Assembly (NCBI GenBank): GCA_902568465.1
Contig: CACFQR010000007.1
Location: forward strand, 1-64,000
DNA length: 64,000 nucleotides
From: an uncultured Pelagibacteraceae bacterium
GTDB lineage: Bacteria; Pseudomonadota; Alphaproteobacteria; Pelagibacterales; Pelagibacteraceae
Reading direction: 5' to 3'
Shown: positions 1 to 64,000 of the stretch, in pieces
Layout of the letters: each line of letters opens with the position of its first letter
How positions within the stretch are numbered: the stretch's first letter is position 1
Notes under the pieces: generated by a model
Seen by the model: only the letters and a program-made list of their open reading frames with translations
Database searches by the model: none
What the model was told of the DNA's origin: nothing
Made by a program: the position numbers and the translations under genes

Positions 1-538
1 CACATCTAGCAAAATGATTAGAGAAGAAGTAGACGCAGGTAATTTCAGAGAAGATTTATATCATAGATTAAATGTGGTTCCGATTTATTTACCTGCTTTA
101 AAAGATAGAAGCGAAGATATACCTCTTTTATTAAATTATTTTACTAAAAAAATTGCTGATCTGAATGGAATAGCGGAAACTAAAATGCATACAGACCTTG
201 ATTTATTTTATAAGTATGATTGGCCAGGAAATGTAAGAGAGTTAAGAAATTTAGTTGAAAGAATTTCAATTTTAGCGGTTAACGAAAAAAAATTAGATAT
301 TAATAATTTAGTTAAAGATGCATTAACTCAAAAAAGTGCTAAAAGTGAATCAGATTCTTATGAAAATGTTCTTTCTTACCCACTTAAGGAGGCTAGAGAA
401 AAATTTGAAAAAAATTATTTAACTTCTCAATTAAAAAAAAATAAAGGTAATATATCAAAAACGGCAGATTTTGTTGGTATGGAAAGATCTGCTCTTCATA
501 GAAAACTTAAAACTTTAGGTATTAAAGGCGTTAATTAA
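1..538 (+). CDS. ntrX: NtrX-type sigma-54 response regulator, C-terminal part (partial)
   Basis: The gene runs in from the left edge, so its start, receiver domain and most of the AAA+ ATPase domain are not visible. What remains begins in the late AAA+ region, with the FREDLYHRLNVVPI block and the WPGNVRELRN motif (sensor II region). It ends in a Fis-type helix-turn-helix (NISKTADFVGMERSALHRKL). The family activates sigma-54 promoters as the partner of the NtrY membrane kinase, in nitrogen and redox responses. In alphaproteobacteria ntrX usually precedes trkA, and it does here with a 2-bp gap, which supports NtrX over NtrC. NtrC remains the alternative because the diagnostic receiver domain is missing. 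Confidence 0.85.
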   Translation, partial: TSSKMIREEVDAGNFREDLYHRLNVVPIYLPALKDRSEDIPLLLNYFTKKIADLNGIAETKMHTDLDLFYKYDWPGNVRELRNLVERISILAVNEKKLDINNLVKDALTQKSAKSESDSYENVLSYPLKEAREKFEKNYLTSQLKKNKGNISKTADFVGMERSALHRKLKTLGIKGVN

Positions 539-540
539 TA

Positions 541-1917
541 ATGAATATAATAATCTGTGGAGCTGGAAGAGTTGGCTTTTCAATATCAAAACAATTATCT
601 GCACAAGGGCACTCAATAACTGTAGTTGACCAGTCGAGTGAATTTATTCAAAAAATTAATGACACCCAAGATGTAAAAGGGATTGTTGGAAGAGCTACTT
701 ATCCTTCAGTTTTGGAAAAAGCTGGAGCAGAAGACGCTGATATGATTATAGCAGTAACACAAAATGACGAGACTAATATGGTTATATGTCAAGTAGCTTA
801 TTCAATTTTCAAAATAAATAAAAAAATTGCAAGAGTTAGAGGTCAAGAGTTTTTAGGAGGAAAATGGGGTAAATTATATGGTGAGTCAAATCTTCCTATA
901 GATGTGATTATTTCGCCTGAATTAGAGGTTGCAAAATCATTGCAAAGAAAACTGGATGCTCCAGGTGCATTAGATAGCGTTCCCTTTGCTAATGGTAAAA
1001 TAAAAGTTTTAGAAATTAATATAGATAAAAATTGTCCTTTAGTTAATATTGAGTTGAGTAAACTTACTAAACAATTTCCAGACCTAAAAGCAAACATACT
1101 TGGAGTTATCAGAGGAGATAAATTCGTTATTTTAAAAAAAAAGGATAAACTTTTAGTAAACGATAAAGCTTTTGTTGTTATAAATGCTTCACAGATTATT
1201 GTTACACTTGCTGCATTTGGACATGAAGAAAAAAAGGCAAAAAAAATCCTTATTGTAGGAGGTGGAAACATAGGTTTTAACCTTGCAAAGAATCTTGAAG
1301 CGGACTCAGATGGCGTCAGGGTTAAAATTATAGAAAAAAATAAAGATAGAGCAGAACTAATTGCTAACGAATTAAATAATACACTCGTCATTAATGGGGA
1401 TGGTTTAGATGAAGATGTTTTAAAAGAAGCTAATATTGAAGAATCTGAAACTGTTTTATCTTTAACTAATGATGATGAAGATAACATCATGGTTAGTGTA
1501 CTAGCTGAAAAAAATAATCCTGATAAAAGAACAATTGCTTTAGTTAATAAACAAAATTACAGCTTGTTACAGTCTTCACTTAAAATTAATGATTTAGTTG
1601 ATCCTAGACTTGCAACAATATCTACAATATTAAAACATGTTCACAAAGGTACCATTGAAACGGTTTACACTCTTTTAGATGGAGAATATGAATTTATAGA
1701 GGCTGAGATTTTAGAAACATCAGAATTAATAACCAAGTCAATTAAAGAATCAAACTTACCAAAAGAAATAAGAATTGGTGCAATAGTTAGAAATAAAGAG
1801 GTCATTATACCAAAATCCGACTTTGTTTTTGAAAAAAAAGACTTAGTTGTTTTTTTAACCAAAAGAGAGCACTTAGAAAAAGTAGAAAGTTTATTTAGAA
1901 TAAGTTCATTAATTTAA
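541..1917 (+). CDS. trkA: TrkA, NAD-binding regulatory subunit of the Trk potassium uptake system
   Basis: This 458-residue protein has the TrkA double architecture. An N-terminal Rossmann RCK domain carries GAGRVGFS near residue 7, a TrkA-C module follows, a second Rossmann domain carries IVGGGNIGFN near residue 237, and a second TrkA-C module ends the protein. The length matches the family. TrkA is cytoplasmic and gates the TrkH membrane channel in response to bound nucleotide. The stop overlaps the trkH start by one base (TAATG), so the two subunits are probably translationally coupled. It follows ntrX closely and probably shares its transcript. Confidence 0.95.
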   Translation: MNIIICGAGRVGFSISKQLSAQGHSITVVDQSSEFIQKINDTQDVKGIVGRATYPSVLEKAGAEDADMIIAVTQNDETNMVICQVAYSIFKINKKIARVRGQEFLGGKWGKLYGESNLPIDVIISPELEVAKSLQRKLDAPGALDSVPFANGKIKVLEINIDKNCPLVNIELSKLTKQFPDLKANILGVIRGDKFVILKKKDKLLVNDKAFVVINASQIIVTLAAFGHEEKKAKKILIVGGGNIGFNLAKNLEADSDGVRVKIIEKNKDRAELIANELNNTLVINGDGLDEDVLKEANIEESETVLSLTNDDEDNIMVSVLAEKNNPDKRTIALVNKQNYSLLQSSLKINDLVDPRLATISTILKHVHKGTIETVYTLLDGEYEFIEAEILETSELITKSIKESNLPKEIRIGAIVRNKEVIIPKSDFVFEKKDLVVFLTKREHLEKVESLFRISSLI

Positions 1918-3338
1918 TGAATTATAGAGGCATATTATTTTTTTTGGGAATCTATTCGCTGTTAGTTTCCTTATTTTCTGTTTTAAATATTTTTTACTCA
2001 ATCTATTTTGATTTTATTATAGGATTAAAATCTTATATCATAACTTTTTTTATTTCTTCAACTACAGGATTCTCTTTTTACTATATAGGACGCAATCATA
2101 TAAAGGACATTTCGTTAATAGATCAAATTTTTTTTATTCTATTAAGTTTTATTTTAATACCGCTTTTGATTAGCATTCCTTATTTTTTTAGTATTTATAA
2201 TATTAATCTTTTAAATTCTTATTTTGAATCTGTATCTGGATTTACTACAACAGGCTTTTCTATATTTGAAAATATTAAAAATGTTGATGAACCTTTAATT
2301 TTATGGAGATCAAGCTCGCAATGGATAGGAGGTTTGTTATTTTTATTAGCGACTATAGGTACTATTGGCTCTAAACAAATCAAAATAAAACCATCATATC
2401 TAATATCTGGTGGTGCTTCAGGAAGAAATTTTTACAATAATTTTAACTATAATTTTTTCAAGATTTTTTTAATTTATTTCAGCTTAACTATCTTTGTAAT
2501 TTTTTTATATAGTTTAGTTGATCTTAGGCTTCTTGATGCATTTAATATGTCATTTACAAGTATATCGGCAGGTGGTTTTTTACCTGATGATAACCTATCT
2601 AATGTTTTAGTGAATGATTTACAAATATTTATTTTTTCAATTTCATTATTAATTCCAATATTTAATTTTTTTTTACTAAACGACATAATTACAAGAAAAT
2701 TTTCATTTAGAAACTATCAAGAGGATATTCATTTAGGATTATTAGTTTTACTGATAACTTTAGTTTTTTATTTTTTTGTGATTTCAGAAGAGGGTTTTGC
2801 AAAAGTATTTTTTGCGGTTACAACGTCAATTTCTACCTCAGGAATTTCATTATATAGTTCTGATTTAAACTTATCATTATTTTTTATATTGTTAACAATA
2901 GTAGGTGGCTCTTTAATATCAACTTCATCTGGATTTAAATACACAAGAATTTATATTCTTCTTAAAATTTCTTACCAGGAAATTTACAGACTTGTGAAAC
3001 CAATAAATATTATTGATAAGAACTTATTTAATTCAGAGGCCAAAATTGATGACCAGGATGTAAAAATAGCCTTTTTAGTTTTTATGTTGCTTATTATTTC
3101 TATATTTATTTTATCAGCTATTTTGTCTTTAGATAATATAACCTTTGAAAATTCATTTAAACTATCGATACTCACCCTAACTAACACTACAACTTCATCA
3201 TTATATGGTATGGACAATTTTGTTTTTTTAGATTTAAATAACTTCACAAAGATGTCATTAATGTTTTTTATGATATTAGGTAAATTAGAAATAATTGCTG
3301 TTATATATTTAATTAGGAAATTTTTTTTTAGATTTTAA
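1917..3338 (+). CDS. trkH: TrkH, potassium channel/transporter membrane subunit
   Basis: A 473-residue, very hydrophobic protein with many membrane spans, encoded right after trkA with a 1-bp overlap. The repeated filter-like segments of the TrkH/KtrB superfamily are visible: SVSGFTTTGFS near residue 105, SFTSISAGGF near residue 215, TTSISTSGIS near residue 305 and LTNTTTSSLYG near residue 425. Each has the Thr/Ser-rich stretch ending in or near Gly that lines the K+ pore. The product acts in the inner membrane and imports K+ under control of TrkA. Length and partner gene agree with TrkH; KtrB is less likely because TrkA here is the double-domain type. Confidence 0.93.
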   Translation: MNYRGILFFLGIYSLLVSLFSVLNIFYSIYFDFIIGLKSYIITFFISSTTGFSFYYIGRNHIKDISLIDQIFFILLSFILIPLLISIPYFFSIYNINLLNSYFESVSGFTTTGFSIFENIKNVDEPLILWRSSSQWIGGLLFLLATIGTIGSKQIKIKPSYLISGGASGRNFYNNFNYNFFKIFLIYFSLTIFVIFLYSLVDLRLLDAFNMSFTSISAGGFLPDDNLSNVLVNDLQIFIFSISLLIPIFNFFLLNDIITRKFSFRNYQEDIHLGLLVLLITLVFYFFVISEEGFAKVFFAVTTSISTSGISLYSSDLNLSLFFILLTIVGGSLISTSSGFKYTRIYILLKISYQEIYRLVKPINIIDKNLFNSEAKIDDQDVKIAFLVFMLLIISIFILSAILSLDNITFENSFKLSILTLTNTTTSSLYGMDNFVFLDLNNFTKMSLMFFMILGKLEIIAVIYLIRKFFFRF

Positions 3339-3341
3339 ATT

Positions 3342-4334
3342 ATGGCGAACATATTAATTTTAGGTGCCGGAACCATGGGGACAGCTTTTTCTATTCCCTG
3401 CTCAGATAATAATCATAAAATTTTTATAGTAGGAACACATTTAGAAAATAAATTTGTTGATCAAGTTAATTTTAAAAAAAAACATCCAATTTTAAATTGC
3501 ACTATTCCTAGAAATGTGAAATTTGTTAAATTAAATAAATTAAAAACAATAGCTAATGGAAAAATTGATTTGATCGCCATAGCCGTTGTTTCAAAAGGTA
3601 TTGAGTGGGCATCAAAAGAGTTAAGTAAAATTATAAAAAAAAATACCCCAATTTTGATACTAACAAAAGGATTAGATATTTATAAAAATAAATTTGAAGT
3701 TATGCCTCATAAAATGGAAAGAATTTTAAAAAAAAATGGTATTAAAAAAACAAACATTTCGATAGCAGGAGGCCCATGTCTTGCTAAAAATTTATCTAGC
3801 AAAATTAATACATCTGTTATATTTGCTAATAAAGATATTAAATCTGTTAAAAAAATTTCAAAATTAGTTTCAACTAATTATTATCATATTTCATATTCAC
3901 GTGATGTAGTAGGAGTTGGTTTGTGTTCAGCAATTAAAAACATCTTTTCAATGGCAATAGGATCTTCTGTTACCCATTTAAATGCATCAGCTGGCATATT
4001 TCAACAATCAATTAACGAAATGTTAATTTTAATAAAAAAACTCAAAGGTAAAAAAGAAACTGTTATGGGTCTAGCGGGTGTTGGTGATTTATACGTGAGT
4101 GCTGTCGGAGGAAGAAATAGTAAAATGGGTGAATATCTAGGTCGGGGCATGACTTTTACACAGGTTAAAAAAATAAAAATGGCAAAAGATACTGTTGAGG
4201 GAGCTGACCTTGCTTTGAAAATTGGGTACAAGATTAAAAAAGATTTTGATAATAATAAAATTCCTATAATGACAAGTATGATCAATTCTATTTGTAAAAA
4301 TTCGATTCTTAAAATTGATTGGAAAAAATTTTAA
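3342..4334 (+). CDS. gpsA: NAD(P)-dependent glycerol-3-phosphate dehydrogenase
   Basis: A 330-residue cytoplasmic enzyme that reduces dihydroxyacetone phosphate to sn-glycerol 3-phosphate, the backbone precursor of phospholipids. The N-terminus has the nucleotide-binding motif GAGTMGTAFS (residues 8-17). A conserved region around residues 188-200 (VGLCSAIKNIFSMAIG) carries the catalytic lysine, and the AGVGDLYVSA and GRNSKMGEYLGRG blocks are typical GpsA signatures. Length is normal. It starts 3 bp after trkH and may be the last gene of the ntrX-trkAH transcript, although its function is unrelated. Confidence 0.93.
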   Translation: MANILILGAGTMGTAFSIPCSDNNHKIFIVGTHLENKFVDQVNFKKKHPILNCTIPRNVKFVKLNKLKTIANGKIDLIAIAVVSKGIEWASKELSKIIKKNTPILILTKGLDIYKNKFEVMPHKMERILKKNGIKKTNISIAGGPCLAKNLSSKINTSVIFANKDIKSVKKISKLVSTNYYHISYSRDVVGVGLCSAIKNIFSMAIGSSVTHLNASAGIFQQSINEMLILIKKLKGKKETVMGLAGVGDLYVSAVGGRNSKMGEYLGRGMTFTQVKKIKMAKDTVEGADLALKIGYKIKKDFDNNKIPIMTSMINSICKNSILKIDWKKF

Positions 4335-4381
4335 TTAAAAAACTTTGATTCGTTAGAAGATTTGGTGTAATAAAAAAAAAG

Positions 4382-4458
4382 GCGCCCTTAGCTCAGCTGG
4401 ATAGAGCATCGGTTTTCTAAACCGAGGGTCGGAGGTTCGAATCCTCCAGGGCGCGCCA
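4382..4458 (+). tRNA. tRNA-Arg (anticodon TCT)
   Basis: A complete cloverleaf: acceptor GCGCCCT/AGGGCGC, D arm GCTC..GAGC, anticodon stem TCGGT/ACCGA with loop TTTCTAA (anticodon TCT), and T stem GGAGG/CCTCC with loop TTCGAAT. G is the discriminator and CCA is encoded. It reads AGA/AGG, the main arginine codons in this AT-rich genome. Confidence 0.97.
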
Positions 4459-4589
4459 ATGACAAAAAAGCCCTGAAAAACCTGCATAAATGGCCAAAAA
4501 CCTTGTAAATTTGCAACATTATAAGGCGATATCTTAAATTGTATATATTGGGCTTGCATTGTGTAAATTAGTTAAGTACGGTCTGCGTA

Positions 4590-5306
4590 ATGAAATCAAA
4601 ATTTCTGTCTTTAATAGCTTCTGCAGCACTAGTTCTTAGTGCAATTACATTACCAGCTAAGGCCGTGGATGTAGGCGGTTTTAATGTAGGTGTATCTGCT
4701 GGGGTGATAGGTAATAAATCACAATTCACTACAAATGGTTCTGAGACTGAAGGAGGAGGAGACTCTGAAGTTACAAAAGCTGAAGAAAGCGAATCTCATG
4801 CATTTCCATCTTGGTTTGGTGAAATAGGAGTTAAAACAGGTTTATTAGGTATAAACATCGGTTATGAAAATGTACCATTCGATGCAAATCTTGGTGCTAA
4901 AACAAGAACTGACGTTAACGATGCTAAAGACACTAATGATGATGGTGCTTATAAAGCTGAAGCAGAAGTTTCTGATTATCACGTTTATTATATAGAGCCT
5001 CAAATTTGGCTTAACGACAACTTAGCTATTTACGGAAAATTTGGTCGTAACGATGTTACAGTTAAATCAATGGAAAACATTGCTCAAGGTGAAAACAGTT
5101 CGACATACGGAGATGCAAGTGTTGATGGCGATGTTATAGGAGCTGGTATAAGATTTAAATCAGATCTTGGTTTCCTTATAAAAATTGAATATCAGGAAAT
5201 TGATTATGAAACAGTAACACTAACATCAACAACTGGTAACGCAAACACCATTAAAGGTGACATAGATCAAGTATCTGGAAGAATTGCAATCGGCTGGCAG
5301 TTCTAA
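4590..5306 (+). CDS. Probable outer-membrane beta-barrel protein, function unknown
   Basis: 238 residues. A clear signal peptide (basic MKSK start, hydrophobic stretch, cleavage near LPAKA-VD around residue 25) sends it out of the cytoplasm. The mature part alternates Gly-rich and aromatic segments such as GFNVGVSAGVIG, LLGINIGYENV and GIRFKSDLGFLIKIEY, and it ends in a terminal Phe (IAIGWQF). This is the signature of small OmpW/OmpA-like barrels inserted by the Bam machinery. A very acidic, Gly/Ser-rich loop lies near residues 50-75. I see no ribosome binding site before the ATG. I do not recognise a specific function; a lineage-specific porin-like or surface protein is the best guess. Confidence 0.75.
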   Translation: MKSKFLSLIASAALVLSAITLPAKAVDVGGFNVGVSAGVIGNKSQFTTNGSETEGGGDSEVTKAEESESHAFPSWFGEIGVKTGLLGINIGYENVPFDANLGAKTRTDVNDAKDTNDDGAYKAEAEVSDYHVYYIEPQIWLNDNLAIYGKFGRNDVTVKSMENIAQGENSSTYGDASVDGDVIGAGIRFKSDLGFLIKIEYQEIDYETVTLTSTTGNANTIKGDIDQVSGRIAIGWQF

Positions 5307-5318
5307 TCAAAACTAAAG

Positions 5319-7022
5319 TTAATTTTCAAACCAATTATATTTTCTAGAAAATTTATTAAGAAATTGTTTGTATTCGTAATATTTATTTTTCTTATTTTTA
5401 AATATGGGTTTACGAATTTGTATATTACTAGCCGTTTTTGAAACAATATCTTTTCTTTTATAAAATTCTAAACATTCTTTACTCCATTCCAAATTACAAA
5501 ATTGGAATAGTTTTTTAGATTCGTTAATGGGATTATTTATTAATTTATCAAGTTCTAAATCATAAATAAAACCAGGGTATTTTTTCTTAAAAAAATCAAT
5601 TGTGTGAAAATAAATATCAAAATAATCAAAAATATTTTTCAAATTATGAGCCCAGCTCATTTTCGAAAGGTTATTTTTAATAATTGACATAATGGAGTAT
5701 AGAGCATTTCTTTTGCAGTTAATAATTGTAGCATTAGGGAAAATTTGCTTAATTAAACCAATGTAAAAGAAGTTTTCTAAAGATTTATCAGTAAATATTA
5801 AATTATCCTTATTAATTGTCAAAACTCTTTCTTTATAAAGTTGAGTTAAACCACGATTGAAATCATTAATATCGTTATTTGTTATTAATTTTTTATTAAC
5901 AATCCCATTTTTATGAAAGAATAATTGCAAAACTCCAGCTTCTTCTCCCATAAGTATTTTATTTTTTCCAGAAGCAATTATCTTTTCAACCAAAGTTGAA
6001 CCACATCTAGGAACCCCTACTATGAAAATAGGTCTAATATTACTTAAATCATTTTGATTTAGTCTTATACTATGTTCAAAAGTTAAATTCCGAATTTTTG
6101 GTAATTCATTAAGCCAATAATCTATATTTTTTGAAAAAGACTTATTTTGCGATTTTAGATAGAAATCATGACCTTTTATTAAATTATTAAATTCTTTTTT
6201 ATAATTTTTATTTTTTTGATCATATTTTGCTATTAAAAAATGACCATAGGCTAAATTTTTATATTCTTTTTTTTTGCTTTTAATAATTTTATATATTTTA
6301 TTTTTCTCTTTTAAATCTATAGTCTTATTTTCTAGTATTTTAAGATAATATAAATGTGCTAAATTTTCTGGTTCATACCTAAGCGCCTTTTTATAATAAG
6401 TGATGGCATTATCAAAATTTCCAAGTTCAGTTAATGCAAGGCCAAGATTATTATATGAGTTAGCATGATCTGGTTTTATTTCGATTGCTTTGTTGTATGA
6501 TTTTATTGCTTCATGAAATCTTCCTAATTCTGCAAAAATTAAGCCTATATTATTATATGCTCCTACAAAGTTTGGATTTAATTTAATTACCGTTTTGTAA
6601 AAACTTATTGAATCATTTAAATTTCCTAATTCTTGAGACAGCTTTGCTAAGTTATAATGTGCATTAATATAATCAGGTTTTATTTTTATTGCTTGTCTGT
6701 AAGAAATTTCTGAAGATTTCAAATCTCCTAGCTCAAAGTAAACTATTCCCAAATTGTAATAAGCATTTACATAATTAGGATTTATTTTAATCACCTTTTT
6801 GTAAAAATTTATTGACTGAACAAGATTACCCAATTCTTTTTCAATATTACCCAAATTTACTAAAGCTGCTAGGAAATTAGGTTCAATCTTAATAGCTTTA
6901 ATCAAATAATCTTTTGCTAAATTTAACTTTCTTGATTTAGCTAATATTAAAGAAAGTTGAAATAATGATTCGAGGTCTTTTGGATTTTCTTTAATTTTTT
7001 TTTTTAAATTTTTCACAATCAT
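5319..7022 (-). CDS. TPR-repeat protein with C-terminal sulfotransferase domain
   Basis: 567 residues in two parts. Residues about 15-220 are six tandem 34-residue tetratricopeptide repeats, each with the ..A..NLG....LG....A...Y..A....P pattern, which form a protein-binding solenoid. Residues about 330-560 look like a sulfotransferase: the PRCGSTLVEKII loop (residues 338-349) matches the 5'-phosphosulfate-binding loop for PAPS, and NATIINCKRNALYSIMSI resembles the 3'-phosphate-binding region. The family transfers sulfuryl groups from PAPS to tyrosines, sugars or other acceptors; the acceptor here is unknown. There is no signal peptide, so it is probably cytoplasmic. It converges with the barrel-protein gene, 12 bp apart, and diverges from ccmD. 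Confidence 0.82.
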   Translation of the reverse strand: MIVKNLKKKIKENPKDLESLFQLSLILAKSRKLNLAKDYLIKAIKIEPNFLAALVNLGNIEKELGNLVQSINFYKKVIKINPNYVNAYYNLGIVYFELGDLKSSEISYRQAIKIKPDYINAHYNLAKLSQELGNLNDSISFYKTVIKLNPNFVGAYNNIGLIFAELGRFHEAIKSYNKAIEIKPDHANSYNNLGLALTELGNFDNAITYYKKALRYEPENLAHLYYLKILENKTIDLKEKNKIYKIIKSKKKEYKNLAYGHFLIAKYDQKNKNYKKEFNNLIKGHDFYLKSQNKSFSKNIDYWLNELPKIRNLTFEHSIRLNQNDLSNIRPIFIVGVPRCGSTLVEKIIASGKNKILMGEEAGVLQLFFHKNGIVNKKLITNNDINDFNRGLTQLYKERVLTINKDNLIFTDKSLENFFYIGLIKQIFPNATIINCKRNALYSIMSIIKNNLSKMSWAHNLKNIFDYFDIYFHTIDFFKKKYPGFIYDLELDKLINNPINESKKLFQFCNLEWSKECLEFYKRKDIVSKTASNIQIRKPIFKNKKNKYYEYKQFLNKFSRKYNWFEN

Positions 7023-7144
7023 ATTTACTATTATTAATTTGCTGTTTTTTCACTTTTTTATTCATAAAATATTATTTAATATAGCACTGTTGGGACAATT
7101 TTAACCTTGTGTTATTCAAGTTTTTTTAAGATATTAAATGAGTT
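7023..7144. promoter_or_regulatory. Divergent promoter region between the TPR-sulfotransferase gene and ccmD
   Basis: A 122-bp AT-rich gap between two divergent starts. On the + strand a TTGGGA box is followed after 17 bp by TATTCA. On the - strand TTGTCC is followed after 17 bp by ATAATA. Both are weak matches to sigma-70 boxes and they overlap, so the assignment is an inference. Confidence 0.3.
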
Positions 7145-7375
7145 ATGAGTTTAGAACTTTTAAATTTTCAAGGATACGGCCCGTATGTTTGGCCAGCATT
7201 TATATTTACCTTTTTAGGTTGTTTCTTACTTTATTTAAAAACTAAAAAAGAGTTTAAAAAACAAGAAAAACTTTTTTTAGAAACCTTTACTGTGCCTAAA
7301 TTAGCAATAAATCAAAATAGAAAATTTAGAAAACAGTCGATAAAACAAGTTGCTCTTCCTGTTAAGACATTTTAA
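7145..7375 (+). CDS. ccmD: CcmD, small membrane subunit of the heme exporter
   Basis: 76 residues with one membrane span near residues 14-32, preceded by the CcmD-like segment GPYVWPAFIFTFLGC and followed by a basic cytoplasmic tail. CcmD helps release holo-CcmE from the CcmABC complex. The sequence is short and poorly conserved, so the call rests partly on position just before ccmE and ccmC. The usual order is ccmC-ccmD-ccmE; here ccmD comes first. Confidence 0.8.
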   Translation: MSLELLNFQGYGPYVWPAFIFTFLGCFLLYLKTKKEFKKQEKLFLETFTVPKLAINQNRKFRKQSIKQVALPVKTF

Positions 7376-7400
7376 GAATCCTAAATTATTTAATAAATAA

Positions 7401-7826
7401 ATGTTAAGTAAAAAAGTAAAATCAAGAATAACTTTCTTGTTTGTTTCTTTAGTAGCTGCATCAATAATTATATTTATTATATTTAAATCATTAGAGGAAA
7501 ATGTTGTTTATTTTTTTTCACCAACAGAAATTATTAAAAAAACAGATATTACTATTGATAAGAAAATAAGAATAGGTGGTCTAGTTAAAGAGAAATCAAT
7601 TAAAAAAGATGGAAAAACGACCCTATTTATAATAACTGATTTAAAAAAAGAGATTATTGTTTCTTATAACGGTCTAGTTCCCAATTTGTTTGCCGAAGGA
7701 AAAGGTGTAATTGCCGAAGGAAAACTAAGAGATAAAAAATATTTCATTGCTGAAAAAATACTTGCTAAACATGATGAAAATTATATGCCTCCTGAAGTAA
7801 ATAAAATTTTGGAAAAATCCGATTGA
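7401..7826 (+). CDS. ccmE: CcmE, periplasmic heme chaperone
   Basis: 141 residues: an N-terminal membrane anchor (about residues 10-30), then the OB-fold core with [31 protein letters not shown] and the [12 protein letters not shown] segment. His124 of the HDENY motif is the residue to which the family binds heme covalently, and the following Tyr is also conserved. CcmE receives heme from CcmC and passes it to CcmF for attachment to apocytochrome c. It lies between ccmD and ccmC. Confidence 0.95.
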
Positions 7827-7844
7827 TACATATAATATAAACTT

Positions 7845-8558
7845 ATGTTAAAAAAAATTTTTCCTAATAAAATTTTGTTAATTAGTCCTAATTTTATTAA
7901 TAAATTAATTATATTAATGATTGCCGTATTTTTTCTGGGACTAATTTATTCTTTATTTATTTCTCCACCTGATTATATCCAGGGAGATTCTGTAAGAATA
8001 ATGTATGTTCATGTTCCTTCTTCCTTTTTAGCTCTAGGGTGTTTTGCTTTTTTAGGAATTGCATCGATAATTAATATAATTTTTAAAATTAAGTTTGTTT
8101 CCTTGATGGCTAAAAGTTTAGCACCTGTAGGAATGCTTTTTACAATAATATCTATAGTTACAGGATCACTGTGGGGAAAACCAACATGGGGAATATGGTG
8201 GGTATGGGACGCTAGGTTGACATCAATGTTTGTCTTACTCTGTTTTTATTTAGCTTATATTTTGTCCTGGAAATATATCAGTGACTTTAGGAGAGCAAAT
8301 ACAACATCTTCAATAATTAGTATTATAGGTTTATTTAATTTACCAATTATAAAATTTTCTGTTGACTGGTGGAATACACTACATCAAACCTCAAGCATAA
8401 CACTCACTTCTGCTCCTAAAATACATATCACGATGCTTATACCACTTATGATTATGCTATTAGGCATGTTAATCTATTTATCAGTTATTTTTTTAATCAA
8501 ATATAAAACTGAAATAATGAAATTTAAATTAGAAAAAAATAAAAATAAAAGTAGTTAA
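7845..8558 (+). CDS. ccmC: CcmC, heme-handling membrane protein of cytochrome c maturation
   Basis: 237 residues with six hydrophobic spans. The tryptophan-rich WWD motif WGIWWVWDARLT is at residues 115-126, and flanking histidines (His56 in MYVHVPSS and a later one in WWNTLHQT) are the usual heme ligands. CcmC loads heme onto CcmE at the periplasmic face. It ends overlapping the convergent ccmH stop by 4 bp. The ABC subunits CcmA and CcmB are not in this window. Confidence 0.95.
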   Translation: MLKKIFPNKILLISPNFINKLIILMIAVFFLGLIYSLFISPPDYIQGDSVRIMYVHVPSSFLALGCFAFLGIASIINIIFKIKFVSLMAKSLAPVGMLFTIISIVTGSLWGKPTWGIWWVWDARLTSMFVLLCFYLAYILSWKYISDFRRANTTSSIISIIGLFNLPIIKFSVDWWNTLHQTSSITLTSAPKIHITMLIPLMIMLLGMLIYLSVIFLIKYKTEIMKFKLEKNKNKSS

Positions 8559-8989
8559 TTATTTTTTTTATTAATATATTTTTTATTGTGTCTTAAAATA
8601 ACTATGATTCCAATTAATAAAAAAACAAGCGGCATAAACCATAAAGCAAAGGTACTTGATTTGAGTGGTGGTTTTAAAAGAATAAAGTCACCATATCTTT
8701 CCACTAAGAAATCGTATATTTCTTTATTTTCATGCCCGCTTTTTATTTTATCTCTAATTAGTAAACGCAAATCTTTTGCCAATGGCGCATTGGAATCGTC
8801 AATTGATTGATTTTGACAAACCATGCATCTAATATTTTTTGAAATATTTCTAGCTCTTACCTCTTGTTCTTTGTTAAGCATGATTTCTTCAGGCTCGACT
8901 GAGTGCAAAAAATTTTGGGAAAAAAATATCAAATTTAAAAAAACTATTATATTTAAGAATACAATTAATTTATAATTTTTATTTAACAT
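8555..8989 (-). CDS. ccmH: CcmH/CycL, thiol reductase for apocytochrome c
   Basis: 144 residues: a signal anchor (residues 8-28), a periplasmic domain with the conserved RCMVCQNQSIDDSNA motif (Cys55 and Cys58), then a C-terminal membrane span (about residues 117-137). The CXXC pair reduces the disulfide in the cytochrome CXXCH heme-binding site before heme attachment by CcmF. It overlaps the end of ccmG by 11 bp and is last in the ccmF-ccmG-ccmH operon. It lacks the TPR part (CcmI) found in fused versions. Confidence 0.93.
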   Translation of the reverse strand: MLNKNYKLIVFLNIIVFLNLIFFSQNFLHSVEPEEIMLNKEQEVRARNISKNIRCMVCQNQSIDDSNAPLAKDLRLLIRDKIKSGHENKEIYDFLVERYGDFILLKPPLKSSTFALWFMPLVFLLIGIIVILRHNKKYINKKNN

Positions 8990-9518
8990 TACTTATCTCA
9001 TTCAATATAGAATTAATTTTTTTATATATTTTTTTAGTAACCTGCCCTGCATGTCTATATTTTATAACACCTTCAGAATTAACTATAAAAGTTTCTGGAA
9101 TACCATAAACACCCCAATCAATAGCAATTCTTCCTTTTCTATCTATAGCAATTTCTGAGTAAGGATTTCCTAATTTTTTTAAAAATTCTTTAACTTTTTT
9201 ATCGTTATCCTTATAATTAATTCCAATTACTTTAATTTTTTCTTTATTAGCAAAATCCATGATGTATTTATGTTCATCATGACAAGGTTTGCACCAAGTC
9301 GCAAAAAAATTGACCAAAATTATTTCTTCTCCAAATTTTTGTTTTGAAGAAAATTTTTCATTCTTAAACAATGAATCTGTTTCAAAAATTGGAACATTTC
9401 TATTTATCAAATTAGAAGGAAGATTATATGGATCTCTTTCACTTACTAAAATATATAAAAATGATAATAAAATAAGTAAAAAAAATATTAATGGCAGAAT
9501 AAAAAATTTCTTCTTCAT
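8979..9518 (-). CDS. ccmG: CcmG/DsbE, membrane-anchored thioredoxin-like protein
   Basis: 179 residues: an N-terminal membrane anchor (residues 5-26) and a periplasmic thioredoxin fold. The active site is WCKPC (Cys76 and Cys79) within NFFATWCKPCHDE, and the cis-proline loop is seen in YGIPETFIV. The family keeps CcmH and apocytochrome c cysteines reduced for heme attachment. It overlaps the ccmF stop by 4 bp, typical of translational coupling. Confidence 0.94.
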   Translation of the reverse strand: MKKKFFILPLIFFLLILLSFLYILVSERDPYNLPSNLINRNVPIFETDSLFKNEKFSSKQKFGEEIILVNFFATWCKPCHDEHKYIMDFANKEKIKVIGINYKDNDKKVKEFLKKLGNPYSEIAIDRKGRIAIDWGVYGIPETFIVNSEGVIKYRHAGQVTKKIYKKINSILNEISNVK

Positions 9519-11410
9519 AAATGTAAAATTTTAAATTTTTTAATATTATTCGTTAATGTAACAATCCCCCCAACAAATATGGCAAAAGCACCAATCCATA
9601 TCCAAATTACTAGTGGGTTATAATAGATTCTTACTACCCAACCATCTTGAGGGTTTCCATCACCCAAAACTATGTATAAATCTCTTAATAAATTAGTGTG
9701 TATAGAAGCCTCAGTAGTAAAATTTTTTGTAACAAGATAAAATCTATTTTCAGGCTCAAGTTTAGTAACAAAGTTTTTATTTTTGTCATAAATAGAAAAA
9801 TCTGCTTTTATAGCTATATAATTTTGTTCTTCAACTTCGTTGATTTTTTTAAAAAGAACATTGTAATTTTTAATTTGAGTTTTATTATCAATATTCATTC
9901 TCACAATTTTTTCTTCTTGCCAAACACTTGAGCCTGTTATACCCAAAATTAAAAGACCAATACCTAAGTGGGCTATGATCATACCTTTTGAAAATTTAGT
10001 TTTTATTGTGATCAAATGTGAAAAACTATTAAAAATTATCCAAAAGGCTAAAAATATACCTATAATTCCGAGGATACTATAATGACGATAAATTAAGAAA
10101 ATAGTTATTGTAGCAATCAATGTAACTAAAATACTTGGCAAAGACTTACGTAAAACTTTAACTAGACTTTCTTTTTCCCAAGCTAATAATGGACCAATTC
10201 CCATAATTAAAATAGCTGGAGCCATTATTGGTATAGTTGTTGAATTAAAAAAAGGTTCTCCTACAGAAATTTTATTATTAGTAAACATTTCAATTAAAAG
10301 AGGATAAATTGTCCCTAAAAATATAGTTGAGCATACTATTACCATGATAATATTATTAACTAGTATTGAGCCTTCTTTACTAAAAAATGCAAAATAATTA
10401 CGATCAAAGTATTTTTTAGAGTTTAATCCAAAAAGTGTTAGTGAATAAAAGCCTAAAAAACCTAAAAAAAGTAAAATATAAATTCCTCTTGATGGATCCA
10501 GAGCAAAAGTGTGGACGCTAGTAAGTATACCAGATCTAACTAAAAATGTTCCAACTACACTCAAAAGAAAACAAAGTATAGATAATAACAACACCCATGT
10601 TTGAAGCGATTTTCTTTTTTCTACAATGATGAGCGAGTGAAGCAATGCTGTACCAATCAACCATGGCATAAGTGAAGCATTTTCAACAGGGTCCCAAAAC
10701 CACCAACCTCCCCAACCTAATTCATAATATGCCCATATAGAACCGAACATGATACCTATTGTTAAAAAAGTCCAAGAAACCATAACGAAAGGTTTCATAT
10801 ATAGATGCCATAAAATTTTTTCGTCATTATTTAATTTTAGAGTTGCTATGCTTAGAGAGAAAACTGCAGAGAAGCCAACATACCCAATATATAAGAGAGG
10901 AGGGTGTATAGCCAAAGCAGGATCTTGTAAAATTGGATTAAAACCTAAGCCTTCACTTTGAGGAGAGTCCATTTTATCAAAAGGATTTGAAGTAAATATT
11001 GTAAAAAAAACAAATCCAAATGTTATTAGCGCCTGAGACTTCAAAGCATGAATAATAAAATTTAAATTATTTTTATTTATTAATCTAAATATAAAAAAGT
11101 TAAAGATGCTTAAAATTAATATCCATAAGAGCATTGATCCTTCATGGTTGCCCCATACTGCTGACACTTTGTACAACAAAGGTTTTGTCGTATGAGAATT
11201 TTGAAAAACATTAATCAAAGAAAAATCTGAATAAACATAACTATACATTAATGAGAAAAAAGATATTAATGAACACAACAACAAACAGTAGGCAGAAATT
11301 TTTTTTATTCTTAATATGTTTTTATCATTTGTTGTTTTAAAATTTATTGCTTGCGTAACACAAAAAAATAAGCACAACCAAAGATTTATATTTCCTAAAA
11401 ATGGTACCAT
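9515..11410 (-). CDS. ccmF: CcmF, heme lyase subunit for cytochrome c
   Basis: 631 residues with many membrane spans, the normal size for CcmF. The WWD heme-handling motif WGGWWFWDPVENASLMPWL starts at residue 233, and conserved histidines lie around WGNHEGSMLLW (near residue 86) and AIHPPLLYIGYVGF (near residue 168). The C-terminal third has a periplasmic domain before the final span. CcmF takes heme from CcmE and attaches it to apocytochrome c with CcmH and CcmG, encoded just downstream. Start chosen at the ATG giving MVPFLGNINLW, which matches the family N-terminus. Confidence 0.96.
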   Translation of the reverse strand: MVPFLGNINLWLCLFFCVTQAINFKTTNDKNILRIKKISAYCLLLCSLISFFSLMYSYVYSDFSLINVFQNSHTTKPLLYKVSAVWGNHEGSMLLWILILSIFNFFIFRLINKNNLNFIIHALKSQALITFGFVFFTIFTSNPFDKMDSPQSEGLGFNPILQDPALAIHPPLLYIGYVGFSAVFSLSIATLKLNNDEKILWHLYMKPFVMVSWTFLTIGIMFGSIWAYYELGWGGWWFWDPVENASLMPWLIGTALLHSLIIVEKRKSLQTWVLLLSILCFLLSVVGTFLVRSGILTSVHTFALDPSRGIYILLFLGFLGFYSLTLFGLNSKKYFDRNYFAFFSKEGSILVNNIIMVIVCSTIFLGTIYPLLIEMFTNNKISVGEPFFNSTTIPIMAPAILIMGIGPLLAWEKESLVKVLRKSLPSILVTLIATITIFLIYRHYSILGIIGIFLAFWIIFNSFSHLITIKTKFSKGMIIAHLGIGLLILGITGSSVWQEEKIVRMNIDNKTQIKNYNVLFKKINEVEEQNYIAIKADFSIYDKNKNFVTKLEPENRFYLVTKNFTTEASIHTNLLRDLYIVLGDGNPQDGWVVRIYYNPLVIWIWIGAFAIFVGGIVTLTNNIKKFKILHL

Positions 11411-11658
11411 CAGTTATAGGTCTATACTTGACACTGTTTAATGCAATCTTGCATTGTGACCATAAAAACCATTAAAACAGTTGTATAAACCTCTATTTTG
11501 TTAAAGTATATTTTTTATTTACTACATATAGATATAGTTGATTCAAGTTAAAGTTTGATCAATCTTAATTTATAAATCATATTATCATTAATTAATTTAA
11601 GTTTATTAAAATAAATTTTTTAAACTTAATATTGTTAACAATAAAAAGAGGAAAAAAA
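11411..11658 (+). promoter_or_regulatory. Upstream region and structured leader of aapJ
   Basis: This 248-bp gap holds several AT-rich candidate -10 boxes, so I cannot choose one promoter. Near the gene there is a 9-bp hairpin, TTAAGTTTA (11597-11605) pairing with TAAACTTAA (11621-11629). Directly after it comes a perfect 14-bp palindrome TATTGTTAACAATA (11630-11643). The ribosome binding site AGAGGA (11647-11652) follows at once, so folding of the leader could affect ribosome access. Confidence 0.5.
11440..11455. promoter_or_regulatory. Perfect 16-bp palindrome in the ccmF-aapJ divergent gap
   Basis: AATGCAA-TC-TTGCATT is a perfect inverted repeat 30 bp upstream of the ccmF start and about 200 bp upstream of aapJ. 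Its symmetry and place between two divergent genes suggest a binding site for a dimeric regulator. No match to a known operator is claimed. Confidence 0.35.
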
Positions 11659-12696
11659 ATGTATAAATACATTAAACGAATAACTTCTTTCGTAGCTATG
11701 TTTGCAGTGCTATTTGTTTTTGCAGGTGAAGCTATGGCTAAGAAGTCTAAAACTCTGAAAAACACTCAGAAAAAAGGTTTTGTTAGATGTGGTGTATCTC
11801 AGGGTCTTCCAGGTTTCTCAAATGCTGATGCATCAGGAAACTGGACAGGTGTTGACGTTGATGTTTGCAGAGCTGTAGCTGCTGCAGTACTAGGTGATGC
11901 AGGTAAAGTTAAATTTACTCCACTAAGTGCTAAAGAAAGATTTACAGCTTTAACTTCTGGAGAAATTGATATTTTATCTAGAAACACAACTTGGACACTT
12001 TCAAGAGATGCGGACATTGGTCTTACTTTCGTTGGAGTTAACTTCTACGACGGCCAAGGTTTCATGGTTAGAAAAGATTCAGGTATTACATCCACTAGCC
12101 AATTCAAAAGTGGTATCTCAGCTTGTACAAACATTGGAACTACAACTGAGTTAAACATGAGAGACTTCTTTACTTCTAAAGGAATTTCTTATGAACCAGT
12201 AGCATTTGAAAAAGCTGATGAAGTTGTTGCTGCTTATGACGCAGGAAGATGCGACACATACACAACAGATAAATCAGGTTTAGCTGCTCAAAGAACTAAA
12301 ATGAAAGATCCAGACGCTCACATAGTTTTACCAGAGACGATTTCAAAAGAGCCATTAGGTCCTGTTGTTCGTCAAGGTGATTCAGTTTGGGAAGATATAG
12401 TTCGTTGGTCATTAAACGTAATGATCGAAGCAGAAGAGTATGGAATTACTTCTGCTAATGCTGATTCTATGAAAACTTCAGAAAACCCAGCTATTAAAAG
12501 ACTTGTTGGAGCTGAAGGTGAATTAGGCGCTGCATTTGGATTAGACAATGAGTGGAGCTTAAGAATTATTAAACAAGTTGGTAACTATGGTGAAAGCTAT
12601 AAAAGAAATATAGCAGATCCTGGTATTTTGCCTGATAGAGGTCCTAACCAATTATGGACTAAAGGCGGAATACTTTATGTACCACCTGCAAGATAA
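11659..12696 (+). CDS. aapJ: General L-amino acid ABC transporter, periplasmic binding protein
   Basis: 345 residues, matching the AapJ/BztA/YhdW family of polar or general amino-acid binding proteins. A signal peptide (residues 1-26, ending EAMA) precedes the family-typical GFVRCGVSQGLPGFSNAD segment, then the GVDVDVCRAVAAAVLGD and TTWTLSRD ligand-pocket regions. The protein is periplasmic and captures amino acids for the AapQMP importer encoded just downstream. I chose the ATG at 11659 because AGAGGA lies 6 bp upstream; an in-frame ATG at 11632 lacks a ribosome site and falls within the palindromic leader. Its codon use is more GC-rich than its neighbours, as expected for a highly expressed binding protein. 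Confidence 0.95.
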   Translation: MYKYIKRITSFVAMFAVLFVFAGEAMAKKSKTLKNTQKKGFVRCGVSQGLPGFSNADASGNWTGVDVDVCRAVAAAVLGDAGKVKFTPLSAKERFTALTSGEIDILSRNTTWTLSRDADIGLTFVGVNFYDGQGFMVRKDSGITSTSQFKSGISACTNIGTTTELNMRDFFTSKGISYEPVAFEKADEVVAAYDAGRCDTYTTDKSGLAAQRTKMKDPDAHIVLPETISKEPLGPVVRQGDSVWEDIVRWSLNVMIEAEEYGITSANADSMKTSENPAIKRLVGAEGELGAAFGLDNEWSLRIIKQVGNYGESYKRNIADPGILPDRGPNQLWTKGGILYVPPAR

Positions 12697-12714
12697 TTTA
12701 TAAAAAATAAAGAT

Positions 12715-12749
12715 TAAAAAGGGCTAGATTTTTCTAGCCCTTTTTTTTT
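12715..12749 (+). terminator. Rho-independent terminator after aapJ
   Basis: The hairpin GGGCTAGA-TTT-TCTAGCCC is preceded by an A run and followed by nine T. It sits between the binding protein gene and the permease genes, so most transcripts probably stop here. Confidence 0.92.
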
Positions 12750-12769
12750 ATTATTGCTATTGTCCACGC

Positions 12770-13921
12770 ATGAACATCAAGATTAAGAAAATTTTACCAC
12801 AATTAATAACACTACTAGTGGTTGTTTTAATTTTTGGATTTTTTACCTTTAATGCCCAAGTTAATATGGAGAATAGGGGGATTGAATTTGGTTATGGTTT
12901 TTTATCTCAAGAGTCTTCTTTTGATGTTCAATTTTCTTTAATTGAATATGACGGATCTCACTCATATGCTAGAGCGTATTTAGTAGGTCTATTAAATACT
13001 CTATTGGTTGCCTTTATAGGTATTATATTTGCGACAATTATTGGAATTATAGTTGGAATAGCAAGATTATCTCCAAATTATTTAATTGAGAGATCGGCAG
13101 CTTTTTATGTAGAATTTTTTAGAAATATACCTTTGCTGCTGCAAATATTTTTTTGGTACTTTGCTGCACTTAGAGCTCTTCCTTTGCCTCAGGATGCTGA
13201 AGCAATTTTTGGAGTTTTTTTCTTAACAATTAAAGGTTTATTTGTACCTCGTTTTGTATGGGAAAATTTAGATATATTTTTCTATTCGTTAATAGCAGCA
13301 ACAATTTCTATTGTAGTAATAAGAAATTACGCAAGAAAATTACAAGAAAGTGAAGGAAAACAATTGCCAGTTTTTTCTATTTCTATAGGTTTATTAATAA
13401 TTCTTCCATTGTTGGCTTTTTTAATTGGAGGAGTTTCTTTAAGTTTTGAAATGCCTGTTCTAGAACAAATAGCTACAACATCATTTAAATATAATGGTGG
13501 ATTAGGATTGCCTCCTGAACTTATAGCCTTAACCCTTGCATTAGCCTTATATACTGCCACTTTTATAGCTGAATGTGTAAGAGCTGGAATACAAGGAATT
13601 AGCAAAGGCCAAAAAGAAGCCGCAGCATCTATCGGTTTAACGCCTAATCAAATTTTAAAGTTAGTAATAATGCCTCAAGCATTAAGGATAATAATTCCTC
13701 CAACTACTAATCAATATTTAAATTTAACTAAAAACTCATCATTAGCAGCAGCCATAGCATATCCAGATCTAGTTTTAGTATTTGCCGGAACTGCCTTGAT
13801 GCAGACAGGCAGAGCAATAGAAATTGTTTCTATTACTATGTTAACATATTTATCTATTAGCTTAGCTATTTCTGTTTTAATGAATTGGTACAACAAAAGT
13901 ATCGCAATTAAGGAAAAATAA
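12770..13921 (+). CDS. aapQ: General L-amino acid ABC transporter, permease AapQ
   Basis: 383 residues with about eight membrane spans, longer than simple HisQ-type permeases, as is normal for AapQ/BztB. It has the polar amino-acid permease signatures FFRNIPLLLQIFFWYF near residue 120 and, in the C-terminal half, the EAA loop ECVRAGIQGISKGQKEAAASIGL that docks on the ATPase. The inner-membrane product forms the pore with AapM. It lies 20 bp past the terminator that follows aapJ and abuts aapM, whose ATG directly follows this stop. Confidence 0.94.
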   Translation: MNIKIKKILPQLITLLVVVLIFGFFTFNAQVNMENRGIEFGYGFLSQESSFDVQFSLIEYDGSHSYARAYLVGLLNTLLVAFIGIIFATIIGIIVGIARLSPNYLIERSAAFYVEFFRNIPLLLQIFFWYFAALRALPLPQDAEAIFGVFFLTIKGLFVPRFVWENLDIFFYSLIAATISIVVIRNYARKLQESEGKQLPVFSISIGLLIILPLLAFLIGGVSLSFEMPVLEQIATTSFKYNGGLGLPPELIALTLALALYTATFIAECVRAGIQGISKGQKEAAASIGLTPNQILKLVIMPQALRIIIPPTTNQYLNLTKNSSLAAAIAYPDLVLVFAGTALMQTGRAIEIVSITMLTYLSISLAISVLMNWYNKSIAIKEK

Positions 13922-15192
13922 TGAATAAAATCAATTTCTTAAAACCTGACAATCAAAACTTAAGTACTTATTTGTATTCAGGTTCATTTTTATTTTTTAT
14001 AGCGGTTTTAGATGTTTTTTTAAGTTCTTTTTTTGAAATGAACATTACTTCATTTTTACCAAATTTTGTTAGTTTCTTACTTCCTTTAATTTTAGGAATT
14101 ATAGGATTGCATCTTATCAGAATAGAATTTTCAGGAATAAAAAATTTAGACTTATTGAATAAGCATATTAACACTAATACTTTTAATGCAATTTTAACTC
14201 TATTAATTATTTTTACGATAATTAAGTCAATTCCACCAATTATGAGTTGGTTTTTCATAGATGCCAATATTGCAGGTGACACAAAAGAAGCTTGTACTGG
14301 TAGTGGCGCTTGTTGGACCTATATTAAAATCTGGCTTAATAGATTTATTTATGGAATGTATCCAAACGAATTTCAATGGAGAATAAATATTTCCTTTATT
14401 TTATTAATAGCTTTGGCTTTCGTTGGTTTAATTCCATCAGAAAAAATTAAGAAGTTTTTAACCTTATACTATGTAGTTGTTTACCCAATTATTGCATTTA
14501 TACTAATTTATTATTTAATTTCAGGTGGATCGTTAGGTCTAGAGTGGGTTGAAACAGGAGCTTGGGGAGGATTGTCATTAACTTTCATAGTTTCTTTCTT
14601 TTGTTTAATTTTCTGTTTTCCGGTAGGTATGTTTTTAGCTTTAGGTAGAAGATCTCAATTACCAACAGTTAGATATATTTCGGTTGGTTTTATAGAATTT
14701 TGGAGAGGTGTTCCTTTAATAACTGTATTATTTATGTCATCTGTAATGTTTCCTATGTTTTTACCTGAAGATTTTTTCATGGATAAATTAGTTAGAGTAA
14801 TTATAGCTATATCTTTGTTCGAAGCCGCTTATGTTGCTGAAGTTATTAGAGGAGGTTTACAAGCGCTGCCGAGAGGTCAATATGATGCTGCTAAATCATT
14901 AGGAATGGGTTATTGGAAGATGCATATTTTTGTAATTTTACCACAAGCTTTAAAACTTGTTATTCCAGGTATAGCAAATACTTTCTTAGCTCTAGTTAAA
15001 GACACACCACTTATTTTCGTAGTAGGACTTCTAGAAATAGTTGGAATGTTAAATTTAGCTAAAACAAATCCAGAATGGCTTGGTTTCGCAATGGAAGGTT
15101 ATGTTTTTGCAGCTATAATTTTCTGGATTATTTGTTATGCTATGAGTAAATATAGTTACAATTTAGAATTGAAATACAAAACAGAGAGATAA
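13921..15192 (+). CDS. aapM: General L-amino acid ABC transporter, permease AapM
   Basis: 423 residues with multiple membrane spans, the second permease of the Aap/Bzt importer. The central segment carries [20 protein letters not shown]. The EAA loop, [23 protein letters not shown], is followed by [22 protein letters not shown], both characteristic of HisM/AapM proteins. Its start overlaps the last base of aapQ, implying coupled translation and equal subunit amounts. The inserted N-terminal region before the permease core is typical of AapM/BztC. Confidence 0.94.
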
Positions 15193-15197
15193 ATTTT

Positions 15198-15932
15198 ATG
15201 TCTGATCAAATTATAGAAATGAAAAATGTAAATAAATGGTTTGGAGATTTTCAGGTCTTGAAAGATATAAATTTACAGGTAAATCAAAAACAGAAAATAG
15301 TTGTTTGTGGTCCGTCAGGTTCTGGAAAATCTACATTAATAAGGTGCATTAATAGATTAGAGGAACATCAAAAAGGAACAATTATTGTTGATGGAAATGA
15401 ACTCACAGAGGACACAAAAGACATTGAAAAGATAAGGGCTGAAGTAGGAATGGTTTTCCAACAATTTAATTTATTTCCACATTTATCAATACTAGATAAT
15501 TGTACCTTAGCACCAATTTGGGTAAAAAAAATGCCAAAAAAACAAGCTGAAGAGCTGGCAATGAAACAATTAGAGCAAGTTCAAATTGTTGATCAAGCAA
15601 AAAAATTTCCAGGGCAATTATCAGGTGGGCAACAACAAAGATCAGCTATAGCAAGAGCTTTATGTATGCAGCCTAAAATTATGCTTTTTGATGAACCCAC
15701 CTCTGCATTAGACCCTGAAATGATTAAGGAAGTATTAGATGCTATGGTAAATCTTGCAAAAGGTGGAATGACAATGATTGTTGTGACGCATGAAATGGGT
15801 TTTGCTAAGGAAGTAGCCGACGAAGTAATTTTTATGGATGAAGGAATGATTGTGGAAAAACAACCTACCAAAGATTTTTTTGCTAATCCTAAAAGCGATA
15901 GAACAAAACTCTTTTTAAGCCAAATATTGTAA
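15198..15932 (+). CDS. aapP: General L-amino acid ABC transporter, ATPase AapP
   Basis: 244 residues, a standard amino-acid importer ATPase. It has Walker [10 protein letters not shown] (residues 38-46), the Q-loop [11 protein letters not shown], the ABC signature LSGGQQQR, Walker [14 protein letters not shown] and the switch histidine in VVTHEMGF. A dimer of this cytoplasmic protein drives AapQM. The gene follows aapM by 5 bp and completes the operon. Confidence 0.96.
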
Positions 15933-15945
15933 ATTTTTATTTAAT

Positions 15946-16623
15946 GTGTTTAAAATAAGCAAAATATTTATATTCTTAATAATATTTTGTATCCCAGCTA
16001 ATGCCCATGTTGAGCACTACAGCAATTTAAATAGAGTTGAATTTGATATCTATAGAAATAATAATCATATAGGAAAGCATATTTTTTCTATTGAAAAAAA
16101 TGGATCTAAATTACTAGTAAAAAGTGAGATTAATTTTGAAATAAAGAAATTTGGTATTGTAATTTATAAATATTTATTAAAAAGCACCGAAGTTTTTGAT
16201 AACGGGATGCTAATAGAATTTAATTCAACTACACAGCAAAATAAGAAACAAAAATATGTAAATATGAAATTGAAAAATGATGAATATATTATTGATGGAT
16301 CATCATATAAAGGAACAGTGCCAATTGATTATATGCCTGGCACCTGGTGGAATCATAGTATTGTTTCTAGTAAAGCTCAAATAAGCCCTTCATCTGGTAG
16401 AATTATTGACCAAAATGTTAAATTTTTAGGTAAAGAAAAAATAAAAATTGGTCACAAAATAATAGACACTTTGCATTTTAATTTTACGTCATCAGATAAA
16501 AAATTAAGCAAAGATAAAAAACTAAATATGCATATCTGGTATGAAGAAAACACATTGACCTGGGTAAAAGCATATTTTAAAAAAAAAGGTGAATGGGAAT
16601 ATAGGTTACAATCCTTAAATTGA
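15946..16623 (+). CDS. Secreted protein of unknown function (DUF6134-like)
   Basis: 225 residues. A signal peptide (FKISKIFIFLIIFCIPANA, cleavage near residue 20) is followed by a beta-strand-rich body with features I associate with DUF6134-type periplasmic proteins: DIYRNNNHIGKHIF, then DYMPGTWWNHSIV, then LHIWYE-like MHIWYEENTLTWVKA. The start must be GTG at 15946, because the overlapping ATG two bases earlier leads to a stop after four codons. It lies 13 bp after aapP and may share its transcript. I cannot assign a biochemical role. Confidence 0.7.
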   Translation: MFKISKIFIFLIIFCIPANAHVEHYSNLNRVEFDIYRNNNHIGKHIFSIEKNGSKLLVKSEINFEIKKFGIVIYKYLLKSTEVFDNGMLIEFNSTTQQNKKQKYVNMKLKNDEYIIDGSSYKGTVPIDYMPGTWWNHSIVSSKAQISPSSGRIIDQNVKFLGKEKIKIGHKIIDTLHFNFTSSDKKLSKDKKLNMHIWYEENTLTWVKAYFKKKGEWEYRLQSLN

Positions 16624-16652
16624 TAAAAAAAAGTGATAATTTGCCCCGGATT

Positions 16653-16681
16653 TTGAAAGAAATGTCAATACATCTTACTAT
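16653..16681 (+). promoter_or_regulatory. Candidate promoter for a small RNA
   Basis: TTGAAA (16653-16658), a 17-bp spacer and TACTAT (16676-16681) make a good sigma-70 match. Predicted transcription would start near 16688, in a gap without genes. Confidence 0.45.
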
Positions 16682-16687
16682 TTATTT

Positions 16688-16773
16688 TTTAATAAAAGCA
16701 CCTCTGAAGTGAAATAAAAGAGGCTAGATTTACCTCAATACACTAAAAAAAAAGTCCCCTTTTTTATTTTTTT
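16688..16773 (+). ncRNA. Candidate small RNA or attenuator leader upstream of the XRE gene
   Basis: About 86 nt between a promoter-like box and a U-rich terminator-like hairpin (AAAAAAG-TCCC-CTTTTTT at 16748-16765, then ATTTTTTT). CCTCT at 16701-16705 can pair with AGAGG at 16719-16723. The same GAGG (16720-16723) can instead pair with CCTC at 16733-16736, so two exclusive folds exist. No open frame of useful length is present. It could be an independent small RNA or the leader of the XRE gene 69 bp further on. Prediction only. Confidence 0.4.
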
Positions 16774-16841
16774 ACTGTTGCAATTAATTATCAACTGATG
16801 TTGTATATTCAGATTATTTAAGTCTTTAAGGGGGATATTAA

Positions 16842-17210
16842 ATGGAATCAAATTTTAACCGTCATCTCGGTTCAAAACTAAGAATGAGAAGATTAGCTTT
16901 AGGGTTAACACAAACTAAAGTAGCACAAGCAATAAATGTAACATTTCAGCAAATACAAAAGTATGAAAAAGGAACAAACGGAATTAGTTCATTAAGAATA
17001 ATGCAACTAGCAAATTTTTTAAAAGTACCAGTTGTTTATTTCTTTGAAGATTTTCCTGATTATGTAAGTGGAAATACAAAAAATGAATTTAGTGGCGAAG
17101 AGTTAAACTATTCTTTTTTAGCAAAATTATTTACAAGTCTTTCAGAAACTCAAAAAGAAAAAATATTACAGGTTTTAAAAAATACTTCTATTCTCGAAAA
17201 GACGGGTTAA
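16842..17210 (+). CDS. XRE-family transcriptional regulator
   Basis: 122 residues with an N-terminal Cro/C1 helix-turn-helix (residues about 10-66): LGSKLRMRRLALGLTQTKVAQAINVTFQQIQKYEKGTNGISSLRIMQLA is interrupted by no indels and has the Q..I...E recognition pattern. The C-terminal half (FFEDFPDY onward) resembles the short regulators widespread in alphaproteobacteria (PraR/PhrR-like). A strong ribosome site AAGGGGGAT precedes the ATG. A possible promoter, TTGCAA (16779-16784) with TGTATA about 18 bp downstream, lies upstream. Target genes are unknown. Confidence 0.88.
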   Translation: MESNFNRHLGSKLRMRRLALGLTQTKVAQAINVTFQQIQKYEKGTNGISSLRIMQLANFLKVPVVYFFEDFPDYVSGNTKNEFSGEELNYSFLAKLFTSLSETQKEKILQVLKNTSILEKTG

Positions 17211-17215
17211 TTATT

Positions 17216-17291
17216 TGGCTCCTCGGGCAGGACTCGAACCTGCGACCAATTGATTAACAGTCAACTGCTCTACCAACTGAGCTACCGAGGA
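17216..17291 (-). tRNA. tRNA-Asn (anticodon GTT)
   Basis: Full cloverleaf on the minus strand: acceptor TCCTCGG/CCGAGGA, anticodon stem GTTGA/TCAAT with loop CTGTTAA, T stem GCAGG/CCTGC, discriminator G and encoded CCA. Confidence 0.97.
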
Positions 17292-17337
17292 ATAACATCA
17301 AGATACTTTTTTTTAAAATTAAAACAACAAAAAATTT

Positions 17338-17411
17338 TGGAGGCCACGCCCAGAATCGAACTGGGATAAAAGGATTTGCAATCCTCTGCGTAACCATTCC
17401 GCCACGTGGCC
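17338..17411 (-). tRNA. tRNA-Cys (anticodon GCA)
   Basis: Cloverleaf on the minus strand: acceptor GGCCACG/CGTGGCC, anticodon stem GAGGA/TCCTT with loop TTGCAAA, T stem CCCAG/CTGGG, discriminator T (normal for Cys) and encoded CCA. Upstream of tRNA-Asn in the same direction, so probably co-transcribed. Confidence 0.96.
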
Positions 17412-17478
17412 TTAACTTTAATAAAATTGATTCAATCAACTCTTTGTATTATACCAAATTATTATATGGTTAAGTAAG
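17412..17478. promoter_or_regulatory. Divergent promoter region for tRNA-Cys/Asn and valS
   Basis: On the minus strand a perfect TATAAT (17453-17448) lies 36 bp upstream of tRNA-Cys. On the plus strand TTGATT followed after about 16 bp by TTATAC could serve valS. The boxes overlap. Confidence 0.45.
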
Positions 17479-20118
17479 ATGAAAAATTCAAATTACAACC
17501 ACATTAACATAGAAAAACAAATATACAATTATTGGGAAAAAAATAAATTTTTCAAACCAAGAAAAAATCGTAAAAAACATTTTTCTATTGTAATACCACC
17601 ACCAAATGTGACTGGAAGCTTACATATGGGCCATGCACTGAATAATTCATTGCAAGATTTATTAGTTCGTTTTTATCGAATGAATGATTATGAAACTTTA
17701 TGGCAGCCCGGAACTGATCATGCGGGAATTGCAACACAGGCTGTCGTAGAAAAAAAATTATTAGAAAAAAATATTAAAAAAGATCAACTTGGTAGAGATA
17801 AATTTATCAAAGAGGTTTGGAAATGGAAAAAAGAGTCCGGAGATCAAATTTTAAATCAATTAAAAAAGTTGGGATGTTCATGTGATTGGTCAAGAAATAG
17901 ATTTACCATGGATAAAGAACTCTCCGAAGCCGTAATAAAAAGTTTTGTTAAGCTTTATAATAAAAAAATTATATATAAAGATACAAAATTAGTTAATTGG
18001 GACACTAAATTAGAAACTGCTATATCTGACTTAGAGGTTGAGCAGAGAGAAGTTAATTCAAATCTTTATTACATTAAATACCAAATAAATGGTGAAAATG
18101 ATTTTTTAATAATAGCTACAACAAGACCAGAAACTATGCTTGGAGATACAGCTGTAGCAATTAATCCAAGAGATGAAAGGTATAAAAAATATATAGGCAA
18201 AACAGTAACCATACCTATTGTTGAGAGAGAAGTTAAAATTATCACTGACGAATATGTTTCTATAGATCAAGGCTCAGGAGCGCTTAAAGTTACACCGGCT
18301 CACGATTTTAATGATTTTGAAATTGGAAAAAGACACAAATTAGATTTTATAAATATTTTTGAAAAGAACGGGACTTTAAACAATAAAGCGCCCAAAGAAT
18401 TAGTTGGCATTGATCGTTTCGAAGCAAGAAAAAAAATTTTAAGTATTTTAAAAGAAAAAGAATTATTAGATAAAGTAGAGAGCATAAAAAATTCAGTCCC
18501 ATATGGAGACCGTTCAAATTCTATTATAGAACCATTATTAACGGAACAATGGTTTGCGGATGCAAAATTTTTATCTAAAAAAGCAATACAAGTAGTTAAA
18601 AAAAGAAAGACAAAATTTTTTCCTAAAAATTGGACAGATACATATTTTCAGTGGATGAACAATATTCAACCTTGGTGTATTTCTAGACAGTTATGGTGGG
18701 GACATAGAATACCCGCCTGGTATTCAAAAGATAAAAAAATATTTGTAGCCGAAAACGAAAATGAAGCAAAAAAATTAGCAAAAAAATTCTATAAAAGAAA
18801 TGTAGAATTAAAAAGAGATGAGGATGTATTAGATACTTGGTTCTCTTCAGCTTTGTGGCCATTTGCTACATTGGGTTGGCCAAAAAAAACCTATGAACTT
18901 AAGAGATTTTATCCAACATCTGTCTTAGTAACAGGGTTTGATATTATTTTTTTCTGGGTAGCCAGAATGATGATGATGGGAAATTATTTAATTAACAAAG
19001 AACCTTTTTCAAGTGTTTATGTTCATGCTCTTGTTAGAGATGAAAAAGGCCAAAAAATGTCGAAGTCAAAAGGCAATGTAATAGATCCTTTGGATATAAT
19101 AAATAAATACGGAGCAGACTCTTTAAGATTTACTTTAATTTCAATGGCAGCACCAGGCAGAGATGTAAAACTTTCCGAAGATAGAGTTAAGGGCTATAGA
19201 AATTTCCTGAATAAAATATGGAATGCAAATAAATTTTCAAAAATAAACAAATGCAAACTTTCAAATAAACTAAATGTTAATAATTTAAAACTTGATGTTA
19301 ATAGATGGATTTATTTTGAACTAATAAAAACTAATGAGGAAGCAAGAAAGTATATTGAGAATTATAGATTTGATGAAGCAGCAAGAATTATTTATCAATT
19401 TGTTTGGCATTCTTATTGTGATTGGTATATTGAGTTTTTAAAGCCTATATTTGAGTCTAAAGAACAAATAAAACTCACAGAATCTCGTTATCTAGCATCA
19501 TTTATAGAAGCCAATATATTAGTTCTTTTACATCCATTTATACCTTTTTTTACTGAAAAAATTTGGCAAGAATCTCAATACATTAAGCATTTTAAGAAAC
19601 CACTCATGTTTAAAGATTGGAGAATAAAAAAAATGCCAGCTTTTTATAAAAGTCACAGTAAAATCGATTGGTTAATTGACCTAGTTACAAACATAAGATC
19701 AACAAAGGTAAATTTAAATGTATCTCCAGGAACATTTATAGAGTTATCGATAGTAGAGTTAAGTCAAGATAAAAAAGAAGTGATAAAAAATAATCTAAAT
19801 GTATTTAAGAGATTAGGTAGAGTTTCTAATGTTATCAATAAGCAATTGAATAAAAATGGGGTAAAAATAATTGTAGGAAAAGAAACTGTTATACTTTATT
19901 TTGACCAAAATCTTGATTTAAATGATCAAAAGGAAAAAATATCTACCAAGATGAAGGATTTAATTAACAAAATTAACAAAGTAGGGTTAAAGCTCAAAAA
20001 CAAATCCTTTTTAAAAAAAGCTCCAAAACAGATAGTAGAAAATGAAAAGAAAGCACTGGTAAATTACGAAATTGAACTTAAAAAGTTGAATAGTATTCTA
20101 AATAGTATTAAAAATTAA
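17479..20118 (+). CDS. valS: Valyl-tRNA synthetase
   Basis: 879 residues, class I synthetase that charges tRNA-Val. The HIGH motif is HMGH at residues 49-52 within [16 protein letters not shown]. The KMSKS loop is [14 protein letters not shown] near residue 524. The editing (CP1) domain lies between them with the [18 protein letters not shown] segment. The anticodon-binding domain follows, and a coiled-coil arm at the end is rich in Lys and Leu (about residues 810-879), as in other ValRS. Length fits. ilvD starts 2 bp after its stop, which links valine charging to a valine biosynthesis gene. Confidence 0.97.
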
Positions 20119-20120
20119 TA

Positions 20121-21836
20121 ATGAAATTTGATAAATCAAAATTACCCAGTAGACACGTATCTATAGGTGTTAAGAGCGCTCCTCACAGATCCATGTACTA
20201 CGCAATGGGATTAAAAAATAAAGATATACAAAAACCCTTTGTAGGAGTTGCAACCACTTGGAATGAGGCTGCTCCATGCAACATAACACTTTCAAGACAG
20301 GCGCAATCTGCAAAAAAAGGAATTAAGTTAGCAGGAGGGACACCAAGAGAATTTACAACTATTACGGTAACAGATGGAATTGCCATGGGGCACGCAGGTA
20401 TGAAATCTTCATTAATAAGCAGGGAAGTAATTGCTGATTCTGTGGAGTTAACCATGAGAGGACATTGTTACGATGCTTTAGTTGGATTTGCGGGGTGTGA
20501 TAAATCTTTACCTGGTTTAATGATGGTTATGCTTAGATTAAATGTTCCTTCAGTATTTATTTACGGAGGATCAATATTACCTGGAAAATATAAAGGTAAA
20601 GACGTAACGATCGTTGATGTTTTTGAAGGAGTTGGAAAACATTCTACAGGAAAGATGTCCAACAAGGATTTATTTGAATTAGAAAGTAAAGCTTGTCCAT
20701 CTGGCGGATCTTGTGGAGGACAATTCACTGCTAATACCATGGCCTGCGTATCTGAAGCTATTGGTTTGGCATTACCTGGATCAGCAGGAACTCCTGCAGT
20801 TTATGAAACTAGGGATAAGTTTGCATTTTCAAGTGGAGAAGCTGTAATGAACTTAATATCAAAAAATATTAGACCCAGAGATATAGTTACAAAAAAATCT
20901 TTGGAAAATGCAGCAGTAGTTGTTGCAGCTTCTGGAGGTTCTACGAATGCTGCGTTGCACTTACCTGCAATTGCACATGAAGCTGGAATTAAATTCACAT
21001 TGGAAGATGTTACTAATATTTCTAAAAAGACACCCTACATTGCTGACCTTAAACCTGGAGGAAAATATGTAGCAAAGGATCTTTACGAAATTGGTGGAGT
21101 TCCAGTTTTGATCAAAGCTTTATTAGAAGGTGGTTACTTACATGAAGACTGTCTTACAGTTTCAGGAAAAACAATTGGAGAAAATCATAAAAAGGTAGTT
21201 TTTCCAAATAATCAGAAAATTATTTATAAAACTTCTAAACCTATTAGCAAAAATGGAGGTTTTGTTGGATTAAAAGGAAATTTAGCGCCAGAAGGCGCTA
21301 TTGTAAAAGTTGCTGGAATGAAAAGAAAAAGTTTTAAAGGTAAAGCTAAATGTTTTGATGGTGAAGCGTCTGCACTTAAAGCAGTCCTTGATAGAAAAGT
21401 TAAACCTGGTGATGTCGTTATTATAAGATATGAAGGACCAAGAGGAAGTCCGGGTATGCCTGAAATGTTATCAACTACCGGCGCTATATATGGACAAGGA
21501 TTAGGTGAAAAAGTAGCTTTAATAACAGATGGTCGTTTTTCTGGAGGAACCCATGGATTTTCAATTGGACATGTTGGGCCAGAAGCTGCAGTTGGTGGAC
21601 CAATTGGCCTTTTAAAAAATGGAGATGTTGTTGAGATAGATACTGAGAAGGGTTTTTTAAAAGTAAATTTAAGTAAAAAGGAATTAATTAAAAGAAGAAA
21701 AAAATGGAAACCTAAAAAAATAGAATATACATCAGGAACTCTGTGGAAATATTCACAATCTGTTGGACCGGCTTATAAAGGTGCTGTTACACACCCTGGA
21801 GCATCAAAAGAAAAAAAATGTTACGCTGACATATAA
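20121..21836 (+). CDS. ilvD: Dihydroxy-acid dehydratase
   Basis: 571 residues. It catalyses the third common step of isoleucine and valine synthesis, turning 2,3-dihydroxy acids into 2-keto acids. Iron-sulfur cluster cysteines are visible in [11 protein letters not shown] (near residue 126) and [16 protein letters not shown] (near residues 193-208). [25 protein letters not shown] near residue 470 is the conserved C-terminal block. Length is normal for the short IlvD class. It lies 2 bp after valS and 13 bp before manC. Confidence 0.96.
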
Positions 21837-21849
21837 ATTATAATAATTT

Positions 21850-23052
21850 ATGAAAATACAACCCGTTATTTTGTGTGGAGGAGCCGGCACAAGGATTTGG
21901 CCTCAATCAAATAGGAATTTACCTAAACAATTTATAGATTGGGGCGGCTGGACACTTTTTGACAAAACTCTTAATAGAGTTAAAAGTTCTATATTTACAT
22001 ATCCTATAATAACTACAAATTATAAGTATTTAAAATTAGTAATTAAACATCTTAAAAAAAACAAGATTAAAAAATATAGAGTCATCCTAGAACCTTTTAA
22101 AAAAAATACTGGCCCAGCAATACTTGCGTCGACTCTTTTAGATGAGATAAAAAACGACCAGCCAATGATTTTTTTTACATCGGACAATCTAATAGATAAA
22201 GCAAATGAATTTAATAAATCTATAAATTTAAATAAGAAAAATTTGACAAATAAAAACATTTTTATTTTTGGGATAAAACCAAAATCACCTTCTTCTGAAT
22301 ATGGTTATTTTTTAGTACAAAAAAATTCAAAAAAATTAAAGCGAGTAGTTAAATTCATTGAAAAACCAAACAAAAGAAAAGCAAAAATAATTTATAATAA
22401 AAAAGGTCTAATGAACTCAGGTATGTTTTATGCTCGAAAAGATTCTATAATTGAGCATTTTAAAAGATATCAAGCTAAAATATTTAAACATTGCAAAAAT
22501 TCTTATTACAAAGCAAAATTATATAAAAAAGTTTATTATCTTAATAAAAAAGAATTTGGAAAGATAAAAGAAATATCTTTTGATTATGCGATCTTAGAAA
22601 AATCAAAAAATGTTAATGGTATAAAACTAAATATAGATATAAAAGATTTGGGTAATTGGAAAGAGATAGGGAATTTTTTTAAGAAAAATAATACTAGAAA
22701 AGAATTGACTAAAAATACATTTAATAGACCTTGGGGCAAATATATAAATTTGTATTCTGGTAAAGGTTTTTTATTAAAAGAGTTAATTGTTTATCCCAAA
22801 TCCTCAATAAGTTTACAAAAACACAATTATCGCTCTGAGCGATGGACAATTACTTCAGGCCATCCTAAAATAACTTTAAATAAAAAAAAATTTTTTAAAA
22901 AACCTAACGAAACTATATTTATTCCTAAAGGTGCAGTTCATAGAATTGAGAATTTTTTTAATGATCCTGTTAAAATCATTGAAGTTCAAATTGGAACAAT
23001 CTTAAAAGAGACAGATATAATTAGATATAAAGATATTTATAACAGAGTATAG
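21850..23052 (+). CDS. manC: Mannose-1-phosphate guanylyltransferase (with cupin-type isomerase domain)
   Basis: 400 residues, a little shorter than typical bifunctional ManC/CpsB. The N-terminal nucleotidyltransferase has GGAGTRIWPQSNRNLPKQF (residues 10-28), the family's GTP-binding signature, and later FIEKPN and NSGMFYAR. The C-terminal cupin domain starts with NRPWGKYINLYSG and carries SLQKHNYRSERWTITSG and FIPKGAVHRIEN, as in type II phosphomannose isomerases. It makes GDP-mannose for surface polysaccharide. Whether the isomerase half is active cannot be told; the nucleotidyltransferase assignment is firm. Confidence 0.9.
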   Translation: MKIQPVILCGGAGTRIWPQSNRNLPKQFIDWGGWTLFDKTLNRVKSSIFTYPIITTNYKYLKLVIKHLKKNKIKKYRVILEPFKKNTGPAILASTLLDEIKNDQPMIFFTSDNLIDKANEFNKSINLNKKNLTNKNIFIFGIKPKSPSSEYGYFLVQKNSKKLKRVVKFIEKPNKRKAKIIYNKKGLMNSGMFYARKDSIIEHFKRYQAKIFKHCKNSYYKAKLYKKVYYLNKKEFGKIKEISFDYAILEKSKNVNGIKLNIDIKDLGNWKEIGNFFKKNNTRKELTKNTFNRPWGKYINLYSGKGFLLKELIVYPKSSISLQKHNYRSERWTITSGHPKITLNKKKFFKKPNETIFIPKGAVHRIENFFNDPVKIIEVQIGTILKETDIIRYKDIYNRV

Positions 23053-23067
23053 TTTTATAAGTTGACT

Positions 23068-23143
23068 TGGTGCCCCCACACGGACTCGAACCGCGAACCT
23101 ACTGATTACAAATCAGTTGCTCTACCAATTGAGCTATAGGGGC
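23068..23143 (-). tRNA. tRNA-Thr (anticodon TGT), intact copy
   Basis: Complete cloverleaf on the minus strand: acceptor GCCCCTA/TGGGGGC, D arm GCTC..GAGC, anticodon stem ACTGA/TCAGT with loop TTTGTAA, T stem CGCGG/CCGTG, discriminator A and encoded CCA. Its first 44 nt are repeated 2.36 kb to the right, so it marks the left end of an island. Confidence 0.97.
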
Positions 23144-23181
23144 GCAAAAAGTTTTTTAGTTGAAAATAACAAATTAAGCAA
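23100..23181. repeat. Left direct repeat (tRNA-Thr 5' half plus promoter)
   Basis: Covers tRNA positions 1-44 and the promoter on the minus strand. The first 40 bp match 25458-25497 exactly; the remainder aligns with several differences. Confidence 0.85.
23153..23181 (-). promoter_or_regulatory. Promoter of tRNA-Thr
   Basis: Minus-strand TTGCTT (23181-23176), a 17-bp spacer and TAAAAA (23158-23153), ending 9 bp before the tRNA. The same boxes with the same spacing are kept at the remnant copy, which supports a functional promoter. Confidence 0.55.
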
Positions 23182-23282
23182 GCCTAATAAAGATAATAGA
23201 CCATTATTCAATTTTTAAAATATTTTTCATTACTTCGTAATTTCAAGCGAAAGTTGCTTAAAGTGACTTATTGTGACCGATC

Positions 23283-23302
23283 TGTAGTCCATTCCGTAGT
23301 CC
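23283..23302 (+). repeat. Paired GTAGTCC repeats, left end of island
   Basis: TGTAGTCC (23283-23290) and CGTAGTCC (23295-23302), starts 12 bp apart. A similar pair occurs at the right end. They resemble arm-type recombinase sites, by inference. Confidence 0.5.
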
Positions 23303-23373
23303 ATTTATTTACTGTTTATATTTCACAATTCTACACGACTGACTCTAAGATAGTTTCATTATATGATTTGACG

Positions 23374-24099
23374 ATGGAAAAAGAGAATGAATTAAATTCT
23401 AAGGATATATACAATTTTATTCCTGAAGATAAATTTGAAAGTTGCGTTAAAAAATTATATGAAAAATATAATAAACAAGCATTATCTAAAGATTTTTTCA
23501 AACATAAAATTGATCCTTTTTCTGCTTTAACACAAATTTGTTTTCAAGAAAAAAATTATGATCAATGGACTTCATTTGAAAAAGAAAGACAATTACAAAA
23601 AAGTTTACAAAACTATATAGGAGAATTTCATCAAGACATAATTAGAAATCTAGATGGTTGGGAAGATATGGAAATTACAGATGCAATAAATAAAGAAAAA
23701 AAAATTTTTGTAGAAGTTAAAAATAAACACAATACTGTTACCAAAGCTAAATTGACTAAAGTATATGACGATTTAGCGTCCAACTTGAAAAAATATAAAA
23801 AATATACTGCATATTATATGTATATTATAAGAGAAAGTGATTATGTAGATAAACCTTTTACTCCTTCAGATAATACTAAAAAAAGAAAATCAAAAAAAAA
23901 AAGTAGACAAAAGAGAGAAAATCTAAGAGAAATTGATGGAGTCAGCTTTTATAAAAAGATTACGAAAGATAAAGACTTTTTAAGAAAAATTTACATTGAA
24001 TTGTTTAATAAATTATTAAAAATAAATAGAAAAAATTCTTTTTCAGCTATCAAAGATGATGATCGTTTTATTGAATATTTTACAAAAACTTTTGATTAA
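23374..24099 (+). CDS. Type II restriction endonuclease, Eco47II/SinI-like
   Basis: 241 residues from the ATG at 23374. The centre resembles what I recall of the Eco47II family (GGNCC/GGWCC cutters): QKSLQNYIGEFHQDII (residues 75-90), then a PD-(D/E)XK-type site with Asp103 and Glu114-Val-Lys116 in FVEVKNKHNTVTKAKL. The neighbouring cytosine methyltransferase fits as the protective partner. A longer frame from TTG 23254 is rejected because it would run through the GTAGTCC repeats and adds no family-like sequence. There is no clear ribosome site before 23374, so the start is uncertain. Target sequence is not known. Confidence 0.75.
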   Translation: MEKENELNSKDIYNFIPEDKFESCVKKLYEKYNKQALSKDFFKHKIDPFSALTQICFQEKNYDQWTSFEKERQLQKSLQNYIGEFHQDIIRNLDGWEDMEITDAINKEKKIFVEVKNKHNTVTKAKLTKVYDDLASNLKKYKKYTAYYMYIIRESDYVDKPFTPSDNTKKRKSKKKSRQKRENLREIDGVSFYKKITKDKDFLRKIYIELFNKLLKINRKNSFSAIKDDDRFIEYFTKTFD

Positions 24100-25310
24100 T
24101 ATCTGTTTAAGGATCTTATAATTTCATAACCTATATACTTTGCTAAATTAACAGGGACTGCATTTCCTATTTGTTTATATCTCGAATTCAAATTTCCAGA
24201 AAACATCCAGTTATCAGGAAATGTTTGAATTCTGGCATATTCTCTTACTGACAAAGGTCTATCTTCTTTAGGATGTGCTCTCTCGGTTTGCTTCATCGCC
24301 GGAGCAGTAGTTAACGTAAGTGAAGGCTCATCCCAACTCAATCGTCTTGCAATACCAGTTTTGCCTCCTCCTAAGTGCAGACTTCCTTTCATATATTCTT
24401 TCTTCATCTTTTCAGGTAAATCATTCCAGTTTCCTCCGGGAGGAACCTTTCTCATAATCTGTTGTTTTCTTTTTGTATATTTTTGATATTCAGAATTTGG
24501 AACATTAGTTTTATAAAGCCTACCTTTTTTTAATGCATCTTTAACGGTATAAGGTTCAGAAATTTTATTGGGGTAGTTAAATTTTAAACCAGATCCTTTT
24601 TTAATTCCAATCAGGAAAAGCCTTTCTCTTTTTTGGGGGACTTCGTAAAATATTGACTGACATACTTGAGGAGCAATGACTTTGTAGCCTATTTCTTCCA
24701 TTATATTAATTATTGTTTTTAGAGTTTTGCCACCATCGTGAGAAATTAATCCTCTAACGTTTTCTGCCAAACATATTCTAGGCTTTATAATTTTTACAGC
24801 TCTGGCAAATTCATAAAATAAAGTACCTCTGGTATCTTTAAAGCCAAGTTTTTTTCCAGCATAACTAAATGCTTGGCAAGGGAATCCTCCTGATACCACA
24901 TCAGCACCTTTAAGTTTTTTAAATTCACCATCACTAATTTTATGAATATCTTTGTGAAGAATGTTCCATTTAGGTCTATTTTTTTTTAAAGTTTCACAAG
25001 AATCTCGATCAATATCATTAGCAAACAAGCATTTAAGCCCAGCCTTTTCAAAGCCTAACGCTAAACCTCCGGAGCCAGCAAACAATTCAACGACTGTCCA
25101 TTTTTTTTTAGGTTTTGGTTTCTTATATTTATCTTTAGAAAACAAAAATGATAATTTATCAAATTTCTTTAGTTCCGATTTTTGAATAAAAGTTTTCCCG
25201 TTTGGTTTAATAGTTTTTATTGTTTTTTTTCTTATCCAACTATTTACTGTTGATTTGCTTGTAGAAAGCATATCGGCAACTAATTCGACGGAATAATGAT
25301 TACTAAACAT
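24096..25310 (-). CDS. DNA (cytosine-5)-methyltransferase with N-terminal helix-turn-helix
   Basis: 404 residues. Residues 1-55 form an excisionase/MerR-like helix-turn-helix (YSVELVADMLSTSKSTVNSWIRKK). Then all main m5C methyltransferase motifs follow: I FAGSGG (77-82), IV GGFPCQAFS with catalytic Cys145, VI ENVRG (183-187), VIII QKRERLFLIG (226-235), a target-recognition region (about 250-345), IX RPLSVREYARIQTFPD and X QIGNAVP (380-386). It methylates cytosine at the site cut by the convergent endonuclease and overlaps that gene's end by 4 bp. The N-terminal domain may repress transcription of its own operon, as in other fused enzymes; that part is inference. Confidence 0.93.
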   Translation of the reverse strand: MFSNHYSVELVADMLSTSKSTVNSWIRKKTIKTIKPNGKTFIQKSELKKFDKLSFLFSKDKYKKPKPKKKWTVVELFAGSGGLALGFEKAGLKCLFANDIDRDSCETLKKNRPKWNILHKDIHKISDGEFKKLKGADVVSGGFPCQAFSYAGKKLGFKDTRGTLFYEFARAVKIIKPRICLAENVRGLISHDGGKTLKTIINIMEEIGYKVIAPQVCQSIFYEVPQKRERLFLIGIKKGSGLKFNYPNKISEPYTVKDALKKGRLYKTNVPNSEYQKYTKRKQQIMRKVPPGGNWNDLPEKMKKEYMKGSLHLGGGKTGIARRLSWDEPSLTLTTAPAMKQTERAHPKEDRPLSVREYARIQTFPDNWMFSGNLNSRYKQIGNAVPVNLAKYIGYEIIRSLNRY

Positions 25311-25457
25311 TTATTATTTTATTGATTCGTTATATTGGATTTTATCATAAAATTAAATTTATTAAGTAAGAATTCGTAGTCCTTCTGTAGTCCAAGTATT
25401 TTTTTTGAATCTCTTAGTGAGGATCTATGCTAGTATTTTGACTTGGATTGGGAGCGA
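25311..25457 (-). promoter_or_regulatory. Upstream region of the methyltransferase gene
   Basis: AT-rich sequence between the methyltransferase start and the half-tRNA. It holds the right GTAGTCC pair and no terminator-like hairpin with a T run in the minus direction, so transcription from the remnant tRNA promoter could pass through. A weak local -10 (TATGAT on the minus strand) is also possible. Confidence 0.35.
25375..25393 (+). repeat. Paired GTAGTCC repeats, right end of island
   Basis: CGTAGTCC (25375-25382) and TGTAGTCC (25386-25393), starts 11 bp apart, in the same direction as the left pair but with the order of the C/T variants reversed. Confidence 0.5.
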
Positions 25458-25503
25458 TACTGATTACAAATCAGTTGCTCTACCAATTGAGCTATAGTGG
25501 CGT
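25458..25503 (-). pseudogene. tRNA-Thr remnant (5' half only)
   Basis: Retains the 5' acceptor strand, D arm, and anticodon arm with TGT of tRNA-Thr, then diverges at position 45 so the T arm and 3' end are missing. The acceptor strand also carries a change (GCCACTA instead of GCCCCTA). It cannot form a tRNA. Confidence 0.85.
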
Positions 25504-25511
25504 GAAAGATT

Positions 25512-25540
25512 TTTTTAGTTCAAAATAATGAATTAAGCAA
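25512..25540 (-). promoter_or_regulatory. Promoter of the displaced half-tRNA
   Basis: Minus-strand TTGCTT (25540-25535), 17-bp spacer, TAAAAA (25517-25512): identical boxes and spacing to the intact tRNA-Thr copy. It points toward the methyltransferase gene. Confidence 0.5.
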
Positions 25541-25549
25541 GTTAAAAAA

Positions 25550-26296
25550 TTATTTTTTTTTAAACATGTTTACATAGTGAAAAACTATTGCAGCAGAATT
25601 GGATATATTAAGACTCTCAATTTTTTTGTTAATATTTATTTTTAATAAAAAATCAGAACCTTTTATAGTTTGATATTTTAAACCATAGCCTTCTGAACCA
25701 AACAATAGAACGTTATTTCCATTCCAGTCATGATCAGTAAAATTTTTTTCTCCATTTTTATCAAAACCACATACCCAAAAATTTTTTGTTTTTAAATGTT
25801 TTAATGTAGTTTTTATATTTGAAACTTCAAAAATTTTTATATGTTCAGTACAACCACTTGCGCTCTTATATAAAAGTTTACTCTCTCCTGGAAAAGATCT
25901 TTCTTTAACTATTATACCGTCTATATTAAATGAAGCGGCACTTCTAATTATTGAACCAATATTTCTTGGATCAGTTACATCTTCTAAGGCTACAAAAGTA
26001 ATATTTTCTTTTTTTGTTGAATTTATGTAATCCTTTAAATTTTCTTTCTCTAAATGTTCTATTTCAGCGATCAAACCTTGATGAGATATTTGATCTTTAG
26101 TACATAACCGGTCTAATTCGTTTTTTGTTTTATAAAATATTTTAATATTTCTTAAGAGACTTAAATTTTGGTTTTCTTTATTAAGATTTTTTTTAGAATC
26201 TTCGGTTAAAAAAACCTTTAGTACTTTTCTATTAGGGTTTTTTAAGGCCTCTATAACAGCGTGCTTTCCAGCAATCAAAAATGATGATTTTTTCAT
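25550..26296 (-). CDS. rlmB: 23S rRNA (guanosine-2'-O)-methyltransferase, RlmB/TrmH family
   Basis: 248 residues. The N-terminal substrate-binding domain starts with LIAGKHAVIEALKNPNRKVLKVFL. The C-terminal SPOUT domain shows the family motifs ALEDVTDPRNIGSIIRSAASFNIDGIIV (motif 1, with the Asn-Ile-Gly-Ser core), FGSEGYGL (motif 2) and ISNSAAIVFHY (motif 3), which form the trefoil knot that binds S-adenosylmethionine. It is cytoplasmic and modifies the ribosomal peptidyl-transferase region. Close paralogues modify tRNA, so the exact target is inferred. Its stop lies 10 bp from the tRNA-Thr remnant promoter. Confidence 0.88.
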   Translation of the reverse strand: MKKSSFLIAGKHAVIEALKNPNRKVLKVFLTEDSKKNLNKENQNLSLLRNIKIFYKTKNELDRLCTKDQISHQGLIAEIEHLEKENLKDYINSTKKENITFVALEDVTDPRNIGSIIRSAASFNIDGIIVKERSFPGESKLLYKSASGCTEHIKIFEVSNIKTTLKHLKTKNFWVCGFDKNGEKNFTDHDWNGNNVLLFGSEGYGLKYQTIKGSDFLLKININKKIESLNISNSAAIVFHYVNMFKKK

Positions 26297-26350
26297 GTTT
26301 TTTTAAATAATAACAAGGATTAATAGCATATTAATTGTTAAAATCATTTA

Positions 26351-26379
26351 TTGCTTTTAATTATGATAACTACTATAAA
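26351..26379 (+). promoter_or_regulatory. Promoter for tRNA-Tyr, tRNA-Gly and tuf
   Basis: TTGCTT (26351-26356), a 17-bp spacer and TATAAA (26374-26379). The -35 box matches the one used by tRNA-Thr. A perfect palindrome AATAAAGCTTTATT (26389-26402) lies just after the predicted start. Confidence 0.65.
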
Positions 26380-26425
26380 GCCTTGTTGAATAAAGCTTTA
26401 TTGTAAAGGTAACCTCCTGAATTTC

Positions 26426-26513
<88 letters not shown>

Positions 26514-26561
26514 TCCAATAAAGTTTTGGTCGACAAGAAGTGAGTGTGAAGTGTTGGATTT

Positions 26562-26635
26562 GCGGGTGTCGTATAATGGTAATACCTCAGATTTCCAATC
26601 TGATGCTAGGAGTTCGATTCTCCTCATCCGCTCCA
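26562..26635 (+). tRNA. tRNA-Gly (anticodon TCC)
   Basis: Acceptor GCGGGTG/CATCCGC, anticodon stem TCAGA/TCTGA with loop TTTCCAA, T stem GGAGT/.TCTCC region with TTCGATT loop, discriminator T and encoded CCA. Lies 39 bp before the tuf start, in the same transcript. Confidence 0.95.
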
Positions 26636-26674
26636 AAACAAAAAAGTAAAAAGGATTATATAAAAGGAAAAAAA

Positions 26675-27868
26675 ATGGCAGAGAAAAAAAAATTTGAGAG
26701 AACGAAACCACATTGTAACATTGGTACAATAGGACACGTGGATCATGGAAAAACTACTTTAACAGCAGCTATAACAAAAGTTTTAGCTGAAAAAGGTGGA
26801 GCTGAATTTATAGCTTATGATCAAATTGATAAAGCACCTGAAGAAAAAGAAAGAGGAATTACAATATCAACAGCGCACGTAGAATACGAGACAGATAAAA
26901 GACATTATGCACACGTCGACTGTCCTGGACACGCTGACTATGTGAAAAATATGATCACAGGGGCAGCACAAATGGATGGAGCTATTCTAGTTGTTAATGC
27001 TGCAGATGGACCAATGCCCCAAACAAGAGAGCATATTCTTTTAGCGAGACAAGTTGGTGTTCCGGCTATTGTTGTTTATTTAAATAAAGTTGACCAAGTT
27101 AAAGACAAAGAACTTTTAGATTTAGTAGTTGAAGAAGTTCGTGAACTATTAACTTCATATAAATTTCCAGGTGACAAAATTCCAATAATCAAAGGTTCAG
27201 CTTTAAATGCAGTTGAAGGAAAAGATGAAGCAACTGGAAAAAATTCCATATTAGAATTAATGAAGGCTATAGATGATCACATTCCACAGCCAGCTAGACC
27301 AAAAGATAAACCTTTCTTGATGCCAGTTGAGGACGTTTTCTCAATATCTGGTCGTGGTACAGTAGCTACTGGAAGAGTTGAGCAAGGAGTGGTTAAAACT
27401 GGAGAAGAATTGGAAATTGTTGGTATTAAAGAAACTAAAAAAACTGTTATTACCGGTGTTGAAATGTTTAGGAAAATTTTGGACACAGGTGAAGCAGGAG
27501 ATAATATTGGTGCTTTATTAAGAGGTGTTGAAAGAGCTGATATCGAAAGAGGTCAAGTATTGGCAAAACCTGGATCTGTTACACCGCATACAGAATTTGA
27601 AGCTCAAGCTTATATTTTGAAAAAAGAAGAAGGAGGAAGACATACACCTTTTTTTACAAAATATAGACCACAGTTTTATTTCAGAACAACAGATGTAACA
27701 GGAGAGGTTACTCTGCCATCTGGAACAGAAATGGTAATGCCTGGTGATGATTCAAAATTTAATGTTAAATTAATCACTCCAATTGCTATGAATGAAAAAT
27801 TAAATTTTGCTATTAGGGAAGGTGGTAAAACTGTTGGTGCTGGAGTAGTAACCAAGATTATAAAGTAA
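26675..27868 (+). CDS. tuf: Elongation factor Tu
   Basis: 397 residues, the GTPase that brings aminoacyl-tRNA to the ribosome. G1 is GHVDHGKT (20-27), G3 is DCPGHADY and G4 is NKVDQ; domains 2 and 3 follow with normal length. The start is ATG 26675, which gives [13 protein letters not shown] and has AAAAGGAAA upstream; the frame is open further upstream, but that stretch runs through tRNA-Gly. This is the only tuf in the window: there is no copy between fusA and rpsJ. High expression is implied by its position after two tRNAs and a good promoter. Confidence 0.98.
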
Positions 27869-27874
27869 GCTACT

Positions 27875-27950
27875 AGGAGTGTAGCTCAATTGGTAGAGCG
27901 CCGGTCTCCAAAACCGGAGGTTGGGGGTTCGATTCCCTCCGCTCCTGCCA
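27875..27950 (+). tRNA. tRNA-Trp (anticodon CCA)
   Basis: Acceptor AGGAGTG/CGCTCCT, D arm GCTC..GAGC, anticodon stem CCGGT/ACCGG with loop CTCCAAA, T stem GGGGG/CCCTC, discriminator G, encoded CCA. It lies between tuf and secE, a conserved arrangement in bacteria. Confidence 0.97.
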
Positions 27951-27964
27951 GAAAACAGAAAAAA

Positions 27965-28156
27965 ATGCTAAATCCATTAAAATTTATTCAGAGCGTTAAA
28001 CAAGAGGCTTTCAAAGTTACTTGGCCGACAAGGAAAGATGTAGCTTTAGGCTCTCTAATGGTTTTTGTTTTAGCAACTATTGCAGCAATTTTTTTCTTAT
28101 TCTTAGATCAAATATATAGATTTTTATTAGATTTAATTTTAGCTATTAATATTTAA
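27965..28156 (+). CDS. secE: SecE, preprotein translocase subunit
   Basis: 63 residues, the short one-span form of SecE usual in alphaproteobacteria. The amphipathic N-terminal part FIQSVKQEAFKVTWPTRKD carries the conserved WPTR signature, and a single membrane helix (about residues 30-55) follows. It clamps SecY and stabilises the SecYEG channel in the inner membrane. I start it at ATG 27965; an open frame extending further upstream runs into tRNA-Trp and is not credible. nusG starts 2 bp after the stop. Confidence 0.94.
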   Translation: MLNPLKFIQSVKQEAFKVTWPTRKDVALGSLMVFVLATIAAIFFLFLDQIYRFLLDLILAINI

Positions 28157-28158
28157 AA

Positions 28159-28686
28159 ATGAAAAACTGGTATATAGTACAAACTTTTTCAGGCTATGAG
28201 CAAAAAGTGGCTGAAGTGTTAAGGGAAAATATTAAAAAGAAGACTTTAGAAGATAAAATTGAGAAGGTTGAAGTGCCTACACACGATATTACTGAGGTTA
28301 AAAGGGGAAAACGAGTTCAAAGGAAAAAAAAATATTTTCCTAGTTATGTATTAGTTAAAATGGAAATGGAAAAGGATCTCTATCATATGATTAAAAATAT
28401 CCAAAAGGTTACAGGTTTTTTAGGAACTACAGGAAATCCTGTTCCAGTTCCAGACAAAGAAATTGACAAAATCTTGGGGAATATAAGAGAAGGTTCATTA
28501 GCTCCTGAACCAAAAGTTAGTTTTGACATAGGAGAACAAGTAAAAGTATGTGAAGGTCCATTTGCTTCATTTAGTGGTTTGGTTGAAGAAGTTGATGAGG
28601 ACAAACTAAGATTAAAAGTCTCGGTCTCAATCTTTGGCAGACCAACTCCTATAGATTTAGATTATAATCAAGTAGAAAAATATTAA
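28159..28686 (+). CDS. nusG: NusG, transcription elongation/termination factor
   Basis: 175 residues: the NGN domain begins with [19 protein letters not shown] and includes [14 protein letters not shown]. The C-terminal KOW domain has [34 protein letters not shown], which binds Rho or ribosomal S10. It travels with RNA polymerase and links transcription to translation. Between secE and rplK, as in most bacteria, with 2-bp gaps on both sides. Confidence 0.97.
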
Positions 28687-28688
28687 TT

Positions 28689-29114
28689 ATGCCAAAAGAA
28701 ATAGTAGGTTATGTAAAATTACAAATAAAAGGTGGTCAGGCTAACCCTGCTCCTCCTGTAGGTCCAGCTTTAGGCCAAAGAGGAATAAATATTATGGAAT
28801 TTTGTAAATCTTTTAATGAAAAAACTAAAAGTTTTATGGGAAAACCAGTTCCTGTTGTTATTACTGTTTATAAAGATAAAAAATTTGATTTTATTATTAA
28901 ATCACCGCCAGCATCACATTTTATAAAAGAAGCGGCTAAGTTAAAAGGAGGTTCAAAAGAACCAGGAAGAGTTGTTGTGGGTTCAATTACCATGAAACAA
29001 GCTCAACAAATAGCAAAAGAGAAAATGAAAGATTTAAATGCTCTAGATTTAGAACAGGCGACTAAAATAATTTGTGGTTCAGCTAGATCTATGGGAATTG
29101 AGGTCAAAGAGTAA
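28689..29114 (+). CDS. rplK: 50S ribosomal protein L11
   Basis: 141 residues, normal length. The N-terminal region carries the Pro-rich loop [24 protein letters not shown] that binds the GTPase-associated centre of 23S rRNA. The C-terminal RNA-binding domain has [22 protein letters not shown] and [13 protein letters not shown]. Its stop overlaps rplA's start by 1 bp (TAATG). Confidence 0.97.
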
Positions 29115-29803
29115 TGAAAAAAAAATATTCAAAAAGATATAAAAAATTAGCTGATACATTAAAGGCATCTGAAACAAATACTATTGAGGATGCAATTAAA
29201 AAAGTCAAAGCTAATTGCACAACTAAATTTAATGAGTCGATAGATGTTTCTTTTCATTTAAATTTAAAACATAAAAAAGAAGAAATCACTTTGCGAACTA
29301 CTACAAAACTGCCTCATGGAAATGGAAAAAAAGTAAGAGTAGCTGTATTATGCGAAGAAAGTAAAGCAAACGAAGCTAAAGATTCTGGCGCTGACTTATA
29401 TGGTTCTGATAATTTAATTAATGACATAAATAATGGTAAAATAAATTTTGATAAACTTGTAGCAACTCCAGGAATGATGTCAAAAATGGGTAAACTTGGA
29501 AAAATTTTAGGACCAAAAGGCCTAATGCCAAACCCTAAACTTGGAACTGTTACAAACGATGTCAAGTCTATTACAAAATCATTAAAGTCTGGACAAATTG
29601 AAATAAAAAATGATAAAGATGGCAATCTAGCAGCTTCAATAGGAAAAAAAAGTTTTAGTGAAACTAATATTAAAGAAAATTTTGAAGCAATTAAAGAAAC
29701 TGTTTTAAAGGAAAGGCCAGTTAATATAAAAGGAAACTTTATTTTATCAGCTTTTCTAACTTCTACGATGGGAGTTTCTTATAAACTTAAATTAGGTAAA
29801 TAA
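29114..29803 (+). CDS. rplA: 50S ribosomal protein L1
   Basis: 229 residues, typical length. It has the L1 signatures FNESIDVSFHLNL, the central TPGMMSKMGKLGKILGPKGLMPNPKLGTV block and a lysine-rich RNA-binding face. It forms the L1 stalk that moves E-site tRNA. In E. coli L1 represses the L11-L1 operon; the tight junctions here leave little space for an L1-binding leader before rplK. Confidence 0.97.
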   Translation: MKKKYSKRYKKLADTLKASETNTIEDAIKKVKANCTTKFNESIDVSFHLNLKHKKEEITLRTTTKLPHGNGKKVRVAVLCEESKANEAKDSGADLYGSDNLINDINNGKINFDKLVATPGMMSKMGKLGKILGPKGLMPNPKLGTVTNDVKSITKSLKSGQIEIKNDKDGNLAASIGKKSFSETNIKENFEAIKETVLKERPVNIKGNFILSAFLTSTMGVSYKLKLGK

Positions 29804-29808
29804 ATTTT

Positions 29809-30321
29809 ATGATGAACAAAGAAAGAAAAAAAACTTATATAGAAGAAATGAAAAGTTTCTTTAATAAAAATAGTTCAGTATTTGTGACTCATTATCAAGG
29901 ACTAACCGTAAAACAAATTGATGAACTAAAAAAAGAAATGAGAAAGCATGGTGTTCTCTTTAAAATTACAAAGAATAGAATTACTAAACTAGCTCTAGAA
30001 GGGACCAAATATAAGAAATTAGAAAATTTATTTTCTGGACCTACTGCTATTGCTCTTTCAGATGATGCAATTTCTTCAGCAAAAATATTAACCAAATTTG
30101 CAAAAACTAACTCTAATTTAAAAATAATTGGAGGCTTAATGGAAAACGAGCCTCTTTCAGTTGAAGAAGTGGCAAAAATTGCCACACTACCAACTTTAGA
30201 TGAGGCTAGGGCCAAAATAGTGGGTATTTTAGCTGCACCTGCTCAAAAAATAATAAGTATTTTGCTTGCACCTGGCTCAAAAATTGCTATTTTGGCGAAA
30301 AAAAAAAGTACTAAAACTTAA
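29809..30321 (+). CDS. rplJ: 50S ribosomal protein L10
   Basis: 170 residues. The N-terminal RNA-binding domain ([27 protein letters not shown]) docks at the GTPase-associated centre, and the C-terminal helix ([29 protein letters not shown]) carries the L7/L12 dimers. Two adjacent ATG codons (29809, 29812) make the exact first residue uncertain by one. It is followed 11 bp later by rplL; no long L10 autoregulatory leader is seen upstream. Confidence 0.96.
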
Positions 30322-30332
30322 TTGGGAATTTC

Positions 30333-30698
<366 letters not shown>

Positions 30699-30755
30699 AG
30701 TTATAAGAATTTTTAGTTTAAATTATTGGTTTACATCGGGTTATGTAAATTTTGC

Positions 30756-33700
30756 ATGCATTTATCATTTACTGAAAAAAAAAATATTAGAAAAAATTTT
30801 GGAAGACTTAAAGAAACTCTGTCTATTCCCAATTTAATAGAAGTACAAAAAAAATCTTATCATCAATTTTTATCTTCTAAAGAAAATACTGAAGCAAACC
30901 TACAAAAAGGATTAGATAAAGTTTTCAAAAGTATTTTTCCAATCGAAGAGCTATCAGATAAGGCTACATTAGAGTATTTGTCATTTCGCTTAGAAAAACC
31001 AAAATTTAATGTTGAGGAATGTCGCCAGAGAGATTTAACTTATTCCTCTGCACTTAAACCAACTTTACGTTTAGTAGTATATGACATAGATCATAAAACA
31101 AACACTAAACAAGTTCTGTCAGCTAAAGAACAAGAAGTTTATATGGGAGATATTCCTCTTATGACTTCAAGTGGTACCTTTGTAGTTAATGGAGTTGAAA
31201 GAGTTGTGGTAAATCAAATGCATAGAAGCCCTGGTGTATTTTTTGATCATGATAAAGGTAAAACACACGCTAGTGGTAAATTACTTTTTAATTGCAGAGT
31301 TATTCCTAATAGAGGATCTTGGTTAGATTTTGAATTTGATGTTAAAGATATTTTATATTTTAGAATTGACAGAAAAAGAAAAGTACCAATTACTACTTTG
31401 TTATACGCATTAGGTTACGATAAAAAAGAAATTTTAGAACTATTTTATGATTTTAAAAATTTTAATTATGATACAGAAACCAAAAAGTGGAAAACTAAAT
31501 TTGATCCTGAAGACTATAGAAGACCTATCAAATTGAGAACCGATCTTGTAAATGCAAGCAATGAAAAAATAGAATTAAAAAAAGGATCAAAAATAAATTA
31601 TGTAATTGCTAAAAAAATCTTTGATAGTGGACTAAAAAATATTTTGGTTTCCTCAGATTATTTTATTGGTAAGTACATAAAAAGTAATATATCTGACACA
31701 AACACAAAAGAAGTCGTCTTAAGTGCTGGTGAAACAATCACACAAGAAAAATTAGATAAATTAATGGAGTTAAAAATACACAATATATCAATAGCTGATA
31801 TTGATCCTATTAATAAAGGTCCCTACCTTATCGAAACTTTAAATATTGATAAAAACAATACAAAAGAAGAAGCTATCAATGACATTTATAAAGTTTTAAG
31901 ACCAGGTGAGCCTCCTACCTTTGATATAGCAAAAGAAGTATTTAATAATTTATTTTTTACATCTGAACGTTACGACCTTTCTGATGTTGGAAGAGTTAAG
32001 CTAAACAATAAGCTAAATCTACAATGCAAAGAGGATGTTACAATATTACGAAACGAAGATATCGTGGCAATTATAAAACATATGTTAGATCTTAGAGATG
32101 GCAAAGGTGAAGTTGATGATATTGATCATTTAGGAAATCGTAGAGTTAGATCTGTTGGTGAATTAGTCGAGAATCAATTTCGAATTGGAATTTTACGAAT
32201 GGAAAGAGTGATAAAGGAAAAAATGTCTGTTTTAATGGAAGTTGAGTCAGCTATGCCTCAAGATTTAATAAATCCTAGACCAATAACTGCAGCTCTTAAA
32301 GATTTTTTTGCTACTTCACAGCTTTCACAATTCATGGATCAAACTAATCCTCTTTCTGAAATTACTCATAAAAGAAGAGTTTCTGCTTTAGGACCTGGAG
32401 GTCTTACAAGAGAGAGGGCAGGATTTGAAGTAAGAGATGTTCATCCAACTCATTATGGAAGAATTTGCCCAATAGAAACTCCAGAGGGACCAAATATCGG
32501 TTTAATAAATAGCTTAGCTACTTATTCTAGAGTTAATAAATATGGTTTTATAGAAAGTCCCTATAGAAAAGTGGAAGACGGTTTGGTTACAAATAAAATT
32601 GAATATTTATCAGCTATTGAAGAGTCTCAATATACGATAGCCCAAGCAAACTCATTAATAAGTGAAGAGGGACGTTTCACAGAAGAGCTAGTTTCTTGTA
32701 GAAAGGCACTTAATTTTATTTTGTCTAAACCAGAATTAATAGAATATGTTGATGTATCACCAAAACAACTAGTTTCAGTTGCAGCTTCATTAATACCTTT
32801 TTTAGAAAATGATGACGCAAATAGAGCATTAATGGGATCGAATATGATGCGTCAGGCAGTTCCATTAATTAAGCCAGAGTCTCCATTGGTAGGCACAGGA
32901 ATAGAACAAGATGTAGCACTAGACTCTGGTGTTGCAATTATTGCTAAAAGAGACGGCACAGTAGATAAAATTGATGGAAAGAGAATAGTCGTAAAGGCTA
33001 CTGAAAAAGATCTTTCAAAATCAGGAGTTGATATTTATCAACTTTTAAAATTTCAAAAATCAAATCAAAACACATGCATTAATCAAAGACCATTAGTTAA
33101 AATTGGCGATCAAATCAAAAAGGGAGATATTATTGCTGATGGACCATCAACTAAATTAGGAGAGTTAGCTTTAGGTAAAAACGTAACAGTAGCATTTATG
33201 CCTTGGCTTGGATACAATTTTGAAGACTCAATTTTAATTTCAGAAAGATGTGTAACTGATGATGTCTTTACCTCTGTTCATATAGAGGAGTATGAGCTGA
33301 TGGCAAGAGATACGAAATTAGGTACTGAAGAAATTACAAGAGATATACCAAATATAAGTGAAGAGTCTCTTAGAAATTTAGATGAGTCAGGAATAGTGTA
33401 CATTGGCGCCGAGGTAAAAGCTGGAGACATATTAGTTGGAAAAGTTACACCAAAAGGTGACACAATCTCTAATCCTGAGGAAAAATTATTAAGATCTATA
33501 TTTGGAGAAAAAGCTACTGATGTTAGAGATTCATCTTTAAAAATGCCTCCAGGCAGCAATGGTATAGTGATTGATGTAAGGGTATTTAACAGGCATGGTA
33601 TAGAAAAAGATGAGAGATCTACTGCCATAGAAAGATCAGAGATTGAGTCAGTCCAAGATGATAAAAATGTTGAAGAAGATATTCTTGAAAGAAATATCAA

Positions 33701-34850
33701 AATAAGAATCCAAGAAATCATAAATGGGAAAAAAGTAGTAAATTCCCATAAAAACATAAAAAACGCTTCTAAGATTACTTTAAAAGATTTGGAAAATTTT
33801 AATTTAAATGATTATTGGAAGTTAAAGTTTGACGAAGAAAAAATAAGCAAGGATCTTGAAATTATTAAATTACAATACAACAAAGTTAAACAAGATATAA
33901 AAGAAAAATTTGAAGACAAGGTTACTAAAATACAACAGGGCGATGATTTATTACCAAATGTTCTCAAAATGGTAAAAGTGTTTGTAGCTGTTAAAAGAAG
34001 TCTAAAACCGGGAGACAAAATGGCCGGAAGACACGGTAACAAGGGAGTAATTAGCAAAATAGTTCCTATTGAAGACATGCCTTATAGAGAAAATGGAAAA
34101 CCAGTGGATGTTGTTTTAAATCCTTTAGGAGTTCCAAGCAGGATGAATGTAGGTCAAATTTTAGAAACTCATTTAGGTTGGGCTTGCTCTGAGTTAGGTG
34201 AAAAAATTAATAAAATGATAAAAATTAAATCTGATATAGATAAAAAGAATAATTCTATAAGGGACGTTTACAAAATGGTTTATGGAGACAAAGTTTACAA
34301 TGAAAAAATTAAGTTACTTAATGACAAAGAATTTCATGAATTAACTTCGAACTTGTCAATGGGAGTACCAATTTCTACCCCAGTTTTTGATGGTGCCTCT
34401 GTTGATGATGTTACAGAACTTCTTAAATTAGCAGAGTTACCTACCTCAGGACAAACAACTTTGTGGGACGGTAGAACAGGAGAACAGTTTGATAGAAAAG
34501 TAACAGTAGGTACTATTTATATGCTTAAACTTCATCACCTGGTGGAAGATAAAATTCACGCGAGATCTACAGGACCTTATAGTTTAGTTACTCAACAACC
34601 TCTAGGAGGAAAAGCGCAGTTGGGAGGACAAAGATTTGGTGAAATGGAAGTTTGGGCTTTAGAAGCTTATGGAGCCTCGTATACTTTACAAGAAATATTG
34701 ACTGTTAAATCAGACGACGTAGCTGGAAGAACAAAAGTTTATGAAACTATAGTAAAAGGGGATGACAAGTTTGAGTCAGGTGTACCTGAGTCATTTAACG
34801 TACTAGTAAAAGAAATTAGATCACTAAGTTTAAACATAGAATTAAATTAA
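30756..34850 (+). CDS. rpoB: DNA-directed RNA polymerase subunit beta
   Basis: 1364 residues from ATG 30756, which gives [16 protein letters not shown], the expected family start; the frame also opens earlier at a TTG but without family-like sequence. Recognisable blocks include the lobe and protrusion region, the rifampicin-pocket stretch [29 protein letters not shown] (around residue 520) and the clamp end [23 protein letters not shown]-like sequence. It forms the catalytic core with RpoC, 1 bp downstream. 57 bp separate it from rplL, and no terminator is seen there. Confidence 0.98.
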
Positions 34851-34851
34851 A

Positions 34852-37800
34852 ATGAATAAAGATATAACAAAATTATTTAAACAAGACTCACTAGAACTTA
34901 AATTTAATAAAATTAAAATTAGTTTAGCCAGTCCAGAAAAAATTAAATCTTGGTCATATGGTGAAATTAAAAAACCTGAGACTATTAATTATAGAACTTT
35001 TAAACCTGAGAAAGACGGTTTATTTTGTGCAAGAATTTTTGGTCCCATAAAAGATTATGAGTGTTTATGTGGAAAATATAAACGAATGAAATTTAGGGGA
35101 ATAATTTGTGAGAAATGCGGTGTTGAGGTTACAAGATCTAATGTAAGAAGGGACAGAATGGGTCATATCGAGTTGGCTTGTCCAGTAGCTCATATATGGT
35201 TTTTAAAATCACTTCCAAGTCGAATTTCATTAGCTGTTGATATGAAATTGAAAGAGGTAGAAAAAGTTTTATATTTTGAAAGTTTTTTAGTAATTGAGCC
35301 AGGTCTAACTAAACTTCAACCAAAACAACTTCTTTCAGAAAACGAATATATAAAGGCTCAAGAAGAGTACGGTGATGATGCTTTTCAAGCAGGAATTGGA
35401 GCTGAAGCAATTAGAGAACTTTTATTAAAATTAGATCTAAAAACTGAAAGGGAAAAATTAAGATCTACTTTGAATGAAACCAAGTCAAAGGTTGCTGAAG
35501 AAAGAGCAATTAAGAGATTAAAGTTAATAGAGTCTTTTATAGAATCTGGAAATAAACCTGAGTGGATGATTTTGACAAGTATACCAGTAATGCCACCAGA
35601 ACTTAGACCGTTAGTACCATTGGATGGAGGAAGATTTGCTACATCTGATTTAAATGATTTGTATAGAAGAGTAATAAATAGAAATAATAGATTAAGAAGA
35701 TTAATCGATTTAAAAGCACCTGATATAATTGTTAGAAATGAAAAGAGGATGTTGCAGGAATCCGTCGACGCATTATTTGACAACGGCAGAAGAGGAAGAG
35801 TTATTACTGGAACAGGAAAACGTCCTCTAAAATCACTAGCTGAAATGCTAAAGGGTAAACAAGGTAGATTTAGACAAAATTTACTAGGTAAAAGAGTTGA
35901 TTATTCAGGAAGATCAGTAATTGTAGCTGGTCCTGAATTAAAACTTCACCAGTGTGGGCTACCAAAGAAAATGGCAGTAGAGTTATTTAAACCTTTTTTA
36001 TACGCCCGACTTGATAAGTTAGGTTTAGCAACGACGATTAAACAGGCAAAGCGATTAGTGGAGAAAGAAAAAAGCGAAGTATGGGACGCTTTGGAAAGTA
36101 TAATAAGAGAACACCCTGTAATATTAAATAGAGCACCAACACTTCATAGATTAGGCGTTCAAGCTTTTGAGGCAAAATTAATAGAGGGTAATGCCATAGA
36201 ACTACATCCACTAGTTTGCGCAGCTTTCAACGCTGATTTTGATGGGGACCAGATGGCTGTGCACATACCATTAAGTATAGAGGCACAGTTAGAAGCTAGG
36301 GTTCTTATGATGTCAACAAATAATATATTAAGCCCATCTAATGGAAAACCAATAATTGTGCCAAGCCAAGATATGGTATTAGGAATATATTATTTATCTC
36401 AATCATTAGAAAATAAAGATGAAAAATCAAAGGGATATTTCAGTAATGTTGCAGAAATTGAACAAGCATTAGAAATGCAAAATATCAGTTTGCATTCAAG
36501 GTTGATATGTAGATTTGAAACTATTGATGAAAAAGGAAATACCATTCAGGAAAAACATAAAAGTACTGCCGGCAGATTTATTTTATCGAGCATTTTACCA
36601 AAGCATCATAAAATTAAATTTTCATTGATAGATAGAGTTTTATCAAAAAAACAAGTTTCAGAAATTATAGACATAGTTTATCGTTATTGTGGGCAAAAAG
36701 AGACTGTCATTTTTTGTGATAAAATAAAAGAATTAGGTTTTAAACACGCATTTAAAGCAGCTATTTCATTTGGAAAAGATGATTTAATCATACCAAAAAC
36801 GAAACAAAAACTTGTGAATGATGCAAAAAAACAAATCGAAGATTATGAAAGTCAATATTCTGAAGGTTTAATAACAAGGGGTGAAAAATATAATAAAGTG
36901 GTAGATGTTTGGTCAAAATGTACAGATTTAGTAGCTAATGAAATGATGAAAGAAATTTCTTCGGCGACTAAAGTCATGCCAAATGATAGAATAGAAACTA
37001 ATTCAGTATTCATGATGGCAAACTCTGGAGCAAGAGGTTCTGCCGCTCAAATGAAGCAACTTGCAGGAATGAGAGGTCTTATTGCTAAACCGTCAGGAGA
37101 AATTATTGAAACTCCTATAACTGCAAATTTTAAAGAAGGACTAACAGCATTAGAGTATTTTAATTCTACACATGGCGCGAGAAAAGGTTTGGCAGACACG
37201 GCTTTAAAAACAGCTAACTCTGGTTATTTGACCAGAAGATTGTGCGATGTATCTCAGGATATCTCAATTACTAAGACTGATTGTGGATGTAAATCAAAAG
37301 ATTCATTAACTTTATCCGAAATAATTGACGGCGGAAATATAATAGTTAGTTTATCAGAAAGAGTATTAGGTAGAACATCAGCAGAGGAAATTAAACATCC
37401 AATTAGTGGTGAAGTTTTAGTTAAAAGCAAAGATATAATCGATGAAGAATCTTGTGAAAAAATTGATGCTGCTGGGGTAAAAAGTATTAAAGTTCATTCA
37501 GTAATTACTTGTATATCAAAAGAAGGTGTATGCGCTAAATGCTATGGAAGAGATTTATCAAGGGGTAAACTTGTAAGTATAGGAGAAGCTATAGGTATGA
37601 TCGCAGCACAGTCAATTGGAGAACCAGGAACACAGTTGACAATGCGTACATTTCACGTAGGTGGAACTGCTCAAATCAAAGAAGAATCTGCTGTATCGGC
37701 TCATTCGTCAGGAATAATTAAAATTATAAATAAAAACCTAATTGAAGATTCTAAAAAAAATAAAATAATAATGGGCAGAAACACACAAATTTCCATTGAA

Positions 37801-39021
37801 GACGACAATGGAAGACAACTTGCTATTTATAAAGTCCCATATGGTTCAAAATTATATTGTGATCATAATGAAAATATTAAAAAAGGAAAAAAAATATGCG
37901 AATGGGATCCTTATACACTTCCAGTTATAGCAGAAAAAAGTGGAATAGTGAGTTTTATGGACTTAGTAGATGGTGTATCACTTGCTGAAACAATAGATGA
38001 TACAACTGGCATAACTTCAAAATCAGTTCTCGATTGGAGATCTCAATCAAAAAATACTGAATTAAAACCTCGTATTACTTTAAGAGATGAAAAAGGTAAT
38101 GTAATTAAAAAAGCGGATGATAACGAAGCTAGATACTATTTAGTTCCTGATTCAATTTTATCTGTTGCTGATGGACAAAAAGTATCTGCAGGAGATGTGT
38201 TAGCTAGACTTCCTAAAGAAACATCTAAAACTAAAGATATTACAGGAGGCCTTCCAAGAGTAGCTGAACTATTTGAAGCAAGAAGACCTAAGGATAGTGC
38301 TATAATAGCTGAGAATGACGGAACAATTGAATTTGGTAAAGAATTAAGAGGTAAATTAAAAATTACAATAGTTACTCCAGAAGGGGCATCTTCATCCTAT
38401 TTAATTCCAAAAGGCAAACATATTAATTTTAACCAAGGGGAAAAAATTAAAAAAGGTGAATATCTTTTGGACGGCAGTCCTGCCCCACACGATATTTTAA
38501 GAATACTTGGAGTTCAGGCTTTAACTGAGTATTTTGTTAACGAAGTTCAGGAAGTTTATAGACTTCAAGGTGTAATTATTAACGATAAACATATTGAAAC
38601 AATTTTGAGACAAATGCTTAAAAAAGTTGAAATTAAAACTTCTGGAGATTCAAAATACTTAGCTGGAGAAATTATCGATAAATTAGAATTAGATTTAGAA
38701 AATGAACTTTTGAAGAAAGATAGCAAAAAACCAGCTACAGCAGAAAGAGTTCTTCTTGGAATTACAAAAGCATCTTTGCAAACTAACTCGTTTATATCAG
38801 CAGCATCTTTCCAAGAGACCACTAGAGTTTTAACAGATGCTGCTATAAAGGGTAAAGTTGATAAGTTAAAAGGATTAAAAGAAAATGTTATTGTAGGCAG
38901 ATTAATACCTGCTGGAACAGGACATACTAAAATTAAGTGGCAAAAAACGGCCGAGTCCAGAGACGCAGCATTATCTGAAGAAAAGTCAAAAGAAACCGAA
39001 GATAAACAGCTTCCTTTATAA
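34852..39021 (+). CDS. rpoC: DNA-directed RNA polymerase subunit beta'
   Basis: 1389 residues. The N-terminal zinc ribbon [20 protein letters not shown] has all four Cys. The catalytic loop NADFDGDQM near residue 458 holds the Mg-binding Asp triad. The second zinc site ([24 protein letters not shown]) is complete, and the trigger loop [20 protein letters not shown] is standard. It ends with a charged tail. The gene is followed by a 162-bp gap that carries a promoter and leader for rpsL. Confidence 0.98.
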
Positions 39022-39041
39022 ATAAAAGTTAAATTAGTGAG

Positions 39042-39070
39042 TTGACTTTTAACTTTTCAATTAGTAGTTT
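39042..39070 (+). promoter_or_regulatory. Candidate promoter of the rpsL-rpsG-fusA region
   Basis: TTGACT (39042-39047), 17-bp spacer and TAGTTT (39065-39070). The -35 box lies inside an inverted repeat AAAAGTTAA (39024-39032)/TTAACTTTT (39049-39057). Confidence 0.5.
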
Positions 39071-39079
39071 AGCGCAATT

Positions 39080-39167
39080 TTGATGGTTAGAAGTAAGGCG
39101 GTATTAGCCTTAAACACTAGCTAAAAAATAGGACAAATCTAGTATTAATAATACTTTTTTCCATCAA
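39080..39167 (+). promoter_or_regulatory. Structured rpsL leader RNA (rpsL_ricks-like)
   Basis: A closing stem TTGATGG (39080-39086)/CCATCAA (39161-39167) encloses hairpin TAAGGC/GCCTTA (39094-39112) and a second arm ACTAG (39116-39120)/CTAGT (39139-39143). An alternative hairpin AGTATT-AAT-AATACT (39141-39155) followed by T5 could act as a terminator. An RNA leader upstream of rpsL is known in Rickettsiales, as I recall under the Rfam name rpsL_ricks; identity here is inference from position and folding. Confidence 0.5.
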
Positions 39168-39183
39168 TTAAATTTTTAAAATT

Positions 39184-39555
39184 ATGCCAACTATTAACCA
39201 GTTGATAAAAAATTCTCGGACGAAACCCAAGTACAGAAGTAAAGTACCTGCTTTGGATCGTTCACCTCAAAAAAGAGGTGTATGTACAAAGGTATATACA
39301 ACAACTCCAAAAAAACCTAATTCTGCACTAAGAAAAGTTGCAAGGGTAAGACTATCAAATGGACATGAAGTTACATGTTATATTCCTGGAGAAGGTCACA
39401 ATTTACAAGAACACTCTGTCGTACTAATTAGAGGTGGAAGAGTAAAAGATCTACCTGGAGTCCGTTATCATATATTAAGAGGTAATTTAGATACTCAAGG
39501 TGTAACTGCACGTAAACAACAGAGATCTAAATACGGAGCAAAAAAACCTAAATAA
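39184..39555 (+). CDS. rpsL: 30S ribosomal protein S12
   Basis: 123 residues, usual length. It carries the decoding-centre loops [19 protein letters not shown] and [17 protein letters not shown], where streptomycin-resistance changes fall in other bacteria; the lysine in TPKKPNSA is intact. First gene of the str cluster, after a leader-like region. Confidence 0.98.
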
Positions 39556-39559
39556 TTTT

Positions 39560-40030
39560 ATGTCTAGAAAAAATAGAGCTCCGAAAAGAATATTTTATCC
39601 TGACGCAAAATACAGATCTGCAATTTTATCAAAATTTATTAATTTTATTATGTATGATGGAAAAAAATCCACTGCTGAAAAAATTATTTACACTACATTA
39701 GATCAAATCCAAGAAAAAACAAAACAGGATCCTATAAAAGTTTTTAATGATGCAATTAACAACGTTAGACCAAATTTAGAGGTAAGATCAAGAAGAGTGG
39801 GTGGAGCAACTTATCAAGTTCCAGTTGAAGTTAATACTAAACGTTCACAAACACTAGCATTAAGATGGCTACTTGAGGCTTCTAGAAAAAGAAAAAATAA
39901 AACAATGTCAGATAAATTATTTAATGAATTGATGGACGCTTATCAAAATAAAGGATCAGCGATTAAAAAAAGAGAAGATACTCATAGAATGGCAGAGTCA
40001 AATAAGGCTTTTGCACATTACAGGTGGTAA
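39560..40030 (+). CDS. rpsG: 30S ribosomal protein S7
   Basis: 156 residues. It organises the 3' major domain of 16S rRNA near the E and P sites. The RNA-binding segments include [19 protein letters not shown]-like [20 protein letters not shown] and [17 protein letters not shown], and the protein ends with [20 protein letters not shown], typical for the family. 4 bp after rpsL and 3 bp before fusA. Confidence 0.97.
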
Positions 40031-40033
40031 CAA

Positions 40034-42109
40034 ATGGCTAGAACTCATAATTTAGAAAAATATAGAAACATCGGGATAATGGCTCATATTGATGCTGGAA
40101 AAACTACCACCACTGAAAGAATATTATATTATACCGGAAAAAGTCACAAAATTGGTGAAGTACATGATGGTGCTGCTACAATGGATTGGATGGAGCAGGA
40201 ACAAGAGCGAGGAATTACAATTACATCAGCTGCAACAACTTGCTTTTGGAGAGAACACAGAGTTAACATTATAGATACACCAGGCCATGTAGATTTCACA
40301 ATAGAAGTTGAAAGATCTTTAAAAGTTTTAGATGGCGCCATTTGTGTATTTGATGGAGTAGCTGGAGTAGAACCTCAATCAGAGACCGTATGGCGACAAG
40401 CAGATAAATATAAAGTTCCTAGAATCTGTTTTGTTAACAAGTTAGATAGAACCGGCGCAGATTTTTTCATGTGCGTAGATATGATTAAAGAAAGATTAGG
40501 TGCTAAACCTTTAGTAATGCAGATTCCTGTAGGAATAGAATCGTCACTAAAAGGAGTGGTTGATTTAATTAAAATGAAAGCAGTTATATGGAAAGATGAA
40601 AAATTAGGTGCTGAATTCGAATATGTAGAAATACCAGCAGAGTTAAAAGAGCAGGTGGATAAATATAGAAAAGAATTAGTCGAAACAGCTGTAGAGCAAG
40701 ATGAAAAGTTGATGGATGATTATTTAAATGGAAAAGAAATATCAGAAAAAGATTTAATATCTTGCGTAAGAAAAGGATGTTTAAAATTTGATTTTGTACC
40801 AGTTTTTACAGGATCAGCATTTAAAAACAAAGGAGTACAGCCTTTACTAGATGCTGTTGTTGATTTTTTACCAAGCCCTAAAGATATTGGATCTATAAAA
40901 GGTACAAAACCGAATTCAAAAGATGAATTAGAAAGAAAATTCGATGATAAAGAGCCCTTTTCAGCATTAGCTTTTAAAGTTGCTACAGATCCATTTGTTG
41001 GAACTTTAACTTTTATAAGAATTTATTCAGGTACGCTTAAGTCAGGAACAGGAATTTATAATACATCAAAAGATAAAGAAGAAAGAGTTGGAAGAATGCT
41101 TTTAATGCATGCCAACAGTAGAGAAGATATAAAAGAGGCAAATGCTGGTGATATAGTAGCCCTTGCTGGACTAAAATTTACTATTACAGGGCATACTCTA
41201 GCAGACGAAAATGATCCAGTCATACTAGAGCCTATGGATTTCCCAGACCCGGTCATTGAAATTGCTGTTGAACCTAAAACTAAAGGTGATCAAGAAAAAA
41301 TGGGAGAAGCTTTAGGTAGGTTAGCAAGAGAAGATCCTTCTTTTAGAGTAACCTCAGATGAAGAATCCGGACAAACTATAATAAAAGGAATGGGTGAACT
41401 TCATCTGGACATTATTGTTGATAGAATGAAAAGAGAATTTAAAGTGGAAGCTAATATAGGTGCACCACAAGTAGCTTATAGGGAGACAATATTAAAACCA
41501 TCAAATAATACCTACATACATAAAAAACAAAGTGGTGGAGCAGGTCAATTTGCAAAAGTTGAATTATCGGTTGAACCTTTACCTCCAGGCAAAGGTAGAG
41601 AAATTGAAAATAAAATTAAAGGAGGAGCGATTCCAAAAGAATTCATTCCAGGAGTAGAAAAGGGAATAGAAAGTGTTGCCGATAGTGGAATATTGGCAGG
41701 ATTTCCTTTAATAGATTACAAAGTAACTATTATTGATGGCTTGCATCATGACGTTGACTCTAGCGTTTTAGCTTTTGAAATTGCATCAAGACACTGTTTT
41801 AAAGAAGCTTGCACAAAGGCATCTTTAAAACTTTTGGAGCCGATGATGAGAGTTGAAGTTGTAACACCAGAAGATTATATGGGAGATGTTATTGGAGATC
41901 TTAATAGTAGACGCGGTCAAGTTTCCACAACAGATAAAAGAGGTAATGCTACAGTAATAAGTGCAATGGTTCCTCTTGCTAATATGTTTGGTTATATAAA
42001 TAATCTTAGATCAATGTCACAAGGTAGAGCTGCTTATTCAATGTTTTTTGATCATTATGAAAAAGTCCCTCAAAATGTTCAAGATGAAGTAACAAAGAAA
42101 CTGGCATAA
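40034..42109 (+). CDS. fusA: Elongation factor G
   Basis: 691 residues, the GTPase that moves tRNAs and mRNA on the ribosome. G1 is AHIDAGKTT (near 17-25), G2 includes [11 protein letters not shown]3 is DTPGHVDF and G4 is NKLDR. Domains II-V follow with normal length, including the domain IV loop region GGAGQFAKV. rpsJ begins 4 bp later, without tuf in between, so the str and S10 clusters are joined. Confidence 0.98.
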
Positions 42110-42113
42110 TATT

Positions 42114-42422
42114 ATGGAAAAACAACATATAAGAATACATTTAAGAGCTTATGATAATAAAATTTTAGACCTATCAACAATTGAAATTGTTAATACGGCT
42201 AAACGAACTGGCGCTCAAGTTAAAGGACCAATACCCCTTCCCACAAAAAAAGAAATATTTACAGTATTAAGATCTCCACACATAGATAAAAAAAGTAGAG
42301 AGCAGTTTGAAACAAGAACACATAAGAGACTAATTGATATTATGGAACCAACCCCACAAACTGTTGAAGCTTTGATGAAACTTGATCTAGCTTCAGGAGT
42401 TGATATAGAAATTAAATTGTAA
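42114..42422 (+). CDS. rpsJ: 30S ribosomal protein S10
   Basis: 102 residues, normal length. Begins [18 protein letters not shown] and carries the long loop [29 protein letters not shown] that reaches into the 30S head. S10 (NusE) also binds NusG and antitermination complexes. First gene of the S10 cluster; no S10-leader-sized gap precedes it (4 bp after fusA), so L4-type autocontrol at this position is unlikely. Confidence 0.97.
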
Positions 42423-42429
42423 GGTAATT

Positions 42430-43224
42430 ATGAGTATAGGATTAATAGGAAAAAAGATTGGTATGACTAGAGAGTTTTTTGAATCTGGAATAGTCATTCC
42501 TGTAACAGTTCTGTCTGTAGAGAAGGGTCGAATACTAGATGTAATTACAAAAGAAAAAAGAGGCTACAACGCTATTCAAGTTGGGTTTGGTAAAATTAAA
42601 AATTCAAAGTTGACTAAGCAAATGAAAGGTTTTTTTGCTAAAAAATCTACTGAACCAAAAAAATTCTTAAAAGAATTTAGAGTGGAAAATACAGCTGATT
42701 ATAAAACAGGAAACGAAATAGGTATTGAGCTTTTTAAAGATCAAAAATTTGTTGATATATCTTCAAAAACTATAGGAAAAGGCTTCGCCGGCGTAATGAA
42801 AAGACATAATTTTTCTGGATTAAGAGCTTCTCACGGTGTTTCCGTTTCTCATAGAGCACATGGATCTACAGGTCAAAACCAAGATCCTGGAAAAGTTTTT
42901 AAAGGAAAAAAAATGGCTGGTCATATGGGAGACAAGTTAAGAACAATTCAAAATCTTGAAGTTATTAAATTTGATACAGAAAATAATCTAATCTTTGTTA
43001 AAGGCTCTGTGCCTGGCTCAAAAAACTCATCAGTCTTAATTCAAAAGACTGCAAAAAGTATAAATAGAAGTACTACGATTGAAAGAATGAAGAAAAACTT
43101 AACTGAAACAGTAGACAGTGGTAAAAAGTCAAAAACTGTAAAAGCAACTCCTGAAAAAAAACCAGAAACTAAAGTTGATGATAAAAAGAAAGTAGAAACA
43201 AAAAGTAAAGAAGTAAAAAAATGA
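42430..43224 (+). CDS. rplC: 50S ribosomal protein L3 with charged C-terminal tail
   Basis: 264 residues. Residues 1-210 are a standard L3, starting GLIGKKIGMTREFFESG and with RASHGVSVSHRAHGSTGQNQDPGKVFKGKKMAGHMG, the loop that nears the peptidyl-transferase centre. About 50 extra residues follow, Lys/Glu/Thr-rich and without hydrophobic core (KATPEKKPETKVDDKKK). The tail is probably disordered. Its last codons overlap rplD by 4 bp. Confidence 0.97.
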   Translation: MSIGLIGKKIGMTREFFESGIVIPVTVLSVEKGRILDVITKEKRGYNAIQVGFGKIKNSKLTKQMKGFFAKKSTEPKKFLKEFRVENTADYKTGNEIGIELFKDQKFVDISSKTIGKGFAGVMKRHNFSGLRASHGVSVSHRAHGSTGQNQDPGKVFKGKKMAGHMGDKLRTIQNLEVIKFDTENNLIFVKGSVPGSKNSSVLIQKTAKSINRSTTIERMKKNLTETVDSGKKSKTVKATPEKKPETKVDDKKKVETKSKEVKK

Positions 43225-43847
43225 AACATAAAGTAATAAATATAGAGGGTAAGCAAATAAGCGACATCGAATTGTCTGATAAAATTTTTTCGATAAAACC
43301 TAATAAAAATGTATTGCAAAGAATTGTAGATTGGCAAATTAATCATTTGAAACCAAGGTTAGCTAAAACAAAGCAAAGAAATGAAATTAAAGGATCGACA
43401 GCAAAAATATATGCACAAAAAGGCACAGGTGGAGCAAGACATTCAAGTAGAAAAGCACCTCTATTTGTTGGTGGAGGTGTAGCTCACGGACCAAAGGGTA
43501 ATGTATATAAAGTAAAAAAAATAAATAAAAAAATGAGAAAAATAGGTCTTATGCAAGTTTTATCACAAAAAAATAGCACTAATTCACTATTTGTTTTGGA
43601 AGATTTGAAAACTGAAATTAACAAAACTAAAATTTTTAATAATTTCTTGTTAAAAAACAAACTTAAGAATTCGTTAATAGTTTTTGATAAAAATTCAAAA
43701 CTTAAAGTACAAAAGTCAGTACAAAACATTCCAGATCTTAAGATTATTGAGCAAGATGGTGCAAATGTATACGATCTTTTAAAATATAAAAATGTTGTAT
43801 TTACTATTTCTTCGATCAAATCTCTTCAAGAAAGATTATCAAAATGA
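43221..43847 (+). CDS. rplD: 50S ribosomal protein L4
   Basis: 208 residues. The globular domain flanks a long loop, seen in RQRNEIKGSTAKIYAQKGTGGARHSSRKAPLFVGGGVAHGP-type sequence (residues about 50-92), which lines the exit tunnel. In E. coli it also represses the S10 operon; no matching leader is seen here. Overlaps rplC and rplW by 4 bp each. Confidence 0.96.
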   Translation: MKHKVINIEGKQISDIELSDKIFSIKPNKNVLQRIVDWQINHLKPRLAKTKQRNEIKGSTAKIYAQKGTGGARHSSRKAPLFVGGGVAHGPKGNVYKVKKINKKMRKIGLMQVLSQKNSTNSLFVLEDLKTEINKTKIFNNFLLKNKLKNSLIVFDKNSKLKVQKSVQNIPDLKIIEQDGANVYDLLKYKNVVFTISSIKSLQERLSK

Positions 43848-44137
43848 AAAAAATAAACTTTTTAGACACAATAATTTCTCCTTCTATAACAGAAAAAGCA
43901 ACATCACTATCAGAGTATAATAAAATAGTTTTTAAAGTAGATAAACAGGCTAACAAAAAATCAATTAAAAAAAGTATAGAAAAAATTTTTAAAGTAAATG
44001 TTATTAAAGTTAATACTATCTACATGAAGGGAAAAACAAAATTTGTTAGAGGAAGAAAAACAAAAAAGCCTAGTTATAAAAAAGCTATTGTTACATTAAA
44101 AAAAGGTCAAAATATTGATCTTGCTACTGGAATTTAA
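43844..44137 (+). CDS. rplW: 50S ribosomal protein L23
   Basis: 97 residues. It has the compact fold with ISPSITEKATSLSEYNKIVFKVD and VNTIYMKGKTKFVRGRKTKKPSYKKAIVTLK. It sits at the tunnel exit and is the docking site for trigger factor and SRP. Overlaps rplD by 4 bp and precedes rplB by 3 bp. Confidence 0.96.
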   Translation: MKKINFLDTIISPSITEKATSLSEYNKIVFKVDKQANKKSIKKSIEKIFKVNVIKVNTIYMKGKTKFVRGRKTKKPSYKKAIVTLKKGQNIDLATGI

Positions 44138-44140
44138 ATT

Positions 44141-44971
44141 ATGGCCTTAAAAAATTTTAAATCATACACAAAATCTACAAGGGGTACTGTTTTAGTAGAT
44201 AGAGAAAACATTTGGAAAGGTAAGCCTATGAAGTCCCTTACCTTTGGCAAAGTATCTACTGGAGGCCGAAACAATTTGGGAAGGATTACTTCAAGACATA
44301 AAGGTGCAGGTCATAAAAATAAATTTAGAATGGTCGATTTTTACAGAAAAAAAGATGATATGAAAGCTAAGATTGAAAGAATTGAATACGATCCAAATCG
44401 TTCTGCTTACTTAGCCTTGATAAAATATGAGGATGGAGTTCAAAATTATATTCTGGCCCCTAATAATATTAAAATTGGTGACGAAGTGGTTTCAGGAAGA
44501 ACTAAAGATATTAAAATTGGTAATTGCATGCCTTTAAGCGATATACCTGACGGAACTGATATACATAATGTTGAATTAGCACCTAATGGCGGTGGAAAAT
44601 TAGCTAGATCAGCAGGATCTTCAGCACAAACATCAGGAATGGATGATAATTATAGAGTGATAAAACTATCATCGGGGGAAATTAGAAAAGTTATTAATAC
44701 TGCAAGAGCTACTATCGGAACAGTCTCTAATGCTGATCACCAAAATATTAAAATAGGTAAAGCGGGAAGAAATAGATGGAAGGGAAGAAGACCTCAGTCA
44801 AGAGGAGTTGCGATGAACCCTGTAGATCACCCGCACGGAGGTGGGGAAGGTAAAACTTCAGGTGGAAGAAGCCCAGTTTCTCCATGGGGACAATCTGCAA
44901 AAGGTTTAAAAACTCGCAAAAACAAAAGAACAAATAAATATATAATTTCAAGAAGGAAAAAGAGAGGTTAA
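44141..44971 (+). CDS. rplB: 50S ribosomal protein L2
   Basis: 276 residues. It is needed for subunit joining and peptidyl-transferase activity. The conserved C-terminal stretch GVAMNPVDHPHGGGEGKTSGGRSPVSPWG includes the His that is essential in other bacteria. The N-terminal part has the RNA-binding ITSRHKGAGHKNKFRMVDF-like block. Length is normal. 7 bp before rpsS. Confidence 0.98.
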   Translation: MALKNFKSYTKSTRGTVLVDRENIWKGKPMKSLTFGKVSTGGRNNLGRITSRHKGAGHKNKFRMVDFYRKKDDMKAKIERIEYDPNRSAYLALIKYEDGVQNYILAPNNIKIGDEVVSGRTKDIKIGNCMPLSDIPDGTDIHNVELAPNGGGKLARSAGSSAQTSGMDDNYRVIKLSSGEIRKVINTARATIGTVSNADHQNIKIGKAGRNRWKGRRPQSRGVAMNPVDHPHGGGEGKTSGGRSPVSPWGQSAKGLKTRKNKRTNKYIISRRKKRG

Positions 44972-44978
44972 TTAGCAT

Positions 44979-45341
44979 ATGTCAAGAGCTGTATGGAAAG
45001 GTCCGTTTGTAGATCCAAGTTTGATTAAAAAAGTTGAAAAACTTAAAAATCAAACTAATAAAGCTCCAATAAAAACTTGGTCAAGAAAATCCACAATAAT
45101 ACCAGAATTTGTTGGACATAGCTTTTTAATACATAACGGAAAAAAATTTATACCAATAAAAATCTCTGAAGAAATGGTTGGGCATAAATTAGGCGAATTT
45201 TCACCTACTAGACAGTTTTCAGGCCACACTCCAGCTGACAAAAAGGCAGCTCAAGAGTCAACTGCAGCTGCACCGACAACAGATGCAGCTAAAGCCGCAG
45301 CACCAAAACCTAAAGAAGGAAGTTCAGATGTCAAAAAATAA
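44979..45341 (+). CDS. rpsS: 30S ribosomal protein S19 with Ala-rich C-terminal tail
   Basis: 120 residues against about 92 in most bacteria. The first 90 are standard ([65 protein letters not shown]). An added tail of about 30 Ala/Pro/Lys-rich residues follows ([19 protein letters not shown]). The last 14 bp overlap rplV. The tail begins where the normal end would be, which suggests an extension rather than a frameshift inside the domain. Confidence 0.95.
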
Positions 45342-45711
45342 AAATACAGTTAAAGCTATAAACAGAAACGTTAGATCTAGCCCTAGAAAAGTCAATTTAT
45401 TGCTTAAACATATCAGAGGTAAAAAGGTAGATGTAGCAATAAGAGATCTTAGTTTCGCAAGACAAAGAATAGCTTTTGACATAAAAAAAACTGTTCAATC
45501 TGCAATTGCTAATGCAGAAAATAATAATCAATATGATATTGATAATTTATATGTTAGCGAAGCATACGTTGGAAAATCTATTGTATTAAAAAGATTTAGA
45601 CCTAGAGCAAAAGGAAGAGCAAGCGCCATAAGAAAACCTTTTAGCAATGTTACGATAATTTTATCTGAAAAAAATTTAAAGAAAGAGGAGTCTCATGGGA
45701 CAAAAGGTTAA
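45328..45711 (+). CDS. rplV: 50S ribosomal protein L22
   Basis: 127 residues from ATG 45328, overlapping rpsS by 14 bp; the frame is open further upstream but that would lie within the S19 tail and is not family-like. Core signatures are [19 protein letters not shown] and [35 protein letters not shown], the latter forming the loop that lines the exit tunnel. Its end overlaps rpsC by 17 bp. Confidence 0.95.
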
Positions 45712-46375
45712 TCCAATTGGTTTCAGACTAGGAATAAACAGAGATTGGGATTCGATTTGGTTTGCTAAAAAAAGAGATTACGGAAGTCTTTTAATAGAAG
45801 ATTTTAAAATTAGAGATTATGTAAAAAGAAATATTACTAACTCTGGGGTATCTCAAGTGATTATTGAACGTAAAGCTAAAAAATGTATTGTTTCAATATA
45901 TACTTCAAGACCTGGTTTTGTAATTGGAAAAAAAGGTTCTGATATAGATAAAATTAAGAAAAAATTATCAAGGATTTCAAAAAGCGAAATTGTTCTTAAT
46001 ATAAAAGAGGTTAAAAAACCTGAATTAAATTCGTATCTTGTTGCAGAAAATATTGCACAACAGCTTGTTAAAAGAATAGCTTATAGAAGAGCAATGAAAA
46101 GAGCCATGCAATCAGCACTAAGACTTGGAGCAAAAGGTATTCGAGTATGTTTAGCTGGTAGACTAGCTGGAAATGAAATAGCAAGAACTGAGTGGTTAAG
46201 AGAGGGAAGCGTGCCTTTACACACTTTAAGAGCTGAGGTCGATTATGCTGAAGCTGAAGCCTTAACTACATATGGTATCATAGGTGTAAAAGTTTGGATA
46301 TATAAAGGTGAAGTTTTTTCAAAAGAAAAAAACAATTTAAAGGAAACTAAAAATGTTACAACCAACAAGAACTAA
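45695..46375 (+). CDS. rpsC: 30S ribosomal protein S3
   Basis: 226 residues. It starts [19 protein letters not shown], the family N-terminus, and has the KH domain with [21 protein letters not shown] (GXXG at VIGKKG). The C-terminal half carries [20 protein letters not shown] and [20 protein letters not shown]. It lines the mRNA entry channel. Overlaps rplV by 17 bp and rplP by 23 bp. Confidence 0.97.
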
Positions 46376-46760
46376 ATATAGAAAAGCGCATAAAGGAAGA
46401 ATTCATGGCCACGCAACAAGGGCTGCCGTATTAAATTATGGACAATATGGACTTAAAGCTATGCAGCCTGAAAGAATTATAGGTAAACAAATAGAAGCGG
46501 CAAGAGTAGCGTTAACAAGATACATGAAAAGAACTGGAAAAGTATGGACTAGAATTTTTCCAAATATACCTGTTTCAAAAAAACCCACAGAGGTAAGAAT
46601 GGGAAAAGGAAAAGGTTCACCTGAATATTGGGCATGCAGAGTTAAACCTGGAAGAATTATATTCGAGGTAGATGGTATCGATGAAGCTACAGCAAGAATT
46701 GCGCTATATAAGGCTTCAGCAAAATTGCCTATTAAGACTAAATTTATTAAGAGATTTTAA
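46353..46760 (+). CDS. rplP: 50S ribosomal protein L16
   Basis: 135 residues, starting [20 protein letters not shown]. It has the conserved [34 protein letters not shown] and the loop [23 protein letters not shown]. It positions tRNA at the A and P sites. Overlaps rpsC by 23 bp, so translation is coupled. Confidence 0.97.
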
Positions 46761-46762
46761 TT

Positions 46763-46954
46763 ATGAAAAGTCAAGAAATTAAAAAATTAACTGTTGATGA
46801 GCTTAATAATAAAATTCAATCTCTAAAAAAAGATTTGTTTAATAATAGGTTTAAAAAAGTGAGCGGGCAACTAGAAGATACTGCGAAGGTATCAAAAATG
46901 AAAAGAGATGTAGCAAAACTTTTTACGGCATTAAATAATAGAAAGAAAAAATGA
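46763..46954 (+). CDS. rpmC: 50S ribosomal protein L29
   Basis: 63 residues, two helices, rich in Lys and Leu: LTVDELNNKIQSLKKDLFNNRFKKVSGQLEDTAKVSKMKRDVAKLFT matches the family pattern. It lies near the tunnel exit. Stop overlaps the rpsQ ATG by 4 bp. Confidence 0.95.
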   Translation: MKSQEIKKLTVDELNNKIQSLKKDLFNNRFKKVSGQLEDTAKVSKMKRDVAKLFTALNNRKKK

Positions 46955-47181
46955 CTAAAAAAATACTAGAAGGAAAAGTTATTAAAGATCAAAATAATAA
47001 AACTATAACAGTTTTAGTAAAAAGAAGATTTCCTCATCCCTTTTTTGGTAAAATAATTACATCTTCTAAAAAATATCATGCACATGATGAAACAAATAAG
47101 TTTAAAGTTGGCGATATTGTTAAAATTATAGAGTCAAAACCATTTTCTAAAAAAAAAAGATGGGAGGTTATTAATACATAA
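46951..47181 (+). CDS. rpsQ: 30S ribosomal protein S17
   Basis: 76 residues, OB-fold: [43 protein letters not shown] and [22 protein letters not shown]. It binds 16S rRNA early in assembly. Overlaps rplN by 1 bp (TAATG). Confidence 0.96.
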
Positions 47182-47549
47182 TGATTCAAGTACAAACAGA
47201 ATTAAACGTTGCAGATAATACAGGAGCTAGAAGAGTTGAATGTATAAAAGTACTTGGCGGGTCGAAAAGAAGATTTGCTTCAATCGGAGATATGATTGTA
47301 ATTAGTGTTAAAGAAGCGATTCCTACAGGAAAAGTTAAAAAGGGCTCAGTTCATAAAGCTGTTATAGTAAGAACTCGAAAAGCCATTTACAGAAATGATG
47401 GAAGCAAAGTTAAATTCGACAACAACGCAGTAGTTATTACCGATGATAAAGGTGAGCCTATAGGAACTCGAATATTTGGACCGGTTACGAAAGAATTAAG
47501 ATCAAAAGGCCAAACAAAAATCATTTCTCTTGCTCCGGAGGTACTATAA
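47181..47549 (+). CDS. rplN: 50S ribosomal protein L14
   Basis: 122 residues. It has [19 protein letters not shown]-type N-terminal sequence and [19 protein letters not shown] with [20 protein letters not shown]. It contacts 23S rRNA at the subunit interface. Normal length. 2 bp before rplX. Confidence 0.97.
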
Positions 47550-47551
47550 TT

Positions 47552-47803
47552 ATGATTAAAAAAGGTAACCAGGTTGAAGTAATTTGCGGAAAAGACAAAG
47601 GCAAAAAAGGAGAGGTAATTGAGATTTTTAGAGCAGAAAATCGTGCCAAGGTCAAAGGAATAAACATGATTAAGAAACACGAGAAAACAACAAAAGAAAA
47701 AAAAGGTGGAATAATAACAAAGGAAAACTTTATAAATATTTCTAATTTAAAAAGTTTAGAAACTAAAATTGATGATAAAAAAAAAATAAAGGCTAAGAAA
47801 TGA
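47552..47803 (+). CDS. rplX: 50S ribosomal protein L24 (short)
   Basis: 83 residues, about 20 fewer than the usual 100-105. The KOW motif [42 protein letters not shown] is intact. The missing part is the C-terminal stretch that normally follows KGGIITKE. It binds 23S rRNA near the exit tunnel and starts early assembly. Its end overlaps rplE by 4 bp. Confidence 0.93.
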
Positions 47804-48366
47804 TACCAAGATTAAAAGAGCAATATGAAAAAACAATGATAGAAAACATAAAGAAAAAATTTTCTATGAAAAATAGGTATATGGTTCCTAAAATACTCAA
47901 AATAGTTCTTAATATGGGATTAGGACCAGATGCTAATGATAAAAAAAAATTACAGAATTGCATAGAAGATATGTCATTAATAAGTGGCCAAAAACCAATT
48001 GTTACAAGATTTAAAAAATCTATTTCTAATTTCAAATCTCGAAAAGGGTCTTCTGCTGGAGTTAAGGTAACATTAAGAAAAAAAAGAATGTACGAGTTTA
48101 TGGATAGATTAGTTAATATTGCTCTACCTCGTATAAAAGATTTTAGGGGTTTAAGCGTAAAAGGTTGCGATAACTTTGGTAATTATAGTTTTGGTATAAA
48201 AGAACATATAATTTTTCCTGAAATAAATTTCGATAAAGTAGATAGAATAAGGGGAATGGACATTACAATAGTGACAGATGGAAAAGATAAAAAACAAACG
48301 TTAGCACTATTAGAGTTAATGAACTTTCCATTTATTAAAGAAAAAAGTGGAAAAAAGGATAATTAA
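47800..48366 (+). CDS. rplE: 50S ribosomal protein L5
   Basis: 188 residues. It binds 5S rRNA. The sequence [41 protein letters not shown] is the expected start, and the later [26 protein letters not shown] and [33 protein letters not shown] segments match the family. It starts at the ATG overlapping the rplX stop. Confidence 0.96.
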
Positions 48367-48369
48367 TTT

Positions 48370-48675
48370 ATGGCTAAAACAAGCGCAATAGAAAGAAATT
48401 TAAAAAGAATAAAATTAGTAGAAAAATTTCGTAAAAAAAGAGAGAAATTAAAAAAAATAATTAAAAATAAGAAATTACCTCTAGACGAAAGATTTAATGC
48501 TCAATTAAAACTTTCTAAGCTACCAAAAAATTCAGCGAAAATACGTATTCGAAATCGATGTGAAATAACAGGAAGACCTCACGGAGTATATAGAAAATTG
48601 AAAATCTCACGAATTGCTCTAAGGCAACTTGCTTCGTCAGGTAAAATTCCTGGTATGACGAAATCAAGTTGGTAA
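48370..48675 (+). CDS. rpsN: 30S ribosomal protein S14 (zinc-free long type)
   Basis: 101 residues with no CXXC pairs, so it belongs to the C- type. It ends [40 protein letters not shown], the family C-terminus. The N-terminal half is a Lys-rich helix. It sits in the 30S head beside S19. Confidence 0.95.
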
Positions 48676-48700
48676 AAAAAGATGAAAGGAAAATAAAAAT

Positions 48701-49099
48701 ATGGCTTTAGTAGACCCTATAGGGGACATGATAACAAGAATAAGAAATGGACAAATGAGAATGTTGACCAATGTAAAAATACCTAGTTCAAAATTTAGAG
48801 TGAAGATATTAGATGTGCTTAAACAAGAAGGATATATATCAGGATATAAAATTATATCTGACTCACAAAATAAAGGAATTTTAACTGTTGATTTAAAATA
48901 TGACAATGGATCACCTGTAATTAAAGAAATTAAGAGAATTTCTAAACCTGGAAGAAGAATTTATGCAAAAGCAAGCAGTATTCCAAAAATACAAAACGGA
49001 TTAGGTTTAGCTATTGTTTCTACTTCTAAAGGAATTATGACTGATAACGATGCCAGAAATCAAAATATAGGCGGCGAAATAATTTGTAGGGTGTTTTAA
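48701..49099 (+). CDS. rpsH: 30S ribosomal protein S8
   Basis: 132 residues. It has the start DPIGDMITRIRNGQMR and the conserved end LGLAIVSTSKGIMTDNDARNQNIGGEIICRVF. S8 organises the central domain of 16S rRNA and in E. coli represses the spc operon at rplE; no matching leader was identified. 25 bp after rpsN and 2 bp before rplF. Confidence 0.97.
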   Translation: MALVDPIGDMITRIRNGQMRMLTNVKIPSSKFRVKILDVLKQEGYISGYKIISDSQNKGILTVDLKYDNGSPVIKEIKRISKPGRRIYAKASSIPKIQNGLGLAIVSTSKGIMTDNDARNQNIGGEIICRVF

Positions 49100-49101
49100 T
49101 T

Positions 49102-49641
49102 ATGTCAAAGCTAGGTAAAAAACCAATCAATATTCCAAAAGACACAAAGGTTAAAGTTGAGTCTGGCAAGTTAATTTTGACTGGACCCAAGGGTTCAAAA
49201 GAATTAACTATTAATGATAAAATCTTTTCAACTTCTATTTCAGATAACAATAGTTTGATTTTAAAAATTCTTAAAAAAAACGAAACATCAAAAATTTTAT
49301 GGGGCACAACAAGAAGTATCATTAATAGTGCTATTGTTGGAGTTACTTCAGGACATGAAAAAATATTAGAACTATCAGGTGTTGGTTTTAGAGCGACTCT
49401 AAAAGGAGATATTTTGAATTTACAGTTAGGCTTTAGTCATGACACTACATATAAAATACCAAAGGATATTAAATTAACTGTTGAAAAAAGTACAATTATC
49501 AAAATTAATGGCGTAGACAAAGAGTTAGTAGGTAAAGTTTCATCTGAAATTAAAATGTTAAAACCTGTTGAACCATATAAAGCTAAAGGTATCAAGGAAA
49601 GAGGCCAATACGTTTTAAGGAAAGAAGGTAAAAAGAAGTAA
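49102..49641 (+). CDS. rplF: 50S ribosomal protein L6
   Basis: 179 residues, two similar domains: the first ends near [19 protein letters not shown], the second contains [23 protein letters not shown] and [24 protein letters not shown]. Binds near the sarcin-ricin loop. The stop overlaps the rplR ATG by 1 bp. Confidence 0.97.
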
Positions 49642-49988
49642 TGATATTAACATCAAAGAAGAAAAGAGCTCAAAGAGTTAGAAAAAAAGTAAAAAAGAAC
49701 AATAGTGAGAGATTTAGACTTTCAGTATTTAGATCAAGTAAAAACATTTCAGCTCAAATTATTGATGATATTAATAGTAAAACACTTGTTTCTACTACGT
49801 CGATTAACAAAAAAAAAGATAACAAAAATAAAAAAATTGATTTGTCAATCTTAGTAGCTGAAGACTTGGCCAAAAAGGCATTAGAAAAGAAAATTACTAA
49901 GGTTTATTTTGACAGAGGAAGTTATAAATTTCATGGTAGAGTTAAACTTTTTGCAGAAACTCTAAGAAAGAATGGTTTAAATTTTTAA
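49641..49988 (+). CDS. rplR: 50S ribosomal protein L18
   Basis: 115 residues. Lys/Arg-rich N-terminus then [22 protein letters not shown] and [28 protein letters not shown], the 5S rRNA-binding core and end of the family. A short Lys/Asn insertion ([11 protein letters not shown]) is likely lineage-specific. Works with L5 on 5S rRNA. Confidence 0.95.
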
Positions 49989-49991
49989 ATT

Positions 49992-50492
49992 ATGAACAAT
50001 ATAGAATTTAAAGATAAGCTTGTCTCAATAAATAGGATAACCAAAGTTGTAAAAGGTGGTAGAAGATTTGCTTTCTCAGCTTTAGTAGTGGTAGGTAATC
50101 AATCCGGTTCAATTGGAATAGGACATGGCAAGGCTAAACAAGTTCCTGATGCAATAAAAAAAGCTACTGAAAACGCAAAAAATAAACTTATGAAAATACC
50201 ATTAAGAGATGGAAGAACACTTCATCATGATGTTTTAGGAAAAGATGGGGCTGGAAAAGTTTTATTAAGATCTGCACCATCGGGCACAGGTATAATAGCT
50301 GGTGGTCCAATTAGAGCAGCTTGTGAGGTAATAGGTATTAAAGACATTGTGGCTAAATCTATAGGTTCTTCAAATCCAATGAATGTTTTAAGAGCATGCA
50401 TTAAAGGCTTAAGAAGTCAAAGTTCACCAAAATTAATTGCTAAATTAAGAGGAAAAAATATAGCAGAAATTACAAAAAAAAAGAGCAACTAA
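49992..50492 (+). CDS. rpsE: 30S ribosomal protein S5
   Basis: 166 residues. It begins [54 protein letters not shown] and has [39 protein letters not shown]. It helps keep decoding accurate and guards the mRNA entry. The next gene starts on the next base and is rplO, so rpmD (L30), which usually lies here, is absent. Confidence 0.97.
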
Positions 50493-50948
50493 ATGAAACT
50501 AAATTCTTTTAATACCAAAATTGTAAAAAAAACAAAAAGATTAGGAAGAGGTATTGGATCTAGCAAAGGCAAAACGTCTGGTAGAGGTCATAAAGGTCAA
50601 AAATCTAGATCTGGTGTCGCTATTAAAAGTTTTGAAGGTGGACAAATGCCTTTATATAGAAGACTGCCAAAAAGAGGTTTTAAAAGTTTTAAAAAGAATA
50701 AGTTGTTAGCTATAATAAATTTATCAAAAATTCAACAAATTTTAGAAAATAAATCAGATTTTCCAAATAAAAAAATTTCATTAACAAATTTGCAGAAAAA
50801 TAAACTAATTAACAAAAAATATAAAAAACTAAAATTACTAGGTTCTGGAAATTTAAAGTCAAAATATGATTTTGAGGTTAATTTTATTTCTGCTTCTGCT
50901 AAAGAAAAAGTAGAAAAATTAGGTGGAAAAATTTCCTTGATAAAATAA
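50493..50948 (+). CDS. rplO: 50S ribosomal protein L15
   Basis: 151 residues. The N-terminal extension carries RLGRGIGSSKGKTSGRGHKGQKSRSG and FEGGQMPLYRRLPKRGFKSF, a loop that penetrates 23S rRNA, and the globular end is Lys-rich with the late KVEKLGGKISLIK. It is a late-assembly protein. 5 bp before secY. Confidence 0.95.
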   Translation: MKLNSFNTKIVKKTKRLGRGIGSSKGKTSGRGHKGQKSRSGVAIKSFEGGQMPLYRRLPKRGFKSFKKNKLLAIINLSKIQQILENKSDFPNKKISLTNLQKNKLINKKYKKLKLLGSGNLKSKYDFEVNFISASAKEKVEKLGGKISLIK

Positions 50949-50953
50949 TAAAA

Positions 50954-52258
50954 ATGGCAAACACAAATCAAGATACTGGCTTTTTTTCCAAGAGCAACGA
51001 TTTAAGAAATAGAATATTATTTACTATACTTGTTCTATGTGTCTATAGATTAGGAACGTATATTCCTCTGTCAGGAATTAATCCAGAATCTCTAAAAGTA
51101 TTAATGGACTCTAATCAAAAGGGTTTACTTGGAATGTTCAATGTTTTTTCTGGCGGCGCAGTTAATAGAATGGCCATTTTTGCTTTAGGGATTATGCCAT
51201 ATATTTCATCTTCAATAATAGTTCAATTAATGACAGGAGTTTCTGAATATTTTAAAAATTTAAAAAATCAAGGGGAGATTGGCAGAAGAAAAATAACTCA
51301 AATTACTAGATATGGAACAGTTTTATTAGCGGCAGTTCAAGGATATGGTGTTTCAGTTGGTCTAGAAAACTCGTCTGCAGGCGTAGTTATAGAACCAGGA
51401 TTATTTTTTAAACTATCTACAGTAATCACTTTAGTTGCTGGAACTATATTTTTAATGTGGTTAGGTGAGCAGATAACTCAAAGAGGTATAGGAAATGGTA
51501 TATCGCTAATTATTTTTTCTGGCATAGTAGCCGAAATACCTAGAGCATTAGCTACAACCTTCGAACTTGGGAGAACTGGAGCTTTATCTGCTGCAACAAT
51601 TTTAATCATTTTTATTTTACTATTATGTACAGTTGCTTTTATAGTTTTTATAGAAAGAGCAGTAAGAAAAATATTAATTAATTATCCTAAAAGACAAATG
51701 GGGACAAAGGTTTATGGTGGAGAGTCATCTCATTTACCCCTAAGAATAAATACAGCTGGTGTAATACCAGCAATTTTTGCGTCTGCACTTTTATTATTAC
51801 CAATGACATTTTCAAATTTTACACTATCAGAGTCAGAATTTTTTATGGATATATCTTCAGTTTTTTCACAAGGTAAACCTTTATATATGTTGTTGTATGC
51901 TTCAGGAATTATTTTCTTTTCTTTCTTTTATACATCAATAGTTTTTAATCCTAGGGAGACGGCAGAAAATTTAAGAAAACATGGTGGATATGTGCCAGGA
52001 ATTAGACCTGGGGAAAGAACTGCTGAATATATTGAAGCAATACTAACTAGATTAACAACATTGGGTGCAATGTATTTAACTTTAGTATGTTTAATGCCTG
52101 AATTTTTAATATCAAAATATCCAATACCATTTTATTTAGGTGGTACGTCAGTATTAATAGTTGTTGTTGTTGCAATGGATACTGTATCTCAAATTCAAAC
52201 TAGGATGATGAGTCAACAGTATGAGGCATTGATTAAAAAAACTAAATTTGGAAGTTAA
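50954..52258 (+). CDS. secY: SecY, preprotein translocase channel subunit
   Basis: 434 residues with about ten membrane spans, normal length. Typical segments are LGTYIPLSGINP, FSGGAVNRMAIFALGIMPYISSSIIVQL (plug and early helices), LGEQITQRGIGNGISLIIFSGI and the cytoplasmic loops PRETAENLRKHGGYVPGIRPGERTAEYIE. It forms the SecYEG channel with SecE, encoded 23 kb upstream in the same run of genes. Confidence 0.97.
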   Translation: MANTNQDTGFFSKSNDLRNRILFTILVLCVYRLGTYIPLSGINPESLKVLMDSNQKGLLGMFNVFSGGAVNRMAIFALGIMPYISSSIIVQLMTGVSEYFKNLKNQGEIGRRKITQITRYGTVLLAAVQGYGVSVGLENSSAGVVIEPGLFFKLSTVITLVAGTIFLMWLGEQITQRGIGNGISLIIFSGIVAEIPRALATTFELGRTGALSAATILIIFILLLCTVAFIVFIERAVRKILINYPKRQMGTKVYGGESSHLPLRINTAGVIPAIFASALLLLPMTFSNFTLSESEFFMDISSVFSQGKPLYMLLYASGIIFFSFFYTSIVFNPRETAENLRKHGGYVPGIRPGERTAEYIEAILTRLTTLGAMYLTLVCLMPEFLISKYPIPFYLGGTSVLIVVVVAMDTVSQIQTRMMSQQYEALIKKTKFGS

Positions 52259-52260
52259 TC

Positions 52261-52911
52261 GTGAATTTAATTATTTTTGGTCCCCCTGGTGCTGGAAAAG
52301 GTACTCAGGCAGATAAAATTGTTACAGAGTTTAATTTAAATAAAATTTCTACAGGAGATCTTTTGCGAGATGAAATCAGTAAAAATACTACCCTTGGAAA
52401 AGAGATTAAGAAGATAATTGATAAAGGAAGTTTTGTTACTGACGAAACTATAAATAATTTAATAAAAAAAATTTTTTCAAATAACGAAAATCATAATAGA
52501 TTAATTTTTGATGGTTATCCAAGAAATTTAAACCAAACTAAAAATTTGGATCACCTATTAAAAAAAAATAAGCAGAGTCTTACTTGTGTATTGAGTTTAA
52601 ATGTTCCAGAGGATGTTGTAGTTAAAAGAATTTTAGGTAGACAAGTTTGTACAAAATGTAGTTTGATTTTTAATAAATTTTTTAATCCATCTAATAAAAA
52701 AAATCACAATTGTGGTGAGCAATTTTTAACTACTAGATCTGATGATAAAGAAGAAGTAATTATAAAAAGATATAAGACTTATATTATTGAAACTTTACCC
52801 ATCTTAAACTTTTATAAAAACCTTGATTTATTGTATGAAATTGACGGCATTAAGGATATTGACAGTATTTATAAGGAAATACGTCAAATATTGCACAGTT
52901 TAGACGGTTGA
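52261..52911 (+). CDS. adk: Adenylate kinase
   Basis: 216 residues, with a GTG start 2 bp after secY. The P-loop GPPGAGKGT is at residues 7-15, and FDGYPRNLNQ and GRQVCTKCSLIF follow. It interconverts ATP, ADP and AMP. The LID has a CXXC and a third Cys (HNCGEQF), but the fourth zinc ligand seen in the zinc type is missing (Gln or another residue instead). A promoter for rpsM overlaps its stop. Confidence 0.95.
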   Translation: MNLIIFGPPGAGKGTQADKIVTEFNLNKISTGDLLRDEISKNTTLGKEIKKIIDKGSFVTDETINNLIKKIFSNNENHNRLIFDGYPRNLNQTKNLDHLLKKNKQSLTCVLSLNVPEDVVVKRILGRQVCTKCSLIFNKFFNPSNKKNHNCGEQFLTTRSDDKEEVIIKRYKTYIIETLPILNFYKNLDLLYEIDGIKDIDSIYKEIRQILHSLDG

Positions 52912-52935
52912 CTTTATGCAATCTAATAATATAAA
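52908..52935 (+). promoter_or_regulatory. Internal promoter before rpsM
   Basis: TTGACT (52908-52913), 16-bp spacer and TATAAA (52930-52935), overlapping the end of adk. It can drive rpsM, rpsK, rpoA and rplQ apart from the upstream ribosomal genes. Confidence 0.6.
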
Positions 52936-52952
52936 TAGCGACGTTAGATTGC
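52918..52952. promoter_or_regulatory. Inverted repeat across the rpsM promoter
   Basis: GCAATCTAA (52918-52926) and TTAGATTGC (52944-52952) are perfect 9-bp arms around a 17-bp loop that contains the -10 box. It may be an operator. If transcription begins near 52942, only one arm is in the RNA, so a DNA-level role is more likely. Confidence 0.5.
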
Positions 52953-52968
52953 TTATTTCAATAAAATT

Positions 52969-53352
52969 ATGGCTCGAATAGCAGGTATAAACATTCCACA
53001 AGGTAAAGTTGTTCATGTAGCTTTAACTTATATACATGGAATTGGAAAAAAATATTCTAATGATATTTGTACTAAATTAAATATTGCAAAAAACAAACGA
53101 GTAAATAGCCTTACAGAAGACGAAGTGTTAAAAATAAGAGAATTCATTGATCAAAATTATAAAGTCGAAGGTGATTTACGAAGAGAAGTTTCACTTAATA
53201 TAAAACGTTTAGTAGATTTAGCAACTTATAGAGGATCAAGACATAAAAAAAAACTACCAGTTAGAGGACAAAGAACTCATTGTAATGCCAGAACTAGAAA
53301 AGGAAAAGCTATAGCTATTGCAGGAAAAAAATTAACACCACTTAAAAAATAA
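52969..53352 (+). CDS. rpsM: 30S ribosomal protein S13
   Basis: 127 residues. It starts [29 protein letters not shown] and has the [24 protein letters not shown]-terminal segment that contacts P-site tRNA. It lies in the 30S head and bridges to the 50S subunit. First gene after the internal promoter; 3 bp before rpsK. Confidence 0.97.
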
Positions 53353-53355
53353 TTT

Positions 53356-53802
53356 ATGGAAAAAAAAAATATTAAAAATGTTAAAGACGAGTCTACAGCA
53401 AAAGATATATCAACCAAACCCGTCATAAAAAAAGCTAAAAAAAAGATTAAAAAAAATATAACAACTGGAATAGCATATGTTAATGCAACATTTAACAACA
53501 CTATAGTATCGATAGCTGACGATAGCGGCAATGTAATTGCTTGGTCATCCGCAGGATCTAAAGGATTTAAAGGTTCAAGAAAATCTACACCGTATGCAGC
53601 TCAAATTGCTGCAGATGCTGCAGCTAGCAAAGCTCAAGAGCACGGTTTAAAAACTTTAACAGTTAAATTAAAAGGACCTGGCTCCGGTAGAGAAACTGCA
53701 CTTAGAGCACTACAAGCTAAAGGTTTTAAAATTTTAACAATCAATGACACAACACCAATGCCTCACAACGGATCGAGGCCTCCAAAAAAAAGAAGGGTAT
53801 AA
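53356..53802 (+). CDS. rpsK: 30S ribosomal protein S11 with N-terminal extension
   Basis: 148 residues. The S11 core starts at [53 protein letters not shown] and ends with [38 protein letters not shown]. About 35 Lys/Asp-rich residues precede it ([16 protein letters not shown]), longer than usual. It binds the platform near the E site and decoding region. Confidence 0.96.
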
Positions 53803-53807
53803 AATAT

Positions 53808-54833
53808 ATGGAAAATACATTAACCGATCAGAATTGGAAAAATTTAATCAAGCCAAACAAACTTAATATACAAAATAATGATGACGGATCTGTTACTACT
53901 CTTACCGCCGAGCCCTTAGAGAAAGGTTATGCACTTACGATAGGAAATTCGTTAAGAAGGATTTTACTTTCATCTATTCAAGGCTCAGCAATAACAGCAA
54001 TACAAATTGACGGAGTTCTTCATGAGTTTTCTTCAATTAAAGGAGCAAGAGAGGATGTTACTGACATTGTGTTAAATGTAAAATCTTTATCACTCAAAGT
54101 TATGTCAGACGGCCCAAAGAAATTAGTTCTTGATGTAAAAGGACCCGGGGAAATTAAGGCTAAAGACATACAACCAAATCCTGAAGTAAAAATCTTGAAT
54201 CCCGAATTAGTTATTTGTCATTTAGATGAGAATACAAAATTTCATATGGAGCTAATAGCTAATACAGGTAAAGGATATCATCCTTCTGAAAAAAACAAAA
54301 ACGATGATGCCCCACTTGGACTAATCGCAATAGATTCACTATTCAGTCCAGTAAAAAAAGTTTCTTACAGAGTAGAAAATGCTAGAGAAGGTAAAGCTTT
54401 AGATTATGACAAGTTAATAATGGTTGTTGAAACTGACGGTTCCGTAGCCGCAGAAGATGCTGTAGCATATGCAGCTAGAATATTCCAAGATCAATTATCT
54501 TTATTTGTAAATTTCGAAGAACCTAAGAAGGTTGAGGCGCAACCTCAAGTCGTTGAACCAGAATTTAATAAAAATTTGCTTAAAAAAGTTGATGAGCTTG
54601 AATTGTCCGTAAGATCTATGAACTGTCTGAAAAATGATAATATAGTTTATATTGGCGACTTAGTTCAAAAAACTGAACCAGAAATGTTAAGAACACCAAA
54701 TTTTGGAAGAAAATCATTAAATGAAATTAAAGAAGTCCTAAACTCAATGTCATTATTTTTAGGAATGGAAATTCCTAATTGGCCTCCAGATAATATAGCT
54801 GAACTTTCAAAAAAACTTGAAGAAAATATATAA
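53808..54833 (+). CDS. rpoA: DNA-directed RNA polymerase subunit alpha
   Basis: 341 residues. The N-terminal assembly domain contains [34 protein letters not shown]; the C-terminal domain contains [55 protein letters not shown], which contacts regulators and promoter DNA. It forms RNA polymerase with the RpoB and RpoC encoded 20 kb upstream. rplQ begins 2 bp later. Confidence 0.98.
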
Positions 54834-54835
54834 TA

Positions 54836-55300
54836 ATGAGACATAAGCTTGGCTATAGAAAACTGAATAGAACTTCTGAACATAGAAAAGCACTATTTCA
54901 AAATATGCTTAATTCATTGATTAAATACGAACAAATAACCACAACACTCCCAAAAGCAAAAGAGCTAAAGCCTAAGATGGATAAAGTAATTACAATGAGT
55001 AAAAAGAAAAACTTACAATCTAAAAAAGATTTATTCTCAGAGTTACAATCTAAACTGTCTGTCGATAAATTATTAAATACACTTTCACAGAGATATGAAA
55101 AAAGACATGGAGGTTATTGTAGAGTAATAAGAGCTGGTTTTAGATATGGTGATGACGCACCTATGGCAATATTGGAATTAGTTGATAGAGATATAAATGC
55201 AAAAAAGATAGACGTTAAAAAGAAAAAAGACGAAAATATAAAAACTTCCAAAGAAGACAAAACTTCAGAACCAACTAAAAAAGCCAAAGAAAAAAAATAG
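54836..55300 (+). CDS. rplQ: 50S ribosomal protein L17 with charged tail
   Basis: 154 residues. The core starts RHKLGYRKLNRTSEHRKALFQNMLNSLIKYEQITTTLPKAKELKPKMDKVI and ends near residue 122; about 30 Lys/Asp-rich residues follow (KKKDENIKTSKEDKTSEPTKK), absent from the minimal family member. It lies at the tunnel exit. Last gene of the alpha cluster. Confidence 0.96.
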   Translation: MRHKLGYRKLNRTSEHRKALFQNMLNSLIKYEQITTTLPKAKELKPKMDKVITMSKKKNLQSKKDLFSELQSKLSVDKLLNTLSQRYEKRHGGYCRVIRAGFRYGDDAPMAILELVDRDINAKKIDVKKKKDENIKTSKEDKTSEPTKKAKEKK

Positions 55301-55357
55301 GTTGTTCATTAAAATTTTAGTATGTTATTTTCATTAACTTGAAAGTATATTTTTATT

Positions 55358-56269
55358 ATGAAGGAACTATATGTTATAGACAATGATTTTCATGATGTTA
55401 GGCTTGATAGATGGTTTAGGAAAAGAGTAAATGATGTACCTCAATCATTAATCGAAAAACATATTAGAAAAGGTAATATAAAGGTTAATAAAAAAAAGCA
55501 GAAAAGTTCATACAAATTACAAAAGTTAGATAAAGTTTATATATATAATTTAAATTTTATAAAAAAAAATTTTAAAAGTGTTAATAAAAACTATATACCC
55601 ACAAATAAAGAAAAATCTTTTTCTTCTAATTTTTTTATTGAAGACAACGAAAATTTTTCTGTTATTAATAAACCCGCAGGTGTGGCAGTTCAATCGGGGA
55701 CAAAATCAAAAAGAAATATAATAGATATTTTAAGATATTCAAAGGAATTTAAAGACTCAAGTCCATTTACAGTTCACAGGATTGACAAAGAAACCACCGG
55801 AGTTCTTATTGTCGCAAAAAATAGAAAGTATGCTCAATTATTTACATCCTTATTTCGTATCAGAAAAATTCATAAAACATATATTTGTATTGTTCTTGGA
55901 CTATTAGAAAAAAATAAAGGTACCTTTGTGGATATTTTGTCACATTACGAGGGTGATAGAGAAATAAAATCTAAAGCAATTACACATTACAAGGTTATTG
56001 ATAATAATAAAAATTATTCACTTTTAAGTTTAAATCCTGAAACAGGAAGAAAACACCAATTGAGGAAGCAACTTTTATTAAGAGGTTTTCCAATATTAGG
56101 AGACAGCAAATATAGATTTCATAACATCAAGCCTAAATTAAAAAATATGCTCATGTTACATGCACATAAAATCCACTTTATGATTGATGGAAAAAAATAT
56201 AATTTTGTTGCTGACTTACCCGTGGTATTTAAAAAAGCACTTAATGAAAAATATTTAAAAATTCGTTAA
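55358..56269 (+). CDS. rluC: Ribosomal large-subunit pseudouridine synthase (RluC/RluD family)
   Basis: 303 residues. An N-terminal S4 domain (VRLDRWFRKRVNDVPQSLIEKHIRKGNIKVNKKKQ) precedes the catalytic domain. The HRIDKETTG motif carries the catalytic Asp143, and SLNPETGRKHQLRKQLLLRGFPILGDSKY is the second conserved block. It changes uridines of 23S rRNA to pseudouridine. RluC versus RluD cannot be separated from sequence alone. Its 3' end overlaps the convergent lipB by 29 bp. Confidence 0.9.
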   Translation: MKELYVIDNDFHDVRLDRWFRKRVNDVPQSLIEKHIRKGNIKVNKKKQKSSYKLQKLDKVYIYNLNFIKKNFKSVNKNYIPTNKEKSFSSNFFIEDNENFSVINKPAGVAVQSGTKSKRNIIDILRYSKEFKDSSPFTVHRIDKETTGVLIVAKNRKYAQLFTSLFRIRKIHKTYICIVLGLLEKNKGTFVDILSHYEGDREIKSKAITHYKVIDNNKNYSLLSLNPETGRKHQLRKQLLLRGFPILGDSKYRFHNIKPKLKNMLMLHAHKIHFMIDGKKYNFVADLPVVFKKALNEKYLKIR

Positions 56270-56858
56270 TAATGACTTTGTCTATATTTTCATACCTTTT
56301 TACTTTCAGCTTTTTTAAACTTGTCACACCTTTGTCTCTTATGCCACAAGGAATAATAAATTTGTATTTTCCCAAATCATTCGAAATATTAAGTGAGAAT
56401 CCATGATAAGCAATCCATCTTTTAACCCTAATCCCTATAGCTGCTATCTTTTCTGATTTTCTTTTATTGTTTACCCATATACCAATATTTTTTCTATCAG
56501 GGTAAGACGAAACGTTGTATTTTTTAAGTATATTAGTAATACACGTTTCAATATTAGAGATTAACTTTCTAATATTTTTCTCTCTTTTATTAAGATTTAA
56601 AACAAAATAAACAATTTTTTGTCCTGGAGAATGAATAGTGTGCTTTCCTCCTCTATTTGTTTTTATGACTTTTATTTTTTTGTTAATGAGGTCTTTTTCT
56701 ACAGAACTTACTCCTGCAGTACATATTGTTTTATGTTCCAAGACCCATAAAAGCTCATTCTTTTTACCTTCAAAAACATCATTAACTCTTTTTTCAAGGA
56801 ATTTGATAGATTTTGTATAATCTACTGGTTTTACACTATATTTAACTTCTATGCTCAT
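56241..56858 (-). CDS. lipB: Octanoyl-ACP:protein N-octanoyltransferase
   Basis: 205 residues. It moves octanoate from acyl carrier protein to lipoate-dependent proteins. The RGGKHTIHSPGQ motif is at residues 69-80, and the catalytic pair is Lys137 (in KIAAIGIRVKRWIAYHGFSLNI) and Cys171 (in IPCGIRDKGVTSL). The family normally reads RGGxxTxHGPGQ; here Ser replaces Gly. Convergent overlap with rluC. Confidence 0.93.
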   Translation of the reverse strand: MSIEVKYSVKPVDYTKSIKFLEKRVNDVFEGKKNELLWVLEHKTICTAGVSSVEKDLINKKIKVIKTNRGGKHTIHSPGQKIVYFVLNLNKREKNIRKLISNIETCITNILKKYNVSSYPDRKNIGIWVNNKRKSEKIAAIGIRVKRWIAYHGFSLNISNDLGKYKFIIPCGIRDKGVTSLKKLKVKRYENIDKVIINEFLNIFH

Positions 56859-56922
56859 TTTAAGTTTGTGGTTTTAAAAAAAATCAACTACATAGTTCAA
56901 AATTAATAAATATGTTAAATTT

Positions 56923-58302
56923 ATGAGTTTGACAAAAGAAATAAAAGATAAAAAGGTTAACTTTGAGTTTAATAAGGAATTCATTAATGTTTTTAGTAAA
57001 AAAATTAAAGACAATGACACTGAATTTCTTAACAGAACTTTAAAAGAACAACATCCAGCTGACTCAGCAGACTTAATTGAAAATTTACCACCAGAAAATA
57101 GGGCTAAATTAATCGAACTTGAAGGTTTCAGTATTGATCCAGAAATTTTTATTGAACTAAATGAATCAATACAAACTGAGATTTTTATTATTCTATCAAC
57201 AGAATCGATTGTTAATATATTGAAAAGATTAGAATCTGATAACGCATTAAAAATAATTGAAAATTTAGATGAAAAAAAGAAAAATATCGTACTAAATAAG
57301 TTACCTCCAAAAGATCGATTTTTACTTCAAGAAGGGCTAAGTTTCCCTGAAGATTCTGCTGCCCGAATTATGCAAAGGGAATTTACGGCCATCCCTAGCA
57401 ATTGGTCTGTAGGTCAGACTATAGATTATCTTAGGGAGAACAAGGATTTACCCGAGGAATTTTTAGAAATCTTTATTGTAGATAGCAATTTTAAACCTAT
57501 TGGAACAGTCACATCTTCAAAAGTCTTAAGAACTTCGAGAGAGGCTAAAATGAATTCAATAATGAATGAGATGCAAGTTTTAATACCAGTAAAAATGGAT
57601 AAAGAGGAGGTTGGTCATATTTTTGAAAACTATAATCTTGTTTCTGCTGGTGTAGTTAATAAAGAAAATAAATTAGTTGGCATGATCACTGGTGATGATG
57701 TTTTTACTGTATTAAAAGAAGAAGCCGAAGAAGACGTTTTAAGATTAGCAGGTGTCGGAGATGAAGTAATAACGGATACCGTGCTTCATAAAACTAAAAG
57801 AAGATTTAATTGGTTGTTATTAAATTTATTAACAGCTTTACTAGCTACCTGGGTAATAAGTAAATTTGGTGCAACAATCGAACAAATGGTAGCTTTAGCA
57901 TTTTTGATGCCGATTGTGGCCTCTATGGGTGGAAATGCTGGAATGCAAACGCTAGCTGTAACTATAAGAGCTTTAGCAACTAAAGAATTATCTTCAAGGA
58001 ATTTTGGTCAAATAGTTACAAAGGAATTTATAATCGGAATATTAAATGGCATCATTTTTGCAATTATTACAGCAGCAATAGTGCAACTGTGGTTTAAAGA
58101 TTATAATTTATCAATTTTAATAGCAATTTCGATGATACTAAATATGATAGTAGCTGGTCTCTTTGGAATTTTAGTCCCGGTAACTTTAAAAAAATTTAAT
58201 ATAGATCCAGCTATCGCTTCAAGTGTATTTGTTACAACAATCACTGATGTTATAGGGTTTTTATCGTTTTTAGGTATTGGAGCCTTTTTTTTCTACAATT
58301 AA
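56923..58302 (+). CDS. mgtE: MgtE, magnesium transporter
   Basis: 459 residues. The cytoplasmic N domain (LKEQHPADSADLIENLPPENRAKL) and two CBS domains, the second with GVVNKENKLVGMITGDD, gate the pore in response to Mg2+. Five membrane helices follow after residue 285, with the MPIVASMGGNAGMQTLAVTIRALA segment that forms the Mg2+ path. Overlaps the convergent panC stop by 4 bp. Confidence 0.95.
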   Translation: MSLTKEIKDKKVNFEFNKEFINVFSKKIKDNDTEFLNRTLKEQHPADSADLIENLPPENRAKLIELEGFSIDPEIFIELNESIQTEIFIILSTESIVNILKRLESDNALKIIENLDEKKKNIVLNKLPPKDRFLLQEGLSFPEDSAARIMQREFTAIPSNWSVGQTIDYLRENKDLPEEFLEIFIVDSNFKPIGTVTSSKVLRTSREAKMNSIMNEMQVLIPVKMDKEEVGHIFENYNLVSAGVVNKENKLVGMITGDDVFTVLKEEAEEDVLRLAGVGDEVITDTVLHKTKRRFNWLLLNLLTALLATWVISKFGATIEQMVALAFLMPIVASMGGNAGMQTLAVTIRALATKELSSRNFGQIVTKEFIIGILNGIIFAIITAAIVQLWFKDYNLSILIAISMILNMIVAGLFGILVPVTLKKFNIDPAIASSVFVTTITDVIGFLSFLGIGAFFFYN

Positions 58303-59108
58303 ATATTATCTATTAATCTTACTGACTTCATAAAGTAGGATATAAAAATTTTATATTTTTTATTTTTTTTATAAGGTTTAACTAACTTGTTAATATCTAA
58401 AACTTTTAAATATTCAATTTTTTTAATACCCAAATTATAAATCTCATTTTTAATATGAAGTAAAGATATTTTTTTATTTACTATAGATTTTTTATTAAGA
58501 GACAGTATTTGATAAACTTTTGATGCAATTTTTTTATCATTTTTGGACATTAAAAGATTTCTTGATGAAATCGCAAGACCACTTTTTTCCCTAATAGTTT
58601 TGCATCCAATTACTTTGATTTTTTTATATTTTTTACTTATATAATTTTTTATTATTTTTAACTGTTGCATATCTTTTTCACCCATATAAATTTTATTTGG
58701 TTTTATTATATTTACAAATCTCTCTATTACGTCAGCTATAGCCTCAAAGTGTCCAGGTCTATATTTACCACAAAGTTTTTTCCGAAATGGACTTATGCGT
58801 ATATTTCTATTAATACCGTATGGGTATATTTCTTTATTTTTTGGTAAATATAAAAAGTCAACCTTCATTTTTTTAAGTAAGTAGATATCTTTATTTAATA
58901 TTCTCGGGTAGAATTTATAATCATCTTTTTTATTAAATTGAGGTTTATTTATAAAAATACTTACTATAGTTTTATTACACTCTAAGTTAGCTCTCTTTAT
59001 CAGAGACATATGACCCTCATGAATAGCACCCATAGTAGGCACAAATCCTAAATTTTTTTCCCTGTGTATAAGATCTACAAGTTTTTTTTTATTTAAAAAT
59101 ATTTTCAT
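58299..59108 (-). CDS. panC: Pantothenate synthetase
   Basis: 269 residues. It joins pantoate and beta-alanine in an ATP-dependent step of vitamin B5 and coenzyme A synthesis. It has FVPTMGAIHEGHMSLIKRA with the HXGH motif at residues 30-33, GEKDMQQLKIIK (near residue 146) and ISSRNLLMS. Length is typical; the C-terminal end is Lys-rich. panB is not in the window. Confidence 0.93.
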   Translation of the reverse strand: MKIFLNKKKLVDLIHREKNLGFVPTMGAIHEGHMSLIKRANLECNKTIVSIFINKPQFNKKDDYKFYPRILNKDIYLLKKMKVDFLYLPKNKEIYPYGINRNIRISPFRKKLCGKYRPGHFEAIADVIERFVNIIKPNKIYMGEKDMQQLKIIKNYISKKYKKIKVIGCKTIREKSGLAISSRNLLMSKNDKKIASKVYQILSLNKKSIVNKKISLLHIKNEIYNLGIKKIEYLKVLDINKLVKPYKKNKKYKIFISYFMKSVRLIDNI

Positions 59109-59143
59109 TTGTAAATTTTAAATATTATATGTAAAAGATATCA

Positions 59144-59965
59144 ATGATTAAACAAGCTATTATTCCTTTAGCAGGTCTAGGAACAAGATTATTACCTTTA
59201 ACAAGTGTTTTACCAAAAGAATTATTGCCAATGAATGGTAAACCTGGACTAGAATATATACTAGATGAATGTTTAGAAGCTGGAATTAAACAAATCATAT
59301 TTGTTATTTCTGTAAAGAAAAAAATTATAAAAGACTATTTTTATAATGATGCCTTTTTCAAGAAAATAATTAAAAAGAAGAAAAATGATAAGAGATTAAA
59401 ATCTGAATATTTGAAAATAAAAAAACTTAAAAAAATGATTAAGTTTGTATATCAAAATAAGCCAAAAGGCACTGGTGATGCTGTTCTTAAATGTAACAAA
59501 CTTATTAAATCAAAACATTTTCTGATGCTGTTGCCTGATGACTTAATTATCAAAAAAAATTGCTCAGTTGGTATGATAAAATTACACAAAAAATATAACT
59601 CTTCAGTAGTAGCATCCAAAAAAGTTCCAAAACGAGAAGTTTCTAGATGGGGAATATTTAAGTTTAATCGATTAAAAGATAAAAATTTTATAATAAAAGA
59701 TGTGATTGAAAAACCTAATATTAAGTCAGCCCCATCAAATTATGCTGTCATTGGAAGATATATTTTACCTAAAAAAATTTTTAGCGTATTAAAAAAACAA
59801 AAACCTGGAAAAAATGGAGAAATTCATATAACGGATGCAATTAAATCTTTAATCGAAGAAAAAAATAGTTTCATTGGTCATGTTTTTGCCGGAAAATATT
59901 TAGATTGTGGAACGATGAAAGGTTATATCAATTCTACTATAGAAATTTCAAGGTTAAGATTATGA
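59144..59965 (+). CDS. galU: UTP-glucose-1-phosphate uridylyltransferase
   Basis: 273 residues. It makes UDP-glucose. The N-terminal PLAGLGTRLLPLTSVLPKELLPM binds the nucleotide, and YILDECLEAGIKQIIFVIS, PKGTGDAVL and LLPDDLI follow. The stop overlaps the ugd ATG (ATGA), so UDP-glucose synthesis and its oxidation are coupled. A sugar-polymer role is likely. Confidence 0.94.
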   Translation: MIKQAIIPLAGLGTRLLPLTSVLPKELLPMNGKPGLEYILDECLEAGIKQIIFVISVKKKIIKDYFYNDAFFKKIIKKKKNDKRLKSEYLKIKKLKKMIKFVYQNKPKGTGDAVLKCNKLIKSKHFLMLLPDDLIIKKNCSVGMIKLHKKYNSSVVASKKVPKREVSRWGIFKFNRLKDKNFIIKDVIEKPNIKSAPSNYAVIGRYILPKKIFSVLKKQKPGKNGEIHITDAIKSLIEEKNSFIGHVFAGKYLDCGTMKGYINSTIEISRLRL

Positions 59966-61260
59966 AAATATGTATGATCGGGGTAGGTTACGTAGGTCTT
60001 GTTAGCGGAGCGTGTTTTGCAGACCTTGGTAATAGTGTATGGTGCGTAGATAAAGATGAAGGAAAGATAGAAACTCTAAATAATAATCAAGTTCCTTTTT
60101 TTGAGCCTGGATTAGAGGAATTAGTTGTAAAAAATTATAACTCTGGAAGATTAAAGTTTACTAATAATTTAAGTCTTGCTGTAAAAAATTCAGATATAAT
60201 ATTTATATGTGTTGGAACCCCAACTAGACGAGATAGTCGATCAGCAGATTTGCAGTATGTTTTCAAAGTAGCTTCTCAATTAAGTAAGCTTATTAATAAA
60301 TTTAAAATTATTATTACTAAGTCAACAGTACCAGTTGGAACAGGGGATAAAATTGAAAAAATAATTTCAAAAAAAAAGAAAAAAAAATATTTTGAGGTAG
60401 TTTCAAACCCTGAATTTTTACGTGAAGGAGAAGCTATAAGAGATTTCAGATTTCCTGACAGAATAGTAGTAGGAACAAAAAATAAAAAAGTTAAAAAAAA
60501 ATTGGAAGTTTTATATCAGCCACTAATTAAAAAGGGAGCTAATTTCTTTGCTACAAACCGAAGAGGGGCTGAGCTAATTAAATATGCATCTAATGCATTC
60601 TTAGCAACAAAAATTTCATTTATTAATGAGATAGCAAACTTATGTGAAAAAACAGGTATTAACGTTGAAGATGTTTCTCTCGGAATTGGTTTAGATAAGA
60701 GGATAGGTGGTCGTTTTTTAAGAGTTGGACCTTCTTATGGCGGCTCATGTTTTCCAAAAGATACAAGAGCTTTAACTGTTACTGGTGATGAATACAAAAC
60801 AGATTTGTCTATAGTTAAATCAGTTATTAAATCTAATGACAAAAGAAGATTAGTTCTTACTCAAAGGGTTAAAAAAATACTATCAAACAAATTAAAAGGT
60901 AAATTAATAACTTTTCTGGGAGTCACTTTTAAACCAAACACTGATGATATGAGACAGTCATCAAGTCTTAAAATGATCCCTTTTCTTGTAAAAAGTGGAG
61001 CTAAAGTTTTTTATTATGACCCATCAGGAAAAAAAAAGGAATTTGATAAGTTAAAAAATGTTTTTTACTGCGATGATATAGCCAGCTCATGTCAAAACAC
61101 AGATTTAGTTATTTTGCATACTGATTGGGAAGAATTTAAAGCTTTGGATTTTAAAAAATTATCAAAAAGAAAAAAATTTAAAATATATGATTTAAGAAAT
61201 ATCTACTCTGTTGAGACAATGAAAAAAAATGGATTTAAATACTATTCAATAGGTAGGTAG
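59962..61260 (+). CDS. ugd: UDP-glucose 6-dehydrogenase
   Basis: 432 residues from ATG 59962, where MKICMIGVGYVGLVSGACF is the standard start; a longer frame from 59905 would run back into galU. The Rossmann motif GVGYVGL, the middle NPEFLREGEAIRDF and GANFFATNRRGAELIKYASNAFLATKISFINEIA, and the catalytic Cys near residue 262 in PSYGGSCFPKD are intact. It turns UDP-glucose into UDP-glucuronate for polysaccharides. The start overlaps galU's stop. Confidence 0.96.
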   Translation: MKICMIGVGYVGLVSGACFADLGNSVWCVDKDEGKIETLNNNQVPFFEPGLEELVVKNYNSGRLKFTNNLSLAVKNSDIIFICVGTPTRRDSRSADLQYVFKVASQLSKLINKFKIIITKSTVPVGTGDKIEKIISKKKKKKYFEVVSNPEFLREGEAIRDFRFPDRIVVGTKNKKVKKKLEVLYQPLIKKGANFFATNRRGAELIKYASNAFLATKISFINEIANLCEKTGINVEDVSLGIGLDKRIGGRFLRVGPSYGGSCFPKDTRALTVTGDEYKTDLSIVKSVIKSNDKRRLVLTQRVKKILSNKLKGKLITFLGVTFKPNTDDMRQSSSLKMIPFLVKSGAKVFYYDPSGKKKEFDKLKNVFYCDDIASSCQNTDLVILHTDWEEFKALDFKKLSKRKKFKIYDLRNIYSVETMKKNGFKYYSIGR

Positions 61261-61265
61261 TTTAG

Positions 61266-61724
61266 TTATATTTCAAATATTGCATCAATTTCTACTGCAG
61301 CCCCCAAGGGTAAAGCATTAGAACTTATTGCAGCTCTAGTATGTTTACCATTATCACCAAAAACATTAGATAAAGTTTCTGAAGCTGGGTTAATAACTTT
61401 TGGTTGGTCTACAAAATCTTCCGTCGAATTAACATATCCAGTAATTTTAAGGCAATTTTTAATTTTGTTAATATCTCCATTCATAGCTTTTTTTGCTTGT
61501 GCTAGAACATTTATAATACAAAGCTTGGCAGCTTTTTGCCCATCTTCTAACTTTAGATCTTTCCCAATTTTACCTTTTAATAGTTTGCCATCATTGGATA
61601 TCGGAAGCTGACCAGAAATAAAAAGCAAACTTCCACTAATCTTAAAAGCTACATATGCACCAACAGGATCTGGTGCGTTTGGAATCTCAATATTTAACTT
61701 TTTTATGTTTTCAGAAGGGTTCAA
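61266..61724 (-). CDS. RidA/YjgF-family protein
   Basis: 152 residues. The family fold is seen in GAYVAFKISGSLLFISGQLPISNDGKLLKGKIGKDL and CLKITGYVNSTEDFVDQPKVINPASE with ALPLGAAVEIDAIFEI at the end. RidA proteins hydrolyse reactive imines from amino-acid metabolism, but several subgroups lack the catalytic Arg: here the final region has ALPLGAAVEID, where the typical one has a conserved Arg (in RxAV), so imine hydrolysis is not certain. Its start overlaps the previous gene's stop by 4 bp. Confidence 0.82.
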   Translation of the reverse strand: MNPSENIKKLNIEIPNAPDPVGAYVAFKISGSLLFISGQLPISNDGKLLKGKIGKDLKLEDGQKAAKLCIINVLAQAKKAMNGDINKIKNCLKITGYVNSTEDFVDQPKVINPASETLSNVFGDNGKHTRAAISSNALPLGAAVEIDAIFEI

Positions 61725-61927
61725 TTTTTTTTAAATATATTTTTAACTTTTTTTTTTAAATCAAGAGGTTTTCTTGCACTCTTTCCTTGCTCGCATCTCC
61801 ATTTGTCATAAGTACCTAAAATTGTATCTTTATTATACTTAGAACAATCAACCTTTGTCTCTGCTAGAACTACTGAGAAACTAGCAAATACACAATAGCA
61901 AAATATGATTGTAATTATTTTTTTCAT
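61721..61927 (-). CDS. Small secreted protein of unknown function
   Basis: 68 residues. A signal peptide (KKIITIIFCYCVFASFSVVLA, cleavage near residue 22) leads to a mature part of about 46 residues with two Cys (KVDCSKYN and KWRCEQG) that could form a disulfide, then a Lys-rich end. The start overlaps the topA stop by 4 bp and the stop overlaps the RidA-family start by 4 bp, so it is part of a coupled operon. I do not recognise a family. Confidence 0.7.
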   Translation of the reverse strand: MKKIITIIFCYCVFASFSVVLAETKVDCSKYNKDTILGTYDKWRCEQGKSARKPLDLKKKVKNIFKKN

Positions 61928-64000
61928 TTTCTTTTCTTCTTTTGTTTATCATATTCTTTCCTTTTTTCAATTAGTATTAATGCATCATCCATATTTATAT
62001 CGTTGGGGTCTTTTTCTTCAGGTATAGTAGCATTTATACTTTTATATTTAATGTATGGACCAAATTTTCCTTTCATAACTCTTACTATTTTTTTATCTTC
62101 AGGATGTTCACCTAAGTTTTTAATTTCGGACGATGATACTCTTCCAGGTTTAGCATCAGCAATCATTGTAACAGCTCTGTTAAGACCAATTGTAAAAATA
62201 TCTTCAGCAGATTCTATTCTTGCTGACTTATTATCACATTTAAGGTAGGGACCAAATCTCCCTGAGTTTAACAAAATGTCCTTACCATTGTCAGGATGTT
62301 GTCCTAAAATTTTAGGTAAAGAGCATAGAAACTTTGCTTTATCTAAATCTATAGAATCAATTGATATACCCTTTGGAATTGAAACATTTTTTAAATTATT
62401 GTTTTCTTTTTCCTTTTTTTTCTTACTTTTCTTAACTTTTACAATTTCAATATTTACATCAGGTATTTTCTCATACTGGATATAAGGACCAAATCTTCCT
62501 ACCTTTAAAAACATATCATTACCATTTTCATGTTTTCCTATCAATTTTGGTTCTGCCAATTGAGATTGCTGAGCAGCTTTAGCTTTAGATAGTGGCCTGG
62601 TAAATTTACACTCAGGATAATTAGAACAACCAATAAAAGCACCTCCACGAAAACTATTTTTTAAACTCAATAATCCATTTGCACAAAGCTTGCATTTTCT
62701 ATCAATATTTCCATCATTATCTCTTTCAAATATTAAAGTGCCAAGACTATCATTTAATAAATCTAAAACCTCTCTTGTTCTCTTTTCTTTAACCTCAGTA
62801 ACGTTTTGACTAAAATCTTTCCAAAATATTTCTAGAACTTTAATCCAACCTTCTTTACCTGATGTGATCTCATCTAATTGATTTTCTAATCCAGCAGTAA
62901 AATTGTAATCTACATATTTAGAAAAAAGTTTTTCCAAAAAAGCCGTAATTAATTTACCTCTATCTGTAGGATGAAATCTTTTATTTAAAATTTCAACGTA
63001 TCCTCTAGTAGAAATAACAGAGATAATACTTGCGTACGTAGATGGCCTTCCTATTCCTAGCTCTTCAAGTTTTTTAACTAAGCTTGCTTCAGAATATCTA
63101 GGCGGTGGTTGTGTAAAGTGTTGTTCATCTATGAGGCTTTCAATGTTAACAGGACCATTTGACATTTTAGGTAAAATACTTTCACCATCCTCCTTTTTTG
63201 GGTCTTTATATATTTTTAAGTAACCATCGAATTTGATTACCGACCCAGTAGTTTTTAAAATAGTCTCTTTATTATCAGATGTAATAGTAATGGTGTTTCT
63301 ATCGAATTGTGCTGATTGCATTTGCGACGATAAAGCTCTACTCCAAATTAAATCATACAATTTATATTGTTCTGGACTTAAATATTTCTTTACCTTTTCA
63401 GGTGAATTTTTAATTTCAGTAGGCCGTATTGCTTCATGAGCTTCTTGGGCATTTTTTGCTTTTTTTCCTGAATAATTTAAAGGATCTTTAGGAAGATATT
63501 TATTTCCATAGGTGGTTTGTATATAATTTCTAAAATTAGATACAGCTTCTCCAGATATGTTTGTTCCATCGGTTCTCATATATGTTATTAAGCCAACGGT
63601 TTCACCGTCCATCTCTATACCTTGGTAAAGTTTTTGAGCTATTTGCATAGTTCTCGAAGCTCCAAGACCCAATCTTCCAGATGAAACTTGCTGAAGTGTC
63701 GAGGTAGTAAAAGGACCTGAAGGATTTCTACTTACTACTTTTGAAGATATATCTGAAATACTAAATTGCATTTTCTTAATACGCTCAGCAGCATCATCAA
63801 CATCCATTTTATTTTTAAAAGAAAATTTTTCAATTTTTTTTCCTTCAAACTGAGAAATATTGGATGTTATAATGTTATCATTATTATCTTTGAAGTTTAT
63901 TTTTAAAGTCCAAAATTCCTTTGGATCAAATAATTCAATCTCATGCTCCCTTTCAGTAATTAATTTTAAAGCGACTGACTGAACACGCCCAGCTGATTTT
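61924..64000 (-). CDS. topA: DNA topoisomerase I (N-terminal part outside the window)
   Basis: At least 692 residues are visible; the start, Toprim domain and N-terminal part lie beyond the right edge. The visible part starts with SAGRVQSVAL, a TopA signature, and includes the catalytic segment GLITYMRTDG (the Tyr before MRTD). The C-terminal half has a CXXC-type zinc ribbon (CKLCANGLLSL and GCSNYPECKF) and then three similar GPYIQYE/GPYLKC/GPYIKYK repeats. It relaxes negative supercoils. Its stop overlaps the following small gene. Confidence 0.96.
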   Translation of the reverse strand, partial: KSAGRVQSVALKLITEREHEIELFDPKEFWTLKINFKDNNDNIITSNISQFEGKKIEKFSFKNKMDVDDAAERIKKMQFSISDISSKVVSRNPSGPFTTSTLQQVSSGRLGLGASRTMQIAQKLYQGIEMDGETVGLITYMRTDGTNISGEAVSNFRNYIQTTYGNKYLPKDPLNYSGKKAKNAQEAHEAIRPTEIKNSPEKVKKYLSPEQYKLYDLIWSRALSSQMQSAQFDRNTITITSDNKETILKTTGSVIKFDGYLKIYKDPKKEDGESILPKMSNGPVNIESLIDEQHFTQPPPRYSEASLVKKLEELGIGRPSTYASIISVISTRGYVEILNKRFHPTDRGKLITAFLEKLFSKYVDYNFTAGLENQLDEITSGKEGWIKVLEIFWKDFSQNVTEVKEKRTREVLDLLNDSLGTLIFERDNDGNIDRKCKLCANGLLSLKNSFRGGAFIGCSNYPECKFTRPLSKAKAAQQSQLAEPKLIGKHENGNDMFLKVGRFGPYIQYEKIPDVNIEIVKVKKSKKKKEKENNNLKNVSIPKGISIDSIDLDKAKFLCSLPKILGQHPDNGKDILLNSGRFGPYLKCDNKSARIESAEDIFTIGLNRAVTMIADAKPGRVSSSEIKNLGEHPEDKKIVRVMKGKFGPYIKYKSINATIPEEKDPNDINMDDALILIEKRKEYDKQKKKRK

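What the first reader, a model, noticed from the sequence alone, without database searches (positions are those of the whole stretch)
23100..25540. Integrase-free restriction-modification island at tRNA-Thr
A 40-bp exact direct repeat from tRNA-Thr flanks a 2.36-kb block that holds only an endonuclease and a methyltransferase. SAR11 genomes are very compact, so a selfish R-M cassette at a tRNA with no integrase is notable. It may be a minimal mobile unit that uses a recombinase from elsewhere, a prophage remnant, or a fixed defence locus.
Basis: partly seen in the sequence, partly recalled or inferred. Interest (0 to 1): 0.78.

Follow-up and report, generated by a model that had tools for sequence, protein, structure and literature searches.

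The report
Integrase-less defence cassette mimicking phage attachment site
A tiny restriction-modification cassette in an uncultured SAR11 bacterium belongs to a family of insertions that carry no integrase of their own; their ends copy the attachment site of temperate ocean phages that use the same tRNA gene, so they most likely move by borrowing a phage enzyme.

Summary
A 2,358-bp insertion sits at tRNA-Thr(TGT) between two exact 40-bp copies of the tRNA 5' half and holds only an Eco47II-type REase and a C5-MTase. In 17 of 29 relatives' loci, tRNA-Thr lies directly beside rlmB: the empty site.

New anatomy: the element supplies the tRNA's 5' half and promoter, not the usual 3' half. Each end carries a tandem GTAGTCC pair, like lambda-type integrase arm sites.

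It is a family: the same ends occur in five more elements in four other SAR11 genomes. The five readable cargoes all differ and none includes an integrase; two elements lie in tandem. The left end is 96% identical between two species whose ilvD is 80% identical.

Candidate helpers: three temperate phage lineages (viral contigs) carry the same tRNA 5' half as attP, with TAGTGC arm sites (one base from the window's; an 18-nt exact match to another element) and an integrase gene nearby. A fourth lineage shares the core but has other arms.

Verdict: a CIME-like defence cassette moved in trans. Site-specific insertion is near certain; use of a phage integrase is likely but unproven. No phage with GTAGTCC arms was found.

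The parts
23068..23143 (-). tRNA-Thr(TGT), intact; chimeric after insertion: host 3' half plus element-borne 5' half
   Evidence: ARAGORN; alignment with empty-site relatives
23100..23139 (-). attL core: 40-bp exact repeat, anticodon stem-loop to 5' end of the tRNA
23144..23283 (.). element left end carrying the replacement tRNA promoter (minus strand: -35-like TTGCTT at 23181-23176, -10-like TAAAAA at 23158-23153, 17-bp spacer); 96% identical to the G012 element, 86% to the G019 element
   Evidence: promoter hexamers by inspection
23284..23302 (+). left arm-type sites: GTAGTCC at 23284-23290 and 23296-23302
23374..24099 (+). Eco47II-family type II restriction endonuclease (PF09553), 241 aa
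24096..25310 (-). C5-cytosine DNA methyltransferase (PF00145, TIGR00675) with N-terminal HTH_17, 404 aa; convergent with the REase, overlapping by 4 bp
25376..25393 (+). right arm-type sites: GTAGTCC at 25376-25382 and 25387-25393
25400..25439 (+). conserved right-end block TTTTTTTGAATCTCTTAGTGAGGATCTATGCTAGTATTTT, shared (with divergence) with the G012, G019, G048 and G011 elements
25458..25497 (-). attR core: displaced host copy of the tRNA-Thr 5' half
25498..25541 (.). displaced end of the host tRNA 5' half (acceptor stem G-to-T at 25498) and the original host promoter (minus strand TTGCTT 25540-25535, TAAAAA 25517-25512)
   Evidence: promoter hexamers by inspection
25550..26296 (-). rlmB (SpoU-family rRNA methyltransferase), right flank and original neighbour of tRNA-Thr

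Best explanation
This is a non-autonomous integrated element. It inserted by lambda-type (tyrosine integrase) site-specific recombination in the anticodon / 5'-half region of tRNA-Thr. Its circular form would carry right arms - tRNA 5' half - left arms, which is the layout of a phage attP. On insertion it replaces the host's 5' half and promoter with its own, so the tRNA stays expressed. It encodes no integrase. The most likely source of the enzyme is a co-resident or infecting temperate SAR11 phage that uses the same tRNA 5' half and TAGTNC-type arm sites. The cargo is a type II R-M system that would protect the host from other phages and is addictive in itself. Shown: anatomy, empty sites, shared ends with unrelated cargo, a tandem array, phages with matching attP and integrase. 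Inferred: excision and insertion by the phage integrase in trans, cell-to-cell transfer inside phage particles or by some other route, and defence activity.
For: Exact 40-bp att repeat. Empty sites in 17 of 29 relatives' rlmB loci. Arm pairs at both ends, same orientation, absent at the same positions from all eight empty sites checked. Six elements with homologous right ends in five genomes: G000, G012 twice, G019, G048, G011. Five readable cargoes, all different, none with an integrase. Tandem head-to-tail array in single-cell genome AG-404-E02, which is G012. Left end 96% identical between G000 and G012 although ilvD is 80% identical. Phage contigs carry the same 5'-half core, with arms at +134 to +157 and -66 to -43 (elements +173 to +194 and -93 to -71) and an integrase gene nearby. 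An 18-nt arm segment is identical between phage A and the G048 element. Phage B's 41-bp core is identical to the tRNA-Thr of several SAR11 genomes.
Against: No phage with GTAGTCC arms was found, so the exact helper of the window's element is unidentified. The phage integrase has no match in 397 SAR11 genomes. No circular or packaged form was seen. The host genome is 80% complete, so an unseen helper or host recombinase is possible. Beyond core and arms, element ends and phage attP show no obvious similarity.
Confidence: 0.72

Rival explanations
1. Prophage remnants: each locus is a former prophage at tRNA-Thr that lost everything except att sites and cargo genes.
For: The phage attP and these elements share the tRNA 5' half and similar arm sites.
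Against: Elements in different species share homologous left and right ends (86-96% left-end identity) that do not resemble the phage ends outside core and arms, while cargoes are unrelated. No phage gene was recognised in any of them. Independent decay would not converge on the same ends.
Confidence: 0.1
2. Cassettes of a larger autonomous integrative element (not a phage) with its own integrase, not yet sampled; CIME-type deletion derivatives moved by that relative.
For: CIMEs are thought to form this way (PMC3146451 proposes it for Dehalococcoides ssrA islands without integration modules). The genomes are incomplete.
Against: In the genomes sampled only the integrase-less form carries these ends; the only integrases found with this core are phage-borne.
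Confidence: 0.15
3. A host recombinase (the single Xer-like protein) or homologous recombination between tRNA copies moves or expands these cassettes.
For: The Xer-like gene is the only tyrosine recombinase seen in the genome. Tandem copies with 40-bp identity could exchange by homology.
Against: Conserved lambda-style arm pairs at similar distances on both sides are a feature of phage-type integrases that bind core and arm sites, not of Xer or homologous recombination (own knowledge).
Confidence: 0.05
4. A fixed vertical defence locus with a chance tRNA duplication.
For: None beyond the locus being intact.
Against: Relatives lack it and have the empty site. Cargo differs between genomes at the same ends.
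Confidence: 0.01

Closest known systems
cis-mobilizable elements (CIMEs), e.g. integration-module-free Dehalococcoides ssrA islands (PMC3146451)
   Same: att-flanked island without integrase or transfer genes; tandem accretion at one RNA gene; movement presumed to depend on a relative's recombinase
   Different: Dehalococcoides islands use a serine recombinase at ssrA. Here the att sites carry lambda-type arm pairs, the candidate helper is a temperate phage, and the 5' half with promoter is replaced.
additive flexible genomic islands with tRNA-fragment repeats in streamlined marine or freshwater bacteria (Actinomarinales PMC7771536; Methylopumilus PMC10872708)
   Same: small variable cassettes bounded by partial tRNA direct repeats in streamlined genomes
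   Different: The passages read there describe repeats of the last part of the tRNA, or do not say which half, and give no arm sites or helper. Here the 5' half is used, and arm sites and candidate helper phages are identified.
Phage satellites and anti-phage islands that rely on a phage for excision (PLE, PMC6002521; PICMI, PMC10803314)
   Same: small island with likely anti-phage role that depends on a phage function
   Different: From its abstract, PLE 1 encodes its own integrase. These cassettes encode no recombination, replication or packaging gene that could be recognised.
Tycheposons (described via PMC10872708)
   Same: tRNA-bordered cargo elements in marine bacteria
   Different: Tycheposons are described as 4-200 kb with a tyrosine recombinase; none here.
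Type II R-M systems of the Eco47II / C5-MTase kind
   Same: both genes are ordinary members
   Different: Only the mobile context is unusual.

Membership tests
cis-mobilizable element (CIME) | flanking att sites from site-specific integration | tested here: met
   40-bp exact repeat, empty sites
cis-mobilizable element (CIME) | no integrase and no transfer genes | tested here: met
   only R and M genes; other elements likewise without integrase
cis-mobilizable element (CIME) | tandem accretion next to other elements using the same att site | tested here: met
   G012 contig (L091) holds two in tandem; the window's own copy is single
cis-mobilizable element (CIME) | mobilised by an autonomous helper with matching att sites | not testable with these tools
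   phages with matching core and TAGTGC arms found; mobilisation not observed
phage satellite | transfer in helper phage particles | not testable with these tools
   no viral contig carrying the element ends was found; very short elements may be under-represented in that collection
phage satellite | encodes regulation, replication or packaging genes | tested here: not met
   no such gene in the window's element
temperate prophage | integrase and structural genes | tested here: not met
tycheposon | tyrosine recombinase within the element | tested here: not met
type II restriction-modification system | REase and MTase genes adjacent | tested here: met
   PF09553 and PF00145; MTase motifs PCQ, ENV and QKRER present in the translation
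type II restriction-modification system | both enzymes active on the same site | not testable with these tools
   needs expression; GGNCC expected from the Eco47II family name (own knowledge)

The most novel reading that the evidence does not exclude
SAR11 carries a family of minimal 'att-mimic' cassettes: no genes for their own movement, only cargo (often plausibly anti-phage) between ends that imitate the attP of temperate SAR11 phages, including arm sites whose variable base (GTAGTNC) may track the integrases of different helpers. The cassettes would pirate the integrase of the phage family they compete with for the same tRNA.
Probability: 0.45. Interest if true: 0.8.

Novelty: new variant of a known kind. 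Interest (0 to 1): 0.63.

Why it matters
SAR11 genomes are highly streamlined and poor in recognisable mobile elements, and how they gain and lose phage defences is unclear. A cassette that carries only cargo and an imitation phage attachment site would be a very low-cost way to spread defence genes, and would tie the spread of defence directly to temperate phage infection. It gives a simple sequence signature (GTAGTNC pair - TTTGAATC block - tRNA half) with which to find such cassettes, and a testable prediction about integrase specificity.

Tried and rejected
Searching for phages with GTAGTCC arms: none (the one hit, L093, has no tRNA half and is chance). Looking for the phage integrase in INPHARED, in 120 relatives and in 397 family genomes: none. 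Other genus integrases (L129, L143-L145) sit by tRNA-Ser, -Lys or -Cys, or no tRNA, and have no such arms. L125-L128 hits are intact tRNAs. G359, G216 and G133 motif hits judged chance (4 control hits at the same stringency; G133 has no tRNA half). GGNCC avoidance: the three TAGTGC-armed phages have 0 GGNCC against about 25 expected, host window 47 against 47.5. Eco47II cuts GGNCC (own knowledge), so this fits past exposure, but other sites (GCGC, CTTAAG) are also at zero and other marine phages show milder depletion, so it is only suggestive. The HTH_17 (excisionase-like) domain on the MTase was considered as an excisionase; a PADLOC MTase profile spans it, so it looks like a family feature.

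Full report
WHAT IS THERE. The window lies in a SAR11 genome: same-genus relative G012 is the Pelagibacteraceae single cell AG-404-E02. tRNA-Thr(TGT) is at 23068-23143 on the minus strand. The 40 bp at 23100-23139 recur exactly at 25458-25497, and weaker identity continues to 25541. Between them are only an Eco47II-family REase and a C5-MTase, convergent and overlapping by 4 bp. The repeat is the 5' half of the tRNA plus about 42 bp upstream. The -35/-10-like pair TTGCTT-N17-TAAAAA is present upstream of both copies (by inspection). Phages usually replace the 3' half of a tRNA (own knowledge); here the 5' half and promoter are replaced. The right-hand copy, next to rlmB, has a G-to-T change in the acceptor stem, as expected of a half no longer in use.

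INSERTION. Of 29 rlmB loci from relatives, 17 have an intact tRNA-Thr directly beside rlmB (alignment). No close homologue of the MTase was found in the other 22 genus genomes; the two hits are 35-37% identical.

ARM SITES. Inside each end is a tandem pair of GTAGTCC, 12 bp apart on the left and 11 bp on the right. These are the only such pairs in the window. No shuffle of 5,000 gave a shared tandem 7-mer pair at both ends, and eight empty-site relatives have none there.

A FAMILY OF ELEMENTS. Motif and DNA searches found the same ends elsewhere. (a) G012, one 8.7-kb contig, two elements in tandem: one of about 7.3 kb (MTase, NOV_C protein, SNF2 helicase, ParB-like, PRAI-like) and one of about 1.3 kb with two small ORFs. 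(b) G048: 1.8 kb, putative sugar O-methyltransferase (TIGR04371), GTAGTGC arms. (c) G019: about 0.8 kb, one 153-aa ORF, GTAGTAC arms, displaced core lost. (d) G011: right end only at a contig edge, arms more divergent. The five cargoes that can be read (these and the window's) differ, and none includes an integrase. The left end is 96% identical between G000 and G012, and 86% between G000 and G019, while ilvD is 80% and 78% identical. This supports horizontal movement, although non-coding and coding DNA are not strictly comparable. The displaced tRNA half was found in 4 of 397 family genomes; this is a lower bound, since tRNA-Thr differs in sequence in the larger genera.

CANDIDATE HELPERS. 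Viral contigs L064/L081 (B), L154/L157/L158/L159 (A) and L155/L156 (C) carry the tRNA-Thr 5' half with no 3' half, flanked by TAGTGC sites: two or three on the 5'-half side, one or two on the other. A tyrosine integrase gene lies about 0.1 to 1 kb further on where the contig reaches it (PF00589/PHROG 1), and a repressor-like regulator was recognised in L081. Phage A's right arms share 18 nt exactly with the G048 element. Phage B's core equals the tRNA-Thr of several SAR11 genomes, including G019 and G048, over 41 bp. A fourth lineage (L166-L168, integrase 44% identical) uses the same core with one extra base but GCATAC-like arms. Arm sequence therefore varies between integrases while the core stays nearly the same, which is what arm-site recognition predicts.

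MECHANISM. The circular element would have the phage attP layout: right arms - core - left arms. I therefore infer integrase supplied in trans by a tRNA-Thr phage. This was not observed. No phage with the window's GTAGTCC arms was found, and no provirus with this integrase was found in 397 genomes. How the cassette passes between cells is open.

COMPARISON. The closest kinds are CIMEs (Dehalococcoides ssrA islands lacking integration modules, PMC3146451) and tRNA-repeat additive islands of streamlined marine bacteria (PMC7771536, PMC10872708). The features I have not seen described, within the limited literature search made here, are the conserved arm pairs matching temperate phages, the 5'-half-plus-promoter replacement, and the SAR11 setting. 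I therefore call it a new variant of a known kind.

Noticed in passing
L034:7880-8720 (G019): About 0.8-kb member of the element family with one 153-aa ORF; displaced tRNA core missing beyond the right end, so it may be immobilised.
   Followed up: partly
L166-L168: Phage lineage with the same tRNA-Thr 5'-half attP but GCATAC-type arm repeats and a 44%-identical integrase: a natural contrast for arm-site specificity.
   Followed up: partly
L064, L081, L156, L159: GGNCC, the expected Eco47II-family site, is completely absent from three tRNA-Thr phage lineages (0 against about 25 expected) but not depleted in the host window.
   Followed up: partly
L034, L035, L037: In some relatives the tRNA-Thr/rlmB interval holds several kb of other genes (in L034 and L037 including surface-polysaccharide-type genes), so the interval is a wider variable region.
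   Followed up: no
L091:1459-8549 (G012): Possible defence operon: N4/N6 MTase, NOV_C nuclease-like protein, SNF2 helicase, ParB-like protein; no full PADLOC system named.
   Followed up: partly
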